Shown here: piece after piece, positions 1-64,000 of the stretch
Layout: every line of letters begins with the position of its first letter
How positions within the stretch are numbered: position 1 is the first letter of the stretch
DNA from: Phycisphaerales bacterium
Lineage (GTDB): Bacteria > Planctomycetota > Phycisphaerae > Sedimentisphaerales > Anaerobacaceae
Length of the DNA stretch: 64,000 nt
Direction: 5' to 3'
Assembly (NCBI GenBank): GCA_003141315.1
Contig: PLLP01000022.1
Location: 62,001 to 126,000, forward strand
Position numbers and translations under genes: made by a program
The notes under the pieces: model-generated
What the model was told of the DNA's origin: nothing
Databases searched by the model: none
What the model saw: only the letters and a program-made list of their open reading frames with translations

Positions 1-104
1 CCCGTGAAAGGAACGGCGGCTTATAATCAAACCACCACAAAAGCTAAACCGCACCTGCCAATAAAACGAATCGGCCGGCGTCTCTTATGTTCCAGACCAC
101 GAGA

Positions 105-131
105 ACAAAAACAAAATCCCGATTTTTCGGG
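105..131 (-). terminator. Intrinsic terminator behind the B12 riboswitch
   Basis: On the minus strand a short hairpin CCCGA-AAAA-TCGGG (131-118) is followed at once by ATTTTGTTTTTGT. It lies just 3' of the B12 box, where the expression platform of a transcription-terminating riboswitch is expected. The stem is only 5 bp, so efficiency is uncertain. An antiterminator pairing was not worked out. Confidence 0.6.
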
Positions 132-138
132 CCTGAAT

Positions 139-375
139 ACAGGCAGGTTTTCTGACTTGCGTCCTGCCTTGAGGCGCCTTCCCATCCCGTTTTATCGAGA
201 AAGTGGCATAGCAGGCAAAATGCCCTACTACTAAATACCTCTCGGCCTTGCCCCGTGCCAGCCTCGATTCCTCGAAGCGGCGGGGCGCGGACGCTCACAG
301 CGGCGGGTCCGTCGCGGATTTTAACCGCGTTCCCTTTTTACTAACATCTTCCGGCGCGAGCCTGAAGACCTGTAA
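139..375 (-). promoter_or_regulatory. Cobalamin (B12) riboswitch
   Basis: Read on the minus strand, the region shows the conserved blocks of an adenosylcobalamin riboswitch in order. They are an ACAGGTCTTCAGG-like 5' part (373-361), GGGAACGCGGTTAAAATCCG followed by the ACGGACCCGCCGCTGTGA core (about 335-297), the GGGAAGG block near 190-180, and the 3' B12 box AAGTCAGAAAACCTGCCTGT (157-138). This class binds cobalamin and usually represses B12 synthesis, uptake or B12-independent isozymes. The switch reads towards position 1, so the regulated gene lies outside the window. It is separate from the coiled-coil gene ending at 496, whose mRNA may run into it. Confidence 0.9.
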
Positions 376-495
376 TCAGCTGCTGCTCCGCATAATCCCG
401 ATTCAACAGGGACTATGCACGAGCTATCCATTTTCCAAAGAACACTTACCGTTTTAACAAACACTAAAAAACAATCAAGAAAAATTCCAAAACTT

Positions 496-1332
496 TTATC
501 GTGCAAGATAAAGGATAATTCCCGTCAGTGCTGCTATCGCCACCAAGCAGATGCCAAGCGACACCGCAAACAGCCACATAAACTGCTTATTCTGCCGGGA
601 TATTACATACTTCAGATATTTTTCGCTTGTCGAAAAAGTCTTGCTCATCTGCATAATGCTGTCGGTATGGCTGATGGTATTCTGATTGAGCCTGGCAAGT
701 ATCTCATTAAATTTCTTGAAACCTGACGCCATATTATCCTCCGCATCCGCCGTCACGTTGAGCTGCTCATTTATCTCTTCCAGCAAATCCGTTTGCCTAC
801 CCGCCTCCGCAGGTATCTTTTCCACTGCCTCCAGAAACTGCTCATTTTTTAACTGCATATCGGACAACTGCTCCGAAAGCTGCAGGCGAATTTTTTCCTG
901 GTTTTCCACTATCGCCGGAAAGCTCCTTACCAGTTCCGGCATTGTGTCTAATCGCGATATCAATTCCATGTGCTGCCTGAGCTGCTGTTCAAGATTGCCG
1001 TTTATCGCCTCCAGTTTATCAACAACCCTGTTAAGCGATGCCTGCATCTTTTCATTCTGGTTAGCCTGGCCGGCTGTCCCGCCTGCGGCGAGCTTGTCGA
1101 ATCCGCCCGCGGCAGGTCCTGACCCTACCGGAACACCTGCCTGCAAACCTCCCCTTCTCCCTCCCTGTCCTTCTGAACCCGACCCGGAACCTTTACCTTC
1201 CGCGGCAAGCTCCTCAACATCCCTGGCCATCAGACCCTCATCGTCCAGACGAGGCTCTGCGCCGCCTTCGGAAGGCTCATCGCCAAAACCCAGCCAATTC
1301 TTAACCTTCGACCAGAATTCTCTTATTTCCAT
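496..1332 (-). CDS. C-terminally membrane-anchored coiled-coil protein, function unknown
   Basis: The 278-residue product is not a family I recognise. Residues 1-50 are acidic, about 50-90 are a Gly/Ser-rich linker (GSGSGSEG, GGRRGGL), and about 95-240 are charged heptad-like helix with many Gln, Glu, Leu and Ile, as in a coiled coil. A single hydrophobic helix at the very C-terminus (about 252-276, ending YLAR) would anchor it in the inner membrane, with the bulk in the cytoplasm because no signal peptide is present. The ATG at 1332 is preceded by GGGGAATTCGAA, an acceptable ribosome site. The next element downstream is the B12 riboswitch, so the gene is probably monocistronic. A scaffold or chemoreceptor-like role is conceivable but unsupported. 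Confidence 0.75.
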   Translation of the reverse strand: MEIREFWSKVKNWLGFGDEPSEGGAEPRLDDEGLMARDVEELAAEGKGSGSGSEGQGGRRGGLQAGVPVGSGPAAGGFDKLAAGGTAGQANQNEKMQASLNRVVDKLEAINGNLEQQLRQHMELISRLDTMPELVRSFPAIVENQEKIRLQLSEQLSDMQLKNEQFLEAVEKIPAEAGRQTDLLEEINEQLNVTADAEDNMASGFKKFNEILARLNQNTISHTDSIMQMSKTFSTSEKYLKYVISRQNKQFMWLFAVSLGICLVAIAALTGIILYLAR

Positions 1333-1452
1333 TTCGAATTCCCCGCAAAACTATTTCAACTGCATATTAAACGATTTTCCTTATGGAAGTTCAAGTCTTT
1401 TTTGTTATTATTACTGTCCTAAAACTTATACCAGAAAATAAAGGGAAAAACT

Positions 1453-2415
1453 ATGAAACTGGTCACATACTCAAAGAACGCTGTAATCTCCTGCGGAATT
1501 CTTTCCGGCAATACTATAATCGATATCTCGTCTGCCCAACAGCTCAAAAATCCGCCCTGGGATATGCGCGAAATCCTCGAAAGAGGCCCCGACTTCCTCG
1601 ATACCCTTCAAAAAACGCTTTTATCTAAACAGGCCAACCCTGTAAAAATCCCGCTTGAAAATGCGAAACTGCTCGCACCAATCCCGAGGCCCGGCAAAGT
1701 CCTCGCTCTGGCGGGAAATTTCAGCGAGCACATCCGGGAGGCCAGCATCACTCGCGGCTTCAAACTCGGCTTATCCGATTCCACCCGCCAGACCACCGTC
1801 CCCCGGCCATTTCTCAAACCCTCGACGTCCGTAATCGGCACGAACGAGGAAATCCCCTGGCCCGACTACAGCGACAAAATCGATTACGAAATCGAACTCG
1901 GCGTCGTCATCGGTAAAAAAATAAAATACGCCAACCCCGAAGAATCTCTCGCCGCCGTCGCCGGCTGCACAATCGTCAACGACGTCTCCGCCCGCTCTGC
2001 TGCATTCAAAGAAGGCAGAAAGCAGAGACCCTGGGACGAATTCTACGACTGGCTCAACGGAAAATGGGCGGATGGCTTTCTGCCGATGGGGCCTTACTTG
2101 CTTACCTCGGACGAAATTGGAGATATGCAGAATCTCGATATGGAACTGAAAGTCAATGGCCAGACCCGGCAAAAGGCCAGCACCTCGCAGATGATTTATT
2201 CCGTCGCTGACATTGTTTCATTTTTAAGTCACATTATGACGCTCGAACCCGGCGACATCATCGCCACCGGCACCCCCGCGGGCGTAGCCGTCGCCACGGG
2301 CAACTTTCTCGAAGCCGGCGATTCCATCGAATGCTCCATCGAAAAACTCGGCACTCTTACAAACACTCTCGGCCCGAAACCGGGAAAATTCTACACCCCT
2401 CTCTCGAATACTTAA
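1453..2415 (+). CDS. Fumarylacetoacetate hydrolase (FAH) family protein
   Basis: The 320-residue protein has the FAH C-terminal domain. The metal-binding acidic pair appears in IDYEIELGVVIGKK (E146, E148), with the downstream Asp in TIVNDVSAR (near 177) and the family signature IIATGTPAGVA near residue 280. FAH enzymes cleave or isomerise beta-diketo acids such as acylpyruvates, 2-hydroxyhepta-2,4-dienedioate or 5-oxopent-3-ene tricarboxylates in aromatic catabolism. They can also decarboxylate oxaloacetate, so the substrate cannot be named. The N-terminal 70 residues are the usual small FAH lid domain. AAAGGGAAAAACT precedes the ATG. No catabolic genes lie next to it, and two GC-rich hairpins follow. 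Confidence 0.88.
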   Translation: MKLVTYSKNAVISCGILSGNTIIDISSAQQLKNPPWDMREILERGPDFLDTLQKTLLSKQANPVKIPLENAKLLAPIPRPGKVLALAGNFSEHIREASITRGFKLGLSDSTRQTTVPRPFLKPSTSVIGTNEEIPWPDYSDKIDYEIELGVVIGKKIKYANPEESLAAVAGCTIVNDVSARSAAFKEGRKQRPWDEFYDWLNGKWADGFLPMGPYLLTSDEIGDMQNLDMELKVNGQTRQKASTSQMIYSVADIVSFLSHIMTLEPGDIIATGTPAGVAVATGNFLEAGDSIECSIEKLGTLTNTLGPKPGKFYTPLSNT

Positions 2416-2424
2416 GGCAACCTC

Positions 2425-2500
2425 TAAAAATTCAACTTTTGGGTTAGCCCGCACCCCTGTGGTGCGGGGGTTGTTTAGCCGTCGCCGTGCCGGCGACGGG
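2425..2500 (+). repeat. Tandem GC hairpins after the FAH gene; repeat copy
   Basis: Two perfect hairpins follow the FAH stop. The first is CCCGCACC/GGTGCGGG (2448-2468) and the second is CCGTCGCC/GGCGACGG (2479-2499). The first is followed by TTGTTTAG and could act as a terminator. The leading text CTCTAAAAATT..ACTTTTGGGTTAGCCC recurs, diverged, at 5346-5385, so this is a dispersed intergenic repeat. The second hairpin carries the TTTAGCC lead also seen at 46875 and, inverted, at 22068. Confidence 0.6.
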
Positions 2501-2557
2501 GTATTTGCTTATTGACTTTCAAATCCAACAAATAGTATATTGACGACAAAGGATTGA

Positions 2558-2625
2558 ATGCAGAAATCCTGAAAGGGCAAAAACTCCTCACTGCTTTTGG
2601 TATCCTTTTTCAGGACAGCCTGCAT
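2558..2625 (+). promoter_or_regulatory. Three-tier inverted repeat upstream of the phosphohexomutase gene
   Basis: An imperfect long stem is visible. ATGCAG (2558-2563) pairs with CTGCAT (2620-2625), TCCTGAAA (2567-2574) pairs with TTTCAGGA (2608-2615), and an inner CAAAA can pair with TTTTG. The sequence TTTTGTTTTGGATTTTT follows, so it could be an attenuator or terminator 45 bases before the start codon, or a palindromic element. TTGACGACA at 2539 shows no clear partner -10. Confidence 0.5.
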
Positions 2626-2669
2626 TTTGTTTTGGATTTTTAAGTCTTTAGTCTTTTAGGAGCGAAGCG

Positions 2670-4064
2670 ATGGACCCTTCAATTTTTAAGGCTTACGACA
2701 TAAGAGGCATATACCCCGACCAGGTGAACGAGGACGCCGCCTGGAAAATCGGTTACGCCAGCGCACAGTTCCTGCGTTCGCTGCTTACCGGCTACGCCCG
2801 CGGGCAGGCCAACTGCCATTGTATTTGTGTCGGCTACGATATGCGAACCCACAGCAAACCACTCGCAGATGCCCTTATCAAAGGTATGAATGCGGTCGGG
2901 GCAAATGTTATCGATATTGGTATGATTGATACGCCGCAAATTTATTTCGCCATCAATCACCTTAACACCTGCGGCGGCATCCAGGTCACAGCTTCGCACA
3001 ACCCGGCCAAATATAACGGCTTCAAAATTTCTGGCCAGCAGGCAAAACCAATCGGCGCCGATACCGGCCTGAAGGATATTGAGCATATCGCCCTCGCGCT
3101 GCTTCACACGAAAAGCAAGGCCGATGCCTCTGTCGAGCAATACGACATTACGCCGTATTACAAAGAGCACGTATTAAAGTTTCTCAGGCCGAACCTGCCC
3201 GCTACGGCGAATCGCGGCCAGCGAAAACTCAAAATCGCCATTGACGCCTCCAACGGAATGGCCGGCAAAATGGTGCCTATCATTTTCGGCGGCCTCCCGC
3301 TCGAAATCATTCCTCTCAATTTCGAGCATACAGGCGTCTTCAAACACGACCCCAATCCGCTCATAGAAGAAAACCTCGCCGATGTTAAAGCCGCCGTCAA
3401 AAAAAATAATTGCGATTTCGGCATCTGTTTCGACGGCGACGCCGACAGGCTGATGGTCGTCGATGAAAATGCTGAAACTGTAAGCTCCGACCTCCTCACG
3501 GCACTCATCGCTCCTTACTTCCTGCAGACCTCGCGCGGCGCAACCATTGTTTATGACCTTCGCAGCAGTATGGTCGTCGCTGAAGAGGTAATTAAATTCG
3601 GCGGAACACCGAGAAGGGAACGCGTCGGACACGCCTTTATGAAAAAAGCTATGCGCGACACTCACGCCGTATTTGGCGGCGAACTCTCAGGCCACTTCTA
3701 TTATCGCGATAACTTCTATGCCGATTCCGCCCTGATTACCTTCGTTCATCTTATCAATATCATAAGCGGCGCCGATGTTCCCCTGAGCAAACTCATCGAA
3801 CCCCTCAGACGATACCACAGCAGCGGCGAATTGAACTTCAGGGTCGATGACAAGCAGAAAAAAATGGACGATCTCGAAAAAAAATACGCTGCCGGTCAAA
3901 TCGACCGCCTCGACGGCATCACCATCCGTTTCAAAGACTGGTGGCTCAACTGCAGACCGAGCAACACCGAACCCTTCCTTCGCCTCAATGTCGAAACTAA
4001 AAGCAGGGAAATCCTGGACCAGAAAATCGATGAAATAGAAAAAATTATCGGCCAGCCCGTCTAA
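2670..4064 (+). CDS. manB: Phosphomannomutase/phosphoglucomutase
   Basis: This is a 464-residue alpha-D-phosphohexomutase, the usual length for the AlgC/ManB type. All four signatures are present. They are the phosphoserine loop TASHNP (Ser109), the Mg-binding loop FDGDADRL (D255, D257, D259), the sugar-specificity loop GGELSGHF (337-342), and the phosphate-binding loop RPSNTEP (429-435). It interconverts hexose 6- and 1-phosphates for nucleotide-sugar, lipopolysaccharide and exopolysaccharide synthesis in the cytoplasm. GGELSGH fits bifunctional PMM/PGM enzymes better than phosphoglucosamine mutase. TTAGGAGCGAAGCG precedes the ATG. An inverted repeat sits in the leader, and no obvious co-transcribed sugar genes adjoin. 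Confidence 0.93.
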   Translation: MDPSIFKAYDIRGIYPDQVNEDAAWKIGYASAQFLRSLLTGYARGQANCHCICVGYDMRTHSKPLADALIKGMNAVGANVIDIGMIDTPQIYFAINHLNTCGGIQVTASHNPAKYNGFKISGQQAKPIGADTGLKDIEHIALALLHTKSKADASVEQYDITPYYKEHVLKFLRPNLPATANRGQRKLKIAIDASNGMAGKMVPIIFGGLPLEIIPLNFEHTGVFKHDPNPLIEENLADVKAAVKKNNCDFGICFDGDADRLMVVDENAETVSSDLLTALIAPYFLQTSRGATIVYDLRSSMVVAEEVIKFGGTPRRERVGHAFMKKAMRDTHAVFGGELSGHFYYRDNFYADSALITFVHLINIISGADVPLSKLIEPLRRYHSSGELNFRVDDKQKKMDDLEKKYAAGQIDRLDGITIRFKDWWLNCRPSNTEPFLRLNVETKSREILDQKIDEIEKIIGQPV

Positions 4065-4135
4065 AAATTAAATCAGGATACTCGAATTTCGAGTTTGTTG
4101 TATGATTGGCATTAACTATTGTGGAGTAATTTGAT

Positions 4136-4444
4136 ATGCAGTTAAACACAAAAACTTACCAGACAAAGAATGGTTTGGTTGAAGGCGTTCAGGTAAAATG
4201 GTCAGGTTTCAATATCCTGCTCGTTGCCGGCTCAAAAGGCTTCCTGGCCTGCCCCGCAATCGACATAGAAGCCTGCCAGAGATACGGGCAGGCGGCGGCG
4301 CTCGTTGAAAGCACAGCCGACAACCCAATCGGAACTCTTGAACGATTCGCAGACCGCAAAATTACAAAGGTAAATCCTAACGCATCCGCCATCGGCATAA
4401 AAGAAGGTATGCCCGTCGATGCCGCCTTCAATTTGATTGCATAA
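4136..4444 (+). CDS. YunC/DUF1805-like small protein
   Basis: The 102-residue cytoplasmic protein matches the DUF1805 (YunC) pattern by eye. A two-strand N-terminus is followed by LLVAGSKGFLACPAIDIEACQRYGQAAALV, written here as the blocks SKGFLACPAID and RYGQAAALV, and it ends with an amphipathic segment around GIKEGMPVDAAFN. Members are found near methanogenesis or folate genes and have no established activity. Assignment rests on motif resemblance only. The gene lies 71 bases after the phosphohexomutase and 42 before the next gene on the same strand, so they may be co-transcribed. Confidence 0.65.
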   Translation: MQLNTKTYQTKNGLVEGVQVKWSGFNILLVAGSKGFLACPAIDIEACQRYGQAAALVESTADNPIGTLERFADRKITKVNPNASAIGIKEGMPVDAAFNLIA

Positions 4445-4486
4445 CGGTTCGACCGGCCTTAAAAATCGGAGAAAGGAAGGCAGATT

Positions 4487-5317
4487 ATGAAAAAAATGAT
4501 CTCTGGCAAGTTCCGACACGGTCGGCAAACCCATTGCCTTTTAATAATGATGATGTTTTTAGCAATCCCACCCGCAACAGCATTAAGCGCCGGTACCGCA
4601 GCCTCGCCGACTGCAATTTTGAATCCCGCCCTTACAGGATTAGGCGCCCTGAGAATCACCACATTCTCAAAGGACCCTCAACCCGACTATATCATGGCAG
4701 AAATCAACGCCAGGGTCGCAAAAAAACTTGCCGATTCCGACACTCGCCTTGCCGCCCTGCTCCAGATTGGCAGCAATCCCGCTCTCACTATCAACCCGCC
4801 TATACTGAGAATTAATGTCGACAGATTTTTCCTTACCGTCGACGGCCCTTCAGTCTTTCGTGTCCAGACAACTCTCTTTGCCGATATTCCTGTCGGAATA
4901 AATCCCACAATCGTAATGAATATCGATTTCTGGGCGAGGTCTGACACAATTCGCGTGCTGAATTCGAACAACGAAGTTGCCGCCGTCTACTCCCTCGTTG
5001 ATAAACAAGCCGCGCAATTTGTCTCCGATTTTCTAAGCGCTAATCCGCTGCCTTCGAGGCCGGCTGATGCCAACCATATTACGACTCCGCCCGCTCCGCA
5101 AAAAAAACTCCCTGCGCTTCAGCCCGGCACAATCTCGCAGGATAAAACTCAGACCCAGACTCAGTATCTTTATGTAAGTTCAAAAAACAGCAAGGTCTTT
5201 CATAAATCCAGCTGCTCATTAGCTAAAAGTATATTCCCGAAAAATATCATTTATTACAAAACCAGAGATGAGGCAATCGCCGCCGGCAAAAGACCCTGCA
5301 AGATATGCCAGCCATAA
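4487..5317 (+). CDS. Secreted protein with C-terminal Ada-like zinc-finger motif
   Basis: The 276-residue product begins with a Lys/Arg-rich stretch and a hydrophobic core (LLIMMMFLAIPPATALSAG), a signal peptide with likely cleavage near residue 36. Residues about 50-180 form an unrecognised beta-rich domain. A Pro/Thr/Gln-rich linker (190-225) leads to a compact C-terminal module, YVSSKNSKVFHKSSCSLAK...RDEAIAAGKRPCKICQP. Its H-x3-C and C-x2-C pairs are the arrangement of the Ada-like metal-binding domain often appended to secreted proteins and nucleases. Zn binding is inferred. GAGAAAGGAAGGC before the ATG supports the start. Confidence 0.7.
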   Translation: MKKMISGKFRHGRQTHCLLIMMMFLAIPPATALSAGTAASPTAILNPALTGLGALRITTFSKDPQPDYIMAEINARVAKKLADSDTRLAALLQIGSNPALTINPPILRINVDRFFLTVDGPSVFRVQTTLFADIPVGINPTIVMNIDFWARSDTIRVLNSNNEVAAVYSLVDKQAAQFVSDFLSANPLPSRPADANHITTPPAPQKKLPALQPGTISQDKTQTQTQYLYVSSKNSKVFHKSSCSLAKSIFPKNIIYYKTRDEAIAAGKRPCKICQP

Positions 5318-5510
5318 CTTACACCTTTGAATAGATTGCCCAGCTTCTAAAAATTTGGGAAATCACACTTTTGGTCAGCCCCCACCTTCAGTCCGCCGAT
5401 TAAAATTGCCGTAAGTCTGTGTAATTAAAAGAGTAATAAATCTTTATAGTTTTGAATTTATGCAGACTGCCCAAACATCGTTTTTGTTCGATTTTTAAAT
5501 AAAATTTATT
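5318..5510. repeat. Intergenic stretch with diverged repeat copy
   Basis: No gene is visible here. Bases 5346-5391 carry CTTCTAAAAATT..ACTTTTGGTCAGCCCCCACC, a diverged copy of the repeat at 2425-2456 with a short insertion. The rest is AT-rich and leads into the cold-shock promoter. Confidence 0.4.
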
Positions 5511-5538
5511 TTGCGGCCGATAACATTGAGGGTATAAT
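5511..5538 (+). promoter_or_regulatory. Promoter of the cold-shock gene
   Basis: TTGCGG and TATAAT are separated by 16 bases. Initiation near 5545 would give a leader of about 100 bases, as is usual for cspA-type genes. Confidence 0.6.
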
Positions 5539-5565
5539 GAAACAAACGTTGATTATATTCCTAAT

Positions 5566-5602
5566 TGTCTCTCGGGAATATCTTCGAGAAAAGCGAGGGA
5601 CA
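5566..5602 (+). promoter_or_regulatory. Cold-shock 5' UTR hairpin
   Basis: TGTCTCTCG (5566-5574) pairs with CGAGGGACA (5594-5602), nine pairs with one G-T wobble. The loop contains TCT-TCG-AGA. A second small hairpin, GGCC-CGTAAAAA-GGCC, stands just before the ribosome site. Structured leaders that refold with temperature are known for csp mRNAs, but that behaviour is inference here. Confidence 0.5.
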
Positions 5603-5646
5603 GATATTTAGTGTGCGGCCCGTAAAAAGGCCGAAGGAGTACAGTA

Positions 5647-5850
5647 GTGGCTACGGGTACAGTGAAGTGGTTTGACGAGAAAAAAGGTTTTGGTTTTATT
5701 ACGCCTGATGACGGCGGCAAAGAACTGTTTGTTCACCATTCAGAGATTAAGACGGATGGTTTTGCCACCCTTGCTGAAGGCCAAAAGGTACAGTTCGAGG
5801 TCGGCCAAGGAAAGAAAGGACCCTGTGCGACCAACGTAATTCCCAGCTAA
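5647..5850 (+). CDS. cspA: CspA-family cold-shock protein
   Basis: The 67-residue, single-domain OB-fold protein has both RNA-binding motifs intact, RNP1 (KGFGFITP, about 14-21) and RNP2 (LFVHHSEI, about 27-34). It binds single-stranded RNA and DNA and acts as an RNA chaperone in the cytoplasm. Translation starts at a GTG preceded by CCGAAGGAGTACAGTA; no ATG is available in frame. The gene has its own promoter and structured leader and is closed by a strong terminator. Whether it is cold-inducible or constitutive cannot be told from sequence. Confidence 0.95.
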
Positions 5851-5869
5851 TGATGAATTATAGCGACAA

Positions 5870-5908
5870 AAAAGGCTCCGAATTTTGCCGGAGCCTTTTT
5901 TCTTTTTT
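5870..5908 (+). terminator. Strong, possibly bidirectional terminator
   Basis: GGCTCCG (5874-5880) and CGGAGCC (5889-5895) are followed by TTTTTTCTTTTTT and preceded by A-rich sequence. It can therefore also end transcripts of the convergent aminotransferase gene. Confidence 0.9.
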
Positions 5909-5919
5909 GCAGCAGTAAG

Positions 5920-5996
5920 CCCCGTTAGAGAACCACACAGATTTCGGCGAATCGAAGGCGAATACTAAACCTTTGAAGCGTAGTTCTCTAACAGGG
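5920..5996. repeat. 77-bp element with CCCCGTTAGA-type inverted ends
   Basis: CCCCGTTAGAGAAC (5920-5933) is matched by GTTCTCTAACAGGG (5983-5996), 14-base inverted ends with one mismatch. The same outer ten bases form the ends of the larger element at 54707-54864. It lies between convergent genes and has no coding content, so it is probably a miniature non-autonomous element. Confidence 0.6.
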
Positions 5997-6002
5997 TTGA
6001 CT

Positions 6003-7238
6003 TCATCTTAAAGATTTTCTTTCCCTGAAAATGTCATTTAAGTTTGTTATGAGATTTATTATTTCATTTTCCGCTATCGTAAAAGCAGGAAGAAATAAAA
6101 TGATATTTCGCAGCTTATTACAGCCAATCATAAATCCCCGCTCCAGCATTTTATGATGCACGTATTTGCTATCAATATAATTATCCGCATCGTTAGAAAG
6201 TTCGACGCCGACCATTAATCCCCTGCCTCGCACCTCTTTAATAAATCCATACTTTTTCTTCATCTCATTTAATTGATTCAACAAAATAGTTCCTGACTCA
6301 TAACTTCTCTCTACCAACCTTTCTTCCTTCAATATATTGATAACCTCTTTTGCGACTGCACATCCCAAAGGTGAATTCTGATGAGACTGGCCATAGCCAA
6401 AACTTTTTTCTTCGAGTTCTTGTGCGACTTCCCGGCTCATCGCAGCCGCGCTGACAGGATAACCATTTCCCAGCCCTTTTCCGACTGCGACAATGTCCGG
6501 CTTGAATTTATAATGATTGAAACCATACCATTTGCCGGTTCGCCCCATGCCCGTAGTAACTTCGTCAACAACAATAAGACCCTGATTCCGTTTGACCTCT
6601 TTCGCAATTAAATCCACCAATCCTTCGGGTGGAAATTTCACGGTTCCGCAGGAGCTGCCAAGCTCAAAGACGACCGCTCCAATTGACTCGAATGGAATAT
6701 TTTTTATTTTTTCACAGTTCAAATTGCATTCATCTTTTTCTTTACAGGTTAGACAACTTTCAAAATCAAAACCAATCCATTCATCGGAATATTTATTACC
6801 CGCCGCTCCATAAGCCGCCAGGTAAGATTGCATAAATGTTAATAAATATTTGTTGCCCGTTATGTTTTTTGCGATTTGCACACCGAATTCGACTGCTTCA
6901 CTTCCCGAGCTCAAAAATACGCACTTTCCGTCAGGTAAACCGACTGTATCCAGCAGAGCGACAGCAGCCTCTTCCGCCAAAAAGTTCGTATAGCGAAAAC
7001 CAAGATTCATCACAAGGTCGATTTGTTTCTTTATAGCTTCATTGACACGTTGATTATTATGCCCGAGTGCTGTGCACCACAAACCGGATTCGAAATCGAC
7101 ATACCTCTTGTTCTTCGAATCATAAAGATAGCAATTCTCTCCCCTGACAATATCCCCTTTAACCATCTGGTGACACTTAAGTATATGCTCCAGATTTTCC
7201 TCTCCCGTTTTAAGTGATAATTTTCTTTCGTTTTTCAC
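6003..7238 (-). CDS. Class III PLP-dependent aminotransferase with a Cys cluster
   Basis: This is a 411-residue fold-type I aminotransferase of the ornithine/acetylornithine/glutamate-semialdehyde group. The cofactor loop SSGSEAVEFG (about 110-119), the Asp in IVVDEVTTGMGR (D225) and the Schiff-base Lys in AVGKGLGNGYP (K254) are all visible. Amino donor and acceptor cannot be named. Two oddities stand out. An insertion carries CLTCKEKDECNLNC (C162, C165, C171, C175), a four-Cys metal-site pattern. The usual Y-H-G near residue 138 is replaced by SYLAAYG. The GTG start overlaps the stop of the upstream C_GCAxxG_C_C gene by GTGA, so the two are translationally coupled. Confidence 0.88.
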   Translation of the reverse strand: MKNERKLSLKTGEENLEHILKCHQMVKGDIVRGENCYLYDSKNKRYVDFESGLWCTALGHNNQRVNEAIKKQIDLVMNLGFRYTNFLAEEAAVALLDTVGLPDGKCVFLSSGSEAVEFGVQIAKNITGNKYLLTFMQSYLAAYGAAGNKYSDEWIGFDFESCLTCKEKDECNLNCEKIKNIPFESIGAVVFELGSSCGTVKFPPEGLVDLIAKEVKRNQGLIVVDEVTTGMGRTGKWYGFNHYKFKPDIVAVGKGLGNGYPVSAAAMSREVAQELEEKSFGYGQSHQNSPLGCAVAKEVINILKEERLVERSYESGTILLNQLNEMKKKYGFIKEVRGRGLMVGVELSNDADNYIDSKYVHHKMLERGFMIGCNKLRNIILFLPAFTIAENEIINLITNLNDIFRERKSLR

Positions 7239-7693
7239 TTTCGCTTCTGCCCCTGTACTGACATTTCTTCAACAATCTCAACTGCGTCCCACACTAATCC
7301 CGCACAAACCTTATTATGCAAATCCAGCTCAGCTATTTTTTTCGCGCCATCCGCGGTGCTTACGTCATAGCCAAGCAACTCCCTGCACAAAATCGAACCG
7401 TGCCGCTTTTTGAACCTGTTCTCAAATTCCGCGACAATTCCGTAAATCTTCGCCTTTTCCTGTTTTATGTCCGCCTCCGTCAAGAAAAATTTCAGCCCAA
7501 GCGCCATAATCGCGCCCGTCACCACCCCGCAGATGTCGCCGCTTCTTGCAATTCCGCCGCCGAACCCGCTCGATACCTTCATCGCAAGTTTTTTATCAAG
7601 CCCGGCCTCGTCTGCAAAAACGCCCAGCACCGCCTGCGAACAATTGAAACCCTTCCCGAAATCCACTGCCGCCTTTTCTGCTTTGCTGCTCAT
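7235..7693 (-). CDS. C_GCAxxG_C_C family protein
   Basis: The 152-residue protein fits the C_GCAxxG_C_C (redox-active, Cys-rich) family. It has FNCSQAVLGVF at about 15-25, GGGIARSGDICGVVTGAIMALG as the core signature near 44-65 (key residues G, C, G and A), a Cys in ILCRELLGYD and one in VCAGLVWDA. Members are small helical proteins with conserved Cys, associated with metal or redox chemistry, but no reaction is proven. I chose the ATG at 7693 because GAAAGGTTTGTTT stands before it; a TTG 15 bases upstream is also in frame. It is coupled by a 4-base overlap to the aminotransferase downstream. Confidence 0.8.
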   Translation of the reverse strand: MSSKAEKAAVDFGKGFNCSQAVLGVFADEAGLDKKLAMKVSSGFGGGIARSGDICGVVTGAIMALGLKFFLTEADIKQEKAKIYGIVAEFENRFKKRHGSILCRELLGYDVSTADGAKKIAELDLHNKVCAGLVWDAVEIVEEMSVQGQKRK

Positions 7694-7757
7694 AAACAAA
7701 CCTTTCAAATTCCATAAACTGCAACCTGATGCCCAATGAACCTTTTAGAAACAAAGT

Positions 7758-8744
7758 TTATGGAGCGGTTGTAAACTTCAATACCGGACCGATATACCTT
7801 TTCTTGTTTGCATCGATTGTATCAACACGCCAATAATACGTTGTTTTCTTTTGTAAGCCGGAAGGCGTAAAACCGGGCTGTTTGGCACTTATAAATGCAG
7901 GATTCGTTTTCCCCGCCGGCCAAATCGAGTTGGCATCCGTGCCAAACGCGACCTCATAATGGTCCGCTGAAATCTTCTCATCATTTGTCCAGCTCATCGC
8001 TGCATTAGTTGAAACCCCGTTGGAATCGTTTGCCGGCTTCACGCTTGTGAGAACACATTTTTGATTGCTATCAGGCCCCGTCTGGTAATTCAAAAGAATC
8101 TGCAGGTCCGTTAGCGGCGAATTATAAATCCTGAATTCATCAATCGCCCCCTTAAGGAGCCCGTCGCTGTTGTAAGAAGATTTGCCGAGATAAAGATGTT
8201 CGGTACCGATATCCGACAATTTAACAGTAAGGTTTTTTTCGCCAATAAGCACAGCGTTCACATAAAGTCTTGCCTTCTTCGAGGCTGAATCAAAAATAAC
8301 AACCACGTATATCGGAACATTCTCAGGCAAAGGCTTGTTATCTATCGTCTCTTCATATTTATAGCCCGGGTCTGTATTCGAGAATGTCGTCCGTGAGCCT
8401 TTAGAGTATTTCGGCGTAAAATACCAGCAGTTTGCACCGAGACCTTCTTTATTTGTATTTCCGAAATCAAAAACGCGAACCCAGTTCCCATTATTCTGAT
8501 AGCTGAACCAGGTCTCGACGGCTGCACAGTTTAATTGTGTCACCATACCGCCCGGCAGCTCAGCCCATCCGCCGCCATCGAGTTTTAATTTCCCGTCAGC
8601 GATTACCGCCGTTCCCTTCAGCTTTCCATTATGTGCGCCGGCTGAATCATTCGCATCAGCCGTAAAACTGTATCGGCTTATCATATCCGCCATTGCAGGA
8701 TTGATAAAAATTCCCACCAAAAGTAAAGCGTATATCTTTTTCAT
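7758..8744 (-). CDS. Secreted LamG/concanavalin-like domain protein with Fn3-like C-terminus
   Basis: The 328-residue protein carries a classic signal peptide (MKKIYALLLVGIFINPAMA). Residues 22-220 form a LamG-type jelly roll. Recognisable parts are RYSFTADANDSAG at the start, WVRVFDFGN, the VVVIFDSASKKARLYVN strands and GAIDEFRIYNSPLTDLQI at the end. Residues about 232-328 look like one fibronectin type III-like domain (PANDSNGVSTNAAMSW...TTYYWRVDT). Such modular secreted proteins bind glycans and are very common in Planctomycetota. No catalytic domain is present. No PEP-CTERM or lipobox is seen, so it is presumably periplasmic or released. Confidence 0.82.
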   Translation of the reverse strand: MKKIYALLLVGIFINPAMADMISRYSFTADANDSAGAHNGKLKGTAVIADGKLKLDGGGWAELPGGMVTQLNCAAVETWFSYQNNGNWVRVFDFGNTNKEGLGANCWYFTPKYSKGSRTTFSNTDPGYKYEETIDNKPLPENVPIYVVVIFDSASKKARLYVNAVLIGEKNLTVKLSDIGTEHLYLGKSSYNSDGLLKGAIDEFRIYNSPLTDLQILLNYQTGPDSNQKCVLTSVKPANDSNGVSTNAAMSWTNDEKISADHYEVAFGTDANSIWPAGKTNPAFISAKQPGFTPSGLQKKTTYYWRVDTIDANKKRYIGPVLKFTTAP

Positions 8745-8811
8745 AAATGCCCTTTCTGATTTTCCTTATTCTGTGTTCTGAGTTCTCACTTTTAATTTTT
8801 CACTCTGTTAG

Positions 8812-9579
8812 TCAATATTCCTTTTTCATCGCCTTTGCTTTGAGTTTTTTGGGCATTAACTCAATGGCGTATCGCAAAGCTGTTCGCGGCATCTCTTTTT
8901 TATTTCTCATCACATAATCAAAAACCTCTTTTTGGTGCAGACGGCCCGCCTCTTTGAGCATCCAGCCGTACCCTTTCCGCACCATATCATCTTCATCTCT
9001 CAACAGCTTATCTGCTATTCCAAAAATTTCCACCAGGAATTTGCCCTTTTTCGCCGGAACAATTAACGATACCGCTGCTGCTCTTCGCAGCCACCGGTTT
9101 TCTGATTTTGTCCACCTTTTCAGCTCCCTTACATATTTGGGATATTTTTCGATAAAATTCCCGACGGTATGATTACAAAAACTGTCGCATTTTGCCCAAT
9201 TATCGATGTATTTTTCAATCCATCTCTTAAATACAGCCATATCTTCCGGCTCAAACTCTTCCGACAGGTTTGGCAGCCAGAATGAAACAACAAACGCCTC
9301 CTCGCAATAACCGCCAAGGTACAGCTCTTCGCAAAGTCTGAATATTTCTTTTTTCCCGGATTCTTTAACCTCCCGCCAATACTTTTTTGCAATCTTGCCG
9401 ACTATCCCCGTTTTTACGCCGTGACATTTAATTTTTTCTTTAAAAAATCTCTGGGCGATTTTCCTTGTCGTCTCATCGGCGTTGTCTTTCAGCTCTCGCC
9501 TGATTTTTCGAATACAATCATCAGGAATCAAATTCTGTGGACTCCAAAAAAATGTGAAAAAATCCTCGAATCTCAACAC
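8812..9579 (-). CDS. AlkD-like DNA alkylation repair protein
   Basis: The 255-residue, HEAT-like all-helical protein matches the DNA alkylation repair (AlkC/AlkD) family. Its signatures are the substrate-pocket segment DNWAKCDSFC (126-135, with D132 at the catalytic Asp position), RRAAAVSLI near 165-174, and DDMVRKGYGWMLKEAG near 197-212. AlkD removes N3- and N7-alkylpurines from DNA. The start is uncertain. The GTG at 9579 has no clear ribosome site, while a TTG about 48 bases in is preceded by GGAG, which would shorten the N-terminus. It stands alone, and the sequence 5' of it (9600-9660) is repeat-like. Confidence 0.85.
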   Translation of the reverse strand: MLRFEDFFTFFWSPQNLIPDDCIRKIRRELKDNADETTRKIAQRFFKEKIKCHGVKTGIVGKIAKKYWREVKESGKKEIFRLCEELYLGGYCEEAFVVSFWLPNLSEEFEPEDMAVFKRWIEKYIDNWAKCDSFCNHTVGNFIEKYPKYVRELKRWTKSENRWLRRAAAVSLIVPAKKGKFLVEIFGIADKLLRDEDDMVRKGYGWMLKEAGRLHQKEVFDYVMRNKKEMPRTALRYAIELMPKKLKAKAMKKEY

Positions 9580-9599
9580 AGCCGATTTGCATTGAAATA

Positions 9600-9660
9600 T
9601 TCAGTGTTAATCAGTCCGCCATCCGCCGCAGGTGGAGCGGATAAATTTCATCTGTGGCTG
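9600..9660. repeat. Degenerate CACAGAT/CACTGA-type intergenic repeat
   Basis: On the minus strand the text reads GCCACAGATGAAATTTATC, then a TCCGCC-type palindrome, then GGACTGATTAACACTGAA. The CACAGAT and CACTGA words resemble the tandem at 39670-39696. No gene is present. Confidence 0.35.
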
Positions 9661-9669
9661 AATTTTTTT

Positions 9670-10479
9670 CTACGCCTTGTTATTAAGCCTGCCGGCTATC
9701 GCCAATTCTCTGAAGCCTTCCATCGGGTCATAAAATTCTTCATTCAAATCAACTGTGTTACCCATAACCCCCGGCTTATTTCTCTTTAACTGTTCTACGA
9801 TTTTGCCGTCCGGCCTGATAAAACACGATGGATACGGCGAATAATATCCGCTCGCATTCGACATGCTCACCCACAGGTAATTGCACGCGGCGTGGCACTG
9901 CATACTCTGCCGCATAATGTCGCTGTGTACGCTCGGGCCTTCCTGCCGGGCGTTATAAAACGACTGGAACACGCACCGGACGCCCTCTTTATAAACCTGC
10001 CTGTAAATCTCCGGAAACCGCACCTCGAAACAAATCAATAGCGCGCACTTCACGCCGTTAATCACAAACGAAACGAACTTCTCGCCCGGCGTATAACGCC
10101 TCATTTCCGCCTTTGTGCAAAACCGCTTATCATACCGGCTCTGGATTTGCCCTTTCGGATTGACAAGGTAAAGACACTGGAATGGTTTATCACTCCCATT
10201 TATTCTGTGAGCGCTGCCGAAGACAACGTAAATTTTATTTTTCGCCGCGGCCCGCTGTATCTTTTCGGTTTCTGTTTTAAGCAAATCCCAGTTGTAATCG
10301 ACGAAGTTCGGAAAATCGATACCTGCATAACCCGTTAGCGCCGATTCCGGAAAATGCACAATCTGCGCCCTCGCCTCCGCCGCCTTTTCAATGAAGCGGC
10401 AGATTTGCCGACCGTTATTGGCTATCGACCCACCAACCGCAAACTGACTCGTCGCTACTCTTAACGTCCCCTGCGCCAT
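9670..10479 (-). CDS. Carbon-nitrogen hydrolase (nitrilase superfamily)
   Basis: The 269-residue cytoplasmic enzyme has the complete nitrilase catalytic set: Glu45 in HFPESALTGY, Lys118 in RYDKRFC and Cys150 in LLICFEVRFPE. Members hydrolyse nitriles, amides or ureido compounds; the length and context fit amidases such as omega-amidase or N-carbamoyl hydrolases, but no substrate can be assigned. The ATG lies 4 bases after the argC stop, so the two genes form an operon. That could point to a step in arginine or polyamine metabolism, although co-expression alone does not prove it. Confidence 0.88.
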   Translation of the reverse strand: MAQGTLRVATSQFAVGGSIANNGRQICRFIEKAAEARAQIVHFPESALTGYAGIDFPNFVDYNWDLLKTETEKIQRAAAKNKIYVVFGSAHRINGSDKPFQCLYLVNPKGQIQSRYDKRFCTKAEMRRYTPGEKFVSFVINGVKCALLICFEVRFPEIYRQVYKEGVRCVFQSFYNARQEGPSVHSDIMRQSMQCHAACNYLWVSMSNASGYYSPYPSCFIRPDGKIVEQLKRNKPGVMGNTVDLNEEFYDPMEGFRELAIAGRLNNKA

Positions 10480-10483
10480 ATAA

Positions 10484-11494
10484 TTATTCCAGTCCCATGC
10501 TCTCTTCCAGGCCGAACATAATATTCATATTCTGTATCGCTTGTCCCGATGCGCCCTTGACAAGATTATCAATCGCAGAAAAGACCACAATTTTACCCTT
10601 CACAAAAGTCGGATACAAATGGCAGTAATTGGTCTTCGCCACATCTTTCACCGCGGGCGATTGTTTGCAAATCTGCACGAACCGCTCGCCTTTATAAAAA
10701 TCTTTATACAGGCTCATCAGCTGCTCATTCGTGACCGTTTTTTTCGGCTGGCAATAAACGCTCGACAAAATCCCGCGGTCAAACGGCCCCGCGTGCGGCT
10801 GAAACAAAATCCCGACCTTGCCGCCCGCCACCTCGCCTGCTATCTGCTCCATTTCCGGCTGATGCCGATGCGTGCCTATCCCATACGCAAAAATATTCTC
10901 GTTCATATTCGGAAAGTGGAATTTGACCGATGGGCTTTTGCCCGCACCCGTTATCCCCGTCACGGAATTGACGATAATCGAATCGGTATCAATCAATTTC
11001 TCTTTCAATAGCGGTGCAATCGCCAATATCACTGTCGTTGGAAAACACCCCGGGTTCGCAACAAGATTTGTCTTCTTTATCTCTTTGCGAAACAGTTCCG
11101 GCAGACCATAAACCGCCTTCTTCAGGTTGGCCGTATCGGTATGCTTCACAGCGTAATACTTTTCATAAACAGCCGTATCCTTCAGCCGGTAATCCGCGCT
11201 GAAATCGACAACCTTGACGCCGGCATCCAGCAGTTTCGGCACAAACTCCATCGAAACCTTGTGCGGCAGGCAGCACAACGCCACATCCGCTTCTTTGGCA
11301 AGCTTTTTCAAATCCAGCGGTTCAATATCCAGTTCGCAGCGTCCCTTAAATTGGCCAAACGTATCGCTCAATTTGCCGCACTCTTCCGGCAGGGCCGTAA
11401 GGTACACCGCCTTTGCCTGCTGATGCCGCAGCAGTATCTCCACCGAATCGGCGCCCGTATAACCGCTCGCCCCGATAATTGCCACTCGCAACAT
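10484..11494 (-). CDS. argC: N-acetyl-gamma-glutamyl-phosphate reductase
   Basis: ArgC reduces N-acetylglutamyl 5-phosphate to the semialdehyde with NADPH, the third step of arginine synthesis. The product is 336 residues. It has the Rossmann loop GASGYTGAD (8-16), the catalytic Cys150 in NLVANPGCFPTT, and GTHRHQPEMEQIAG carrying the active-site His near 211. I chose the ATG at 11494 (MLRVAIIG) with AAAGGAATTGAT before it; a TTG 15 bases upstream is less likely. No other arg genes are in the window. The nitrilase gene follows directly. Confidence 0.95.
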   Translation of the reverse strand: MLRVAIIGASGYTGADSVEILLRHQQAKAVYLTALPEECGKLSDTFGQFKGRCELDIEPLDLKKLAKEADVALCCLPHKVSMEFVPKLLDAGVKVVDFSADYRLKDTAVYEKYYAVKHTDTANLKKAVYGLPELFRKEIKKTNLVANPGCFPTTVILAIAPLLKEKLIDTDSIIVNSVTGITGAGKSPSVKFHFPNMNENIFAYGIGTHRHQPEMEQIAGEVAGGKVGILFQPHAGPFDRGILSSVYCQPKKTVTNEQLMSLYKDFYKGERFVQICKQSPAVKDVAKTNYCHLYPTFVKGKIVVFSAIDNLVKGASGQAIQNMNIMFGLEESMGLE

Positions 11495-11708
11495 ATCAAT
11501 TCCTTTCAACCTGCAAAAAGTTTTGCCTTCAATGTATATTTAAACCACAAAGATTATAACAATTCCCGTCGGCGTATAAAGCGATTTATTACGGCATCCG
11601 GTATCTGCCGGCTTATCCCTTCCATTTGCCGGATTTCCATTGCTTTTTCATTATTTCCCGGTTATGTTTTCCACAAACCATTACAAACCTCATTTTAGGG
11701 AGCAAGAC

Positions 11709-12215
11709 GTGAAAAAATTAGTCGCCGCTTTCGTTATCCTGGTATTTGTTGGAATTTTTCTCGGATTATCTTATGGCTTTCCCGCTGACGCACCGGCAGT
11801 TGATGCAAAGGCCCTGATAAAAAAAGTCGTAGATGCCACAAACAACAGAAAGCCCGAAATACTCGACCAGTGCTACGAGCCGACATTTACTTATCATAAC
11901 GAAAGCGACCCTGTCGGCGTTGAGGCCGATATGATGATGATATACGACGGTGCTATCGAGTCCAGCCCGGATTTAAAGGCCACCATCGAAGATATGATTG
12001 CCGAAAAAGACAAGGTGGCCGTCCGGATGATTTACGAGGGAACGAACGCCAAATACCACAAGAAATTCAAAATGGTTATCCACTGGATTGCCAAAATTGA
12101 AAAGGGAAAAATCGTTGAAGTCTGGAATGTTTCCGATATTCAGGGCATGCGCGACCAGTTAGGGTTCAAAACCACTCCTCCCGATGTGAATACCCTAAAA
12201 ACACCGGCCAAATAA
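11709..12215 (+). CDS. Secreted NTF2-like (SnoaL-type) protein
   Basis: The product is 168 residues from a GTG start with AGGGAGCAAGAC before it. An N-terminal hydrophobic segment (KKLVAAFVILVFVGIFLGLSYG) is a signal peptide or anchor. Residues about 32-150 show the cone-shaped NTF2 pattern: a helix containing VVDATNNRKPEILDQCYEPTFTYH, written here as blocks VVDATNN and CYEPTFTYH, followed by strands ending VIHWIAKIEKGKIVEVWNV. SnoaL-like proteins include ester cyclases and many domains with no activity. Substrate and role are unknown. It is divergent from argC. Confidence 0.7.
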   Translation: MKKLVAAFVILVFVGIFLGLSYGFPADAPAVDAKALIKKVVDATNNRKPEILDQCYEPTFTYHNESDPVGVEADMMMIYDGAIESSPDLKATIEDMIAEKDKVAVRMIYEGTNAKYHKKFKMVIHWIAKIEKGKIVEVWNVSDIQGMRDQLGFKTTPPDVNTLKTPAK

Positions 12216-12329
12216 TTTATCTAAAAACAACAAAGCCGCAGGGAAGAGTTGATATAAAGATAGAAAATTAAGACTGGTTCAAAAACCAAAACTATCCCGC
12301 TATATCGGGACAAAACTATTTTCTCTCCT

Positions 12330-13193
12330 TCATTCTCTTTTTTGCGCCAGCACTAAGAGGCACGAACCTACGATAAGCACTGCACCAAGCAGCGAATATG
12401 CCGAAAACGGTTCCGCAAAAAGCATAACGCCGACAAAAAAATCGAATGTCGGCTCCAGCATCCCCAGAATCGACCCCTGCCGCACCGGCAGATATTTGTA
12501 GCCCGCCGTCATAAAAAGCTGACCTGTCGCCGCCGTTATACCGAGCATCAGCAGCACAATCGCCTCTTTCCAGCCGAGCTGACACGATGACGTATTCGCG
12601 GGCAAAAACACCAGCCAGAAACCGACTATACACTGCGCCCAGAATATCGAGTATGACGAATCGGTCTGGTGCAGTTTTCTTATAAGCACAATCGAAACGC
12701 CCGCCATTACGCCGTTAAGGACCGCCAGCAGTTCGTAAAATCCGAAACCGCTGAATAACCCGCCGCCGCCTTTATTCAAAGTCAATAAATATATGCCGGC
12801 AACCGCGCCGACAATCGCGGGCAGCGTTAACCGCCCAAGTTTCTCCTTCAAAAAAATCGCGGCAAATATACACGCAAAAATCGGGTACGTGCTTATCAGC
12901 ATTGTGCCTTTGCCCATACCGATTTTGACGATAACCAAAAACGTAACAAAGATTCCCGCCCCGCCGAGCAGCCCCCGCCAAAACAGGACCCGCGTATTAT
13001 TAAAATCCAGCCGAATCCTGCCCGACATCGCCGCAATGCCGAGAATCGCGATGCCAATCACAAATCTCGCCAGGCTCGTCTTGAAGGCGTCGATATAAGC
13101 AATGTATTTAACCAGGGCGGCCATTGCCGAGAATGCAACGCAGCTTGCCACCAGATACACCGCACCTTTTATTTTGTATTCACTATGAACCAT
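12330..13193 (-). CDS. EamA-family (DMT superfamily) transporter
   Basis: The 287-residue integral membrane protein has about ten hydrophobic helices arranged as two EamA repeats (about 8-140 and 150-285). The typical features are VASCVAFSAMAALVKY at the start, RFVIGIAILG in helix 2, and the second-repeat LEPTFDFFVGVMLFAEPFS with the conserved EP. DMT transporters move metabolites, amino acids or drugs, mostly outward, across the inner membrane. The cargo cannot be inferred. It stands alone on the minus strand. Confidence 0.87.
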   Translation of the reverse strand: MVHSEYKIKGAVYLVASCVAFSAMAALVKYIAYIDAFKTSLARFVIGIAILGIAAMSGRIRLDFNNTRVLFWRGLLGGAGIFVTFLVIVKIGMGKGTMLISTYPIFACIFAAIFLKEKLGRLTLPAIVGAVAGIYLLTLNKGGGGLFSGFGFYELLAVLNGVMAGVSIVLIRKLHQTDSSYSIFWAQCIVGFWLVFLPANTSSCQLGWKEAIVLLMLGITAATGQLFMTAGYKYLPVRQGSILGMLEPTFDFFVGVMLFAEPFSAYSLLGAVLIVGSCLLVLAQKRE

Positions 13194-13206
13194 TTATGAT
13201 AAAGCC

Positions 13207-13290
13207 TATCTACCCTGAGCAGTTCGGCCATAAGCTCACTGCCAAAGGGCTTGCTTGTAGTGAGCGAAGTCGAACTGTCGAAGGGGTCGA
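13207..13290. repeat. TTCGAC/GAGCGAAGTCGA-type dispersed repeat
   Basis: This intergenic stretch contains ACCCTGAGCAGTTCGGCC, then GTGAGCGAAGTCGAACTGTC and GAAGGGGTCGAAT. The words CTGAGC, AAGTCGAA and TCGAAGG are shared with the 40-bp insertion at 54786-54825. No coding potential was seen between 13194 and 13432. Confidence 0.5.
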
Positions 13291-13432
13291 ATCATCACTT
13301 ACCAAAAAACACTTTCCATAATAGTTTTAATCGCAATATCATATCCCAAATCCTCCCGAAAACCATCACAAAACCGCGGTCGGCGTTCTGCCTGCTGCCG
13401 CTTTTGGGGCCGGCTTTTCGCATAAACAGTTT

Positions 13433-14773
13433 TTATTCTTTTGTCTCGGCTGAGAGGTTCGAGGCGGTGCCGATGCCGCTGGCAACCTGCGGTATGATGC
13501 CCTTGCGGACAAATATCGGGTGAATCGTCTTTCTGATTTCTGGAAGTTTCCTGCTGAAAATAGCAGCGGCGAAAAGACAACAGGTCCCGCTGATTAAAAT
13601 TGTGTGCGGCGCACCGATAGCCAGTGCGATAAAGCCCGCAAAAAGGCTGCCCAAAGGCGCCATACCAGTAAATGACATAACATAGAAACTCATAACCCTG
13701 CCCCGTTTGTCGGCGTCAACAACGGATTGCAGGATTGTGTTAGCAGAGGCCATCTGCACCATTAAGCCGAAACCTGTAAGCAGCATCAAAAACATAGACA
13801 GGATTATGCTCCGCGAAAATGAAAAGAGCATAACCGATGAGCCGAGGATGCAGGCGGCAAGAATCATTATCTTTTCAATGCCCTGTATGGTCTTGCGTGA
13901 TGCGAGAAATACCGCCCCGATAAGTGCGCCGACGCCGACCGAACCCACAAGAAAGCCCAGGGTTTTCGGCCCGCCATGCAAAATATCTTTGGCAAAGACC
14001 GGCATAAGGACGGAATAAGGCATCGTAAAAAGGCTTACAAACACAAGCAGGAGCAGAATTGTCCTGATGGCGGCAGAACCAGCGGCATAAGACAGGCCAT
14101 CCCTCAGGCCCGTCAGGACGGTGCCGCTGTGTTTGATAATATTTTTCTTCGGCGAGATTCTAATCAACGCCAGCGACACAATAACCGCAAGGAAACTCGC
14201 GGCGTTAACAAAGAAGCAGACGCTTTCGCCGGCCAAATCGATAACCACCCCTGCGACCGCCGGCCCTATAAGCCGGGCGCCGTTGAAAATCATCGAGTTG
14301 AGGGCAATCGCATTGGGCAGGTCCTCTTCAATATCGACCATCTCATAAACAAAAGCCTGCCGCGTCGGCATATCGAAGCCGTTGATAATCCCGAGAAAAA
14401 TACTCAGGACAATAATGTGCCAGCTTAATATCCTGTCGGTCACGACCAGCATCGCCAGCACAATCGCCTGAATCATAGACAAAGTCTGCGTGATGAAAAG
14501 TATTTTGTGCCTGTTGAATTTGTCCGCGATGACGCCCGCAAAAGGAGCGGTGATGGCGATTGGTATCTGGCCGGCAAAGCCGACGACGCCGAGCAGCCAG
14601 ACAGAGCCGGTAAGCCGATAGACTAACCAGCTCATCGCTACCTGCTGCATCCAAGTGCCTATCAGCGAAATACCCTGCCCGACGAAAAAAAGCCGGTAAT
14701 TTCTGTTCCGAAGCGCCCGCAGGACGTTTTTTACCCCGTGAACACCATCGGCGTTATTGCCTGAAGTTTTCAT
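13433..14773 (-). CDS. MFS exporter, EntS/MFS_3 type
   Basis: The 446-residue protein has about 12 hydrophobic segments. The N-terminus YRLFFVGQGISLIGTWMQQVAMSWLVYRL (blocks NYRLFFVGQGIS and GTWMQQVAMSW) and the loop GVIADKFNRHKIL are typical of the MFS_3 group that contains enterobactin exporters and putative drug effluxers. Transport is proton-coupled export across the inner membrane, and the substrate is unknown. The C-terminal 35 residues are cytoplasmic and polar. No siderophore genes are nearby, so a general efflux role is equally likely. Confidence 0.87.
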   Translation of the reverse strand: MKTSGNNADGVHGVKNVLRALRNRNYRLFFVGQGISLIGTWMQQVAMSWLVYRLTGSVWLLGVVGFAGQIPIAITAPFAGVIADKFNRHKILFITQTLSMIQAIVLAMLVVTDRILSWHIIVLSIFLGIINGFDMPTRQAFVYEMVDIEEDLPNAIALNSMIFNGARLIGPAVAGVVIDLAGESVCFFVNAASFLAVIVSLALIRISPKKNIIKHSGTVLTGLRDGLSYAAGSAAIRTILLLLVFVSLFTMPYSVLMPVFAKDILHGGPKTLGFLVGSVGVGALIGAVFLASRKTIQGIEKIMILAACILGSSVMLFSFSRSIILSMFLMLLTGFGLMVQMASANTILQSVVDADKRGRVMSFYVMSFTGMAPLGSLFAGFIALAIGAPHTILISGTCCLFAAAIFSRKLPEIRKTIHPIFVRKGIIPQVASGIGTASNLSAETKE

Positions 14774-14858
14774 TTTCTATCAACACATACTTTATGTATG
14801 GCAAAATCACAACCACAAAAACCTAATCTAAAATCTGCGGAAAATTTTCCGCAGGATG

Positions 14859-15053
14859 TCACAATTTCCAGGCCTTTGCAAATGCGGCGAAACTGCGGTC
14901 ATAAGTTTTCTCCGCTTCGGGCGGGAAGCAGCACCCGGGCAGCTGTTTCATCGACAAATGAAAACTTATGCACTCACAGCATACGCCTTTATTCTCACAG
15001 CCGGGATATGAGCAGTTGCAGTTTTTCAAATTCTTTTGTTTTTTGCATTCCAT
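14859..15053 (-). CDS. DUF6485-like Cys-rich small protein
   Basis: The 64-residue protein has MECKKQKNLKNCNCSYPGC and ENKGVCCECI, eight Cys in the first half, followed by HLSMKQLPGCCFPPEAEKTYDRSF. The PPEAEKTYDRS ending is the hallmark I associate with DUF6485, a family of presumed metal-binding proteins of unknown role. GGGAAAGCCTTTTT precedes the ATG at 15053; an upstream in-frame start is less convincing. It follows the zinc-ribbon membrane protein by 16 bases. Confidence 0.75.
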   Translation of the reverse strand: MECKKQKNLKNCNCSYPGCENKGVCCECISFHLSMKQLPGCCFPPEAEKTYDRSFAAFAKAWKL

Positions 15054-15069
15054 AAAAAGGCTTTCCCTT

Positions 15070-15297
15070 CTAAAACCGGTATTCAACCAGGCGAAAGACT
15101 TCTGTGCCGCACTTAGTGCATCGCCACTGGCGGTCTAACGTCTTTGCATTCTTATACCAGAAAATTCCCCAGATGCCAACTGTTGCGACCGCGAGAATCA
15201 GGTTTGGCCAGAACCGCAATTTTTGCCTTCTTACAACCACCTGCTTCAGGCATTTGCCGCACAACCCTTCCGTATGCTGATATATTAATGAAAACAT
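15070..15297 (-). CDS. Small membrane protein with split zinc ribbon
   Basis: The 75-residue product is not a family I can name. It has a CGKC pair near residue 14, one transmembrane helix (about FWPNLILAVATVGIWGIFWY) and a CTKCG pair near 62. The two half-sites of a zinc ribbon therefore flank a membrane segment. The ATG at 15297 has only a weak ribosome site, so the start is tentative. It is probably co-transcribed with the Cys-rich gene at 14859. Confidence 0.55.
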   Translation of the reverse strand: MFSLIYQHTEGLCGKCLKQVVVRRQKLRFWPNLILAVATVGIWGIFWYKNAKTLDRQWRCTKCGTEVFRLVEYRF

Positions 15298-15383
15298 TTT
15301 AGCCGCAGTTCTCACTTATTCTCAAACCACAAAGGCACACGACACGCAAAAAAATATACCACAAAACAATCCTCCGTGCGCAT

Positions 15384-15416
15384 AAAAAAAGGCCGGACAA
15401 AATCCGCCCGGCCTTT
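15384..15416 (-). terminator. Terminator of the sigma/LolA-like operon
   Basis: On the minus strand AAAGGCCGG and CCGGCCTTT pair around GCGGATTTTGT, and TTTTTTT follows. It lies 22 bases after the stop of the LolA-like gene. Confidence 0.85.
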
Positions 15417-15438
15417 AGAAACACTCCATTACATCCCG

Positions 15439-16770
15439 CTATTTCGGCAATTTACTCTCAAGCTCCGCTAACTTTTCCGCAGAAACTGTTTCCGCTTTCA
15501 AGTCGCCGTAAATAACCCTGTATTCAGTATCCGAAACCTTCCATCGCAGCAAGACCTTATCAGCATCTGCGTCATTCGGCCCAACAATATTGCCGTAATA
15601 GGCGGGCTCTTTCTTTTCCTGAACCAGTGTCATATAAAACATACCGAGCGACTGCGCCGGCCTCATCATCTCCATTATTTTTTGCGCTTTTTCTCCTTCC
15701 GGCAGCTTATCCATTTCTCCCTTAAACTTCAATGCCGCCTCTGTAGGATGGTTGCTGTCTTTAATCGCCACAATATCGTTCATAAGATTCATCATATCTA
15801 TCTTTTTGGGATACCTGCCTAACATTTGACCGCAGAATTTCAGTCCATCAATTGCGCCATCTTCACTCGCAGTCGGCATCTTGTAATTCGGCAATGGATT
15901 TGTATAATCTTGCGGTATCACGGGCTTAAATTCATCGGCATTTACCTGAGCATACCACTGAAAATCATAAAGCTCTCCATCCATCTGCATCTGCTCATTC
16001 ATCTTGTAATGCATTTCCTCCCGCACCGGCAGTTCCGTCTTTCTATCTACCCACAAAGTTATCTTTACATCTTCAATCATACCCCCGGCAACCGCCGGGT
16101 CGGTCGTCTCGAAGCCTTCGACCTCCACACCGTCAATAACGGATTTGCCGATATCAGTGTAATTGCAATTGACAATCTTTCGCAAAAATTCCCTCGGGTC
16201 GTTGTTCTGCTTTTTCATCCTCGCAAGCAAATCTTCAGTAAATTCCATCTGCACATATTGTTTCTGCTCCGGCGAAACCATAATTATCTTCTTTTCCACA
16301 GGAAGAATATACATACGTTGACTGGTTTTTTGGGTTGTGCCATTGACAACCGTATTCATATCCATCTCCATTTTCATACCAAATTCTGTCGAAATGGTAA
16401 TGGTCCCTTCCATCTGCGTTTCGCCCGAAGGCATTCCCGGCTGCATATTGCCCGTCATATTAATCTTCATCTTATACATAAACGCCTGTACCTGTTCAAC
16501 CCTCTGCAGGACGTCTGCCAATGCAACTGATGTGCCTGCCCCGCCAAAGAAATGAATGCCCGCACCAACCGCTAAAATTATACAAGCCGCTGCGGCTAAT
16601 TTGACTAATCTGCCCTTCATAATAATCTCCCATATTTTTCTGCGTTCCGGCCTCGTTTTAAAATCCCTGCTGAATTCATCGGTAGCGTTTTCTGCTATTT
16701 TCAAAATCTCAGCAGGCACTTGTGCCGAACCTATTTTGTTAAGTATCTGTTCAATTCTTTCTTTATCCAT
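15439..16770 (-). CDS. Membrane-anchored LolA/RseB-like regulator paired with an ECF sigma factor
   Basis: The product is 443 residues. Residues 1-50 are cytoplasmic and charged (an anti-sigma-like tail), and residues about 54-74 form one membrane helix (LVKLAAAACIILAVGAGIHFF). Residues about 80-300 are periplasmic beta-rich sequence resembling the LolA/RseB lipoprotein-binding fold, with ADVLQRVEQVQAFMYKMK opening, IDGVEVEGFETTDP, and LWVDRKTELPVREEM. The remaining ~140 residues are unassigned. The gene begins 1 base after the sigma-factor stop, and the pair ends in a strong terminator. I infer that it holds the sigma factor inactive and senses an envelope signal. No zinc-type anti-sigma motif is seen. 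Confidence 0.75.
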   Translation of the reverse strand: MDKERIEQILNKIGSAQVPAEILKIAENATDEFSRDFKTRPERRKIWEIIMKGRLVKLAAAACIILAVGAGIHFFGGAGTSVALADVLQRVEQVQAFMYKMKINMTGNMQPGMPSGETQMEGTITISTEFGMKMEMDMNTVVNGTTQKTSQRMYILPVEKKIIMVSPEQKQYVQMEFTEDLLARMKKQNNDPREFLRKIVNCNYTDIGKSVIDGVEVEGFETTDPAVAGGMIEDVKITLWVDRKTELPVREEMHYKMNEQMQMDGELYDFQWYAQVNADEFKPVIPQDYTNPLPNYKMPTASEDGAIDGLKFCGQMLGRYPKKIDMMNLMNDIVAIKDSNHPTEAALKFKGEMDKLPEGEKAQKIMEMMRPAQSLGMFYMTLVQEKKEPAYYGNIVGPNDADADKVLLRWKVSDTEYRVIYGDLKAETVSAEKLAELESKLPK

Positions 16771-16771
16771 A

Positions 16772-17281
16772 TTACCTGCCCCCTTCGACCAGACCTTCGA
16801 GCCTCTTTCTCAAAGCCGACAATGCCTTCGATACATTCGAACGGGCGCCAATCTCGCTACATCCGATTTTCTCCGCAATCACCTTATAATCCTGCTGCTC
16901 AAGATACCGCATCACTATCGCCTGCGACTGCTTCCGGGGCAATTTCGCCATTACTTTCCTTACGGCATCCATCAATTCCAAATCGCCCGATTCCTGATTA
17001 GCCGCCGGCTCTTCGCACTGGTCAAAACTCAAATGCCCGTCTTTGCTGATTCTTTTTTTCCACGCCGTTGAGTTTGCGGATAACGCAATTCTGTAGATGT
17101 ACGCACCTGCCGCGGGCGAATCGAGTTTCTCGACATTCTGCCAGATTTTCAAAAGTGCAATCTGAAATGCCTCTGCAAACAGTTCCCGCTCGCCGGTCAA
17201 TTTCCATAGAACCGCCGCAAGGAAATTGCTATAGCGATTTCTTGTTTTCTCAAAAAGTTCCAGACGACTTGGATTATCCAT
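16772..17281 (-). CDS. ECF-type RNA polymerase sigma factor
   Basis: The product is 170 residues from the ATG at 17281 (MDNPSRLELFE). Region 2 spans about 20-85 (WKLTGERELFAEAFQIALLKIW, YIYRIALSANSTAWKKR). Region 4 spans about 110-160, with LPRKQSQAIVMRYLEQQDYK followed by the helix-turn-helix IAEKIGCSEIGARSNVSKAL. It directs RNA polymerase to an unknown promoter set. An in-frame ATG further upstream would add 14 residues, but GGAAGCGATCGCAGAAA fits the chosen start. The adjoining membrane protein is the likely anti-sigma partner, an arrangement repeated many times in planctomycete genomes. Confidence 0.9.
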   Translation of the reverse strand: MDNPSRLELFEKTRNRYSNFLAAVLWKLTGERELFAEAFQIALLKIWQNVEKLDSPAAGAYIYRIALSANSTAWKKRISKDGHLSFDQCEEPAANQESGDLELMDAVRKVMAKLPRKQSQAIVMRYLEQQDYKVIAEKIGCSEIGARSNVSKALSALRKRLEGLVEGGR

Positions 17282-17391
17282 TTTCTGCGATCGCTTCCAA
17301 AAACCAGAAATTTCGGCCTTCTGCAATATAATAACACCGCCGAGGCTTTTTTGTGGAAAATATTGTTCAGGAAAAAAACGGTGAGCCGTAA

Positions 17392-18564
17392 TTATGCAGA
17401 TACTGCGGTCTTTGCCTTCCGCAGTATATACACCCCGATACCGGCTGAAATAAGATAAAAGACCGGCGCAAGGTAAAGCAGCGTCCCCAGTTTTATGAAT
17501 TCAACCCCCGCCAACACAAAAACCCCCGCAACCGCCCATGTTCCGCCGACCATAATGCCAATCCGCTGGCCAATCTTAAGCCCATGGGCAGACCTGGCCA
17601 TCGTCACAAACATCACATACGCTCCCGTCGAGCAAAAACCGGCGATACCCAGTAAAATAACCGCCCATCTCGAATGCATCCAATACAAATAAAGAAATGA
17701 CACAGGCACACCTATCAGCAGCGCAATTATCGCACAATACATCTGCCTTACCTTGTGAGCCACAATCCCCCACAAAAATGAGCCCGCTGTGCTTGCGAAA
17801 GAGAATACCATCGTAGATAAGCCGCCAAAGGTAAGCGCAAAACCCATTTCGTTAAGCCTCGTAGGCACAAACCAGAAAATAATAAATGTGCCAATCGAGG
17901 CCGGCACCGTCATAACCGCCACATACCAGAACAGGTACCGCTCGTTTTTCACACCCCTCCATTTTTTCTCATCTTCTTCGCCGCCGTCCACCGCCAGCCG
18001 AACCTTCGCTGCATAAACAAGCGATACGACAATCACCGGCAGCGGCATAAGAATGAGCAGCCCTTTAAGGTCAAACTTATCGACAAGAAACGCCGCAAGC
18101 ACCTGCCCTATTGCGGCGCCGAGGTAGCCCCCCGTCATAAAAATCGATGTGCTTACAGACGGCGAAAGCCTGTCGAGCGCATGGACGCTCCGCAAACCCT
18201 CGTTATGCGTCATCCCGATACCGCTGCCGCTCACCATAACCAAAAGCAGCAGCAGCGGATAAACAAGAGGCCAACCCTGCAAAAAAGTAAGCAGGCAAAT
18301 CATCGAAGATAAAACAAGCCCGACCTGCAGAAGAAAAGGCTTTTCTTTATTAACCCGCGTGTGGCCGATAATCACCTGGATGCCGTTGTGCACGAAATAA
18401 AACACAACCATTACCACCGTCACCGCCACAAGGCTCAGGCTGAAACGCTCCCGCAGCACCGGCAGTATCGGCGGCAGAAAATTGCCGAACATATCCGCCT
18501 GGAAATGCGTAAGCGCGAGTACTGCAAGCTGCGCCCGCTGCAAATTTACACTTCTTTTATCCAA
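17392..18564 (-). CDS. MFS transporter, fosmidomycin-resistance (Fsr) type
   Basis: The 390-residue protein has about 12 membrane segments. The N-terminus LALTHFQADMFGNFLPPILPVL and the GSGIGMTHNEGLRSVHAL loop resemble Fsr-like MFS exporters, where FHP and GSGIHPE-type motifs mark the family. It is probably an efflux pump of the inner membrane, and the substrate is unknown. It begins 9 bases after purC and is surely co-transcribed with it. No functional link to purine synthesis is evident. Confidence 0.82.
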   Translation of the reverse strand: MDKRSVNLQRAQLAVLALTHFQADMFGNFLPPILPVLRERFSLSLVAVTVVMVVFYFVHNGIQVIIGHTRVNKEKPFLLQVGLVLSSMICLLTFLQGWPLVYPLLLLLVMVSGSGIGMTHNEGLRSVHALDRLSPSVSTSIFMTGGYLGAAIGQVLAAFLVDKFDLKGLLILMPLPVIVVSLVYAAKVRLAVDGGEEDEKKWRGVKNERYLFWYVAVMTVPASIGTFIIFWFVPTRLNEMGFALTFGGLSTMVFSFASTAGSFLWGIVAHKVRQMYCAIIALLIGVPVSFLYLYWMHSRWAVILLGIAGFCSTGAYVMFVTMARSAHGLKIGQRIGIMVGGTWAVAGVFVLAGVEFIKLGTLLYLAPVFYLISAGIGVYILRKAKTAVSA

Positions 18565-18573
18565 AAATGCCTC

Positions 18574-19464
18574 TTAACGGGCAAACTTTCTGCCCGTCAG
18601 TTTCTCATAAGCCTCGATGTATTTGGCGCTGGTCTTGGCAACAACATCCGCAGGCAGTTCGACACCAGGGCCGGACTTGTCAAAATTTATGCTTTCGAGG
18701 AAATTTCTGACAAACTGCTTGTCGAAACTTTCCTGGTCTTTTCCCGGCTGGTATTTATCCGCGGGCCAGAATCGCGATGAATCGGGCGTCAGCACCTCGT
18801 CAATCAAAATAATCCTGTCCTGCAATACTCCCCATTCGAATTTGGTATCCGCAAGAATTATCCCCCGCTTTTGCGAATACTCACTTGCCCGTTTGAAAAT
18901 TCCGATGCTTTTATCCCTCACGTATCTGGCATTTACGACGCCGAGTATCTCTGCGCACCGCTCGAAATTTATATTCTCATCGTGCTTGCCGAAATCCTCC
19001 TTTGTCGAAGGCGTAAATATCGGCTCAGGCAGTTTCTCGCACTGCTTAAGCCCGCCCGGCAATTGAACGCCGCATATCGTCCCGCTCTGTTTATATTCCT
19101 TCCAGCCGCCGCCCGCAAGGTAGCCCCGCACCACGCATTCGACAGGCAGAACTTTGGTCTTTTTAACCAGCATGCTCCTGCCCGCTAATTGCTCTTTATA
19201 ATCACAGAAAGGCTTCGGATATTTGCTCACGTCATCAGTTATAAAATGATGCTCAACATCACCGCCTAAAAACTCGAACCAGAATTTCGATATTTGCGTA
19301 AGGACGGCGCCTTTATATGGTATGCCGCTTTTCATCACAACGTCGAAAGCGCTCAGCCGGTCTGTCGCAACGATAAGCATCGTATCGCCGACGGTATAAA
19401 TATCCCGCACCTTGCCGCGTTTGGGCTTCTGGCTCCCTATATCTGTCTGCAGCAAAACTTCCAT
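18574..19464 (-). CDS. purC: Phosphoribosylaminoimidazole-succinocarboxamide synthase
   Basis: PurC joins aspartate to CAIR with ATP to give SAICAR in purine synthesis. The protein is 296 residues, the longer yeast/ADE1-like form. Signatures are KPKRGKVRDIYTVGDTMLIVATDR (blocks RGKVRDIY and IVATDRLSAFD), LPVECVVRGYLAGGGWKEY, and LADTKFEWG with LIDEVLTPDSSRFW. The ATG at 19464 (MEVLLQTD) has AAGGAATTGGTT before it; the longer in-frame extension upstream does not look coding and overlaps the divergent methyltransferase. An MFS exporter follows in the same operon. Confidence 0.95.
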   Translation of the reverse strand: MEVLLQTDIGSQKPKRGKVRDIYTVGDTMLIVATDRLSAFDVVMKSGIPYKGAVLTQISKFWFEFLGGDVEHHFITDDVSKYPKPFCDYKEQLAGRSMLVKKTKVLPVECVVRGYLAGGGWKEYKQSGTICGVQLPGGLKQCEKLPEPIFTPSTKEDFGKHDENINFERCAEILGVVNARYVRDKSIGIFKRASEYSQKRGIILADTKFEWGVLQDRIILIDEVLTPDSSRFWPADKYQPGKDQESFDKQFVRNFLESINFDKSGPGVELPADVVAKTSAKYIEAYEKLTGRKFAR

Positions 19465-19664
19465 AACCAATTCCTTAAAATCCTTTCCGCCAAAAGGACG
19501 GCGGATCTTCGACTTTGGCACAATTCGGCTATATTTAACGCCCCTTCCAGCCATTGTCAAACCAAAACCGTATGCAGAAACTCCGGCCTGCCGCATGCCG
19601 CAAATCAGAAATTTCCAGATTGACTTTCCGCCCGGCACATATCATATTTTTACAGCGACTGATT

Positions 19665-20828
19665 ATGCGAGAAAAAAAAACGGACATTACACTCACAGCA
19701 ACATTGCCAATCGCCGCAGATATCGCGCCCGATGCCCCCAAAACAGAGGGCATAAAATATGCAGGTTCTAAACTGAAACTGCTGCCGCATATCCTGCAGC
19801 TCGCAAAAAAAGTGGACGCCCGCACAGTTCTCGACGGCTTCGCCGGCACAACGAGGGTCTCGCAGGCCTTCGCCAAAACCGGCTATCAGGTAATCTCCAA
19901 TGACATCGCCTCGTGGTCGCAGATTTTCGGAACCTGCTATCTGCTCAATAAAAAACGCCGGCAGGATTATGAAGAGCTAATCAACCATCTCAATTCGCTC
20001 AAACCCGTCGACGGCTGGTTCACAGAATATTACGGCGGATTACCAAATGACGGGTGCGCAATTCATAAAGACGGCCTGAAAAAACCCTGGCAAATCCAAA
20101 ACACCCGAAAACTCGACGCTATTCGCGCCGAGATTGACCGCCTCTCTCTGAGCCAAATCGACAAAGCTGTCGCGATAACCAGCCTGATACTTGCCCTCGA
20201 CCGGGTCGATAGCACGCTCGGCCATTTCGTATCTTACTTACAGGATTGGTCGCCCCGCTCATACAACGAACTTGTGCTGAAAGTGCCGAACGTCTCCGCC
20301 GCCAGCCAGAAGCATCAGGTTTTCCGGAGCGATATCTTCGAACTCCTGCCGAAAGTCCGCACCGACCTCGCCTACTTTGACCCGCCTTACGGCTCGAACA
20401 ACGACAAGATGCCGCCATCCCGCGTCCGTTATGCCTCCTATTACCACCTCTGGACTACAATCTGCCTCAACGATAAACCGGAACTTTTCGGAAGGGCCAA
20501 CCGCAGAGCCGACACATCCGACACCGTCGCCGCATCCGTCTTCGAGGAGTTCCGTAAAAACGAAAACGGCAAACTTCTCGTCATCGACGCAATAGAACGC
20601 CTGATACAAAACACCAATGCGAAATGGATTATTCTTTCTTACAGCTCAGGCGGCAGAGCAACCGCAGAAGAGCTGAACGAAGTTCTCGCTGCAAACGGCA
20701 ATTGTTTGGATATCCTCGAAATCGACTATAAGAGAAACGTTATGGCCGGTATGAAATGGACGAACCAGTGGTTAAGAGAAGCCGAAAAACCAAATCGTGA
20801 ATTCCTTTTCCTCATCGAGAAAAAATAA
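19665..20828 (+). CDS. D12-class N6-adenine DNA methyltransferase (orphan)
   Basis: The 387-residue protein has the D12/Dam-type motif order: KYAGSK (31-36, motif X), VLDGFAGTTRVSQAF (55-69, S-adenosylmethionine site) and DPPY (239-242, catalytic motif IV) in AYFDPPYGSNND. The region between is the target-recognition domain. It methylates adenine in DNA; the site is unknown. No restriction endonuclease or specificity subunit is next to it, so it is probably a solitary regulatory or protective enzyme. I chose the ATG at 19665, since the first 37 residues of the longer frame overlap the purC promoter region. GGTT-type codon use looks like its neighbours, so there is no sign of recent transfer. 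Confidence 0.88.
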   Translation: MREKKTDITLTATLPIAADIAPDAPKTEGIKYAGSKLKLLPHILQLAKKVDARTVLDGFAGTTRVSQAFAKTGYQVISNDIASWSQIFGTCYLLNKKRRQDYEELINHLNSLKPVDGWFTEYYGGLPNDGCAIHKDGLKKPWQIQNTRKLDAIRAEIDRLSLSQIDKAVAITSLILALDRVDSTLGHFVSYLQDWSPRSYNELVLKVPNVSAASQKHQVFRSDIFELLPKVRTDLAYFDPPYGSNNDKMPPSRVRYASYYHLWTTICLNDKPELFGRANRRADTSDTVAASVFEEFRKNENGKLLVIDAIERLIQNTNAKWIILSYSSGGRATAEELNEVLAANGNCLDILEIDYKRNVMAGMKWTNQWLREAEKPNREFLFLIEKK

Positions 20829-20838
20829 ATTTCACCGG

Positions 20839-21636
20839 TTAAAAATCTTTCGCATTTATTCTTTTTTCGATGTAATTCTGAACGACATTCGCGGCGTTGC
20901 GGATTTCGTCCGTCTTTGGCAGAAACCCGACTATCATTTCGATAAAGCCCCGCTCTTTTATGCGCCTCAGCGTCGCCGCGAAATTCACGTCATAAACCCA
21001 CGTCAACTGGCACAGCTTCATATCATTCCAAGTCCGCAAATCCCTGTAATCAATCCGCCGACCAGTAAGGACGCTTTCCAAAATCTGCTGCGTATAACCG
21101 GGTGTGTCCGGCAGCTCAACCTCCAGCCTGAAACCGGCAGGGTCTTCCTCGTATTTTTTATAATACTGGGCAACAACATAATAAATATCCAGCTTGTCGG
21201 CGTCGCGTATCAGCCGAGCCATCAATAGCGTTTCCTCATCGAGATTGCCGGGCAGCTCCTTCACATTATGATACTCAATCGCCTTTTCAATAATTTTTTT
21301 CTCTCTCTCATCGACGCCTTCGAGAACGTTCTCTTTCGCCAGCACCTCTAAGCCTATCGTCGAATGGTCAACGCTCCTGTGGTCGCTGTATGTCCGGTAT
21401 TTTGCGAACTGCTCGAACCTGCCGATATCGTGGAAAAACGCAATCGCCTCCGCCAGCATCTTTTTATCAGCCGACAGCTTCAGCTCGCCCGTCAGGTACC
21501 GCATTTCCTGGCAGACCCTTTTGCTGTGGTCTTCTTTCAGCTTTATATTGGCGTTGACATAATCATCATGGCCGTAAAAGCCGGCCACGTATTTATCGAA
21601 CCACCCGTTAAACCTGTCAATCTGCTGTTTCTGCAT
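20839..21636 (-). CDS. HD-domain phosphohydrolase
   Basis: The 265-residue cytoplasmic protein shows the metal-binding H...HD...D set: HSKRV near 37, FFHDIGRF near 67-74, the extra DHRSVDHS segment near 86, and a late Asp in RLIRDADKLDIYYV near 146. HD proteins hydrolyse nucleotides, cyclic nucleotides or other phosphoesters, and this subtype has no defined substrate. GGGAGCTTTTTTATT precedes the ATG. It converges on the methyltransferase gene with only 10 bases between stops. Confidence 0.85.
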   Translation of the reverse strand: MQKQQIDRFNGWFDKYVAGFYGHDDYVNANIKLKEDHSKRVCQEMRYLTGELKLSADKKMLAEAIAFFHDIGRFEQFAKYRTYSDHRSVDHSTIGLEVLAKENVLEGVDEREKKIIEKAIEYHNVKELPGNLDEETLLMARLIRDADKLDIYYVVAQYYKKYEEDPAGFRLEVELPDTPGYTQQILESVLTGRRIDYRDLRTWNDMKLCQLTWVYDVNFAATLRRIKERGFIEMIVGFLPKTDEIRNAANVVQNYIEKRINAKDF

Positions 21637-21758
21637 AATAAAAAAGCTCCCGAAAAAACAAACCGTTTTTTATATCAGCTTTTGCAAAAATTTCCACCTG
21701 CAATTATAATAATCCACCGGCTTCAATATCGCCGAATAAATTTCTGAAAGGACATAAA

Positions 21759-22031
21759 ATGCCCACAATAAAAGATGTTATAGTAAGAAAACCGACAAAA
21801 GAAGAATCGCAAACCTGCAAAGACTGGCCTATATGGTCGTGCCAGCCCAGCACCTTCGAATGGACTTATACCGAAAAGGAGACCTGCCTTATCCTCGAAG
21901 GCCAGGTGACCGTCTCGGACGGCAAAGATTCTGTTAGTTTCGGCCCGGGTGATTTCGTCATCTTCCCCGTGGACCTCGAATGCACCTGGAATGTCAAAAA
22001 GGCCGTCCGAAAACACTACAATTTCGGATAA
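21759..22031 (+). CDS. Small cupin-domain protein
   Basis: The 90-residue single-domain cupin matches the Cupin_3 (ureidoglycine aminohydrolase-like) pattern: WPIWSCQPSTFEWTY, then ETCLILEGQVTVSDG, and FGPGDFVIFPVDLECTW. The two His of the first cupin motif are not conserved (T and E positions remain), so metal binding and catalysis are doubtful. AAAGGACATAAA precedes the ATG. It is a monocistronic gene followed by a perfect 8-bp hairpin. Confidence 0.82.
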   Translation: MPTIKDVIVRKPTKEESQTCKDWPIWSCQPSTFEWTYTEKETCLILEGQVTVSDGKDSVSFGPGDFVIFPVDLECTWNVKKAVRKHYNFG

Positions 22032-22046
22032 CCCCCGCAGAGAAAA

Positions 22047-22065
22047 CCCCACGTAAAACGTGGGG
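22047..22065 (+). terminator. Hairpin after the cupin gene
   Basis: CCCCACGT-AAA-ACGTGGGG is perfect, and CTAAATAATT follows with few T residues. It is either a weak terminator or a copy of the TTTAGCC-hairpin repeat, read here on the minus strand as TTTAGCCCCACGT. Confidence 0.55.
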
Positions 22066-22075
22066 CTAAATAATT

Positions 22076-22140
22076 CCTTATTCTGTGTCCTGGATTTCGC
22101 AGATCCGCCTTTCGTGTGGCGGACTGGATTCTGTATTCTG
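22076..22140. repeat. TATTCTG array with embedded TCCGCC palindrome
   Basis: The words TTATTCTGTGTCCTGGATT and GGATTCTGTATTCTG flank TCCGCC-TTTCGTGT-GGCGGA (22104-22123). The same composite occurs at 22905-23019, 29720-29850 and 54612-54680. Confidence 0.55.
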
Positions 22141-22145
22141 CTTTT

Positions 22146-22886
22146 TCACCATTGCGCTTCGATGTACGGGCCGGCGGGGCCTTTCGGTTTCGGCTCAGGC
22201 CGGCTCTTGATTATCGCCTCCGCTATCACAATATCGGTTTTATACGTAATCTTTATATTCGATGAATCCGTCTCCACAATCGCTACTTTAGCACCAATCG
22301 CCTCCACAAGCTGGGCGTCATCGCTAATCTTGCTTTTGTCGAGGTTCTTCAAATTCGCATAAGCCTTCTTCAGCAGCTCCTTATTGAATACCTGCGGCGT
22401 CTGACTTTCATACAGGCCGGCCCTGTTCACCGTTTCGACTATCGTGCCGTCTCTGACCCGCTTTACCGTTGCCACCACAGGCGCTGCCAAAACAGCAGCC
22501 CCGCTTTTTTCGGCAGCGGCAAAACAATCGTTAATCCATTTCTGCGTAATGCAGCATCGCACCGCATCGTGAACCGCCACTAATTCTATATCGTCCCGCA
22601 CAAGAGCCAGCGCATTCTGCACGGTCTCGAACCGCTCCGCACCGCCGATGCAGGTTTTGACATTAAAGAATTGGAGGTTCGCCGCCCACTTTATTTGCAC
22701 AAGCTCGTCATCCTCTTTTGAAATCGCCAGCAGAATCTGCTTAACGTCATCCCTGTTGACAAAATATTCTATGCTTCTGATAAAGGCCGCCCTGCCCGAC
22801 ACATCAACGAATGGTTTCTTTCGCGTCCCGCCGAACCTGCTGCTCGCCCCAGCCGCACAAATTATAACCGCTGTGTTTTTTGCCAT
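22146..22886 (-). CDS. ispD: 2-C-methyl-D-erythritol 4-phosphate cytidylyltransferase
   Basis: IspD transfers CMP from CTP to MEP, the third step of the MEP isoprenoid pathway. The 246-residue protein has the nucleotide-binding start AVIICAAGASSRFGGTRKKPF, the ELVAVHDAVRCCIT segment holding the conserved Asp/Ala/Arg, and LYESQTPQVFNKELL plus DDAQLVEAIG of the C-terminal half. The ATG at 22886 is preceded by GGGAGCAAAA. A ~20-residue Pro/Lys-rich tail (RPEPKPKGPAGPYIEAQW) exceeds the usual end. IspE lies at 41158 in this window, and IspF is not here. Confidence 0.95.
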   Translation of the reverse strand: MAKNTAVIICAAGASSRFGGTRKKPFVDVSGRAAFIRSIEYFVNRDDVKQILLAISKEDDELVQIKWAANLQFFNVKTCIGGAERFETVQNALALVRDDIELVAVHDAVRCCITQKWINDCFAAAEKSGAAVLAAPVVATVKRVRDGTIVETVNRAGLYESQTPQVFNKELLKKAYANLKNLDKSKISDDAQLVEAIGAKVAIVETDSSNIKITYKTDIVIAEAIIKSRPEPKPKGPAGPYIEAQW

Positions 22887-22904
22887 TTTTGCTCCCAATT
22901 CCAT

Positions 22905-23019
22905 CTGTGTTCTGCCTGCCACGCCGTAGTCCGCTCCGCCTTCGGCGGACCGCAGGCGGAACGAAAGCGGGTATCCTGCCTGCCCGCCATAACTTTAGCG
23001 AAGGCGGGTATTCTGTATC
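22905..23019. repeat. Composite TATTCTG/TCCGCC repeat between cobO and ispD
   Basis: CATCTGTGTTCTGCCTGCC leads into TCCGCC-TTC-GGCGGA (22935-22949), then GGGTATCCTGCCTGC, CCCGCC...GGCGGG (22983-23008, with ATAACTTTAGCGAA as loop) and TATTCTGTATCCTA. No coding potential was seen. Confidence 0.55.
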
Positions 23020-23562
23020 CTAATATTCGATACCGCGTCTTGCTTCTATACCTTTATCGAAAGGATGCCTGATACTCTTCATTTCCGTCACCAAGTCCGC
23101 CAGCTCCATCAATTCCGTTGTTGCCCCCCTGCCCGTTAAAACAATCTCAACGGAGCTATCCCTGCCCCGAATTATACCTCTAACGTCATCGATGTCCGCA
23201 AGCCCCTTCGACAGGCAGAATACAATCTCATCGAGAACGAACAAGTCGTAAGCCCTGTCTTTCGCCATTTCAGAAATCTTCCGCAAAACAAGTCGTATGG
23301 CATCCCGCATCCGGCTCACCTGCTTTTCATCATTAAAGGATACAGCCATATCCCACGGCTGGTCGAGGCAATCAACTTTAATACTTCCCGGCCCCTTCCT
23401 TAAGATAAACCGCTCGCCGCATTCGACAAATTCCGGTTTCAGGAACTGATAAATAAGAACTCTGTTCCCCTGCCCTGCCGCCCGAAGCGCCAAACCGAAA
23501 GCAGCGGTCGTCTTACCCTTTCCATCGCCCGTATAAATTTCGACAAGTCCTTTTTCAAGCAT
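23020..23562 (-). CDS. cobO: Cob(I)yrinic acid a,c-diamide adenosyltransferase (CobA/BtuR type)
   Basis: The 180-residue enzyme attaches the 5'-deoxyadenosyl group of ATP to Co(I) corrinoids to make adenosylcobalamin. The inverted P-loop TGDGKGKTTAAFG spans about 11-23, FLKPEFVECGE follows, and YDLFVLDEIVFCLSKGL holds the Walker B-like Asp/Glu. C-terminal AELVTEM-type and HPFDKGIEARRGIEY endings are characteristic of the family. No Shine-Dalgarno is obvious before the ATG. It fits with the B12 riboswitch at the left edge and with the methyl-folate fusion protein, which implies corrinoid chemistry. Confidence 0.93.
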   Translation of the reverse strand: MLEKGLVEIYTGDGKGKTTAAFGLALRAAGQGNRVLIYQFLKPEFVECGERFILRKGPGSIKVDCLDQPWDMAVSFNDEKQVSRMRDAIRLVLRKISEMAKDRAYDLFVLDEIVFCLSKGLADIDDVRGIIRGRDSSVEIVLTGRGATTELMELADLVTEMKSIRHPFDKGIEARRGIEY

Positions 23563-23848
23563 ATTCGTATATTAGAATCAATAGCGCCAAAGTCAAAACA
23601 ACTTTTCGCATTCTTTAAAACAGCAAAACCCTTCGCAAACGCTGCACGCACATTACTGCTGCCGTATTCGCAAATTGCCTGCGACTTCCCTTTTTGACAA
23701 TACCTAAAATAAATAATATAGGCAAAATATTATGTAAGGCCAGTTTTGACCCCGATTCGTAATGTCCTATAAAAACTACACTTATGAACCGCCTGGCCGG
23801 CTCTAAGGGAAAAAGAAGCCGCAACTACATATTTTTCCTAAATTTTTG
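23563..23848. other. Intergenic region upstream of cobO and the PEP-CTERM leader
   Basis: This AT-rich spacer separates divergent transcription units. Apart from the promoter at its right end I see no gene, convincing terminator or riboswitch. Confidence 0.5.
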
Positions 23849-23878
23849 TTGACAAACGCCGTTGGCAAATGTTATATT
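23849..23878 (+). promoter_or_regulatory. Sigma-70 promoter for the PEP-CTERM transcript
   Basis: TTGACA (23849-23854) and TATATT (23873-23878) are 18 bases apart. Initiation near 23886 would leave a leader of about 345 bases before the ATG at 24232. Confidence 0.8.
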
Positions 23879-23885
23879 CATTTTC

Positions 23886-24175
23886 AGTTGAAGAAGTAAA
23901 TGTGCAACTTTGGTGTGTAAATCCTCCAAATGTCGTTTGTGGAGGATGGTAGTGAGTAGGGTGAGAAAACTCAATAGCAACTAGTACTGCGACATCACGG
24001 GGTGTGGTGTCAGCGCATTTCACCTTCTCATTTCCAATCTCAAGGTAGTATTGCACAAAGCAGAGAGAGAAAATTTTACAATTGAGTATTATAAGTATTT
24101 GCCGCTGGCAAAAGGTCGTTTGGCGTGTAGCTGAACAAAAAATGGTTGGCGAATACTTGCGTGTAGTTTCTCTGT
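23886..24175 (+). ncRNA. Candidate structured leader RNA with two domains
   Basis: Domain 1 is closed by TGTGCAA (23901-23907) with TTGCACA (24051-24057). It contains a hairpin ATCCTCC/GGAGGAT (23921-23947), a stem TGAGAA/TTCTCA (23962-23967 with 24025-24030) and a hairpin GACATCAC/GTGGTGTC (23991-24011). Domain 2 is AAGTATTTGCC (24093-24103) with GGCGAATACTT (24148-24158), 11 pairs with one wobble. An outer CAGAGA/TCTCTG (24061-24066, 24169-24174) encloses it, and TAAAGTTTTTTC follows, like a terminator tail. I do not recognise a known riboswitch, 6S, tmRNA, SRP or RNase P core. It may be a regulatory leader or a separate small RNA. Confidence 0.5.
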
Positions 24176-24231
24176 AAAGTTTTTTCTAACTAAACTCAAA
24201 CAGAAGAAGAGTTCTTGAAATAAGGAGAAGA

Positions 24232-25113
24232 ATGATGAAGAAACTGTTAATTTTAGTAATCGCATTAGTTATGCCCAGCATGGTGAGCGCTCTTGTCTTT
24301 TCAGACAGCTTTGACCATGTAATGGATGCAGACTGGAACAGAATTGATTATCAAGCATGGTATCTGCAGTCACAGTCTATTGCCACCCCACAAGGCCCAA
24401 GAGTTATTGGTTCATGGGATGGCTATATGTCACAACCCGACGTAGACACAGGCATATCACAGACAATTCTTGCTGATAACTATGTCAATACTTTGGGTAC
24501 AACTCTGGATGGCGCAGGAGTTTCAGCTTGGACTCCTGGCACCACTGGCCCAGTTCTGAATGGCGTTCTCAGAATGGTAAGCAGCAACGGCGGTTGGTCA
24601 GGCTCCAGAAACACTGGTCCGTTCCTCTATAAGAACGTGACCGGCAATTTCACTGCCGAAGTTCAGGTTGTTAGCGCCGATTTCTGGTGGGACAATCTGG
24701 GCGGCCTTATGGCACGCAACGCAAATACAGATAACGGCGAAAACTGGGTTTGTTTGGATTACTTCCCGGACTACAGCGTTGGCAATCACAGCCGTAACAC
24801 AGTCAATGGCGTAAGCTCAGAAGTAGGCATTAGCGGGTATCCTGCCAATACGTATCTGCAGCTTTCACGTGTTGGTAGCACATTCTACCTCAAGACAAGC
24901 GCTGATGGCCTTACATGGACATCTCTGACCGGTCTCGAGGCTGGTATTACGAGAGCCGACATTGGCGACGTCCAGGTTGGTATCTTCCAGTCAAACTTCA
25001 ATGCAGACTGGACAGGCACTATGGAATTTGATAACTTCTCAATTACACCAGAACCAGCAACAATTTGTCTGCTTGGCCTTGGTGCATTAGCCCTCATCCG
25101 CAAGAAAAGCTAA
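24232..25113 (+). CDS. PEP-CTERM sorted exported protein
   Basis: The 293-residue protein has a signal peptide (MMKKLLILVIALVMPSMVSA). A beta-sandwich domain spans about 22-265 and resembles DUF1349/concanavalin-like folds (FLYKNVTGNFTAEVQVVS, WWDNLGGLMARN, FYLKTSADGLTWTSL). The C-terminal sorting signal PEPATICLLGLGAL is followed by a basic IRKKS tail. PEP-CTERM proteins are processed by exosortase and end at the cell surface or in the exopolysaccharide matrix. AATAAGGAGAAGA precedes the ATG. It is the only gene of this unit, between the structured leader and a terminator. No exosortase gene is in the window. Confidence 0.9.
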   Translation: MMKKLLILVIALVMPSMVSALVFSDSFDHVMDADWNRIDYQAWYLQSQSIATPQGPRVIGSWDGYMSQPDVDTGISQTILADNYVNTLGTTLDGAGVSAWTPGTTGPVLNGVLRMVSSNGGWSGSRNTGPFLYKNVTGNFTAEVQVVSADFWWDNLGGLMARNANTDNGENWVCLDYFPDYSVGNHSRNTVNGVSSEVGISGYPANTYLQLSRVGSTFYLKTSADGLTWTSLTGLEAGITRADIGDVQVGIFQSNFNADWTGTMEFDNFSITPEPATICLLGLGALALIRKKS

Positions 25114-25141
25114 TCAGGGTTAATTTGCTCAAACAACAATC

Positions 25142-25176
25142 GCGGGGCCTGCTAATTTGCAGGCCTCGCTTGTTTT
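25142..25176 (+). terminator. Terminator of the PEP-CTERM gene
   Basis: GCGGGGCCTGC (25142-25152) and GCAGGCCTCGC (25159-25169) form a stem with a TAATTT loop, and TTGTTTT follows. Confidence 0.9.
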
Positions 25177-25254
25177 AAACGTTCTATAAGACCTGTCATA
25201 ATTGAAATTTGATTGGCTGGGTCTGCAATACATCTTTATCGCAATTACCAATTT

Positions 25255-26340
25255 CTACTTGCCATTCCGGATTTTCTGGATGATTGCATCCGCCATCTGA
25301 CTTGTGCCTACAGCGGCAGGGTCGCTGCGGTTTTCTTTGAGGTCGTAAGTAACGCTTTTGCCTTCGGCTATAACAGTCGCCACAGCCGCTTCCAGCCTGT
25401 CTGCTTCTTTTGCCTTACCGAGGTATCTCAGCATCAGCACGCCGCTTAAAATAAGGGCGGTCGGGTTGACCTTATTTTGGCCTTTATATTTTGGTGCGCT
25501 GCCGTGCGTCGCCTCGAATATCGCCCCCTTGTCACCGATATTTGCCCCCGGCGCAACGCCAAGCCCGCCTACAAGGCCGGCACAAAGGTCGCTGAGAATA
25601 TCGCCGTAAAGGTTCGGCAGCACCAACACATCGTAAAGTTCCGGCTTCTGCACTAACTGCATACACATATTGTCAACGATGCGGTCCTCGAATTCGACAT
25701 CGGAATACTTCGCCGCGACCTGCCTGCTCACCTCCAGCCACAAGCCATCCGTGTACTTCATAATATTGGCCTTGTGAACGCTCGTCACCTTTTTACGCTT
25801 ATTTTTGCGTGCGTATTCGAATGCGAACTTCACGATGCGCTCAGTGGCAGCTGCTGAAATCGGTTTTATTGATATACCCGAATCCGGACGGATTTTTTTC
25901 GTGCTGTGGGCATTCAGCCAGCTGATAAGCTCGCCTGTTTCGTCTTTTCCCTTCTGAAATTCTATGCCCGCATACAGGTCTTCGCTGTTTTCGCGGACGA
26001 GCACAATATCGATATCGGAATATCTGCTGCGGACGCCGGCATAGCTCTTGCACGGCCTCAGGCACGCATACAAATCGAACAGCTGACGCAAGTGAACGTT
26101 GACGCTCCTGAAACCTGTCCCGACAGGGGTTGTTATGGGGGCCTTCAGCGCAACGCTGTTTTTCTTTATCGAGTCTATCGTGCGCTGAGGCAAAGGACTG
26201 CCTTCCTTTTCCAGACAATCAATACCGGCCTCGACTATATCCCAGTTTATACCTGCTCCGGTTGCGTCGATACATCGCTTAGCCGCTTCCGCCAGTTCCG
26301 GCCCGGTCCCGTCGCCGTTTATCAATGTCACGTTTATCAT
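25255..26340 (-). CDS. NAD-type isocitrate/isopropylmalate dehydrogenase family enzyme
   Basis: The 361-residue protein belongs to the decarboxylating beta-hydroxyacid dehydrogenases. GDGTGPEL (9-16), [20 protein letters not shown] (79-98, substrate Ser/Asn/Arg) and [15 protein letters not shown] point to NAD-dependent isocitrate dehydrogenase rather than LeuB. Catalytic Lys occurs in [15 protein letters not shown], and Asp in [22 protein letters not shown]. It would convert isocitrate to 2-oxoglutarate for glutamate supply in a partial citrate cycle. Homoisocitrate dehydrogenase is an alternative. AGGAAAGCAGAAA precedes the ATG. Confidence 0.88.
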
Positions 26341-26563
26341 TTTCTGCTTTCCTGAAAAAAATCACCCTGTTATCCGCTCTCATCAGAACCTCAACAGGGT
26401 TAACGAAGGGGTATTCTATGTATCTGCAGTGTTTCTGGCAATACTTATCAATGATTTTTGAAATGAATTTCACAATCCTTTTGAATAGTCTGCAGAAAAA
26501 TCAGGCGGGATAAACAAAAGCAACTTTGAAATACCGATAAATACCGGGATAGCAACGGCAAGC

Positions 26564-26953
26564 TTATATCGTAACAGCCTTGAGTCTCTCTTGTGCGTCA
26601 AACTCGTCTTCTGCCTGCTCGCCGGGCTTGAAAGGCAGCGGCTCGGCAAATTGAATCACAACCCTTTTTATGAAATCGCTCACGCCATCCACGCGGCGAA
26701 CCTGGCATGTCCGTGCAAAGTTAGCCAGCTCGAAACCGTCTTCGGCGCCAAAGCAGGGTATGCTAAAACGTGTGGAAAGAGACTGACCGGCATAAGGGCT
26801 GGCTTCGTCCGCCTTGCAGGTGAACGCCGCTGTGTTGCTCGAAACGTCAATAAGCTGGCCGTGTGAAAGCATCCCGTTGAAATCCTCCGCAAACCAGATT
26901 GGCCAGTGATAACGCAGCCGCCGCTCACACCTTCGCTCATTACCGGTTTCCAT
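26564..26953 (-). CDS. PilZ-domain protein
   Basis: The 129-residue protein begins NERRCERRLRYHWPIWF, the RxxxR c-di-GMP-binding arm. It continues with GQLIDVSSNTAAFTC, which corresponds to the (D/N)xSxxG strand although the final Gly is Ala. The rest forms the beta barrel with VVIQFAEPLPF at the end. Such single-domain PilZ proteins bind c-di-GMP and act through partners. The altered xSxxG makes binding less certain. GGGGCAAGGCA precedes the start. Confidence 0.8.
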   Translation of the reverse strand: METGNERRCERRLRYHWPIWFAEDFNGMLSHGQLIDVSSNTAAFTCKADEASPYAGQSLSTRFSIPCFGAEDGFELANFARTCQVRRVDGVSDFIKRVVIQFAEPLPFKPGEQAEDEFDAQERLKAVTI

Positions 26954-27229
26954 TGCCTTGCCCCTAAAAGTTGGTTACCCCCACAACTGGTTGCAAAATC
27001 GTCAAGAAACAATCTCTCCTTTACCGGCAGGAAAAATCCCTCCAGACAGAATACGCAAAATACCCCTATTCAATACTGAAAACAGGGACAAGGAAGATTG
27101 CAAAAATCACGTGAGCCTTTTCAAGCTCCGATAATCCGCTGCCGTCGGTGACTTGAAAAACCAGAAATTATCGAACCGCCTCTTGCTGTGCGCAGCCGAC
27201 ATGTCGAGATAAGAACCGGTTTGACCGAT

Positions 27230-29677
27230 TTATTTTGCGGGCTTCCTGCACTCCTGGCAGAATTTCCCCATCAGCTTCATAGACTCGTTGAGCCTTGCCT
27301 TTGAGCCGTCCATTTTCGCGAAGGCATCGACTAATTTAAGCAGTTCCGGGTCCGGCTCGACAAAACCATAACGATGCGCGGTATTGAGGATAGCAGCGTC
27401 AAGGCCGTACTCCATAGCCTTTGCCACATAAGCCCTGCAGACGCCGATTTTCCGACCGGGAAGCTCCCGAACGGAATTGCTTACGCCGAGCGAGCAATGC
27501 ACGCCCTTCATTTGCCCACCGCTTTTGATTTTTTTAATGGTCTCGAACGCCCTGTAAGTATAACCCGGCACGTTCGGCTGCATCGGCATATCTATCGCGA
27601 GAGGAAAAACGGTCGAATCAAAAAATATCTCCCGCGGCTTAAAGCCGTACCTGCCTACCGCCTCCGCGTAAATCTTCTGCGCAAATCCGTAAAGCTCATC
27701 GACCGAATGTGAGCCGCCGGGACCTTTGGGCTTATCCACGCCGATTAAAAGCCCTATGAACGCAAAATCATAATGCTTCTTCAGCGGCAAAATCTTGTCC
27801 ATCGTATAAACTTTTACAGAATTTATAAGCGGCTGCCTCACCCATTTTGCGGTGTTATACCACTCCTTCAGCCCGGCAATCAAAACGTCGTTATTGCTGC
27901 TGTCAAAACATATCGGCACGCCGTCACCCCACCGGTGAATCAGCCGCACATACTGCTTCATCATCTCAACCGCGGTCTGCGGGTCCTTCTCGCCGAAAGC
28001 GTCGAGATTGACGGCGATGTAATCCGCATTCTCCGCAACCTGCGATTCAATCAATGCCCTTATATAATTCAGCGGGCCGCTCGGCTTCTCGAAAGCGTCA
28101 GGCCCAAGCTGGGCAAGCTGCCTCATAATTTTCCCCGTCTTCGGTATCGAGGCGTGAATCGTCTCGCCGATGGAAATCAAAAAATTCCGCCTTGAGTGGT
28201 CTTTGGCGAACAGGTAATTGAGAATCGATGACGTATGTTCGAGTGCGGGATTGCGGGGCTTGTTTATCGTCGCACGCAGTTTTTCAATACCGTTTTCCTG
28301 GCTGCTCGCCGCCTGGTAAATCAGTTCGCCGATACAAACCTTGTCTAAATTATTTCCACAGTAGCCCTCGACCGTCGCATCGCCGCAGGGCGGGTTATCG
28401 AGACCTTTTTCGCAGCCGCCGATAGTGCATAACCCGAAATTTTCAGGCAGGTAGCAGTCGCCGCACTCCTCGCAGTCGAACAGCATATACTTAAACGATT
28501 TCTCGGAGGCATTAAAAAATTTATACATCGCCCCCTTGCCCTTCTCCGTTCCGAGAATTGACATTAACTTTCTGAAGGCGTAGAAACCGCTGTAATCCGG
28601 GTTCAGAAACGCCCTGTGGAAAAAATTGAAGAACCTGTGTTTGAATTTTTTCGGATATTTCGTAAGCGCCGTGCTTTTGCCGTTTTCGCCGTAAAGATAA
28701 AAGCCGTTCTTTTTCGGCCAGCAGAGATTGTCCTTATACTGCTCCCAACTCTCGCCTATTTGCGCAGCCCTGGTAAGGATTCTGGAAAAAATCGCAAAAT
28801 CGCTCACGCCCCCGATATCCGCTCCAGCCGCCCCAAGCGATTTATACATCGCCACCTGCTGTGCCGCACGTTCGATATGGGCGTCAACCTTTTCGGAATA
28901 AATTTTTGCCAGCAGCTCATCGCTCACAAAACAGCCGGTAAGCTTAATGTCGTGCATCAGCCTCGGCGCCGCCGTAAGCGTGCTTAACAGGTACACGTTG
29001 CCGATAATCGGAACATCGATGCCGGCTTCTTTTGCATACCTGAAAAGCTCCGCCGATTTTTTCCAGTCCCACCCGACCTGCGTAATAAAAAACTGCGCCC
29101 CGCAGTTCACCTTTTTTTCCATCTTGTAATACTGCTGCAAAGAAGAGCCTTCGGTATATTTGAAAGGCGAGACCGCCGCCCCCGCGAAAAACTGAAAAAC
29201 CTTATCAAGCTCTTCCGGCCTGGCCTTGATATACTGCTCGTTATTGGTGTATTTTATAAGGCTGAGCAATCCCGTTGAATCCAGCTCGAAAATCCCCTTT
29301 GACTTTACGGGCTTGTCGCCGGTAAGGGCAAGAATACTATCGACGCCTGCTTTTCTGAAACCCGCCAGCGAGCTAATCAGGCTGTTTGTGTTCTGGTCTT
29401 TACAGGTCTGATGCGGTATAAAATCCAGTTCCCCAAGCAAGCCCTTCAACTTCAGGTCGTTCAGCACATCAGCCGGCTCGATGTTCGCAACGCCGCCGGG
29501 ATTCTGCGGACTTGTAATCCCGACAAAATCGAAATCAGCCGGTATCGCAGAGCTGCCCGCATTCCTGTAATCAGCCAGGAACTTCTCGATGGGCGCAGAG
29601 CTAAAATCTGCCCCGCCCGTCAACTCCGCCACAACAACAAACTTCGATTTTTCTTTTAGCGATTTACTGAATCTCAT
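27230..29677 (-). CDS. Fusion of methylenetetrahydrofolate reductase, MTHFR_C Cys-rich domain and pterin methyltransferase
   Basis: The product is 815 residues from the ATG at 29677 (AAGGATGGTT before it). Residues 1-340 are a MetF-type TIM barrel, with VVVAELTGG at 15-22 and LALTGDKP at 116-123 as the folate/flavin site. Residues about 395-460 are the Cys-rich MTHFR_C (MetV-like) domain, with C402, C405, C408, C417, C422, C431, C440 and C448. Residues about 500-790 are a DHPS-like pterin-binding barrel of the AcsE/MtrH/MetH class, with NLDAFGEKD, CFDSSNNDVLIAGL, LINSVKV, FFDSTVFPLAID and SLGVSNSVRELPGR. The protein could reduce methylene-THF and then pass the methyl group to a corrinoid protein in one polypeptide. 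No corrinoid protein is adjacent. Confidence 0.85.
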   Translation of the reverse strand: MRFSKSLKEKSKFVVVAELTGGADFSSAPIEKFLADYRNAGSSAIPADFDFVGITSPQNPGGVANIEPADVLNDLKLKGLLGELDFIPHQTCKDQNTNSLISSLAGFRKAGVDSILALTGDKPVKSKGIFELDSTGLLSLIKYTNNEQYIKARPEELDKVFQFFAGAAVSPFKYTEGSSLQQYYKMEKKVNCGAQFFITQVGWDWKKSAELFRYAKEAGIDVPIIGNVYLLSTLTAAPRLMHDIKLTGCFVSDELLAKIYSEKVDAHIERAAQQVAMYKSLGAAGADIGGVSDFAIFSRILTRAAQIGESWEQYKDNLCWPKKNGFYLYGENGKSTALTKYPKKFKHRFFNFFHRAFLNPDYSGFYAFRKLMSILGTEKGKGAMYKFFNASEKSFKYMLFDCEECGDCYLPENFGLCTIGGCEKGLDNPPCGDATVEGYCGNNLDKVCIGELIYQAASSQENGIEKLRATINKPRNPALEHTSSILNYLFAKDHSRRNFLISIGETIHASIPKTGKIMRQLAQLGPDAFEKPSGPLNYIRALIESQVAENADYIAVNLDAFGEKDPQTAVEMMKQYVRLIHRWGDGVPICFDSSNNDVLIAGLKEWYNTAKWVRQPLINSVKVYTMDKILPLKKHYDFAFIGLLIGVDKPKGPGGSHSVDELYGFAQKIYAEAVGRYGFKPREIFFDSTVFPLAIDMPMQPNVPGYTYRAFETIKKIKSGGQMKGVHCSLGVSNSVRELPGRKIGVCRAYVAKAMEYGLDAAILNTAHRYGFVEPDPELLKLVDAFAKMDGSKARLNESMKLMGKFCQECRKPAK

Positions 29678-30328
29678 AACCATCCTTTTTAATGTCTCTA
29701 ACAAAACGAGACTGCTTTCAATTCTACATTCTATCTTCTCCGCCGCAAGTTCGCCGCATGGCGTAAGCCATCCCTTGCCGTTGGGCATCCCTTACGAGAT
29801 ACGGGAGGCGAATCCGCCTGGGCGGACCGAAAGCGGAGTGGTATTCTATAACCGGTCAGGGCCAAAAACAACATCAATTCCAAATCTTCGCCTGCAAATC
29901 AGCCGAATGTCCGACCAGGCGGAAAAGCGGACAAAACCTCCAAATCCATCAGAAATATCCCAAAAACTAATCAATATTCCGCTGTGGATAACCTGTTGAA
30001 AAGCTTAAAAAAAATTACCTAAATTAACTTAATACGCCATTCACGCCATTAAAGGTTTGCGCTTGCGTCATTGAAAATTACAAACCCGCAGGCAAAATGA
30101 AACTTGCTGCAACCTATTTTAATATAACCACTTATGTCAAACAAACGCAGTGGATGCTTTTAATCGGCCTGCTTCAAATAATTTAGTTTCGTTTCCTAAT
30201 TATAGAGCCGACAATCACTTACGTCCGAAAACGTAACCCAAAAAGTTTTGGTGGATAAAGCGGATAAACAAAATCGATACGGCTTCGCAGAACACCAGCC
30301 AAATACCGCAAACGATGCTGTCCATTGC
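29678..30328. repeat. Intergenic region with composite repeat
   Basis: Bases 29720-29850 carry CTACATTCTATCTTCTCCGCC, a palindrome TCCGCC-TG-GGCGGA (29813-29826), CTTACGAGATACGGGA and TGGTATTCTATAACC, a composite like those at 22076 and 22905. One perfect DnaA-box match, TGTGGATAA, is at about 29990. The right half (30000-30328) is AT-rich without a recognisable gene or RNA. Confidence 0.45.
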
Positions 30329-33300
30329 TTATTTGCGGGCAATCTCAATCTGCAACCGGCTGCTCCCTGCTGGCACATCAATCCCGACAAACATCGGGAT
30401 ATGCTGCCCCTTTTGCGATTGCCTTTCCGCAACCGTTTTTCCATTCACCTTCACAAGAAAATTACCTGCCGGCAGCCCGGATACCTTCAGCTGCGTCATG
30501 TGCGTGGATTTTTCCGGTGCCCCCGCGGCGGATTTCGACCTGTTTTCAAGATCGAATCGAATCTCGTCGCCCGCATTACTCACAAAGACCGGCTTATCCG
30601 CGGCAAAGCCATCTCTCTCAAGCAGAATATGGATAGACAAATTACTCTTTATAAAATGAAATTGCTGCCGCAGCCCATCTTTCGGTATCACTTCAATTCC
30701 GCCGGATGTCTTCTTTAGTAATCCGCCGTACGCAATCAATCCGAACAGCGGGTCATCAGCCGCTACCGTCACCGATGCCCTCAACGCCCCGTTGAAGCCG
30801 ACATCTTCCTCCGCGCTGTAATACCACGAGCCTCTGGCATTCGCTTTTCCAATCCAGCCCCTGGCGTAAGCAGCCGGCTCGAAACCGCCGCCGGCGCCGC
30901 CGTCATTTTCCGCACCCGGATACCAGTAGCCATAATTGGTTGCCGGCGTCCCGGAATTAACCAGCGCCCACGCGCTCAAATACGAAGCATACCCAAGCCG
31001 CAAATATTGATACGGGTCTTTCGCATAATAAAGTGCGTAATCGACAATTGACCAGCCGCCCATCTGCGACATATAACTTAACGTGTATCCCGTGCCGCCC
31101 TGGGCGCGGTAATCAGTGCCGAGATAATAATACGCTGTTTCGAGCCAGCCGCGGTCGGCAATATTAAGCTTCACCTGCTTTTCCATAAACTTCGCCGCCG
31201 ACACCGCGTTGACATCGGAGGCAAAAGGTTTCCTGTCTAAGTTTTCCATAGCGTATTTCGCCAGTGCGCCCGTCGCCTCGAAGCCAGTCGAATCGAATGC
31301 AAATTCCGAACCGAATAAATACGGGTCATCATTCACAAAATACTTTACCTTCTTTTCCCAGTGGCTGCGCAATTCGTCCGCCTCTTTGCTCTTGCCCTCG
31401 CTGTCGAGCGCCGCTATCAGCTCGCTGATGACAGGCTCGTTCATTGTCGGCGTCTCGTAAGCAGACCATTTTTCAATCGCCATCGGCACGGTGAAATACG
31501 CAATCGCAGTCCTGAATGAGCGATTCAAATATTCCTCTTTTGTAAGCTCAGTTTTTATCTCAGGATAAAATTTCGCCACCTGGTACATCCTGTAATAGAG
31601 CAGCACGATATGCGGGTAATCGTAAATTCGCCACAGGTGCTTTTTGCCGTCTCTGCCCGGGTCGTTGCTGTCGCGGTTGACTTTCCAGTTCGGGATTCCG
31701 TAAATGCCGTAAGGATAAGGCTCGCTTTCGGTCTGCTGCATCCCGCCCCACAGATAATGTTTTATATAATAATCGACGCTTTCTATCTCTTTCGGGTCCG
31801 GAAAGAAAACGTTCTTCGACGCAACATACGCGGGCCTTGCGTTGCCGGCATCATCGCACGCATCGGTAAGCCAGGTCTGCAAACCGTCCCTGTCGTCAGC
31901 GCTTCGCAGAATATGGTTCTTCATATCCCAGTCGCTATATACGCCGTTATACCACTTGTTCGGGTCTTTGTGCTGCTGCCTGTGAACAAGAAAAGCCGCC
32001 CGTTTTTTTATGACGGTTTCGAGCGGTTCTGTCACAAAAAATTCCAGAACCATTCGCTGTCCGTCGCCATAATTGATTGTTAGGATATTCTCACCCAGCT
32101 TTGAAAAATTCACCTTGTAAATATGATTGCCTTTTCCTTTTTCGCCGGCATATTCGATTTTCGTCTGTGCGGGATATTCCGGCACAACGGATTTTATCCC
32201 GTTTTTAGTCCGCAGCGAAATAAGCGCATCGAGGTCGTCCGGCACCGTCATCCCGGGGACAACATGGACGTCAATTTTGCCCCGCTCATACAAAAGGTCC
32301 CGCACGCCGTTAAAACCATTTGCCCAGCCGAGTTTGAACGTGTAGCTGGCGCTGTCGCCTTTTTTGCCTTTCGGCGATAAGGTCTCGCTCGTATTGGCCT
32401 GCCGCCAGTTGCCGCCTCTTTTCATCCGGTCGGCGGCCTTGGCTTTCGAATGAATAAAGACGCAAAAACTCCTGCCCCTTTCCGTTTCGCTGTCAAAATA
32501 TTCCAGCCACGTCTTGTCCGCAGGCGTCATTAAAAGATATGGCGGCTCGGTATTCGGCCGCATCCAGAAAATAAACGACCCGCTGCCCGCTATCAAAAAA
32601 TGTTTTATCAGCCTCTGCGTGTATGTTATATTTTTATCCCAGACGTACTGCGTATTAAACCGCAAAGGAAGCCCGACGTCGCCAAGCTCCATCGGTTTGT
32701 CGGTAAGATTTTTAATATCGATTTTCCAAAACAGCGTATCGCCTTTAAGCTCGAAGGTCGAGTCGGCTTCTATTTGACCTGCAACCTCGCGGGCTTGTTT
32801 TGCCGCTTCAGCTTTTATTCTCGCATCCTCGTCATTTTCGACCCGCCATTCCAAAATCCCGCCGGAAAATCCCTCATAAAGCTGCACCTCGATGCGAACC
32901 GCGGAAGTCCTCACCGGCTCGAAAGTCACCTTAACGAATTTGTCGAGGCTCACCCCGTATCCGCTCGGGTTTGCCACCTCTTTCCACTCGTCATCGTCTT
33001 TATACAAAAGCCGCCACGACTGCGGCGCCCGATATGGCCCGCTGATAGAATGGTCATCGAACCAATAGACCTCTACAGCCGATACCAGAACCTCCGCAGG
33101 AAAATCATACTGCACCCATTCTTTTGTGCCTTTCTTTGGCGACCAGCTGAAAAATCCGTTCTGCCTGCCGCCGGAATTTTCGATATAGGCCCCGTCATTT
33201 AACGCGGATATCGTCCGCGAACTTTGCGAAGCCGACGCCCTCACTCTCGAAATAAAAGACGGCTGCTCAACGGTTATCCCGTACACAGCCGAATTGCCGG

Positions 33301-33580
33301 CAGCATTTTTCAGTTTTGCCTTTTTTATCTGCCGGTATTCCTCCTCGCCGGCAAACCTGTAGCTGATTACGCAATCGCCTATACTATTCTGATTCAGTAT
33401 GTAATCGGTATCATAGGCGTCTTTCGTTCGCTTCAGGCTTACGATGCCGTTTTCGCCCGCATTAATCTTGAAGTAGTCATTTTCGATTTTCTGCTGCCCG
33501 GCTTTGCTCGCCGCTGGCGGAACCGCTGCGAATAATTCCGCAGCAAAAAGAATAATACAGCCAATCGCAATTTTTTTCAT
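30329..33580 (-). CDS. Secreted DUF5695-type protein with discoidin-like module
   Basis: The 1083-residue protein has a signal peptide (MKKIAIGCIILFAAELFAA). Residues about 105-250 are an F5/8-type C (CBM32-like) module (FFSWSPKKGTKEWVQYDF...GFSGGILEWRV). The long remainder includes GGMQQTESEPYPYGIYGIPNW and RIYDYPHIVLLYYRMYQVAK, typical of DUF5695, an (alpha/alpha) barrel-like domain suspected to act on plant or algal glycans. No activity is demonstrated for it. The very similar module in the GH127 gene 204 bases upstream suggests both proteins target one polysaccharide. AAGCAGGGGCCGGCT precedes the ATG. Confidence 0.8.
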   Translation of the reverse strand: MKKIAIGCIILFAAELFAAVPPAASKAGQQKIENDYFKINAGENGIVSLKRTKDAYDTDYILNQNSIGDCVISYRFAGEEEYRQIKKAKLKNAAGNSAVYGITVEQPSFISRVRASASQSSRTISALNDGAYIENSGGRQNGFFSWSPKKGTKEWVQYDFPAEVLVSAVEVYWFDDHSISGPYRAPQSWRLLYKDDDEWKEVANPSGYGVSLDKFVKVTFEPVRTSAVRIEVQLYEGFSGGILEWRVENDEDARIKAEAAKQAREVAGQIEADSTFELKGDTLFWKIDIKNLTDKPMELGDVGLPLRFNTQYVWDKNITYTQRLIKHFLIAGSGSFIFWMRPNTEPPYLLMTPADKTWLEYFDSETERGRSFCVFIHSKAKAADRMKRGGNWRQANTSETLSPKGKKGDSASYTFKLGWANGFNGVRDLLYERGKIDVHVVPGMTVPDDLDALISLRTKNGIKSVVPEYPAQTKIEYAGEKGKGNHIYKVNFSKLGENILTINYGDGQRMVLEFFVTEPLETVIKKRAAFLVHRQQHKDPNKWYNGVYSDWDMKNHILRSADDRDGLQTWLTDACDDAGNARPAYVASKNVFFPDPKEIESVDYYIKHYLWGGMQQTESEPYPYGIYGIPNWKVNRDSNDPGRDGKKHLWRIYDYPHIVLLYYRMYQVAKFYPEIKTELTKEEYLNRSFRTAIAYFTVPMAIEKWSAYETPTMNEPVISELIAALDSEGKSKEADELRSHWEKKVKYFVNDDPYLFGSEFAFDSTGFEATGALAKYAMENLDRKPFASDVNAVSAAKFMEKQVKLNIADRGWLETAYYYLGTDYRAQGGTGYTLSYMSQMGGWSIVDYALYYAKDPYQYLRLGYASYLSAWALVNSGTPATNYGYWYPGAENDGGAGGGFEPAAYARGWIGKANARGSWYYSAEEDVGFNGALRASVTVAADDPLFGLIAYGGLLKKTSGGIEVIPKDGLRQQFHFIKSNLSIHILLERDGFAADKPVFVSNAGDEIRFDLENRSKSAAGAPEKSTHMTQLKVSGLPAGNFLVKVNGKTVAERQSQKGQHIPMFVGIDVPAGSSRLQIEIARK

Positions 33581-33684
33581 AGCCGGCCCCTGCTTATCAA
33601 TACCCTTTTATCGCACCAATCGCTTTGTTGAAGTTGTTTACTTTTTATTCCGCCTAGGCCCACAGTTATTGCGAGGCCAAAGGC

Positions 33685-33748
33685 CGAAGCAATCTTAAAC
33701 GCAGCCAGTTGTTAGATTGCTTCGCTGCGCTCGTCCGCCGCAGGCGGA
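33685..33748. repeat. GAAGCAATCT inverted repeat and TCCGCC palindrome
   Basis: CGAAGCAATCT (33685-33695) and AGATTGCTTCG (33714-33724) form an 11-bp perfect inverted repeat. TCCGCC-GCA-GGCGGA follows at 33734-33748. It lies between GH127 and DUF5695 genes and could attenuate read-through. Confidence 0.6.
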
Positions 33749-33784
33749 ACAAAGTTTTCAATAAGGCGTGCACCAATTAAAAAA

Positions 33785-36211
33785 TCATTTAACACGCCAC
33801 TGGTAAAGACCCGCAGAGAAACCGTCCTGCATTTCCACCACAAGCCGAATCGAATCGGTTTTGACTGTCTCGAAAACCACTCTGCTCAGTTTATCTTTTT
33901 CAATAATCCAGCTGTCCGGCGTCCATGTATCCTTCCACTCATTGCCAGCCTTGTATTGAATCTTCCAGTTCTTTGGCAGCCGATGCTCGCCCGCCGGCCC
34001 GTCATCAACCCAATAAACCTCGACGATAGACGGGTCATACACCCCGCCGAAATCATACTGTATCCATTCCTTCGTCCCTTTTTTAGGCAGCCAACTGAAA
34101 AATGGTTTCGTCTTGTCGGCGGAATTGGCCGGCATAATTCCATCTTTTATCGTTTCCATATTCGCATCACTTACAGATGCGCTTACACTGCTCTTTTTTG
34201 CCACACTCGGCATGCCCAACGGGATAGCAGCGGCATCCTGCCTCGCAAGCCAGATTGCCATTTCGCCCATCCCGCGATGCGCCCACGCGTAATACGGTAT
34301 CGCTGTAAAATCCTTATTTTTCTTCTCCAAATTGCCCTGCTCGTCAATTTCAAAACCCAAACCCGTGCCTTTCAGAACCTCGACCCCGCCCAAAAGCTGA
34401 GGCTTAAATTCCGCATTCAGTCTGGCGGCGTCATCCGGCACAAGCAGGTTAGAAACAACCCCGTCTGCCACATCCGGCCATTCAACGCAATAAACAACAG
34501 GCCCACGCTGAATCGCAAACTTCCCCTTATCCTCCGCAACCTGCTCATTCGCGGCGACACATCTTGCACGCATCGGCAGATTCAATTCAACAACGTCTCC
34601 CTTTTGCCACTTTCGATTTATGCATGCAAAACCTTTCTGCATTTCAACCAGAACCGTTTTGCCGTTGACCTTCAGGACAATCTTCTCGTCACTTTTATCA
34701 ATGAAGCTGTATAAATCCGAAGGCACAGCTTCATCCCTCGCCCAGCCCGGTATGCGAACATAAAGATTAAATCCTGCCGGCTTTTCCGGATTCACTGTTA
34801 TCTTCACATCGCCATCCCACGGGTAATTTGTTTCCTGGCTTACCTGCACTTTTTTGCCGCTGATTTTGACGGTTGTCTGACTTGCTGCAAATAAATTTAC
34901 ATAAAAACCATTGTCGCTGCATGCATAGACATAACCCGGCAGCGACGCCATCAAGCGTGCGATGTTCGGCGGGCAGCACGCACAGGAAAACCAGCTCCGC
35001 CGAATATGCTGACCCCGCGAGGCAAGCGGATTCGGATAAAAGAAAAGTTTGCCGTCAAGAGAAACCCCCGACAGAAACCCGTTATAAAGCGTCCGCTCCA
35101 GCACATCGACATACTTCGCATCGCCGTGCAAAAGGAACAGCCGCTGATTCCAGAATATGTTGCCGATAGCCGCACAGGATTCGCAGTACGCACTCATATT
35201 CGGCAGGTCATACGCAGCACCGAATCCTTCGATAGATGGGTCAGAACCAATCCCGCCGGTGAGATACATTTTTTTGCCGACCACGTTTTCCCAGAGTTTA
35301 TCTATCGCATCGACATAACTCTGTTCGCCCGTCAGTGCCGCCACGTCCGCCATTCCCGAATACATATATGTCGCCCGCACCGCGTGTCCGACCGCCTCGT
35401 TCTGGTCGATTACCTTCTTATGGCTCTGCGTGTATGTCTCGCCGCCGGGGCCGCGGGTATCGAGAAAGAACTTTGCCTGCCTCAAATATTTCTCGTCGCC
35501 GGTCGCCTGGTACAATTTTACAAGCCCCATCTCGATTACCTGGTGGCCGGGGAATGTCTCGTTTTTGCCGGGGCCGAAAACGCTGCATACGAGGTCTGCG
35601 TTCTTTATCGCCACGTTCAGAAGATTCCGCTTGCCCGTGGCGTAATAATGCGCAACCGCTGATTCGTAAAGATGACCTGCGTTATAAAGTTCGTGGCTGT
35701 TGCCGCCGCCCGCCTCGTTCGACCACCGCTTGCTTCCGAGCCTGCCGCTGAGCTTCTCCGACCTGTTTCTCCTTGCGGTCATAATATAACCATCCGGCTC
35801 CTGCGCAGCGGCTATGTAAGTAATTATGCCGTCGATATATTTCTCAAGCTCCGCATCAGGATGAACCTTCAGCGAAAACGATGCCGCTTCTATTGTCTTA
35901 TACACGTCCGTATCATCAAACGGGTACTGGCCTCTGTGCTCGCCCTTCTTCAATCCGCCCGCTATTGCGAAGTTGTCGATTCGCCCGCTTTCCTCGCACA
36001 TCTTAAATAAGGCGGGTATCGTAGTCTTTCGGTTGGTCTCAATTCTGCCCGACCAGAACTTATCCTCAATTTTGACGTCCGTGAACGGCACTGCTTTCAT
36101 ACCAGCTCCTTTTTTAGCTGCACACTTATTCTGTTCGAAACAACCCGTTAATAAAACCGAAGCAAAACAAAAACACACGCTGATTTTAAAAACTGTTCTT
36201 GTATTATCCAT
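33785..36211 (-). CDS. GH127 beta-L-arabinofuranosidase-like lipoprotein with discoidin module
   Basis: The product is 808 residues. The lipobox SVLLTGC (C24) makes it a lipoprotein. Residues 40-640 are the GH127 (former DUF1680) barrel. The metal/catalytic cluster of HypBA1-type enzymes is intact: E328 spaced 16 before E344, AYCESCA (E344, C346) and FSCACCPPN (C412, C413). Residues about 670-808 form a discoidin-like domain homologous to that in the neighbour (PFFSWLPKKGTKEWIQYDF). Such enzymes remove beta-L-arabinofuranose from arabinans or hydroxyproline glycans. Related GH127 members differ in sugar specificity. The gene starts 24 bases after thiE and is probably in one operon with it. 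Confidence 0.9.
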   Translation of the reverse strand: MDNTRTVFKISVCFCFASVLLTGCFEQNKCAAKKGAGMKAVPFTDVKIEDKFWSGRIETNRKTTIPALFKMCEESGRIDNFAIAGGLKKGEHRGQYPFDDTDVYKTIEAASFSLKVHPDAELEKYIDGIITYIAAAQEPDGYIMTARRNRSEKLSGRLGSKRWSNEAGGGNSHELYNAGHLYESAVAHYYATGKRNLLNVAIKNADLVCSVFGPGKNETFPGHQVIEMGLVKLYQATGDEKYLRQAKFFLDTRGPGGETYTQSHKKVIDQNEAVGHAVRATYMYSGMADVAALTGEQSYVDAIDKLWENVVGKKMYLTGGIGSDPSIEGFGAAYDLPNMSAYCESCAAIGNIFWNQRLFLLHGDAKYVDVLERTLYNGFLSGVSLDGKLFFYPNPLASRGQHIRRSWFSCACCPPNIARLMASLPGYVYACSDNGFYVNLFAASQTTVKISGKKVQVSQETNYPWDGDVKITVNPEKPAGFNLYVRIPGWARDEAVPSDLYSFIDKSDEKIVLKVNGKTVLVEMQKGFACINRKWQKGDVVELNLPMRARCVAANEQVAEDKGKFAIQRGPVVYCVEWPDVADGVVSNLLVPDDAARLNAEFKPQLLGGVEVLKGTGLGFEIDEQGNLEKKNKDFTAIPYYAWAHRGMGEMAIWLARQDAAAIPLGMPSVAKKSSVSASVSDANMETIKDGIMPANSADKTKPFFSWLPKKGTKEWIQYDFGGVYDPSIVEVYWVDDGPAGEHRLPKNWKIQYKAGNEWKDTWTPDSWIIEKDKLSRVVFETVKTDSIRLVVEMQDGFSAGLYQWRVK

Positions 36212-36235
36212 AATAACTCGCCCCAAAAAACCAGT

Positions 36236-37297
36236 TTACTCATCCGATACAGACACAATTTTTTCCTTTAACTGCCGGCAGACCTCTTTCGGATTGGCGG
36301 CCTTCGCCGCTATTGAACTAACCGCAATCGTCCTTGCGCCCGCCCGCAAAACCTGCTCGACATTATCTATTGTTATCCCGCCGATTGCAACGTGGCCGAT
36401 ACCGGTATCCGCCAATAAACGGACGCCGTCGCTTACATACCCCAATCCTACCGGCGGAGCTGTCGGCTTCGTCGGCGTCGCAAAAACCGGACCCAATGCC
36501 GCGTAAGTAAGTCCGCCGCCGGCAAGCCCGCAGGCCGCCTTCAATTGCTCCATCGAATGCGTGCTTTTCCCGATAATCAGCGGGCTTAACTGCAAACGGT
36601 ACGCCTGTTCAACCGGCAAATCGTTTTGCCCCAGGTGAACGCCGTCAGCCCCTGCCGCTGCCGCCACATCCACCCTGTCGTTGATTATACTGATAACACC
36701 CCCCGCCCTGCAAGCCTGCATAAACTCAACCGCCAGGTTAAAAAGCAGGTCATCATCAATCGACTTTGCCCGCAGCTGGATGCAGTCCGCACCCCCCGCG
36801 ATGCACTGCTGCGTAAGACGCAAAACCTCCGCGGGCAGACTGCTGCTGATAACAATATAAAGTTTCACCTTCTTGTATTTTGCAATCGTGCTGCCGAATA
36901 TCAAAAAATCCTTTTCGAGATTGTAGGCCTCATATCGCAGGGTTTCAATCTCACCTGCTGCTGAGGGATTTATGACTGCAATTGTTTCCGACAGGCATCG
37001 CAAGGCCTCCGTAAGCCTCTTGCCGGCTGCCTTCGCCGAATCCCCCAAATCCGCCCGCTGCATCTGGCCGGCCACGGATAAACCTATCCCCACATCATTT
37101 GCGGTATCTCTGCCCGCTATCAGTTTGCCATTATCAATTTTGCACGCAATACCGCAAAGCCGGTGCCGAAGCTCCTTGGCTCGACTTGTCAGAAGATTTG
37201 AATTGAGGGCAAACCTGCAGAATTCCTCTATCACCCTGAGGGCTTCCCTCGCCCGGTTAAAATTGGCATCGATAATTCTATAAACAGCCCGCTCCAT
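36236..37297 (-). CDS. thiE: Thiamine-phosphate synthase with N-terminal ThiD2 domain
   Basis: The product is 353 residues. Residues 1-140 are helical and match the ThiD2-like domain (ANFNRAREALRVIEEFCRF, RDTANDVG, RLTEALRCLSE). Residues about 143-350 form the ThiE TIM barrel, with LYIVISS, GADCIQLRAKS, IINDRVDVAAAAGADGVHLG, GKSTHS and YAALGPVFATPTKP (pyrophosphate loop). ThiE couples HMP-PP with thiazole phosphate to give thiamine phosphate; the ThiD2 part phosphorylates HMP-P in other bacteria. A TATAAT -10 (37313-37308) stands only 11 bases before the ATG, so the mRNA may be nearly leaderless. No thiamine riboswitch is seen upstream. Confidence 0.9.
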   Translation of the reverse strand: MERAVYRIIDANFNRAREALRVIEEFCRFALNSNLLTSRAKELRHRLCGIACKIDNGKLIAGRDTANDVGIGLSVAGQMQRADLGDSAKAAGKRLTEALRCLSETIAVINPSAAGEIETLRYEAYNLEKDFLIFGSTIAKYKKVKLYIVISSSLPAEVLRLTQQCIAGGADCIQLRAKSIDDDLLFNLAVEFMQACRAGGVISIINDRVDVAAAAGADGVHLGQNDLPVEQAYRLQLSPLIIGKSTHSMEQLKAACGLAGGGLTYAALGPVFATPTKPTAPPVGLGYVSDGVRLLADTGIGHVAIGGITIDNVEQVLRAGARTIAVSSIAAKAANPKEVCRQLKEKIVSVSDE

Positions 37298-38002
37298 AAC
37301 AGCGGCGATTATACAATTTCCACCACTTTTTGAATAGTAAAATCAGGATTGTATTTCTGTGAACATAAACCGCTGGCAAAACCGTTACTGAAATGGAAAA
37401 AAAGGCTTGAAACGCCGAACCCAAAATATAAGGAATCGCACTCCTCCTTTGGCGATTCCTTAATTTATAATAAACACAGCCGCTTTTGCCGTCCGCCTGC
37501 GGCGGACTCGCAAGACAACTGCGTAAAATTTCGAATCGGGCGGAATCATCCTCCTCCGAAACCAGATTTTTTGGACGTCCGCCCAATACCACTATCATAA
37601 AGACAGTTTAGATTTAATAAGCAAATGCTATACCAGTTAAAAAATTCAATGACAAAGCTCAACCTGAGATTTACTTAACGGGCGGGAAAATCTTAAATTA
37701 ACTCCCCCTTTTTTGGTTTACAAATTATAAAAGTGCCACAGCCGCCTATAGCAGCACGTTGTTTTTTAACAACGCATTCCTTATCTCAACAAACAAATAC
37801 CCCCATATATAGGACTAAATATACAACGCTTTACAACACTTAAGGTCTATGTTTATAAAACGAAACGCCATTGCTAATAAATATCAACGTAATATTCGTT
37901 ATATTCGCGATATTTTACCTATTTTGACACCATAAACCAGTTCCAGCGATGCCGGCCCTGAAAATTTCCCGATTTACCGTATTAAACAGGCTGGTTTTTC
38001 CG
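37298..38002. other. Divergent intergenic region with several hairpins, no gene
   Basis: Three palindromes are present. They are AAGGAATCGC/GCGATTCCTT (37430-37461), TCCGCC-TGC-GGCGGA (37492-37506) and CGTTGTT-TTTT-AACAACG (37757-37774). The rest is AT-rich. No frame in it looks coding, and no T-box, thiamine or other riboswitch pattern was recognised. Confidence 0.5.
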
Positions 38003-39079
38003 ATGGTAAAGCTTATGTTAGCGAAAAATGCACTAATTTTTATAGCAATTATGATTCTGGCGTCAGGCTGTCACGAAAAACGGCCTGAAAGCGGATATTT
38101 CCTGATTCCCCCGCCGAAACAGACCATCAAAACGCCAACCGGACTCGCCGGATACCTGAGAATGCAGAACCTGCCCACTGTCGAATCTGTGGAAAACTGG
38201 AACACGTCGCAGGCGAACTTTTCCGAAGGCCTGAAGATAACGACCGCCCATTATGAAGTATTCACCACATTAAAAGACCCTCTTATGCTGCGGGATGTCC
38301 CCGCCTTCATCGAGACCTGCTTCAACAACTTCCGGTCCACCGCAGATGGTCTTTCCGGACAGATCCAAACAACCTCGCGATTTACGATTTACCTTTTCGA
38401 TAACCGCACGCAATGGCAATCATTCACGAGAAGTTTCGCAGGCAGCCAGTCGCAGGTGTACAGCCGCATAAAAGCCGGCGCTTATTATCTCAACGGCGCC
38501 TGCGTCGCATATAACATCGGAAGAGAACGCACGTTTCGCGCACTCGGGCACGAATGCTGGCATCAGTTCGTTGACAGAACCTTCGTATTCAGGCTGCCAA
38601 GCTGGCTCAATGAGGGCATCGCGATGCAGTTCGAATCCAACGTTTACAAAAACGGTCTTTTTTATTTCGAACCTGCTGAAAATTCTTACCGGCTGGATTC
38701 GTTGAAAAAAACATTCGAACAAAACCAGGTAATACCGCTTGAAACACTTCTGGAATCCGACCCGGGCGATTTGCTCGGCGACGACCCGCAAGTATCGGCC
38801 TTTTACAGCCAGTGCTATGCGCTCGTGCGGTTTCTTCGCCAGGCCGATGCCGGCAAAAGAAAAACTGATTTCAACCGGCTGCTTGCAGGCGCCCTCGAAG
38901 GAAAATGGCCGCTCAGCGATGAAGATAAAAAAATCGCATCCGACAGGACCATACCGCTAACTTCCGACTGGAATAAAATAGCCGGGCCGTTATTATTTAA
39001 ACATTACTTCGCAGGCAACCTTGACGGTATCGAAAAACAGTATCTCGATTTCTGCAGGGATATAACAGTAGATAAGTAA
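38003..39079 (+). CDS. Lipoprotein zinc metallopeptidase, DUF1570-like
   Basis: The product is 358 residues from an ATG at 38003; a second ATG at 38015 is possible. ALIFIAIMILASGC is a lipobox (C23). Residues about 78-145 include HYEVFTTLKDP and FTIYLFDNRTQWQSF. The gluzincin site is HECWH (H183, H187) with the third ligand in LPSWLNEGIA (E204). Planctomycetes carry many such DUF1570-like proteins of unknown target. It would act in the periplasm, anchored to the outer or inner membrane. Maf follows 4 bases downstream, so the two are co-transcribed. Confidence 0.8.
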   Translation: MVKLMLAKNALIFIAIMILASGCHEKRPESGYFLIPPPKQTIKTPTGLAGYLRMQNLPTVESVENWNTSQANFSEGLKITTAHYEVFTTLKDPLMLRDVPAFIETCFNNFRSTADGLSGQIQTTSRFTIYLFDNRTQWQSFTRSFAGSQSQVYSRIKAGAYYLNGACVAYNIGRERTFRALGHECWHQFVDRTFVFRLPSWLNEGIAMQFESNVYKNGLFYFEPAENSYRLDSLKKTFEQNQVIPLETLLESDPGDLLGDDPQVSAFYSQCYALVRFLRQADAGKRKTDFNRLLAGALEGKWPLSDEDKKIASDRTIPLTSDWNKIAGPLLFKHYFAGNLDGIEKQYLDFCRDITVDK

Positions 39080-39083
39080 AATT

Positions 39084-39668
39084 ATGCACGACAAAACGAA
39101 TTTCTCATTCATACTCGCCTCGAAATCGCCCCGGCGAAGAGAGCTGCTCGAAAAAGCAGGCTACCATTTCAAACCTGTATCGCCGAACGTCGATGAGACG
39201 GCTTTTGACACATCGATAGGCCCCGCTGAATTCGCAAAACTGCTAGCACTTGCCAAGGCAAAATCGGTCGCACAAAATTACAAAGAAAAAATCGTCGTCG
39301 GCGCCGATACGATTGTGGATTTTGATGGCAGGATTATCGGCAAGGCCGCCGGCGAGAGAGATGCAGAGAAAATTGTCAGGCTGCTCTTCAGCAGACCTCA
39401 CAAGGTAATTACCGGCCTTGCGATTGTGAGGCTGAAAGATAATCTTGAGATTGTCGAAAGTGATACTACGATTGTTTATCCGAAACCTATGACGGATGAG
39501 CAGATTGCAGAGCATATCGAAAGCGGCACCTGGCGGGATAAGGCCGGCGCTTACGCTATACAGGAAACCGGCGACCAGTTCGTTGAAAAAATCGCCGGCT
39601 CTCTCACAAACGTTATGGGCATGCCTATGGAGCTTTTCGAGAAACTCCTCACAAAAGTAAAAAAATAG
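39084..39668 (+). CDS. maf: Maf-family nucleoside triphosphate pyrophosphatase
   Basis: The 194-residue protein opens with FILASKSPRRRELLEKAG, the Maf P-loop-like signature. It also has VGADTIVDFDGRIIGKA and KAGAYAIQETGDQFVEKIAGSLTNVMGMP, which hold the catalytic Asp/Glu and specificity residues. Maf proteins hydrolyse dTTP/UTP or modified nucleotides to monophosphates, a house-cleaning role. It is the second gene of a two-gene unit with the metallopeptidase. Confidence 0.92.
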   Translation: MHDKTNFSFILASKSPRRRELLEKAGYHFKPVSPNVDETAFDTSIGPAEFAKLLALAKAKSVAQNYKEKIVVGADTIVDFDGRIIGKAAGERDAEKIVRLLFSRPHKVITGLAIVRLKDNLEIVESDTTIVYPKPMTDEQIAEHIESGTWRDKAGAYAIQETGDQFVEKIAGSLTNVMGMPMELFEKLLTKVKK

Positions 39669-39669
39669 C

Positions 39670-39696
39670 CACAGATTTCACAGATTACACAGAAAT
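39670..39696. repeat. Tandem CACAGATTT 9-mers
   Basis: Three degenerate 9-mers stand in tandem: CACAGATTT, CACAGATTA and CACAGAAAT. ACCACAAAGCACGC follows. Similar text words occur at 15318 and 9600-9660. It lies in the short gap between convergent genes. Confidence 0.5.
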
Positions 39697-39773
39697 ATAA
39701 ACCACAAAGCACGCAAAATTTAGTTTCGTTTTTAGTTTTACACTTTCAGCTTTAAGCTGTCCCGTGTCCTGTC

Positions 39774-40337
39774 TTATTTTACATCTTTGAATTTTGCGGA
39801 GAAGATTTCGGCGGTGAAGAGAAAGACTTCCGTCTTCTTATCCTTCCAGGCGTCGGGCGGCAGGCCCGCCTTGTGCGAGCAGCAGTAAGAAAGAAATTCC
39901 TCCTTCGACCAGCCGGTCTCCGTCGCCACCTGCGGCAGGAAACAGCCGCTCGAAAAACCCTTCTTGATGTAAATGCCGTCCACACCCAGCCGAAGGCTCA
40001 GCGGGTCATCAGTCTTTTTAAGAGGCGATAATACCGATATCTCGATATCGAGCTTTGGAAGCTCTTTTGCCGTTATCCGGTCAGCGAAAAAACGCGGGTC
40101 GCCTGTCGATGAGGCCTTTGCCATTTCAGCAACCATTTCAATCAGCGGTTTATCTGCAACGAACTGGCCGATACAGCCCCGCAGGTCTTCGCCATTTTTC
40201 AAGGTCACGAAACAGCCGCAATGTTTGTTCAGGTCAGCGTCATCGGTGTGCGGCTTCGGCGCGGGCCAGTGGTTGACGGCGGCCTCGACGTTCTCGCGGG
40301 CGACCTTGAGCAGGATTTGCTTTTGGCTATCGTTCAT
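39774..40337 (-). CDS. AMMECR1-domain protein (AmmeMemoRadiSam protein A)
   Basis: The product is 187 residues from the ATG at 40337 (GAGAGGTTTGTTT before it). The AMMECR1 core is recognisable: CFVTLKNGEDLRGCIGQF (RGCIG motif), ASSTGDPRFFADRIT and DIEISVLSPL, then GFSSGCFLPQVATETGWSKEEFLSYCC. In many bacteria it accompanies a Memo-like protein and a radical SAM enzyme. Neither is in this window. Function is unknown. It follows dedA by 14 bases. Confidence 0.88.
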   Translation of the reverse strand: MNDSQKQILLKVARENVEAAVNHWPAPKPHTDDADLNKHCGCFVTLKNGEDLRGCIGQFVADKPLIEMVAEMAKASSTGDPRFFADRITAKELPKLDIEISVLSPLKKTDDPLSLRLGVDGIYIKKGFSSGCFLPQVATETGWSKEEFLSYCCSHKAGLPPDAWKDKKTEVFLFTAEIFSAKFKDVK

Positions 40338-40351
40338 AAACAAACCTCTCA

Positions 40352-41014
40352 CTATGAGCCGCTTTTTTTCGATTTGCGGTAGCGAATATAACCGATAACG
40401 GACGGCAGAAAAGAGATAATAATAATCGCCATAATTACGAGCGTAAAATTCCTCTTCACAACCGGAAAATTGCCGAAGAAATACCCGCCGAGAATAAACG
40501 TCGCCGTCCAGCAGATTGTGCCCGTGACGCTGTAGGCGAGGAACCGCCAATAGGTCATTTTGCCGATGCCGGCCACAAACGGAGCGAAGGAACGCAGTAT
40601 CGGCATAAACCGTGCAATCGCAACGGTCTTTCCGCCGTGCTTTTCGTAAAACTGGTGCGTGCGTTCGAGATATTCCTTATTGAGCAGCCGTGAATTCTCC
40701 CAGCGGAAAACCTTCGGGCCCAAAAAGCGGCCTATCCAGTAATTCGTGTTGTCGCCGGTCACCGCAGCACAGCATAAAAGCGGATACATAAACCTGACAT
40801 CGAGAACGTTGTTGTGCAGCGCGGCAAGCGACCCTGCCGCAAACAACAGCGAATCGCCCGGCAAAAAAGGCGCAACCACAAAACCCGTCTCACAAAAGAT
40901 AACCGCAAAAAGAATAAGATAAACCCACGCCTGATACTGCTGGATGACGGTTTCAAGCGTCTTATCGAGATGAAGAAAAATATCGACAAAATTTATTGCA
41001 GCAAGAGTTTCCAT
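40352..41014 (-). CDS. DedA/SNARE-associated family membrane protein
   Basis: The 220-residue protein has about five hydrophobic segments. The DedA core is ETGFVVAPFLPGDSLLFAAGSLAA, here in blocks FVVAPFLPGDSLLF and the arginine motif IARFMPILRSFAPFVAGIGKM. DedA proteins recycle undecaprenyl or other phospholipids across the inner membrane and support envelope integrity and proton homeostasis. It is the first gene of a pair with AMMECR1. Confidence 0.92.
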   Translation of the reverse strand: METLAAINFVDIFLHLDKTLETVIQQYQAWVYLILFAVIFCETGFVVAPFLPGDSLLFAAGSLAALHNNVLDVRFMYPLLCCAAVTGDNTNYWIGRFLGPKVFRWENSRLLNKEYLERTHQFYEKHGGKTVAIARFMPILRSFAPFVAGIGKMTYWRFLAYSVTGTICWTATFILGGYFFGNFPVVKRNFTLVIMAIIIISFLPSVIGYIRYRKSKKSGS

Positions 41015-41157
41015 AGTTTCTCCGAAACATAATGTCTTTCAGAATCCGCTTTTAAAATAGAGCAAACCCTGTATAATGTCAACAAATTCGTAATAACGCT
41101 TCGGCATAATCATTGATTTGCCTTCCGGATAAAAAGGAAGACTGCGATACAAATTTT

Positions 41158-42060
41158 ATGGCTGATAAAAAACAAATACGAACTATCGGCAAACGTCTCG
41201 TCGTTTTGGCGCCGGCCAAGATAAACCTGTCGCTGCTAATCGCCCGCCGGCGGCGGGACGGCTACCACAACATAGAAACCGTAATGGCAAAAATCGCCTG
41301 GTTCGACAAAATAACAATCGAGCCGGGCAAAAAAAATGGAATAGAGCTAATCTGCAAAGGCCCGCAATGGGCGCCAACGGGCGAGGACAATCTGGTCTAC
41401 AGGGCATGCCAACTGCTCCTGAAGGAAACCGGCAGGCAGGCAAACCTGAAAATCACACTTTGGAAAAATATACCCGCAGGCACCGGCCTCGGCTCCGCAA
41501 GCAGCGATGCGGCTGCAACGTTGATTGGGGTAAAGAAGCTGTTAGGTCTGCGAGTCAAAAGGGGCAAACTGGATAAAATAGCGATAAAACTCGGCAGCGA
41601 TGTGCCTTTCTTCCTCAACGGGTCTATCGCATACTGCACCGGAAAAGGTGAGAAAGTTAAAAAAATCAAGAAAAATTTTGATTTTTTAGCACTTCTTGTG
41701 TTGCCTAAGGTAAGTATTTCCACTAAAATGGTTTATGATAATTATCTTCAGGATGAAGCTTTTTACAGGAGGTTTCACGGGCTGATTGTACGCTCTTTGA
41801 AAAACGACAGGATTGACCTGATTGCAGGAATGTGCGCAAATATGCTCCAGGCAAGCTGTTTCCAAATCAACACAAAACTGGCCAGGCTGAAAGACCGGCT
41901 GGAGGCTTTGTCGGCGGGGAAGTGGTGCTTAACAGGAAGCGGCTCCGCTATCTACCGCATATTTGGCAGCAGGCAGCTACAGGCTGCAAAGAAGATTCGA
42001 AAACAGGTTGAGGAAATGACGGGATGCGGCTGCATCATTGTAAGAAACAATAAATGGTAA
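41158..42060 (+). CDS. ispE: 4-diphosphocytidyl-2-C-methyl-D-erythritol kinase
   Basis: IspE phosphorylates the 2-hydroxyl of CDP-ME in the MEP pathway. The 300-residue GHMP kinase shows LAPAKINLSLLIARRRRDGYHNIET at the N-terminus (blocks PAKINLSL and DGYHNIET), the ATP loop PAGTGLGSASSDAAATL near 95-111, KLGSDVPFFLNG with the catalytic Asp, and WCLTGSGSAIYRIF late. The ATG at 41158 matches the family start, though its ribosome site is poor. It sits 21 bases before spoVG, a pairing also common in Firmicutes. Confidence 0.95.
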   Translation: MADKKQIRTIGKRLVVLAPAKINLSLLIARRRRDGYHNIETVMAKIAWFDKITIEPGKKNGIELICKGPQWAPTGEDNLVYRACQLLLKETGRQANLKITLWKNIPAGTGLGSASSDAAATLIGVKKLLGLRVKRGKLDKIAIKLGSDVPFFLNGSIAYCTGKGEKVKKIKKNFDFLALLVLPKVSISTKMVYDNYLQDEAFYRRFHGLIVRSLKNDRIDLIAGMCANMLQASCFQINTKLARLKDRLEALSAGKWCLTGSGSAIYRIFGSRQLQAAKKIRKQVEEMTGCGCIIVRNNKW

Positions 42061-42081
42061 CGTGTTTAGAGAGGCACAAAT

Positions 42082-42522
42082 ATGGAGATTAGCGAGGTAA
42101 GAGTCAAACTGATAGAGAACAAAGACGAAAGACTCAAGGCGTTTTGCTCTGTGACGCTCGACAACGAATTTGTCGTTCGTGACATAAAAATTATCGAGGG
42201 CACCAAGGGTTTATTTGTGGCGATGCCGTCGCGAAAGATGAGCGACCACTGCAACAAGTGCGGAAGCAAAAACCATTTAAGGGCAAGATACTGCAACAAC
42301 TGCGGCACCCAGCTCAGCGAAAACCGTGCCAAAAAAGACCTGCAGGGCAGAATGAAACTTCACGCAGATATCGCACACCCGATTAACGCCGACTGCCGCC
42401 GGAAGATACAGGACAAGGTGACGGCTGCATTCAAGCAGGAAGATGAAAAATCGAAACAGCCCGGCTACAAGCCAGTTGATATGGATACCCCGGACGACGA
42501 TGAAGTGCCGGATATTCTGTAA
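42082..42522 (+). CDS. spoVG: SpoVG-family RNA/DNA-binding protein with inserted zinc ribbon
   Basis: The 146-residue protein starts as Spo[34 protein letters not shown] and [10 protein letters not shown]. It then departs from the ~95-residue family by an inserted zinc ribbon, CNKCG...[10 protein letters not shown] (C57, C60, C71, C74). The SpoVG ending [17 protein letters not shown] resumes at about 94. The last 30 residues are acidic. SpoVG binds nucleic acids and tunes expression of cell-division and virulence genes in Firmicutes and spirochaetes; the role here is unknown. GTTTAGAGAGGCACAAAT precedes the ATG. Confidence 0.88.
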
Positions 42523-42630
42523 TAGTTTGGCCAGCTGTTGGCGAACTTTTTACAGAAATAGTTTTCTCTCTGAAAATTTTGAATTAACAGATTACAATAT
42601 AAGCGTCCGAGCCTTAGCAGGCAAAGGCGC

Positions 42631-42906
42631 TTATTTTATCAGCTGTTCGAGAACCCTGTCGAGGGCGACATCGAGGCGGGCATTGATGTCATACTCGCCG
42701 TCGGTTAATTGACGACGAACCGTAAGAACCTTCTGTCTGCGAACCTCCGGCAGGCTGGCAATCTTCTTCAGGACCTGGCCCAGCGGCGTGCTGTTCATAT
42801 TATCGAGAATCTTCTCCATAATAAGGTCATCCGACGCCGACAGCTTCTCGCTGTTAATGTCGCCCTGAGGCTTGCCTTCCAAATTATTATTCAACTGCTC
42901 CGACAT
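42631..42906 (-). CDS. FlgM-like anti-sigma-28 protein
   Basis: In the 91-residue protein, the C-terminal half VRRQKVLTVRRQLTDGEYDINARLDVALDRVL (blocks RQKVLTVRRQLTDGEYDI and ALDRVL) fits the FlgM anti-sigma-28 pattern. The N-terminus is a disordered Ser/Asn/Gln-rich segment, also typical. FlgM holds FliA until the flagellar hook is built. No flagellar gene is in the window, so a flagellar role is plausible but unproven. The match is by pattern only. Confidence 0.65.
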   Translation of the reverse strand: MSEQLNNNLEGKPQGDINSEKLSASDDLIMEKILDNMNSTPLGQVLKKIASLPEVRRQKVLTVRRQLTDGEYDINARLDVALDRVLEQLIK

Positions 42907-43246
42907 TTAAACACCTTTTAAGGCCTTACATCAGAAGCAAAAATCCCTTTATTATCTGACGGCCTCCCACAATATATTGTATGCCCTGAAAATCCTTTCA
43001 AGGCAAAAACCCTTTACCAATATCAATATCGACAGCGGCACAGAAAAAACTTTAGAAAAGTTCACCGATTTCGTAAATATTTTTGCAACAACTGCTTGTG
43101 GTGTTTTTTTGCTAAAAACGGCTTTTTTAACCCTAAAAATCGGCTTTTAGATGGAATATTGCCGCTGCTGCCTATATAAAGTATATATGGCGAAGATGGG
43201 CAATACACAATATATGGTATATAGAATTAAGATACGGTATTCTATC
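42907..43246. repeat. AT-rich intergenic region with twin CTAAAA-GGCTTTT repeats
   Basis: No gene is visible. CTAAAAACGGCTTTT (43112-43126) and CTAAAAATCGGCTTTT (43133-43148) are near-identical direct repeats, and the second closes a hairpin ending TTTTAG. They lie 3' of recG and may end its transcript. CAATATATTG and several TATATGG words occur nearby. Confidence 0.45.
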
Positions 43247-45364
43247 TTATGCTATATCGACCAAGCCGAGAGAATCGCCGAACCTGGCAACTAAAACCCT
43301 GCGAATATTTTTGTGCTCGGCTTTTACCAGCATCGGGTCAGTCTCGACCATCGCAAAGGCATCTCGCCTCGCGAGAACCAGCAATTCGTAATCATCGATG
43401 ATATTTGCGATTTTCAGGTCAGGCAAGCCATGCTGGCGGGTGCTGAAAATCTCGCCGGGCCCGCGAAGCCGCAAATCGAATTCGGCAATCTCGAAACCAT
43501 CATTGGTCCTATTCAAACAATCGAGCCTGCTGCTGGCCGTCTCATTATCTCCGGATTTATCGAGTGCCGCAAAGAGCAGGCAATAAGATTTGGCCTGTCC
43601 CCTGCCGATTCTGCCTCGCAATTGGTGCAGCTGCGCCAAGCCGAACCGCTCCGCATTTTCGATTACCATAATCGTTGCGTTCGGCACATCGATACCGACC
43701 TCGATAACAACCGTCGATACGAGAACGTCGATTTTTCCCTTCCTGAAATCGGTCATTATCTTCTGCTTTTTCTCCAGCGGCATCTGGCCGTGCAGCAGCT
43801 CAACCGAAAATTCCGGAAAAATCTTCTTCGAGAGCCTCTTCCACTCATCGGTTGCCGCCGCAAGTTCCGCAGAAGGCGAAGCGTCCGCGGTGATTCTCGG
43901 ATAGACAAAATACGCCTGCCTCTTCGCCACAAGCCGCTGGCGAATAAACTCGTAAGCCTTAGGCCTGTCGGCGGCATCCACAAGCCGCGTAATCACCTCT
44001 CCCCTGCCGGGCGGACAATGCCGGATAACCGAAACATCGAGGTCGCCGAAAACCGTCATCGCCAGCGTCCGCGGTATCGGCGTCGCGGTCATAACAAGGC
44101 AGTGCGGCGATGCCTCTTTGCGAAGCTGCCACCGCTGCTCGACGCCGAACTTGTGCTGCTCATCAATAATCACAAGGCCGAGCCTCTCGAATTCGATGTC
44201 CTTCTGCAAAAGCGCAACCGTCCCCACGACAATATCGATTTGCCCTGATTTTATTTGTTCGAGAACCTCTTTTCTTTTTTTACCCGACAGCCCGCCCGTT
44301 ATCAGCAGCCTCTTTACATCGCTGTCTTTCAGATACCGCTCGATACTTAAAAAATGCTGGCTTGCCAGAATTTCCGTAGGCGCCATAATCGTCGCCTGCT
44401 TTTTATTCGCCACGGCCAATAGCGCAGCGTAAAGCGCAACGACCGTCTTGCCGCTGCCGACGTCTCCCTGCAGGAGCCTGTTCATAGGCTCATCGCCGCA
44501 CATATCGGCTGTGATTTCTTTTATAACGCTTTCCTGGTCTTCGGTAAGCAAAAACGGAAAACGTTTCCTGATTCGCCTGTCGATTTCCTCGCCGGTCCTG
44601 ATTTTTACCGAGCCGCAGCAGTGCCTGTTCCTGTATCGCCGCAGAGCAAGACCTAACTGCATCAGGAAAAACTCGTCGTATTTGAGCCTGCGTTTTGCCT
44701 GCGCAAGTTTTTCCTCATCGGGCGGCTGGTGTATCCAGCGATAGGCGTCCATCCTCGAAACCAAGCCGTTTTTTTTAAGGAAACTTTTGTCGTAAATCTC
44801 GCAAACAAGCGTATCTATTTTTTCGAGAACAGGCCTGATTATCTGTTTTATCCGTGCGCTGGTAAGAGAGGCCGCCGCCGGATAAACCGCACCGCTGATG
44901 GCCTCGCCAGGATTCGGACTATCTTTATCCACAATAATAAACTTCGGATTGGTAAGCTGCAATTGATGTTTATACAGATTCACCTTGCCCGAAGCCAGAA
45001 TCGCCTGCCCCGGTTGAATCTGGTTTCGAAGATACCCCCCGTGAAACCAGACAATCCTGCAAACATCCGTGTCGTCGGCAAGCATCACCTCGAAGAGAGG
45101 CGGCCTGCGGAACGACTGGTAATCGGTCGATTCGACCAGGCCGATAACCGTAGCTTCCTCGCCCGCCTTCAACTGTACGATTTTTACCGGGGGCGGCACA
45201 AAGACCCAGTCGCGCGGAAAATAATCGAGCAGGTTTTCTGCCGTGTGCACGCCGAGCCCGGCAAAGACCTCGGCCCTGGCCGGCCCGACGCCTTTTAAAA
45301 ACTGCACCGGCGTCGAAAACTCGATTGCGCCGCGATTGTAAGTATCATTGTCTATTTCAGACAT
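43247..45364 (-). CDS. recG: ATP-dependent DNA helicase RecG
   Basis: The 705-residue protein remodels stalled forks and Holliday junctions. A wedge/OB domain (GEEATVIGLVESTDY) spans about 60-160. Helicase motifs follow: the Q-like LTEDQESVIKEI, Walker A LLQGDVGSGKTVVALYA, the DEQH box LVIIDEQHKFGVEQR, TATPIPRTLAM, and motif VI LAQLHQLRGRIGRG. The C-terminal RecG-specific LRGPGEIFSTRQHGLPDLK is present. It starts 18 bases after pcm, in the same operon. Confidence 0.96.
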   Translation of the reverse strand: MSEIDNDTYNRGAIEFSTPVQFLKGVGPARAEVFAGLGVHTAENLLDYFPRDWVFVPPPVKIVQLKAGEEATVIGLVESTDYQSFRRPPLFEVMLADDTDVCRIVWFHGGYLRNQIQPGQAILASGKVNLYKHQLQLTNPKFIIVDKDSPNPGEAISGAVYPAAASLTSARIKQIIRPVLEKIDTLVCEIYDKSFLKKNGLVSRMDAYRWIHQPPDEEKLAQAKRRLKYDEFFLMQLGLALRRYRNRHCCGSVKIRTGEEIDRRIRKRFPFLLTEDQESVIKEITADMCGDEPMNRLLQGDVGSGKTVVALYAALLAVANKKQATIMAPTEILASQHFLSIERYLKDSDVKRLLITGGLSGKKRKEVLEQIKSGQIDIVVGTVALLQKDIEFERLGLVIIDEQHKFGVEQRWQLRKEASPHCLVMTATPIPRTLAMTVFGDLDVSVIRHCPPGRGEVITRLVDAADRPKAYEFIRQRLVAKRQAYFVYPRITADASPSAELAAATDEWKRLSKKIFPEFSVELLHGQMPLEKKQKIMTDFRKGKIDVLVSTVVIEVGIDVPNATIMVIENAERFGLAQLHQLRGRIGRGQAKSYCLLFAALDKSGDNETASSRLDCLNRTNDGFEIAEFDLRLRGPGEIFSTRQHGLPDLKIANIIDDYELLVLARRDAFAMVETDPMLVKAEHKNIRRVLVARFGDSLGLVDIA

Positions 45365-45382
45365 TTTTTGTATACTACACCC

Positions 45383-46045
45383 TCATTCTTCATAGGCGAA
45401 TTGGCCAACCAATTTTACGAAACGCACATCGCAGATAAAGGATTCTGTGCAGCCGACCGGTTTTTTTTCGCCGAGTACCAGCCTTTGGCTGCCGCCCTCG
45501 CCCACGGGAGCGACATATAAGCCGCCGGCCTTCAGCTCGCCGAGAAGAGATTCCGGCATTTTGGGAATGGCAGCGGTAAGAATGATTCGGTCGAACCGCA
45601 TTTTTCCCGGCCAGCCCCTGCTGCCGTCGCCAATAAAAAATTCGATATTCGCAAATCCCAGCCTCGCCAGAACCGCCTGTGCGGTCTCGGAAAGCTCGTT
45701 GAATCGCTCGATTGTATAAACTTTTTTTACCAGTCTGCTCAACACCGCCGTCTGGTAGCCGCTGCCCGTGCCGATTTCGAGGACTTCGCAATCCGGCCTC
45801 AGTTTCAGCGCCTGCGTCATCAGCGCAACTATATACGGCTGCGAAATCGTCTGCCCCATACCGATAGGCAGCGGGCCGTCGCTGTATGCCTGCGAATGGT
45901 AAGACAGCGGCATAAATTCCTCACGCGGAATCTCGCCCATTACCTTTATTATGTCTTCATCGGTAATATCCCGCCCCCGCAGGTCAAGTTTTACCATTTG
46001 CTCTCGTGTCCGGGCAAACGCATCATTATTCCGGTTTTCGCTCAT
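45383..46045 (-). CDS. pcm: Protein-L-isoaspartate O-methyltransferase
   Basis: The 220-residue enzyme methylates isoaspartyl residues in aged proteins with S-adenosylmethionine. It has PREEFMPLSYHSQAYSDGPLPIGMGQTISQPYIVA as hallmark (blocks YSDGPLPIGMGQ and TISQPYIVA), the SAM loop VLEIGTGSGYQTAVLS near 92-107, and VYTIERF. The C-terminal ILTAAIPKMPESLL segment is also standard. GGAGGCGAAAATTTTGCT precedes the ATG. It is first in an operon with recG. Confidence 0.95.
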   Translation of the reverse strand: MSENRNNDAFARTREQMVKLDLRGRDITDEDIIKVMGEIPREEFMPLSYHSQAYSDGPLPIGMGQTISQPYIVALMTQALKLRPDCEVLEIGTGSGYQTAVLSRLVKKVYTIERFNELSETAQAVLARLGFANIEFFIGDGSRGWPGKMRFDRIILTAAIPKMPESLLGELKAGGLYVAPVGEGGSQRLVLGEKKPVGCTESFICDVRFVKLVGQFAYEE

Positions 46046-46196
46046 AGCAAAATTTTCGCCTCCCCGCCGGTTTTTTGCAAAACAAATCCGGCAGCAACCC
46101 TCGCCGGATATGCATTTAATTATCCTAAGGCCTTAATTTGATTGCTATCGACAGGCTAAATTGTAAAATGCCATATTAAATTTTAAGGAGAAAAAA

Positions 46197-46862
46197 ATGA
46201 AGACCAAAAAGGCTCTTTTTTATTTGCTGCTATGTATAATAGGCGGCTGCGGGCCGACACTCTCCCTGCACCAGTTATATTACGAAAAAGATGTTGTCCT
46301 CGACCAGAGGCTGTTTGGACGCTGGGACAATGAGCCGAATAAAATCACAATGGAATTCACTTCGCCTGAAAAAGAAGGAAAAACCTACCGCCTCATATAT
46401 ACTTCGATAGATAACGATTCAAAAAAGCTCGGAAAGGGGCTATTTACGGTTCACCTCGTAAAACTTAAAGACAAATTATTCCTCGATATATTTCCCGAAG
46501 GATTTCCCTGCGGAAAATTCGATGACCCGAACGACGAGATGAAATGGTTTTACAATACATTTTTCATTATGCCGGTCCATACCTTTGCGGTAGTCGATTC
46601 AATCGAGCCGCAGTTAAAACTGAGACTTACCGATGATGACAAGATGAAGGAACTGCTGGAAAAAGACCCGAATGCGATAAAACACGAGATGGTCAACGAC
46701 AGATTAGTTTTAACCGATGACACGGCAGAACTTCAGAAATTCGTCCTCAAATACGCCGACAACGAAGATGTTTTCAGCAATGAACTGATTCTTAAAAAAT
46801 CCGAAATCCGAAAATCAAATATCAAAATTGTGGAACCGCCTTCGGCAGGAAAAAAGAATTAA
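46197..46862 (+). CDS. Lipoprotein of unknown function
   Basis: The 221-residue protein has a lipoprotein signal peptide LLLCIIGGC (C18). The remainder is rich in Asp and Lys with predicted strands (LFGRWDNEPNKITMEFTSP, LFTVHLVKLKDKLFLDIFP, LVLTDDTAELQKFV). This is reminiscent of secreted beta-structures that bind or carry lipids, but I recognise no family. AAGGAGAAAAAA precedes the ATG. It lies 5' of nadB with a hairpin between. Confidence 0.7.
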   Translation: MKTKKALFYLLLCIIGGCGPTLSLHQLYYEKDVVLDQRLFGRWDNEPNKITMEFTSPEKEGKTYRLIYTSIDNDSKKLGKGLFTVHLVKLKDKLFLDIFPEGFPCGKFDDPNDEMKWFYNTFFIMPVHTFAVVDSIEPQLKLRLTDDDKMKELLEKDPNAIKHEMVNDRLVLTDDTAELQKFVLKYADNEDVFSNELILKKSEIRKSNIKIVEPPSAGKKN

Positions 46863-46877
46863 AAATTAAAACATTTA

Positions 46878-46898
46878 GCCCCCGAATTTATTCGAGGG
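46878..46898 (+). terminator. Hairpin between the lipoprotein and nadB
   Basis: CCCCCGAA and TTCGAGGG pair with one mismatch over TTTA, followed by TTCTTATAATCTT. It could be a weak terminator. The preceding TTTAGCC is shared with hairpins at 2476 and (inverted) 22068. TATAAT here is too close to the nadB ATG to act as its promoter unless the mRNA is leaderless. Confidence 0.5.
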
Positions 46899-46911
46899 TT
46901 CTTATAATCTT

Positions 46912-48579
46912 ATGGACGATTTTCAGGAACATATTTCCGATTCAAAAGAGCAGGATAACCTGTCGGGTCAGCTTCGCCGGTATCTTGCGGATATCGATGC
47001 CGCGGACACCAGCCGGCTCACCACCGATTGCCTCGTAATCGGCGCAGGCGTGGCGGGGCTTCGGGCGGCAATAGAGGCGGCACAATCCTGTAAAGTAACC
47101 GTTGTCTGCAAAGGGCAGGTCTCCGACAGCAATACATGGAATGCGCAGGGCGGAATCGCCGTCGTATTCGACAAAACCGATTCGTTCGAATCGCACATCG
47201 CCGACACGCTAAAGACGGGCTGCGCACTCTGCGACGAAGGGGTGGTCGAGCTGGTTATCCGCCAGGGGCCGGATTTGATACGGCAACTGCTCGATTGGGG
47301 GGCGGAATTCGACAAAACCAACGGCACTATAGTCCCAACTCTCGAAGGCGGACACTCGCATCCCCGCGTCATTCACGCGCACGGCGACAACACCGGCAGA
47401 ATTATTTCGGAGACACTCGTAAAAATCGCCCGCCAAAACCCGAACATAAAAATAATCGAAAACTTTTTCACGATAGACCTCATCACCGATGGCGGCCGCT
47501 GCCTTGGAATCATAGGCCAATCCGCATCAGATGGTCAATCGGCCAACAGGCAGATTATCCTGGCGGCAAATACGATTCTTGCGACCGGCGGCGCAGGCCA
47601 GCTCTACCGCGAGACAAGCAATCCTGCCGGCGCAACCGGCGACGGCCTGGCGATAGCCTGGCGCGCGGGAGCAGTCCTGCAGGACCTCGAATTTATGCAG
47701 TTCCATCCCACCACGCTTTATATCGCAGGCGCATCGCGCGCGCTGATTACAGAGGCGATTCGCGGCGAAGGTGCGATTCTGCGAGACAGCAAAGGCAAGG
47801 CATTTATGAAGGATTACCACCCCGCCGCCGAACTCGCTCCGCGCGATATCGTAAGCAGGGCCTGCCTCCAGCAGATGCTCAAAACCAGGGCGACAAACGT
47901 CTTCCTCGACGTCCGCAACCTCGATAAGCAATATTTCGCGAAGCGTTTCCCATACATATTTGAGATTTGCGAAAGTTTCGATATCGACGTAAGCAAAGAT
48001 TTGATACCCGTCAGGCCGAGCGCACATTATATGGTCGGCGGCGTCAAAACAGATTTGCTGGCCGGAACAAATATCGAAAATCTCTACGCCTGCGGTGAGG
48101 TCGCCTCGACAGGCCTGCACGGCGCAAACAGGCTCGCAAGCAACGCACTGCTCGAGGGCCTCGTCTTCGGACAAATCGCCGGACGTCAGGCCGCGAAAAA
48201 TGCAAAGACAAATGCCGGACAAGCCGGACAAAATCTGGTAAATTATAAAATCCCCCATTCGGATAGAACTATTCTCGATACCGCCGACATCCGGAACTCG
48301 CTGCGTTCCCTTATGTGGCGTAATGTCGGCATTACCAGGTCCGCAAGACCTTTGATAGAGGCGCAGCAGATAATAAAATTCTGGCAGCGCTACGTGATGG
48401 ACAAAATTTTCGACGCGCCCGTCGGCTGGGAGTGCCAGAATATGCTCACCGTCTGCCTGCTTATTGCCTACAGCGCACAGATGCGCCGCGAAAGCCGGGG
48501 GGTACATTTCAGAACCGATTACCCCAATGCGAACGATAAAAATTTCAAAAGGCATACGCAAATCAAAGCCCAGATCTAA
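46912..48579 (+). CDS. nadB: L-aspartate oxidase
   Basis: NadB oxidises L-aspartate to iminoaspartate for quinolinate and NAD synthesis. The 555-residue flavoprotein has FAD loop LVIGAGVAGLRAAIEA (about 41-56), substrate loop WNAQGGIAVVF, GHSHPRVIHAHGDNTG, FMQFHPTTLY, ALITEAIRGEGAIL and SAHYMVGGVKTD, and GLHGANRLASNALLEGLVFG near 400. A ~25-residue acidic N-terminal extension precedes the core. It has no strong ribosome site. nadA and nadC are not in this window. Confidence 0.95.
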   Translation: MDDFQEHISDSKEQDNLSGQLRRYLADIDAADTSRLTTDCLVIGAGVAGLRAAIEAAQSCKVTVVCKGQVSDSNTWNAQGGIAVVFDKTDSFESHIADTLKTGCALCDEGVVELVIRQGPDLIRQLLDWGAEFDKTNGTIVPTLEGGHSHPRVIHAHGDNTGRIISETLVKIARQNPNIKIIENFFTIDLITDGGRCLGIIGQSASDGQSANRQIILAANTILATGGAGQLYRETSNPAGATGDGLAIAWRAGAVLQDLEFMQFHPTTLYIAGASRALITEAIRGEGAILRDSKGKAFMKDYHPAAELAPRDIVSRACLQQMLKTRATNVFLDVRNLDKQYFAKRFPYIFEICESFDIDVSKDLIPVRPSAHYMVGGVKTDLLAGTNIENLYACGEVASTGLHGANRLASNALLEGLVFGQIAGRQAAKNAKTNAGQAGQNLVNYKIPHSDRTILDTADIRNSLRSLMWRNVGITRSARPLIEAQQIIKFWQRYVMDKIFDAPVGWECQNMLTVCLLIAYSAQMRRESRGVHFRTDYPNANDKNFKRHTQIKAQI

Positions 48580-48590
48580 AACCCCCTGCC

Positions 48591-48684
48591 GTGACACGGG
48601 CTTCCAGCCCGTGTTCTCGTTGTGGCATGGGCTTCCAGCCCATGTTATAGCTTATAATAAGCACGGCCAGGATGGCCGTGCCAC
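48591..48684. repeat. REPIN-like inverted repeat element plus extra half-unit
   Basis: A unit runs from GTGGCATGG (48622) to CCGTGCCAC (48676-48684). It contains GGGCTTCCAGCCC, TTATAATAAGCACGGCC and GATGGCC. A half-unit GTGACACGGGCTTCCAGCCC precedes it at 48591. The same unit occurs at 54738-54839. It starts 12 bases after the nadB stop. Confidence 0.7.
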
Positions 48685-48839
48685 AAAATCCCCATTTACC
48701 GATATTTTAGGCAACGCCTGTTTAATAATACAGTCCTATATTATCAATACTTATTATATATGGGTTGTGTGCGATTTTGGCCTAACAATCGCCTTCTCCG
48801 GCAAACAACAAAAGAAATATATCAAAAAAACATCAAAAC
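48685..48839. other. AT-rich stretch before the lipoprotein promoter
   Basis: Only AT-rich sequence and TTTAGGCAACGCC-like words occur here. No gene or RNA was recognised. Confidence 0.4.
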
Positions 48840-48868
48840 TTGACATTACTTAGCCCTGCTGATATAAT
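48840..48868 (+). promoter_or_regulatory. Near-perfect sigma-70 promoter
   Basis: TTGACA (48840-48845) and TATAAT (48863-48868) are exactly 17 bases apart. The leader that follows holds a stable hairpin TCCGCT-TGAA-AGCGGA (48901-48916) before the small lipoprotein. This is the strongest promoter match in the window. Confidence 0.88.
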
Positions 48869-48951
48869 GAATGTGAAGATAGGCAAGTTCTCACGGATTA
48901 TCCGCTTGAAAGCGGAGCAAGGGCTTTGAGTTTTTACTCTGAGAGGTAAAA

Positions 48952-49164
48952 ATGATGAAAAGAAAATTTATATTAGGGCTTTTTCTTTTTGTCCTTACAA
49001 TCTGGCTTACAGGTTGCTGTTCCCAGCTTGGAGAGACTAAGGGAGAGGTTAAGAGAAAACTTACAAGGAGTCTTCAGATTAACAAGCAGGAAATGATGGA
49101 CGATATTGACAAGGCTCTGCTGATTAACCCGCCGAGTAAATTGACGGATATGAGAATTCCGTAG
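48952..49164 (+). CDS. Small lipoprotein of unknown function
   Basis: The 70-residue protein is mostly signal peptide: MMKRKFILGLFLFVLTIWLTGCC, with the lipobox LTGC. The mature part is about 48 residues, basic and then acidic helix (KGEVKRKLTRSLQINKQEMMDDIDKAL), probably helical, ending NPPSKLTDMRIP. GAGAGGTAAAA precedes ATG-ATG. The consensus promoter implies high expression, as for abundant envelope lipoproteins such as Lpp, but no similarity is claimed. It precedes cdaA by 71 bases. Confidence 0.72.
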   Translation: MMKRKFILGLFLFVLTIWLTGCCSQLGETKGEVKRKLTRSLQINKQEMMDDIDKALLINPPSKLTDMRIP

Positions 49165-49235
49165 AGCCGCCTGTTTTGTCCCGCTGACAGCGCAGCGGAT
49201 TAAGAGAAGCGAATCAAAAGGATTTGATTTTGGAA

Positions 49236-50087
49236 ATGGTAATCGATTATCTCAGGCGTGTCGCCGATTACAATCTTCTGATTGTGGCGATAGAGCTTTT
49301 TCTGATTGGGCTTGTTGTCTATTGGATAGTCGATTTCCTCGAGGGGACAAGGGGCGAAAGACTTTTCCACAGCGTTATAATCATCCTTATCGTAGGCTTT
49401 CTGATATTAAATCTTCTCGTCAAACGTTTCGATTTCGCACGTCTGCAATTTTTATACAACGGTTTTTTGATATTTGTTTTGGTTATTGCCGTCACGGCAT
49501 TTCAGCCGGAAATACGCAGGGCGCTTATCCGTATAGGCCGCCCGAGCCTTCGGCTAAGCGCATCGCAAAGAACTGAAAAATCCGCTGACGAAATAATTTC
49601 CGCCGTCGGGCAATTATCCGACGCCAAAATCGGGGCAATTATCGTAATCGAAAAAGGCGTTGCCCTCGGTGAATTTATCGAGACAGGTATCAGGCTGGAT
49701 TCTGAAATCAGCGTCGAGATTCTGAGGACAATTTTTTATCCCGGAACGGCTCTGCACGATATGGCGGTCGTTATCCGGGGCGACAGGATTATCGCCGCCA
49801 GGGTCCAGCTTCCGCTTGCAGATGAGGACAGCATAAAAGGCGTCGAACTCGGCTCCCGCCACAGGGCAGCGATAGGAATTACCAGCGGCTCCGACGCCGT
49901 TTGTATCGTTGTAAGCGAAGAAACGGGAATTATCTCGATAGTCGAAGGCGGTCGGCTTATCAGAAGCGCAGACCAGGACCAGTTAAGACATTATATTCAC
50001 AGCGATACCGGCCATCCGGAATCGCTTTTGGCGAAATTGCGGCACACAGGTACGACCGCCAGGGAAAACAACCCGCCAAAAAAATAG
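49236..50087 (+). CDS. cdaA: Membrane diadenylate cyclase CdaA
   Basis: The product is 283 residues. Three membrane helices occupy about 12-95 (LLIVAIELFLIGLVVYW, VIIILIVGFLILNLL, FLIFVLVIAVTAF). The DAC (DisA_N) domain spans about 115-245, with catalytic LHDMAVVI (D175, M176, A177, in place of DGA) and RHRAAIGIT (RHR 208-210). It makes c-di-AMP from two ATP. AAAAGGATTTGATT precedes either the ATG at 49236 or a TTG at 49230. The next gene is a CdaR/YbbR-like partner, so the synthase is paired as in Firmicutes. The DMA substitution is noted under findings. Confidence 0.92.
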   Translation: MVIDYLRRVADYNLLIVAIELFLIGLVVYWIVDFLEGTRGERLFHSVIIILIVGFLILNLLVKRFDFARLQFLYNGFLIFVLVIAVTAFQPEIRRALIRIGRPSLRLSASQRTEKSADEIISAVGQLSDAKIGAIIVIEKGVALGEFIETGIRLDSEISVEILRTIFYPGTALHDMAVVIRGDRIIAARVQLPLADEDSIKGVELGSRHRAAIGITSGSDAVCIVVSEETGIISIVEGGRLIRSADQDQLRHYIHSDTGHPESLLAKLRHTGTTARENNPPKK

Positions 50088-50100
50088 TCAGGGATTGATA

Positions 50101-51153
50101 ATGAAAAATAAATTCAACCTTGGAAAAATACTGATAGTAGCGGTTTTGACTGTCCTGATATGGGTCTGGGCAGACCGCGCCAAGACGGATGAGTTTATTG
50201 TCACAGGCGCCATTATCAGGGTCGATACCTCCGCGGACCCGAGGCTCTGGATAAGCATAAATAACAGGCCCATCGCCGCCGTTGAAAAAATAGTCCTCGA
50301 AGGCCCCTCGTCGAAAACTGACCTTGCTCAGAGGCAGCAGAGAGACAACAAACTCATCTTCGAATTTTTCCTCAATCCTCAGCAGCTCCCCGAATTGCAG
50401 GAGGCCGGCACGCATTCACTGAACCTTACGGAGTTTTTCAGAAAAAGCGCAATGATAAAACAGCTGGGCCTGTCCGTTAAAAGCTGTCAGCCGGCCAGAC
50501 TCGACGTCCTGGTAAAAAAATTAGTCGAAAAACAATTGAATGTCGAATGCATCGATGAAAACGGGACAGTGCGAAAGGTCGAAACAATAGAACCGGCAAA
50601 AGTCACTATCCCTGTGCCGGATGACTGGACAGGCAACGCGAAAATAAAGCTCACCGCGGTGGAGATAAACCAGGCCAAATCGGCAGCCATAACGAAGACC
50701 GCATACATAGAGCTGCCTGACGGCCAGACAAGAAGCAGTCCCGATTCATCCGGGGTCAAAATAAAACTGCCGGCCACCGAAAAAAGCCTCCCGGAATACA
50801 GTATAAAAAAGCCGACAATAGGTTTTGTTTTAAGCCCGAATCTCATAGGAAAATACAACGTCGAACTTCTTAATCCGCAGGAGGTATCTGTCATAAATAT
50901 CAGGGCAACAGCGGAAGCAAAGGACGCCTACGAGCAGCAGGAATACCAGATTATGGTTTATATAAGCGATAGCGATATACCGACCGCGGGCCAGTCTTCA
51001 GTTGAGAAAAAAAGAAAGGTCGATTATAATTTCCCCAGGCAGTTCGTTAGAAGCGATGAAATCCAGCTCAAAGGCGAACCTGTCGAGGCAAAATTCAAAC
51101 TCGTGCCGATAACCGCTGGCCCCGCCGGAGGCGCTGCCCCAACGGGCGGATAA
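50101..51153 (+). CDS. CdaR/YbbR-like membrane-anchored protein
   Basis: The product is 350 residues. A short N-terminal helix (ILIVAVLTVLIWVWAD) anchors a long extracytoplasmic region of repeated beta strands, consistent with YbbR domains (QLNVECIDENGTVRKVETIEPAKV with the PxxVxV pattern, EVSVINIRATAE). The tail (ITAGPAGGAAPTGG) is flexible. CdaR regulates the adjacent diadenylate cyclase in Bacillus and Listeria. Assignment here rests on location and pattern. GlmM, the third member of the Firmicutes cluster, is not here. It follows cdaA by 13 bases. Confidence 0.75.
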   Translation: MKNKFNLGKILIVAVLTVLIWVWADRAKTDEFIVTGAIIRVDTSADPRLWISINNRPIAAVEKIVLEGPSSKTDLAQRQQRDNKLIFEFFLNPQQLPELQEAGTHSLNLTEFFRKSAMIKQLGLSVKSCQPARLDVLVKKLVEKQLNVECIDENGTVRKVETIEPAKVTIPVPDDWTGNAKIKLTAVEINQAKSAAITKTAYIELPDGQTRSSPDSSGVKIKLPATEKSLPEYSIKKPTIGFVLSPNLIGKYNVELLNPQEVSVINIRATAEAKDAYEQQEYQIMVYISDSDIPTAGQSSVEKKRKVDYNFPRQFVRSDEIQLKGEPVEAKFKLVPITAGPAGGAAPTGG

Positions 51154-51213
51154 CTGCACCACCAAATCTTGCGAAGTGTGAAGCGAAAAGGGTAATCTCT
51201 TAACCATTCGCCA

Positions 51214-53016
51214 TTAACTCTTCTCAATATGCACCGCTGTTTTCGCAAACACCGGCAAAAGAAGTGTGTAAGATTTTCTCAACGATTCGAAAAATATATA
51301 TAGCGCCAGCAGCTGCATAACAGCCGAAACCGCCGCATTGGTATTGCCCTGCACGGTATGCTTCGGGAGGTAGTTGCTGAAGATATTATAGAGCCCGGCC
51401 ATGAACGTCGTGGCGAACATAAAAATAGAAGGAATAAAAGTAATAAGACAGTAATACCACTTTTTCGAATGCTTAAGAATGAACGTGGTTCCAATGCAAA
51501 GTGCCAGCGTCGCCAAAAGCTGGTTAGCGACCCCGAACATAGGCCAGATAGTCGATATGTCGCCGAAGTAAAGCAGGTATCCCCAAAGAGCGCAGATGAT
51601 GGTACCGCTTAAGATGACGCCCGGCAGCCACGTGCTGCTTGCCAGTTTCGGATGAATGGGCTTGAGCATTTCCTGGAGTATGTATCGTGCGACGCGGGTG
51701 CCGGCATCGACGGTAGTAAGAATAAAAAGCGCCTCGAACATAATCGCGAAATGATACCAGTATCCCATTAAATGTCTCATTCCTTTAATTGCCGACAAAA
51801 TCAGCGACATGCCCGCAGCCAGTGTGACCGCCCCGCCCGGCCTGTTAACAAGAGTTTCGCCTGTCATTTTTTCAATCTCCGCAAGTTTTTCGGTGTGCAG
51901 GCCGAGCTGCGCAAAATGCTCAGGCGAAAGATTTATCGCAAAATAGTCGCCCGGTATCATCACCGTCGCCGCGATAAGAGCCATAATCGAAACGACCGCC
52001 TCCGTAATCATCGCGCCGTATCCTAAAAAACGAATGTCGGATTCCTTATCAACCATCTTCGGCGTCGTGCCGGAGCTGATAAGACTGTGGAAGCCGCTGA
52101 TTGCGCCGCAGGCAATCGTGATGCAGACAAAAGGCCAGACCTTTCCCGGAATTATTGGCCCCCCGCCATGAATATATTGTGTAACGGCCGGCATATTAAT
52201 CTTCGGATTGACAAAACAAATTCCGATTACCAAAAGCCCGATTGTGCCAATCTTCATATAGCTGCTTAAATAGTCCCGCGGGCACAAAAGCAGCCACACG
52301 GGAAGAACCGACGCAATCAACCCATACAGCGGCAGCAATATAGACAGCGAGGTTTTTGAAAACAGAAAATAGTTGCCGAAACTTGTTTTGGATAAAGGCT
52401 CGCCCAGCACTACGCCGAGCATTACAATTGCCATACCTATCAGCGATGCCTCGACAATTTTTCCCGGCCTGATTTTATACATATACAAACCGACCAATAG
52501 CGCCGCCGGCATCGTCATTACTATTGTAAATGTCGCCCAACTGCTGTCGCTAAGAGCGTTGACGACCACAAGCGCCAGCCCTGCAAGGGCAGTTATGATA
52601 ATAAAGAGAATAGCAAAACCGGTTGCAAAACCCGCGGGCTTGCTTATATGCTCTCTGGCAAGCTGTGTAAGCGACAAACCCTTCATCCTTACGGATGCAA
52701 AGAGAATAACCATATCGTGAACCGCACCGCCGAGAACCGCACCGATTAATATCCAAAGATACCCCGGCAGGTAGCCGAACTGCGCCGCAAGAACAGGGCC
52801 TACAAGCGGGCCTGCCCCTGCTATTGCGGCGAAATGATGGCCAAACAATACGTATCTGTTTGTCGGCTCATAATCTCTGCCGTCCTGCAGAGTATGCGCC
52901 GGAGTAGGAATGGAATTATCGAAGACAAGTATTTTCGTGATAATAAATTTCGCATAAAATCTGTACGCCAAGGCAAACACAAGCAGGCTCACGACAATAA
53001 GCGTCAATGCGTGCAT
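51214..53016 (-). CDS. cstA: CstA-family carbon starvation/pyruvate transporter
   Basis: The 600-residue protein has about 14-16 hydrophobic helices. CstA features are DGRDYEPTNRYVLFGHHFAAIAGAGPLVGPVLAAQFG (blocks DGRDYEPTNRYVLFGHHF and AGPLVGPVLAAQFG), DMVILFASVRMKGLSL and ISSGTTPKMVDKESDIRF. Members import pyruvate or peptides under carbon limitation. The bulk resembles BtsT/CstA rather than the short YjiY forms. The C-terminal PVFAKTAVHIEKS is cytoplasmic. Confidence 0.93.
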   Translation of the reverse strand: MHALTLIVVSLLVFALAYRFYAKFIITKILVFDNSIPTPAHTLQDGRDYEPTNRYVLFGHHFAAIAGAGPLVGPVLAAQFGYLPGYLWILIGAVLGGAVHDMVILFASVRMKGLSLTQLAREHISKPAGFATGFAILFIIITALAGLALVVVNALSDSSWATFTIVMTMPAALLVGLYMYKIRPGKIVEASLIGMAIVMLGVVLGEPLSKTSFGNYFLFSKTSLSILLPLYGLIASVLPVWLLLCPRDYLSSYMKIGTIGLLVIGICFVNPKINMPAVTQYIHGGGPIIPGKVWPFVCITIACGAISGFHSLISSGTTPKMVDKESDIRFLGYGAMITEAVVSIMALIAATVMIPGDYFAINLSPEHFAQLGLHTEKLAEIEKMTGETLVNRPGGAVTLAAGMSLILSAIKGMRHLMGYWYHFAIMFEALFILTTVDAGTRVARYILQEMLKPIHPKLASSTWLPGVILSGTIICALWGYLLYFGDISTIWPMFGVANQLLATLALCIGTTFILKHSKKWYYCLITFIPSIFMFATTFMAGLYNIFSNYLPKHTVQGNTNAAVSAVMQLLALYIFFESLRKSYTLLLPVFAKTAVHIEKS

Positions 53017-53078
53017 AAATTTTCCCTTAACTCACTCCCTTTTTACTTTTCTCACCTTTCTCACTTTTCTTACCCTTC

Positions 53079-54545
53079 TCACCTTTTTTTATTTTTCCCC
53101 TTTGTGCCTTTGTGCCGCAGGTTTGCTCTCGGCGAACCTGATGTTTTCTGTCTTCTGTTGTTCGGTTTCTGCCTTTCGTCGTCCGTTTCTTCTTCCCTGT
53201 GCGAACGTGCCAGCAGTTTTATCGGCACTTCCGGCACCGGCAGCAGGTCATGCAGCCGATTGGAAATAAATCTCCGGTAATTATTATCGAAAAGTTCCGG
53301 CTTATTGACAAACATAAGTATCGAAACAGGGTTGACCGCAACCTGGGTCGCATAGTATATTTTCGGCGCCCCCCTTTTGGATGCGGCTTGTCTTTCCGCC
53401 TTTATTTTTTCAAACGCTGCGTTCAGTTTCGGCGTCGGTATCCACGTGTTGGCCTGGGCGAACAACTCGAACGCGAGGTTCAAAACGTTATCCACGTTCT
53501 TCGCTTCGGTGGCAATCGTAAAGGCTATCGGCGCATCCTTCAGCGCAGGCAGCATCTTCGTAATGTAATCCTGGTAATCCTCGCCCGATACGCCTGCATC
53601 CTGCGATTCGTCGGCGGCGCCTTCCGCAGCGGACTTTTCGGCGAGGTCCCATTTATTTAATACGATTACGCAGGGCTTGTATTCCTCCGCTATAAGGGCA
53701 GACAGCTTTTTATCCGGGTCAGAAACCGGCATGGAGGCATCTATCAAAAACAGCAGGCAATCCGCCCTTCTAACCGCAGCCTTGGCCCGCACAAAACTGT
53801 AGAAATCTATCGATTCCGTTCCGTCGTATGCGGATTTGCGCCGCACGCCCGCGGTATCAATCAAAATATAAGTCCTGCCGTCTTTCTCAAAACGCACGTC
53901 CACTGAATCCCTCGTTGTGCCGGGCACCTCGCTTACGATAACCCGCTCCTCGCCGACAATGGCGTTGACGAAGGTGCTTTTGCCGGCATTGCGTTTGCCG
54001 ACAATGGCAATTTTCATTACCGGCTGCGACGGCCTTTCAGAGGGAATCGAACCGATTCTCTCGGCGATTTTTTCGAACAGAACTCTCTTGTTTATATTGT
54101 TGGCGGCGGAGACGCACAAAAATTCCCCGAACCCGAGCCTCTCGAAACCCGCCGCCGCAGGGAACAGGGATACGGCGTCCGCCTTGGTGGCAACGCCTAT
54201 TACCTTCGAGTTCTTCTTTCGCAAAAGCCTCGCGATTTTTTCATCCAGCGGAAGTATGCCGGCGCGAATATCGACAAGAAACAGGATAAGGTCCGCAGTT
54301 TCAATCGCCACCGCAATCTGCTTTTCGATGAACGAGCCGAGGTGGTCCTTATCGACTATCCCGATACCGCCCGTATCGATTAGCTCGAAGTATTTGCCAT
54401 CGGATTCGATAGTTGTGCTGATGCGGTCTCTCGTAACGCCCGCCGTCGGCTCGACGATGCTTATCATTTTGCCCGCCAGAGCGTTAAACAGACTGCTTTT
54501 GCCAACGTTCGGCCTTCCTATGATTGCGACTTTTGGTATTGCCAT
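53079..54545 (-). CDS. der: GTPase Der with repeat-derived C-terminal tail
   Basis: Der assists 50S ribosome assembly. The 488-residue protein has two tandem GTPase domains, with P-loops GRPNVGKSS (10-18) and GKRNAGKST (near 180), switch II DTGGIG and DTAGVRRKS, and NKWDLAE. A KH-like domain ends near PVPEVPIKLLARSHRE (about 440-455). The final ~40 residues are low-complexity, basic and unlike Der homologues (RQKPNNRRQKTSGSP, KGTKGKNKKR). They are encoded by GTTTTCTGTCTTCTG and ACAAAGGCACAAAGG words, which are intergenic repeats elsewhere. The true stop was probably lost and the tail gained from repeat DNA. Confidence 0.94.
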   Translation of the reverse strand: MAIPKVAIIGRPNVGKSSLFNALAGKMISIVEPTAGVTRDRISTTIESDGKYFELIDTGGIGIVDKDHLGSFIEKQIAVAIETADLILFLVDIRAGILPLDEKIARLLRKKNSKVIGVATKADAVSLFPAAAGFERLGFGEFLCVSAANNINKRVLFEKIAERIGSIPSERPSQPVMKIAIVGKRNAGKSTFVNAIVGEERVIVSEVPGTTRDSVDVRFEKDGRTYILIDTAGVRRKSAYDGTESIDFYSFVRAKAAVRRADCLLFLIDASMPVSDPDKKLSALIAEEYKPCVIVLNKWDLAEKSAAEGAADESQDAGVSGEDYQDYITKMLPALKDAPIAFTIATEAKNVDNVLNLAFELFAQANTWIPTPKLNAAFEKIKAERQAASKRGAPKIYYATQVAVNPVSILMFVNKPELFDNNYRRFISNRLHDLLPVPEVPIKLLARSHREEETDDERQKPNNRRQKTSGSPRANLRHKGTKGKNKKR

Positions 54546-54611
54546 AAAATTACTATACCAGAAACCCCCGCTACTTTCAAATATTAGGTTCGGAACGCAA
54601 GAACCAGCCTT
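54546..54611. other. Short spacer before the repeat block
   Basis: Nothing is recognised here except part of the der promoter region on the minus strand. Confidence 0.35.
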
Positions 54612-54680
54612 TGTATCCTGCCTTCTGCCTGCTCGCCGTAGGTTCGCCGAAGGCGAATCCGCCGCAGGCGGATTGTGTCT
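54612..54680. repeat. Composite TATCCTG/TTCGCC/TCCGCC repeat
   Basis: TGTATCCTGCCTTCTGCC is followed by TTCGCC-GAA-GGCGAA (54643-54657) directly abutting TCCGCC-GCA-GGCGGA (54658-54672), then TTGTGTCTG. The layout matches 22905-23019 and 29720-29850. Confidence 0.6.
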
Positions 54681-54706
54681 GTCGTATGCAGTCTTAATGG
54701 TGGAAA

Positions 54707-54864
54707 CCCCGTTAGAAGCCGGACCGCCGCTTGTGAAGTGGCACGGGCTTCCAGCCCGTGCTTTAGTTTAAAATAAGCACGGCCAACGGTTCGACAAGCT
54801 CACCGTCCTGAGCAAAGTCGAAGGAGATGGCCGTGCCACAATATATAACCGGCTTCTAACGGGG
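54707..54864. repeat. Three-level nested repeat element
   Basis: The outer arms CCCCGTTAGAAGCCGG (54707-54722) and CCGGCTTCTAACGGGG (54849-54864) are a perfect 16-bp inverted repeat. Inside is a REPIN-like unit from GTGGCACGG (54738-54746) to CCGTGCCAC (54831-54839), matching that at 48622-48684. Within it, at 54786-54825, is a 40-bp insertion (TTCGACAAGCTCACCG, CTGAGCAAAGTCGAAGG) that splits GGCCA from GATGGCC. There is no coding content, and no ORF of a transposase is near. Confidence 0.8.
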
Positions 54865-54970
54865 AAAAACAATTGACTAACTACATCAATCAGTATTACA
54901 ATATCTACCCGTCCCACCGTCTGCCCAAAGACTCGTTCGGCAGGCGGAATTTATCGGGAAAAATATAATT

Positions 54971-56461
54971 ATGGCAAAACCCGAAAAAAATAATACAAAT
55001 GCGGTTCAGTCCGCCCAAAAGGGGATTAAGCCGGACTTTAATCGCGCTATCCCCGAATCGCTCGAGGCCGAGGCCGCCGTTTTAGGCTCTATGATACTCG
55101 ACCCCCAGTGCATCGGCGAGGTGGTTGAGAAGATAAAGGCAGACGCCTTTTACAGACCTGAACACCAGATTATGTTCGAGGCCATTGTCTCTCTTTACGA
55201 AAAAAACAAGGGCGGCACCATCGATGCGGTACTCCTGCGGGACGAACTTAAAAAGAAGAAACAACTTGAAGAAATCGGCGGCGTGGAATATATCGGCAGA
55301 GTGATAGATTCTGTTCCCTCTGCGGCAAACGTAGGCTACTACACTGATATTGTAAAAGATAAAATGCTGCTGAGGCAGCTTATCACATCCGCGGGCGAAA
55401 TACTCAACGACGCCTTCGAGACGGGCAGCGAAACCGCTGAAATCCTCGACCTGGCCGAGCAAAAAATCTTCGCAATCAGCGACCAGAAGATAACTAATTC
55501 CGCAGCGGTGCTGAAAGACCTCGTCGTAAAGGCCTATGAACTGATAGAGAAACGCGAAGGCAAACACATCACGGGCGTGGCAACCGGGTTCTATGAGCTC
55601 GATGACCTTACCTGCGGGCTCCAGCCGGGAGAAGTGATAATCATCGCCGGCAGACCCAGTATGGGCAAAACAAGCTTCGCACTTAACATCGCAGAACATA
55701 TCGGCGTCGATAACAAAACGCCCGTCGGAATATTTTCAATCGAAATGGGCAGGCAGCAGCTCGCAGAAAGAATCCTGTGCAGCAGAAGTGGAATTGAATC
55801 GCAGCTCGTCAGAAAGGGAATGCTGAACAAGGAACACCATATAAGACTGCAGGAGGCGTGCAGCCCCCTGTATGAATCGCCCATTTTCATCGATGATACA
55901 TCGAGCCTCACGCCACTCGAATTGCGCGCAAAGGCAAGAAGATTGAAAAGCCAGCACAAAATTCAGTGCATTATAGTCGATTACCTGCAATTGATGCACG
56001 TCGGAACAGGCAGAATCGAATCCCGGCAGCAGGAGATAACCACCATATCACGACACCTCAAAGGTCTGGCGAGGGAGCTGAACGTTCCTGTTATTGTCGT
56101 AAGCCAGCTCAACAGGGCATCAGAAGAAAGAGAAGGACACCGCCCGAGAATGAGCGACCTGCGTGAGAGCGGCAGCATCGAGCAGGACGCCGACGTAATT
56201 ATGCTGCTTCACAGAGAGGATTATTATCACCGCAGTGAATCCGATTACGAATCCGACAACAGCGCCGAACTGATAATCGCCAAGCAGCGTAACGGCCCGA
56301 CGGGAACTATCAAGCTGCGATTCGATGAGAAAATTACGCGTTTTAAAAACGCATCGTCAAATAATATTGAAGAGCCGTATGGCCGGTATGAGCCCGACAC
56401 TCGCAGCGGTGCAACCGCATCGCAGCGGGCAAGCGGGTCGGAGGATATTCCTCCGTTTTAG
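54971..56461 (+). CDS. dnaB: Replicative DNA helicase DnaB
   Basis: The 496-residue hexameric 5'-3' helicase opens the replication fork. The N-terminal domain (ESLEAEAAVLGSMILDPQCI) lies at about 28-47. Walker A is GRPSMGKTS (227-235), Walker B is IIVDYLQLMH, motif H4 is MSDLRESGSIEQDADVIMLL, and FDEKITRF sits late. An Ala/Lys-rich N-terminal extension precedes it, and a ~30-residue polar tail ends it. It leads the envelope cluster, 11 bases before bamA, an unusual partner for dnaB. Confidence 0.96.
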   Translation: MAKPEKNNTNAVQSAQKGIKPDFNRAIPESLEAEAAVLGSMILDPQCIGEVVEKIKADAFYRPEHQIMFEAIVSLYEKNKGGTIDAVLLRDELKKKKQLEEIGGVEYIGRVIDSVPSAANVGYYTDIVKDKMLLRQLITSAGEILNDAFETGSETAEILDLAEQKIFAISDQKITNSAAVLKDLVVKAYELIEKREGKHITGVATGFYELDDLTCGLQPGEVIIIAGRPSMGKTSFALNIAEHIGVDNKTPVGIFSIEMGRQQLAERILCSRSGIESQLVRKGMLNKEHHIRLQEACSPLYESPIFIDDTSSLTPLELRAKARRLKSQHKIQCIIVDYLQLMHVGTGRIESRQQEITTISRHLKGLARELNVPVIVVSQLNRASEEREGHRPRMSDLRESGSIEQDADVIMLLHREDYYHRSESDYESDNSAELIIAKQRNGPTGTIKLRFDEKITRFKNASSNNIEEPYGRYEPDTRSGATASQRASGSEDIPPF

Positions 56462-56472
56462 GAGAAATCCCG

Positions 56473-58947
56473 ATGTACAGGACGACAAACGGGATGCCCA
56501 AACGCGTTGTTCAGCGACAGGGCACCCCATACATCCGCCAACAAACCGAAGGCGGACAGTGGTTTCAGTGCAGCAAAAGCCTCGTGATAATTTTTTCAGC
56601 GATTATTCTGTTTTTTCTTTCCCCCGCTCCCGCTGCCGATGACGCCGCAGGAACGCCGCAGTATTCGGACGAACAGTTAAGTAAAATGCAGATAGCCGGC
56701 ATCAGTATCGCCGGCAACGTGAACGTCGAGCGGGATACTATCCTCTCGAAGGTGCGCAGTAAAACCGGATACCTGTTTAATCCTAAAACGGCTGCCGAGG
56801 ACGTCAAAAGAATCGCAGCTATACCGGGCGTCCAGAGAGGCTGGTATAACGCTAATGTCGTAAACGGCAAAGTTGAGCTTACTTTCGTCATAATAGAGCA
56901 AAACGTCGTGCGGGAAATCGAGTTCACCGGCAACAAGAGCTACAAAAACGGCACCCTGAAGAAAAAACTCGATTTCAAAAAGGGTGATTACCTCGACCCG
57001 ACACTCGCAGCGACAGGAGTAGAAAAACTGCTCGAACATTACAAAGAAAAAGGATATCCCTTTGCGACAGTTACGCTCGATTATGAAAAGCTCGCCACCG
57101 GAAAAGTTTGCTATACGATTGACGAGGGCAAACGGGCTAAAATCACCTCGATAACCTACAGCGGAAACAAACAGATAAAAACAGGCAGCCTGAAAAAAAT
57201 TATCAAGCTTCACAAAACCAAGTTCATTCTCTGGTCTGTTTATTATAATGAAGAGGACGTCCAGAAAGAAATCGCCAACCTGCTGAACACCTATTACAAA
57301 AAAGGCTTCCTGAATATTGCCATTGAATGCGAGAAAAATTTCAATGCCGACAAAAGCCGCGTAAGCCTCGTCTTTAAAATCAGTGAAGGCCGAATTTACA
57401 GCGTAAGGAATATCGTCTTTGCCGGCAACAAGGAATTCGGCACGGACAGGTTATCGAAGGCCGTCGATATAAAGGCAGGTGAGGTCTATAACAAACTTAA
57501 AGGCGACGCCGATACGAAAAATCTTACAAAAGAATATCTCGAAAATGGTTTTATCGACGCAATCATCGAACAGAACCTGAAATTCGTGGATACGGATAAG
57601 GTCGATGTCGAATACGCAATACAGGAAGGGGAGCGTTTTCGCATCGGCCAGATAGAGATAGCCGGCAACAAGCAGACGCAGGACAGGGTAATCCGGCGAA
57701 TTCTCGACGAGTACGATTTCAGGCCGGGCAATTTCTATAACGCCGATGAGGCCAAAGGCGACGGCAACGGCTCCCTCGAAAAACTTATAAAGGGGACCAC
57801 CTATATGGAAGCCGCCACAATAAGGCCCGCCGGCGAAAAACCAGGCCAGAAAGATGCTATGGTTAACGTCGTCGAAGGAAAAACAGGCCAGATTATGGCG
57901 GGCGCCGGGATATCCGCTGATAACGGTGTCGCTGGAAATATCGTTTTCGACGAGCGAAATTTCAACATAAACGGAAAACCTGAAAACCTGTGGGATGCGC
58001 TTACAGGCCGGGCATACAAGGGCGCAGGCCAGAACCTGAGAATACAACTCCAGCCCGGCACACTCGTCAGCCAATACTCGGTAAGTTTCACCGAACCTTA
58101 CCTCAATGATAAGCCGGTCTCGATGACCCTTACCGGGTCAAGCTGGACAAGGTTCTGGGAAAGCTATGACGAGGGAAGGCTGAGGGCCTTTGCTGAATTC
58201 GAAAAGAGATACAAAAGCCGCTGGAGCAGCAGCATCGCATTCAGAATCGAAAGTGTCGATATATCACGCCTCGATGACGATGCCCCAAAGGAGGTAAGGG
58301 ATGTGGAAGGAAAAAATCTCCTGGCGGGCGTCAGGCTGGGCATCAGCAAAAACCTTACAGACGACCGGCTTAACCCCAGCAATGGCTATACGTTCGATGC
58401 CGGCTACGAACAGGTTGCAGGCAGCAAAACATTCGGAAAACTTAACGTTTTTTATCAGCGCTTTTTTACGCTGTCGACAGACCTCGCAGAACGCAAGACG
58501 GTATTTTCGACAAAAATTTATGGAGCGACAACCGTCGGCAAAGCCCCCGTCTTCGAAAAATATTATGCAGGCGGCTCCGGAGTGTTTTACGGCATAAGAG
58601 GTTTCGAGTACAGAGGCGTGAGCCGGCGAGGCACGCCCAGCAACCCTGACGGCTCAATCATCGCAGGCGCAGAGAAAAAAGACCCCATCGGCAGCGACTG
58701 GCTTGTGCTCGCCAACGCCGAAGTTGCCGTTCCAATTATCAGTAATAACATCTCCTGGCTCTGTTTCGCAGACTCAGGCATGATTGATACCGGCGGCCCA
58801 AGAGCCTCCATCGGCACAGGTATACAAATACTTATCCCCCAGTGGTTCGGGCCGGTGCCGATGAGATTCGAACTATCAGCTCCGCTAAAAAAAGAAAGAG
58901 AAGACAGGACGCAGACCTTCAGCTTCTCGATGGGCTCGCTCTTTTAA
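56473..58947 (+). CDS. bamA: Outer-membrane protein assembly factor BamA
   Basis: The 824-residue protein inserts beta barrels into the outer membrane. A signal peptide (LVIIFSAIILFFLSPAPAAD) is preceded by an unusual ~38-residue basic N-terminal segment. Residues about 75-450 contain five POTRA domains (repeats of I-x-x-G-N such as ISIAGNVNVE, IEFTGNKSYKNG, ITYSGNKQI, IVFAGNKEF, IEIAGNKQT). The barrel follows, with the GIRGFEYRG (VRGF) motif near 700 and a terminal FSFSMGSLF. TTAGGAGAAATCCCG precedes the ATG. It is followed by skp, lpxD, lpxC-fabZ and lpxA. Confidence 0.95.
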   Translation: MYRTTNGMPKRVVQRQGTPYIRQQTEGGQWFQCSKSLVIIFSAIILFFLSPAPAADDAAGTPQYSDEQLSKMQIAGISIAGNVNVERDTILSKVRSKTGYLFNPKTAAEDVKRIAAIPGVQRGWYNANVVNGKVELTFVIIEQNVVREIEFTGNKSYKNGTLKKKLDFKKGDYLDPTLAATGVEKLLEHYKEKGYPFATVTLDYEKLATGKVCYTIDEGKRAKITSITYSGNKQIKTGSLKKIIKLHKTKFILWSVYYNEEDVQKEIANLLNTYYKKGFLNIAIECEKNFNADKSRVSLVFKISEGRIYSVRNIVFAGNKEFGTDRLSKAVDIKAGEVYNKLKGDADTKNLTKEYLENGFIDAIIEQNLKFVDTDKVDVEYAIQEGERFRIGQIEIAGNKQTQDRVIRRILDEYDFRPGNFYNADEAKGDGNGSLEKLIKGTTYMEAATIRPAGEKPGQKDAMVNVVEGKTGQIMAGAGISADNGVAGNIVFDERNFNINGKPENLWDALTGRAYKGAGQNLRIQLQPGTLVSQYSVSFTEPYLNDKPVSMTLTGSSWTRFWESYDEGRLRAFAEFEKRYKSRWSSSIAFRIESVDISRLDDDAPKEVRDVEGKNLLAGVRLGISKNLTDDRLNPSNGYTFDAGYEQVAGSKTFGKLNVFYQRFFTLSTDLAERKTVFSTKIYGATTVGKAPVFEKYYAGGSGVFYGIRGFEYRGVSRRGTPSNPDGSIIAGAEKKDPIGSDWLVLANAEVAVPIISNNISWLCFADSGMIDTGGPRASIGTGIQILIPQWFGPVPMRFELSAPLKKEREDRTQTFSFSMGSLF

Positions 58948-59009
58948 CCCTTGACTTACAGGGATTGAAAAATAAAAATTGTCCGAAAAACAAATGGAAA
59001 GGAAAGTTT

Positions 59010-59615
59010 ATGAAAGCAAAGACAATCGTTATCGCAGGTTTGATTTGTTTGCTCGTGCTGCTTACAGGTTTCGGAACCGGGGCGGTAAAGTCCACACCGA
59101 AGGATGAACCGGCCGGTCTGATGAGCAAGGTAGGCGTTGTGAACGTCCGGAAGATTTTCCAGACCTGCAAAAGAAATGAAAAATACAAGCTGCAGACAAA
59201 GGCAGACCAGGAAAAGGCCATCAATGAGCTCCAGCAGCTTCGTGCAGAAGTAAAAGCGGCAGAGGCAGGCCTCGATACAAGAAAACCCGGAACAAAGGAT
59301 TACCTCGACCTTACTCAGGAAATTGCACAGAAAAAAGCCCTGCTCCCCATCAAACAGGATTACTATGAACAGCAGTTCTCCTCGAAGGATAAAGAATGGT
59401 CAGAGAATCTTTACAAGGATATTCTCAGTTCGGTGAACAAGGTTGCCGAGCAAAAACACCTCGATATGGTTTTTGAAAAAGATACTCCCGAATTTCCAAT
59501 CGAGCGGGCAGAAGACCTTATGATGATTATCAGAACCAACAAGCTTCTCTATGCCAACGGCGGTGTCGATATAACCGCTGATGTGACGGGACTCGTGGAC
59601 GCAAATAGTCTTTAG
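59010..59615 (+). CDS. skp: OmpH/Skp-family periplasmic chaperone
   Basis: The product is 201 residues. A signal peptide (KTIVIAGLICLLVLLTGFGTG, not a lipobox because Phe follows LTG) leads to the OmpH domain. VGVVNVRKIFQTC is the strand that starts the core, and residues about 60-150 are long charged helices (EKAINELQQLRAEVKAAEAGLD), which trimerise into jellyfish arms. The end KHLDMVFEKDTP completes the core. It chaperones outer-membrane proteins between translocon and BamA. AAATGGAAAGGAAAGTTT precedes the ATG. Confidence 0.9.
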   Translation: MKAKTIVIAGLICLLVLLTGFGTGAVKSTPKDEPAGLMSKVGVVNVRKIFQTCKRNEKYKLQTKADQEKAINELQQLRAEVKAAEAGLDTRKPGTKDYLDLTQEIAQKKALLPIKQDYYEQQFSSKDKEWSENLYKDILSSVNKVAEQKHLDMVFEKDTPEFPIERAEDLMMIIRTNKLLYANGGVDITADVTGLVDANSL

Positions 59616-59653
59616 CCTTAAAAATTTTTGATAAAAAAAGAGCTTCATCTTAA

Positions 59654-60700
59654 ATGGAACTTACAGTTGCACAATTAGCCGAAAGGCTCGGGGCAAAATT
59701 GTCCGGCAACGGCAGCGGCGTTGTAAATCGCGTCTGGCCGATTGACGGCGCAGGCAGCAGCGATGTGACTTTCGCAACCGACCAAAAATTCGCCGCAAGG
59801 CTTGCCGCCTGCCGTGCAGGTGCGGCGATAGTGAACAAACTCATCGACGCCGCCGGATGCCCGGCGCCGCAATTAATCGTCGGCGATGTGAACACGGCCC
59901 TGATAGAAGCCCTGAATATCTTTGCGCCGCCGCTGAAGCCCGGCGCCCTCGGCGTGGATTCCACCGCAAAGGTCGCACCCGACGCCCGCATCGGCAAAGA
60001 TACCTCGATAGGACCGATGGCAGTTGTCGAAAGCGGTGCGGAAGTCGGCGACAAAAGCATAATTGGCGGCGGCTGTAAAATAGGACAGAACTCTAAAATC
60101 GGAAAAAATACCCGAATCGACTGCAACGTGGTAATCTATCATAATTGCAGCATCGGAAATAACGTAATTATTCAGGCTAATACCACTATCGGCTCAACCG
60201 GTTTTGGTTACCGCCTCATAAACGGCGCACACAGGCTTATACCGCATAACGGCGGGGTTATCATCGAAGATTTCGTCGAAATCGGCGCTAACTGCTGTGT
60301 TGACAGGGCCAAATTCGGAAACACAATTATCGGCGCAGGCACAAAGATAGATAACCTCGTGCAGATAGCGCACAATTGTGTTGTCGGAAAGTGCTGCCTC
60401 ATTGCAGGTCAGGCAGGTATGGGCGGAAGCACCACGCTCGGCGACGGCGTCGTGCTGGCAGGACAGTCAGGAGTCATCGACAACATCCAGTTAGGCACCG
60501 CCGTAATGATTGGCGCTAAATCTACCGTTCTGCAAAATGTGCCGGCAGGTAAAAAAATGTTCGGCACGCCCGCGATAGAAAGCAATCTGGCATTAAAAAT
60601 CGCAGCGCTCTCGAAGAAGCTGCCGGAACTGTTCGACAGGGTCCGTAAACTCGACAAAAGGGTAAATCAAATTGAGTCTGCAAAAGACAATAAAAACTGA
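59654..60700 (+). CDS. lpxD: UDP-3-O-acylglucosamine N-acyltransferase
   Basis: LpxD adds the second acyl chain in lipid A synthesis. The 348-residue left-handed beta-helix enzyme has an N-terminal uridine-binding domain ([23 protein letters not shown]) to about 100, then hexapeptide repeats ([20 protein letters not shown] onward). The catalytic His is H240 in [11 protein letters not shown]-terminal helix ends [10 protein letters not shown]. The gene overlaps lpxC-fabZ by 29 bases. Confidence 0.96.
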
Positions 60701-61982
60701 AGCTGCCATCAAAGGCAGGGGTTTGTTCAGCGGCAATGAGGCCAGGGTTGTTTTCAGGCCTGCATCGCCCGACAGCGGCGTTGTTTTCGTGCGCACCGAC
60801 CTGCCGCAACCCGTCGAGATAAACGCGCTCGCCACGAACGTTGACCAGCAAAGCCGAAGGACTACGATAAAAAAAGGTTCCGTCTCGATAGATACCATCG
60901 AACATTGTATGGCGGCGGTCGTCGCACTCGAACTGGATAATCTCATCATCGAAGTTGATGCGCCGGAGATGCCCGACCCAAGCTGCAGCAGCGAGGAGTA
61001 TTACAAGGTCCTCAAGCTCGCGGGCCGGCTCGAACAGCAGGCCGACCGGAAAGAATACGTCATCAGCGAGCCGGTCTCGATTACTTCGAGCGACGCCTCG
61101 ATATACGCCCTTCCTTATGCCGATGATAATCTCAATATTACTTACGACCTCGATTACGCAGGGCATACCGGTATCGGCAGGCAGATTTACAGCTGCAGGG
61201 TTACGACGGATAATTTTGAAAAAAATCTGGCGCCCGCCAGGACGTTTTTGCTCGAAGCCGAGGCCAAGCAGTTCCAGGCACGCGGCATCGGCTCGCATCT
61301 CAGCCCTCACGATATACTGGTGATAAGCTCCGACGGCCCCATCAAAAATAAATTCATATATCCGAACGAATGCGTGCGGCATAAAATTGTCGATTTAATC
61401 GGCGACCTCGCCCTCGTAGGCAGGGCCATCAAAGGAAGGGTCGTCGCCTACAAGAGCGGGCACGCTCTCAACCACGACCTGGCAAAAAAATTGTACGATG
61501 ACGCCAACGCCGCCGAACGAATTCAGAAAACCGGCAGTGATGCCGTCCTCGACATCCGCCAGATTGCCAGAATCCTGCCGCACCGCTACCCATTCTTGCT
61601 CGTGGACAAGGTTATCGAAATCGAAGGTCAGACGAGAATAAAAGGAATTAAAAACGTCACTTTCAACGAGCAGTTCTTCCAGGGGCACTTCCCCGGCACG
61701 CCGGTTATGCCGGGCGTGCTGATTGTCGAGGCTATGGCGCAAATGGCAGGCTTGCTCTTCGCGCAGACCCTCGAACATACGGGAAAGCTCGCCGTTTTAC
61801 TCGGCATGGACGGCGTCAAACTGCGAAAGGCGGTTATGCCCGGCGACCAGCTTATACTTATCGCCGAAGCCGTCAAAGTTCGGCAGCGCTCCGCTGAGTG
61901 CCGCTGCCAGGCTATGGTCGGAACCGCACTCGTCGCAGAAGCAGATATTAGATTCATGCTCGTTGATGATGAAAAACTGTAA
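60672..61982 (+). CDS. lpxC-fabZ: Bifunctional LpxC-FabZ
   Basis: The product is 436 residues from a TTG start that matches LpxC N-termini, overlapping lpxD. Residues 1-280 are the zinc deacetylase that commits UDP-3-O-acyl-GlcNAc to lipid A (E77, H78 in TIEHCMA; H237, K238, D241 in [13 protein letters not shown]264 in SGHALNH). Residues about 295-436 are FabZ 3-hydroxyacyl-ACP dehydratase (H339 in [15 protein letters not shown]353 in VEAMAQMAG), which removes the hydroxyl in fatty-acid elongation. The fusion occurs in Bacteroidota, Chlorobiota and Planctomycetota. The loop PDPSCSS replaces the common xDGSxxP motif. Confidence 0.95.
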
Positions 61983-62824
61983 TGAGACTGGAGCAGGCTG
62001 TGGAAACTAAAACAGAAGGAAAAATCGTTATACACCCGTCGGCGGTCATCGCCGGAAATGTTCTACTCGAAGAAGGCGTCTCTATAGGTCCGAACTGCGT
62101 TGTCGAGAGCGGCACCTCCATCGGCGAAGGAACAACACTCATCGCAAACGTATATATCGGCAAAAATGTCAAAATCGGCAGAAACAATACCCTGTTCCCC
62201 ACGTGCAGCATCGGCTGTATGCCGCAGATTCTCGGCCTCGCGGATGAAACCAAAACCGGCACAATCGAAATCGGCGACAACAACTGCATCCGCGAGCAGG
62301 TCACCATTCACCCCAGTATGCACAAGGGCGGCGTCACCAGAATCGGCAGCAACAATCTGCTTATGGTCGGCGTCCATATCGGCCACGACTGCATCATCGA
62401 AGACAACATCGTTATGAGCAACTTCTCGCAGATTAGCGGGCACTGCAAAGTCGAAAAAGGCGCCTGGCTTTCCGGTATGGTTGTGGTTCATCAGTTTTCG
62501 ACTATCGGCAAATGGAGCTATGCTTCGGGACTCTCCGGCATCAACCACGATGTCCCGCCTTATGTGATAATCAGCGGCCATTACCCCCCGCGCGTCCGCG
62601 GCATCAATAAACGCGGCCTGGCGCGCGCAGGACTTAACGAAGAGAAGCAGAAAAAAATGTTCGACGCCTACAAACAATTATACCGCAGCAAAAAACCGCT
62701 GCTCGAATGCGCAAAGGAGTTGGCCGCCAAAAAAAACCTCGATGAAAATGTTCGCGAAATGGTCGATGCCATAATCAGGAGCAGCCAGCAGAGGTTCGGC
62801 AGATACCTCGAACAGTTCAGATGA
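61982..62824 (+). CDS. lpxA: UDP-N-acetylglucosamine O-acyltransferase
   Basis: LpxA performs the first acylation of lipid A. In the 280-residue protein, hexapeptide repeats run from IHPSAVI (17) to about 190. The catalytic His is H135 in VHIGHDC, and the C-terminal helical domain is RGINKRGLARAG onward. The start ATG overlaps the lpxC-fabZ stop (TAATG), a coupled arrangement. It would accept a hydroxyacyl-ACP of unknown chain length. Confidence 0.96.
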   Translation: MRLEQAVETKTEGKIVIHPSAVIAGNVLLEEGVSIGPNCVVESGTSIGEGTTLIANVYIGKNVKIGRNNTLFPTCSIGCMPQILGLADETKTGTIEIGDNNCIREQVTIHPSMHKGGVTRIGSNNLLMVGVHIGHDCIIEDNIVMSNFSQISGHCKVEKGAWLSGMVVVHQFSTIGKWSYASGLSGINHDVPPYVIISGHYPPRVRGINKRGLARAGLNEEKQKKMFDAYKQLYRSKKPLLECAKELAAKKNLDENVREMVDAIIRSSQQRFGRYLEQFR

Positions 62825-62870
62825 TATTTTGAAAAATTCGTCATAATAACTTTTTTTACGGTAAATTTTT

Positions 62871-63878
62871 ATGGACGTAATTCGCACCGCCGTTATCGGC
62901 GCAGGAAAAATGGGCAGTATCCATTCTCGGTTATACCACCAGCTCAAGCAGAGTAATTTTATCGGCGTAATGGATATTGACGAAAAGGCCGCCCGGAAAC
63001 TCGCCAAGGAATACAAGGTACGCCCGTTCACAAACGCCAAAGACCTGCTGGGCCAGGTCGATGCCGTCACAATTTCCACACCCACTGTCACGCATCTCGA
63101 ACTCGCCAGGCTTTTTCTCGAAAACGGAATCTGCGTCCTCATCGAAAAGCCCCTCGCTGCCACCGTAGCCGAAGGCAGGCTTATAGTCGAGCTTGCGAAA
63201 AAAAATAATCTCATCGCCGCTGTCGGCCATTCCGAACGGTGCAACCCGGTTGTGCAGGCGATGAAACGACTCGACATCGAACCGAAATTTATCGAAGCAA
63301 CACGCATCAGCCCCTTTCCCTTCCGCTCCACCGATGTCGGCGTAGTCCTTGATATGATGATTCACGACATCGATATTATCCTCTCGCTGGCGAGAAGCAA
63401 AATCAAAAAGGTCGATGCCGTCGGTGTCAACGTCCTCGCCGAGCAGGAAGACATCTGCAACGCAAGAATCACATTCGAGAACGGCTGCATCGCAAACATC
63501 ACCGCATCGCGGGTCGCCTTCAAAACGGAAAGGAAAGTCCGTGTTTTCAGCAGGCAGGCCTACCTCAGCCTCGATTACCAGAATAAAACCGGCACGGTCA
63601 TAAAGGCCAAGCCGAACATCGACATACCGCAGAAAGTCAAAGAGATACTCAACAGCAATAAGCCGGACATCCTCAAAATGGCAAACTGGCTGCAGCTTGT
63701 CCACCGCGAAGAGCTTGCGATAGACGACAAAGAGCCGCTCCGCGTCGAGCAGGAATCTTTTCTGCAGGCCGTCGCGGACAAAAAATCCGTTCCCGAGGTC
63801 ACCGCCGAAGAGGGTTTGGCAGCTATGGAGGCCGCGGAAATGATTCTGAAATCTATCAGCGAACACAAATGGCAATAA
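62871..63878 (+). CDS. Gfo/Idh/MocA dehydrogenase, possibly GnnA-like
   Basis: The 335-residue NAD(P)-dependent oxidoreductase has Rossmann loop IGAGKMGSIHSR (9-20), the EKPLA motif near 99 (catalytic Lys), and DMMIHDIDIILSL with the conserved His/Asp. Its place directly after lpxA suggests a sugar-nucleotide role. GnnA (UDP-GlcNAc 3-dehydrogenase) belongs to this family and feeds the 3-amino sugar of some lipid A molecules, but its partner GnnB is not here. LpxI, which often follows lpxA, is also absent. Substrate is therefore open. Confidence 0.85.
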   Translation: MDVIRTAVIGAGKMGSIHSRLYHQLKQSNFIGVMDIDEKAARKLAKEYKVRPFTNAKDLLGQVDAVTISTPTVTHLELARLFLENGICVLIEKPLAATVAEGRLIVELAKKNNLIAAVGHSERCNPVVQAMKRLDIEPKFIEATRISPFPFRSTDVGVVLDMMIHDIDIILSLARSKIKKVDAVGVNVLAEQEDICNARITFENGCIANITASRVAFKTERKVRVFSRQAYLSLDYQNKTGTVIKAKPNIDIPQKVKEILNSNKPDILKMANWLQLVHREELAIDDKEPLRVEQESFLQAVADKKSVPEVTAEEGLAAMEAAEMILKSISEHKWQ

Positions 63879-63925
63879 TTATGAAAATAATTCGGAATTG
63901 CGAAAAAAATTTTAGGAGCTAATTT

Positions 63926-64000
63926 ATGAAGACAGCTTTAAGAACTTGTTTAATTGTATGTATGATTGTTTTCATAGCAGGCTGCCGGAACAAAAATGCT
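63926..64000 (+). CDS. Lipoprotein, partial (runs off the right edge)
   Basis: TTTAGGAGCTAATTT precedes an ATG at 63926. The visible 25 residues (MKTALRTCLIVCMIVFIAGC then RNKNA) form a signal peptide with lipobox IAGC. Its position after the lpx block would suit an outer-membrane assembly or LPS-transport lipoprotein, but the family cannot be told. Confidence 0.75.
   Translation, partial: MKTALRTCLIVCMIVFIAGCRNKNA

Follow-up and report, generated by a model that had tools for sequence, protein, structure and literature searches.

A long leader predicted to fold stably ahead of a PEP-CTERM gene of a Phycisphaerales bacterium looks like a lineage-specific 5' UTR

The region ahead of a PEP-CTERM protein gene in the window (the whole 64,000-nt stretch of DNA analysed here, part of the 2.35 Mb genome G000) is predicted to form a leader whose structure is well predicted yet unconserved. 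As no relative was found to share it, it seems to be an mRNA leader restricted to this lineage, and not a new kind of regulatory RNA. Computation gives a promoter, no terminator-like site before the gene, two stable domains and an exposed Shine-Dalgarno sequence. We tentatively favour a 5' UTR that is long, structured and restricted to this lineage, on a one-gene mRNA for a PEP-CTERM surface protein; its effect, if any, would be on mRNA lifetime. The earlier note, made from the same DNA, had suggested that the RNA may control a surface protein or be a free small RNA. This suggestion finds no support: the domain models match only the bacterium's own genome among 161, the similarity to one other leader is marginal, and no terminator-like site was found in the leader. 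Readings as a riboswitch, attenuator or free small RNA are unsupported.

The transcription unit and the predicted fold of its leader

The gene (24232..25113, + strand) codes for a protein of 293 aa, identified by a Pfam match. Its PEP-CTERM sorting motif reaches 22.8 bits against a cut-off of 20.7. The protein also has a DUF1349-like stretch that falls just under the Pfam cut-off. According to the gene list, the neighbours are a divergent cobA-like gene (23020-23562, - strand) and a convergent isocitrate/isopropylmalate dehydrogenase gene (25255-26340, - strand). Since both are oriented oppositely to it, the PEP-CTERM gene forms a single-gene unit. A terminator-like hairpin found by consensus scan (11 pairs, nine of them G-C, then a T-rich tail) follows it at 25142..25169 on the + strand.

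The promoter claimed earlier at 23849..23878 (+ strand) was recovered by consensus scan as a sigma-70 type site, TTGACA-18-TATATT, agreeing with the consensus at 11 of 12 positions. Its position would place the transcription start at about 23885-23886. The non-coding leader would then run from about 23886 to the ATG at 24232, i.e., about 346 nt, close to the 345 bases proposed before. The same type of scan reports no second promoter-like site for the gene on the + strand between 23879 and 24232, and nothing resembling a terminator turns up within the leader in a simple consensus scan. No sigma-54 -24/-12 site is present on the + strand of 23563-24231 at up to two mismatches, and 23563-24231 contains no repeats. 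A Shine-Dalgarno sequence, AAGGAG, was read from the sequence at 24222..24227 (+ strand).

Bases 23886-24175 fold at -86.8 kcal/mol against a mean of -71 for 200 dinucleotide shuffles, none of which is as stable (z -3.51). The leader up to the start codon behaves in the same way (z -3.48, 0/200). The - strand of bases 23886-24175 has z -1.96, with five of the 200 shuffles as stable, the fold thus being stronger on the + strand.

The predicted structure consists of two nested domains, as the earlier note had described. Domain 1 (23901..24057, + strand) is a three-way junction in the predicted fold and its pair probabilities. It is closed by a helix of 13 pairs with a 5-nt bulge (23901-23913/24040-24057). 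The closing pair, previously given as TGTGCAA/TTGCACA, appears as TGTGCA/TGCACA, 23901-23906 pairing with 24052-24057 at probabilities of 0.81-1.0. The two inner hairpins correspond to hairpin 1, ATCCTCCA/TGGAGGAT (23921..23947, + strand; eight core pairs, probabilities 0.68-1.0), and to the predicted 17-pair helix P1 (23948..24035, + strand), which carries the predicted tip hairpin P2 (23991-24011, + strand). Domain 2 (24066..24187, + strand) is predicted to be a long hairpin with two small tip hairpins. Its inner stem (24093-24103/24148-24158), counted before as 11 bp, has 10 pairs in the MFE structure, the 11th being read from the sequence. The U-rich tail thought to follow this stem is not a tail in the model, where the U-run is part of the paired 3' strand of the 15-bp outer helix (24066-24080/24173-24187). 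Folded alone, domain 1 has z -3.8 and domain 2 z -4.5 (0/200 shuffles each); the boundaries of both were picked after the fold was known. The Shine-Dalgarno sequence is open in the predicted fold, with unpaired probabilities of 0.82-0.99 at the positions printed.

Within the window this fold energy is not exceptional. We compared the leader with 200 other pieces of 290 nt, sampled at 640-base steps on both strands and including coding sequence, with 10 shuffles each. Six of them reach z <= -3.4 and ten z <= -3; in this coarser test the leader itself has z -3.15 and ranks 7th of 202. One of the six strongest pieces lies at the window's cobalamin riboswitch, and most of the six correspond to no known RNA. 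The riboswitch is located at 125-388 (- strand; Rfam, 71 bits versus a gathering score of 31.5). An inverted repeat at 5920-5996, CCCCGTTAGAGAAC/GTTCTCTAACAGGG (14 bases, one G-T), lies just behind what, by eye, resembles a cold-shock-type gene; the two together have the lowest fold z among the sampled pieces, and this holds for both strands. No more copies of this repeat pair were found in the window with up to one mismatch in the 10-base core. A strong fold is also seen at a gene start at 56421-56710 (- strand; coarse z -4.07).

The genome has 15 PEP-CTERM matches, for two of which (L133 and L145) the start codon is probably misplaced. In the 300 nt upstream, the window's gene has the lowest z of the 15 (-3.36), the others ranging from +1.04 to -2.95. 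Three of the 15 have a match to a relaxed promoter pattern in the 450 nt upstream. As so low a value is found only at the window's gene, the leader is not a common device of the PEP-CTERM class.

Conservation and resemblance to other RNAs

No Rfam 15 family matches the leader at the curated gathering score, in agreement with the earlier note, which could match it to no known riboswitch or housekeeping RNA; in the whole window only the cobalamin riboswitch is found. With the limit raised to E 10, the region 23600-24300 gives only two sub-threshold matches, both implausible. Single-sequence covariance models of domain 1 and domain 2 match one of 161 genomes of the order, the window's own; this set includes none from the organism's genus, and with over 40 genomes searched the search filters lose some weak covariance-model matches. 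A riboswitch should keep a conserved aptamer core across relatives; here the models match the bacterium's own genome only among the 161. The leader DNA has no match beyond chance lengths in its own genome or in 60 relatives, and none in E. coli genomes, plasmids and phages.

The protein has full-length orthologues in G009 (48% identity) and in G007, where the gene is cut by a contig end; other protein matches are domains of larger proteins or the sorting motif alone. A search of genome contigs for protein relatives gave two distant loci. Among 397 genomes of the class, only the bacterium's own passes E 1e-45 in the protein search. The earlier note had agreed to give up its proposal if the fold energy were no better than that of shuffled sequence, or if relatives lacked conservation or covariation. 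The first was not observed (z -3.5, 0/200). The second largely was, given domain models that match the own genome only of 161 and a marginal similarity in G009.

The G009 orthologue, the best match, is preceded by a promoter read by eye as TTGACA-18-TATAAA; the consensus scan requires the final T and reports none. Its leader spans 226 nt to the Shine-Dalgarno region and folds no better than shuffles (z -0.79; 46/200 as stable). AACTAG...AGCGCATTT (also given as AACTAG...GCGCATTT) is common to the two leaders. This two-block match is reached in 8.7% of 3000 shuffles, and generic local alignment scores between the leaders are equalled by 21 and 13 of 500. A helix around AACTAG and AGCGCATTT is possible in G009 and differs from the window's helix by several paired changes. 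Helix P1 arises in 2.8% of 5000 shuffled flanks and its contiguous part alone in 14.6%. When the whole G009 leader is folded without constraints, the probability of P1 is zero, and this fold is more stable than the constrained one by 2.1 kcal/mol. A re-paired closing stem and a hairpin with a U-rich tail can be recognised by eye.

The single-sequence domain models give no significant match in the G009 leader (best 7.3 bits, E 1.2, domain 2). Model R1, built from both leaders, finds both of them and also, weakly, a place where a coding gene ends. The two leaders may be homologous; the independent tests of this are weak. Domain 1 might even form the core of a regulatory RNA that is rare, evolves fast and is associated with PEP-CTERM genes in this family, the G009 leader being a second member. 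The case for it would be AACUAG and AGCGCAUUU held in a helix, pairing kept through several changes on both sides, and the re-paired closing stem; we consider such a class improbable.

A search of the 161 genomes for AACTAG...GCGCATTT matched 13 places in 11 genomes, and the reversed control matched more often. Two of the 13 places are 16S rRNA 3' trailers (G033 and G059), which resemble the leader in having AACTAG, a hairpin and GTCAGCGCATTT, having been selected by the search pattern itself. A related trailer layout occurs in 13 of 60 relatives. A weight matrix built from 12 trailers, including the two chosen for matching the window, gives the window site a score of 25.0, the next best site in the window reaching 16.1. 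In a shuffle test of 13 trailers, P is 0.0 and 0.003 for the two chosen ones but 0.92 for the trailer of the own genome; two near-identical trailers stand out by another stretch (P 0.01-0.03). The 16S trailer element comprises AACUAGAAC, a hairpin and GUCAGGCAUUUUCGCUG, with partners in the 16S end and leader. The leader does not qualify as one: the AACTAGAA part of the trailers can pair with the 16S 3' end, as read from the sequence, whereas the window leader lacks such a partner. The trailer letters would be explained by their pairing to the 16S end and to the leader of the rRNA, likewise read from the sequence. The link between the leader and rRNA was dropped, as the excess over shuffles lies mainly in the pattern-selected trailers and the own-genome trailer shows none.

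Two observations on the rRNA genes can be recorded separately. The 16S trailer ACTAGAAC-hairpin-GTCAGGCATTTTCGC is conserved and has two potential pairing partners, UUCUAG at the 16S 3' end and the 16S 5' leader. The 16S rRNA genes, at L104 (G000:C7) and L101-L117, have a terminator hairpin directly after them and are unlinked from 23S.

Alternative readings of the leader

The leader may have no selected function at all, being a long non-coding upstream region that folds well by chance, and we regard this as a serious, if doubtful, alternative. It agrees with the lack of conservation, with the six of 200 sampled pieces that are equally extreme while mostly representing no known RNA, and with the single case among 15 PEP-CTERM genes of so stable an upstream 300 nt, hence no shared device. 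Chance would account less readily for two compact nested domains, neither of them matched in stability by any of 200 shuffles, or for a fold that is stronger on the transcribed strand and bounded by promoter and gene.

The layout, a three-way junction and then a second hairpin bearing a U-run, would suit a riboswitch or attenuator with domain 1 as the sensor and domain 2 as the output, and the letters shared with G009, together with the closing stem, hairpin and U-rich tail seen there by eye, point the same way. We nevertheless find this reading unlikely. Apart from the two implausible sub-threshold hits, Rfam offers nothing up to E 10, the single-sequence models lack a significant match in the G009 leader, and the shared blocks and helix P1 come up in shuffles at the rates given above. 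An intrinsic terminator between promoter and gene, which defines a transcription attenuator, was not seen in the simple consensus scan, and the bases of the U-run are paired in the model. Neither of the outputs usual for a switch can be made out, given an open ribosome-binding site and the lack of a terminator-like site. A free small RNA from 23886 to about 24195, separate from the mRNA, appears quite improbable as well: it would have its own promoter and a compact fold ending near the U-run, but domain 2 does not end in a terminator-like site, and there is no other reported promoter-like site on the + strand (23879-24232) from which the gene could be transcribed. Least probable is a leader-peptide device based on a 10-codon frame from GTG at 23952 to TAG at 23982-23984. 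The frame has a well spaced GGAGG (23941-23945) six bases upstream of the GTG, and a short frame in G009 likewise ends on AAC-TAG. However, at least one such frame occurs in 35.5% of 1000 shuffled leaders, and both the GGAGG (in hairpin 1) and the start are fully paired in the model.

What remains is either a passive leader that possibly prolongs mRNA life, our tentative choice, or the neutral structure, which we rate as possible.

Comparison with known leaders and significance

If the leader is a structured 5' UTR, leader and gene would form one transcript and the predicted fold would have to exist in the cell. It could then act as a barrier to ribonuclease entry upstream of the open ribosome-binding site, affecting mRNA lifetime without any switch. 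The leader resembles the stabilising 5' UTR of the E. coli ompA type in being stem-rich, in exposing its ribosome-binding site and in preceding an envelope-protein gene; it differs in being much longer and in that its first stem begins some 15 nt in from the inferred 5' end, and a relation in sequence would not be expected. The distance of the first stem argues against our preferred explanation, as the classic ompA stabiliser depends on a stem near the 5' end. So do the absence of homologues of either domain from the 161 genomes, the G009 leader that folds no better than shuffles, and the six sampled pieces with equally extreme energies. An mRNA-stabilising 5' UTR should have a stable structure ahead of a ribosome-binding site that is accessible, and the prediction shows both. 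Stem-loops of 5' UTRs are reported to protect mRNAs in several bacteria (PMC7509114).

PEP-CTERM genes were described by Haft and co-workers (2006, PMC1569441) as standing mostly alone in their operons, with over 200 nt of non-coding DNA ahead of them, and the window's unit shares both features. In that study, proteobacterial PEP-CTERM regions have a sigma-54 site, whereas the window's unit lacks one and has a promoter of the sigma-70 type. With no -24/-12 promoter, the gene does not fit the proteobacterial PEP-CTERM regulon (sigma-54, PrsK/PrsR). Outside Proteobacteria, the long PEP-CTERM upstream regions are largely unexplained (PMC1569441). Our literature search found no work on PEP-CTERM with leader and riboswitch.

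What has been described is one stable leader in one genome, and fold energy without conservation does not identify an RNA class. If the leader does work, it would show that a PEP-CTERM surface protein can be controlled post-transcriptionally outside the sigma-54 regulon of proteobacteria.

Follow-up and report, generated by a model that had tools for sequence, protein, structure and literature searches.

The window analyzed in this study, a 64,000-nucleotide stretch of DNA from a Phycisphaerales bacterium, encodes an 815-amino-acid (aa) protein in which a MetF reductase barrel, a MetV-type Cys module and a methyl-THF:corrinoid methyltransferase (MeTr) are joined in one chain. The fusion is real and, as judged by sequence comparison, is likely to represent in this organism the folate half of a split methionine synthase dependent on B12, joined to the reductase which supplies its methyl donor. 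This proposal is based on the observed architecture, fold, conserved residues, genomic parts list, gene context and phylogenetic pattern, from which we infer a role in methionine synthesis rather than in methyl catabolism.

Domain architecture of the fusion protein

The fusion gene and its modules occupy the following positions in the window:

27230..29677, minus strand: three-module fusion, MTHFR - MetV-type Cys module - methyl-THF:corrinoid methyltransferase, 815 aa (Pfam, NCBIfam, AlphaFold2 model)
28748..29677, minus strand: MetF (MTHFR) TIM barrel, residues 1-310 (Pfam, residue alignment, VIA-align)
28523..28747, minus strand: linker, mostly helical, residues 311-385 (AlphaFold2 model, identity comparison)
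28283..28522, minus strand: MTHFR_C/DUF5981 module with eight Cys, residues 386-465 (Pfam, alignments)
27233..28186, minus strand: MeTr barrel, residues 498-815 (NCBIfam, PDB matches, VIA-align)

The open reading frame (815 aa plus stop) starts at the ATG at position 29677, in line with the N termini of its relatives, and the longer start which would yield an 852-aa product is unnecessary. Three Pfam models match it in the order MTHFR (PF02219, residues 83 to 265, 4e-19), DUF5981 (“methylene-tetrahydrofolate reductase C terminal,” residues 386 to 462, 5.7e-13) and Pterin_bind (PF00809, residues 541 to 734, 9.2e-8), each above its curated cut-off. Sequence matches in the PDB were to MTHFRs at residues 84 to 286 and to AcsE/MeTr proteins and MetH folate domains at residues 545 to 765. 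An AlphaFold2 model built from 62 fusions reached a mean pLDDT of 90.3 and a pTM of 0.90, and the linker (residues 311 to 385) was the least conserved part of the protein, with a mean pairwise identity of 51%. An earlier note, made from the letters of the window, had proposed that MetF, a MetV-like Cys domain and a corrinoid-type MeTr are fused in this order, which the Pfam and NCBIfam matches and the modeled fold now bear out. Promoter and terminator scans around the gene returned nothing beyond chance.

The MetF part of the model superimposes on the MTHFR structure 1v93 (VIA-align, Z of 24.5, 3.2 A over 274 residues, model residues 1 to 307), and its residues E18, D121 and Q200 are invariant across the 62 aligned fusions. 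Equally invariant are the eight Cys residues of the middle module (positions 402, 405, 408, 417, 422, 431, 440 and 448), all of which align one-to-one with those of a free-standing MetV encoded in the Hdr-MetV-MetF-MeTr cluster of locus L107; a tblastn search with fusion residues 1 to 520 matched this MetV solely in its C-terminal half. Two hallmarks of a MetVF-type reductase, namely, a PF02219 barrel with the catalytic Glu and flavin/folate residues and a DUF5981 Cys module, are present in the fusion. That the Cys block might lack any family match, a failure which the earlier note had named, is countered by the DUF5981 match.

The C-terminal third is most similar in NCBIfam to PRK07535, methyl-THF:corrinoid/iron-sulfur protein methyltransferase (1.5e-23, a score below that model's curated cut-off). 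AcsE-type and metH models rank next, and dihydropteroate synthase (DHPS) models are absent from its NCBIfam matches. The identity of this part as FolP/DHPS, the other failure named in the earlier note, is consequently ruled out, a separate FolP being encoded elsewhere in the genome. In the structural comparison, the MetH folate domain 3k13 aligned with model residues 497 to 811 (Z of 28.2, 2.6 A over 275 residues), in a tie with 4o1e, 5voo and 2yci, which lie within about one Z unit (Z of 27 to 28). The alignments with MetH folate domains extend to residues 808 to 811 of the model, while those with AcsE reach just to approximately residue 775. Residues D592, N619, D687, G731 and N734 of the fusion align with AcsE D75, N96, D160, G196 and N199, a pairing which rests on PDB sequence alignments, and D592, N619, D687 and N734 represent the Asp, Asn, Asp, Asn set through which the pterin-binding TIM barrel contacts methyl-THF; we take the roles of these five residues to be those of their equivalents in MeTr generally. 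The NCBIfam matches, contact residues and MetH/AcsE-like fold support the earlier designation of this part as a corrinoid-type pterin methyltransferase, for which a free corrinoid protein would be the likely acceptor.

Methionine synthesis genes of the host genome

The genome to which the window belongs (2.35 Mb) is 96.6% complete, and the absence of any one gene could, therefore, reflect an assembly gap. The fusion is its sole PF02219 reductase. Pterin_bind proteins number two, the fusion and a 288-aa protein (C15:26828, 299 bits) which is FolP by sequence, and no methyl-THF methyltransferase other than the fusion was found in this genome. Also encoded are one S-methyl_trans (PF02574) protein, a homocysteine S-methyltransferase of 304 to 307 aa; one small corrinoid protein of 208 aa, with cap and B12 domains (PF02607 and PF02310) and a DxHDxxG motif; and one intact RACo-type (DUF4445) activase of 546 to 556 aa, in which an apparent in-frame TGA is actually the natural stop codon, past which the match had extended. 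A second, weaker PF02607 match in a 249-aa protein is taken for a B12 sensor. Searches of this genome identified neither a single-chain MetH with homocysteine, folate, cobalamin and activation domains nor the activation domain itself (Met_synt_B12, PF02965), nor was a Meth_synt_2, MetE or MesB protein present.

The three-part split MetH set, comprising a PF02574 protein, a PF02607 plus PF02310 protein and a PF00809 domain, is thereby present in this genome, along with the DUF4445 reactivase. Mutant fitness data show that Phaeobacter inhibens makes methionine with PF02574, PF00809 and PF02607 plus PF02310 proteins and a DUF4445 activase (PMC5764234). Because the parts match those of this three-part methionine synthase, the fusion is read here as providing the folate half of such a split enzyme. 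The corrinoid protein, homocysteine methyltransferase and RACo genes are dispersed and lie away from the fusion; a small corrinoid gene adjoining the fusion can, thus, be dismissed for this genome. A fused EtfB-EtfA-like open reading frame of 698 aa (L090, 4479-6575), which adjoins an ETF:quinone oxidoreductase-like gene, is separated by approximately 3 kb from the gene for the corrinoid protein.

Distribution of the fusion and its partners

A scan of genome contigs for this domain order, a search which the earlier note had suggested, identified at least 79 loci, at least 71 of them near full length and mostly from Phycisphaerae/Sedimentisphaerales; the others came from metagenome-assembled genomes (MAGs), two of Kiritimatiellales, one of Acidobacteriota and one each under the names Kuenenia and Blastopirellula. 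As the near-full-length copies are independent and some are located on single-contig chromosomes, an assembly or frameshift artifact is ruled out. Across a survey of 396 genomes of the class, the fusion was found chiefly in the order to which the window belongs. Many other members of this order possess just a stand-alone MeTr of approximately 320 aa, whose identity to the C-terminal part of the fusion reaches 73%, and a few other families encode a two-module MetF-MTHFR_C protein.

Eighty chosen genomes of the window's order were surveyed further; these are largely MAGs, and absences among them are soft. Neither MetH nor MetE was detected in 63 of the 74 genomes with an intact MeTr, that is, in 33/43 with an intact fusion and 30/31 with only a stand-alone intact MeTr, and a strong match to the small corrinoid protein was present in 40/43 and 27/31, respectively. 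Three genomes without an intact MeTr of this kind displayed the reverse, with a full MetH and no small corrinoid protein. Many relatives additionally encode an S-methyl_trans protein of approximately 620 to 700 aa (homocysteine methyltransferase/MetF where checked) and nine possess MetE, and the fusion is, therefore, not the sole methionine route everywhere.

The earlier note had framed the fusion in terms of acetogens, in line with which it might deliver methyl-THF to a corrinoid iron-sulfur protein for acetyl-CoA synthesis, as in the methyl branch of the Wood-Ljungdahl pathway. Certain fusions (those of L077, L079 and L067) do sit in Wood-Ljungdahl neighborhoods, and in genome G367, which has CODH/ACS, a detached MeTr is part of an HdrA-MvhD-HdrC-HdrB-MetV-MetF-MeTr cluster. 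However, CdhC (CODH/ACS) is absent from the genome under study and was detected in just 3/43 genomes with an intact fusion compared to 19/31 with a detached intact MeTr (Fisher P of ~8e-7, a value which ignores the relatedness of the genomes). Furthermore, L077 and L079 hold a separate AcsE, and the MeTr residues of their fusions have been lost. Acetogenesis was, therefore, rejected as the main reading for this organism, for which such a role is considered very unlikely.

Fission and decay of the fusion

Stand-alone MeTr genes nest among the fusions in the phylogenetic tree, where well-supported branches require a minimum of four label changes, the bootstrap being not fully settled. Locus L099 retains, at 6402-6500, a relic in which fusion residues 2 to 34 run out of frame into the sequence from residue 464 on, and pieces of the Cys block persist upstream of MeTr in L101 (6036-6077) and L103 (6232-6294). 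In these three loci the reductase half has been deleted and MeTr retained with all of its residues intact, a fission caught in the act.

A second fate is represented by the class B fusions (L067, L071, L072, L074, L075, L077, L078, L079, L082 and one in L098, at 6097-8538), from which N619, G731 and N734 have been lost in various ways. Their mean pairwise identity is 41% in the MeTr part versus 62% in MetF, compared to 67% and 62%, respectively, in class A, to which the window protein belongs, with all of its pterin-binding residues present. The decayed C-terminal barrel of class B is nevertheless retained at full length. EtfB/EtfA-like genes are located near the class B fusion of L098 (1347-3251) and may represent an electron donor, although a Rho-like gene intervenes.

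Such decay bears on whether the C-terminal barrel is catalytic at all, as the protein could simply be a MetVF-type methylene-THF reductase carrying a structural or regulatory barrel, a situation which has apparently arisen in class B. For the window protein this is highly improbable: its contact residues are complete, MeTr is more conserved than MetF within its class, no other enzyme for the methyl transfer from methyl-THF was found in its genome, and in loci which have lost the reductase MeTr persists by itself with all of these residues unchanged. Each of the nine surveyed genomes in which a class B-like fusion was recognized (G291, G343, G309, G353, G256, G232, G355, G211 and G264, assigned by lower identity in the class survey) also encodes a class A fusion or a stand-alone MeTr, and the decayed fusion of L098 is followed by an intact MeTr gene. 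The retention of an intact MeTr of this family despite the presence of a Wood-Ljungdahl AcsE points to a separate job, namely, methionine synthesis.

Gene context

Three further features of the window serve as context:

23020..23562, minus strand: CobO/BtuR ATP:corrinoid adenosyltransferase (PF02572, 5.8e-54; context)
125-388, minus strand: cobalamin riboswitch (Rfam RF00174, 71 bits)
36236..37297, minus strand: ThiD2-ThiE fusion (thiamine; recurrent neighbor; context)

The first two correspond to the cobO at 23020 and the B12 riboswitch at 139 to which the earlier note had drawn attention; the riboswitch, being on the minus strand, reads toward the low end, and its gene consequently lies outside the window. 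The ThiD2-ThiE fusion is a conserved neighbor, in the window and at approximately 28 related loci, of both the MetF-MeTr fusion and the stand-alone MeTr, marking the two as an orthologous locus.

In relatives, stand-alone MeTr is located 11 nt from a PRK08645-type homocysteine methyltransferase/MetF gene in L096 and L097, directly after MetF in L108, and in L107 as the last gene of an HdrA-MvhD-HdrC-HdrB-MetV-MetF-MeTr cluster (1-6039; Hdr and MvhD named on the basis of sequence, MetV and MetF on that of Pfam). A two-module MetF-MTHFR_C gene is found beside corrinoid protein and RACo genes in L118, L121 and L122 and beside a separate MeTr in L116 and L117, the latter also with FTHFS. The modules are, therefore, linked even where they are not fused. 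The L107 cluster itself represents a MetVF reductase of type IV-like form to which a methyltransferase has been added, here in Planctomycetota. Among the fusions, that of L029 is near a corrinoid protein and FTHFS, while class B fusions are located beside AcsD, AcsE and FTHFS in L077 and L079 and beside CODH/ACS genes in L067 (these neighbors of class B being read from sequence).

Locus L064 (8914-20684; Kiritimatiellales) groups the fusion with FolD, FTHFS, corrinoid protein, RACo, DUF1638 and an MtaA/CmuA-family methyltransferase, and resembles a cluster for methyl catabolism, or for this combined with methionine synthesis. DUF1638 was also found near these genes in L096, and the MtaA/CmuA-type methyltransferase of L064 bears a thioredoxin domain and is followed by a CobW-like gene. 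Such a grouping would suit operation of the fusion in reverse, whereby a methyl group removed from a substrate (glycine betaine, a methylamine, a methoxy compound or methanol) would pass via the corrinoid protein to THF on MeTr, and MetF would oxidize the resulting methyl-THF for energy. In addition, the best-scoring families for the 208-aa corrinoid protein are of the MtgC/MtbC (demethylation) type, albeit below their cut-offs and with MetH ranking behind, and one MtgCD pair is reported to serve both methionine synthesis and glycine betaine use in marine bacteria (PMC12478193). In the genome under study, however, no substrate methyltransferase was found near the corrinoid gene, and the fusion system is the sole candidate methionine route found. 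Oxidation of methyl-THF by a low-potential MetVF-type enzyme is also unfavorable. On balance, the reverse direction appears rather unlikely. The energetics of MetVF-type reductases are discussed elsewhere (PMC8760232).

Proposed function

For the preferred role as the folate half of a split methionine synthase, the MetF barrel is predicted to reduce 5,10-methylene-THF to 5-methyl-THF with electrons which probably enter via iron-sulfur clusters in the MetV-type Cys module. The C-terminal barrel would then bind 5-methyl-THF and pass its methyl group to the Co(I) of the separate MtaC/MtgC-like 208-aa corrinoid protein, from which the separate homocysteine S-methyltransferase would form methionine, while the RACo/RamA-like ATP-dependent activase would keep the corrinoid reduced. 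We further suggest, tentatively, that methyl-THF may be handed from the MetF barrel to the MeTr of the same chain without mixing with bulk folate, providing a private, possibly ferredoxin-driven line to the corrinoid protein, which may have been repeatedly dismantled, by fission or MeTr decay, where the Wood-Ljungdahl pathway also needs methyl-THF.

If correct, the proposed function would explain methionine synthesis in a large group of mostly uncultured Phycisphaerae which, possessing neither MetH nor MetE, seem auxotrophic by standard annotation. The fusion would also offer one enzyme in which reductase and methyltransferase can be studied together with regard to channeling and to the electron donor of MetVF-type reductases, and the repeated fission with relics, coupled with the decay of class B MeTr, constitutes a natural experiment on when fusion pays.

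Comparison with known systems

The individual modules, the MetVF types and split MetH have all been described previously, while for the fusion of the reductase with MeTr we could find no description in the open-access full-text literature. The split methionine synthase of P. inhibens (PMC5764234) shares the separate homocysteine methyltransferase, corrinoid protein, pterin protein or domain and DUF4445 reactivase, and likewise lacks PF02965; here, however, a MetF plus MetV-Cys reductase precedes the pterin part in one chain, and the host is a Phycisphaerae-type planctomycete. With the MetVF-type (type II) reductase of acetogens (PMC8760232) the fusion has in common the MetF barrel and the eight-Cys C-terminal module of MetV, but it forms one chain rather than two subunits, MetV is recognizable by tblastn just in its C-terminal half, MeTr is added, and the genome encodes no CODH/ACS.

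AcsE/MeTr (PDB 2yci, 2e7f and 1f6y) displays the same TIM-barrel fold and methyl-THF contact residues, although the MeTr of the fusion is 22 to 27% identical to it and bears a C-terminal extension which aligns with the MetH folate domain; in the Wood-Ljungdahl relatives L077 and L079, moreover, AcsE is a protein of its own. The folate-binding domain of MetH (PDB 3k13 and 5voo) is the best or tied-best fold match over residues 497 to 811, yet in the fusion it occurs without attached homocysteine, cobalamin and activation domains. Finally, the PRK08645 (YitJ-type) homocysteine methyltransferase/MTHFR likewise joins a MetF barrel to a barrel of methionine synthesis, but the partner in that case is the homocysteine barrel, the order differs, and there is no Cys module.
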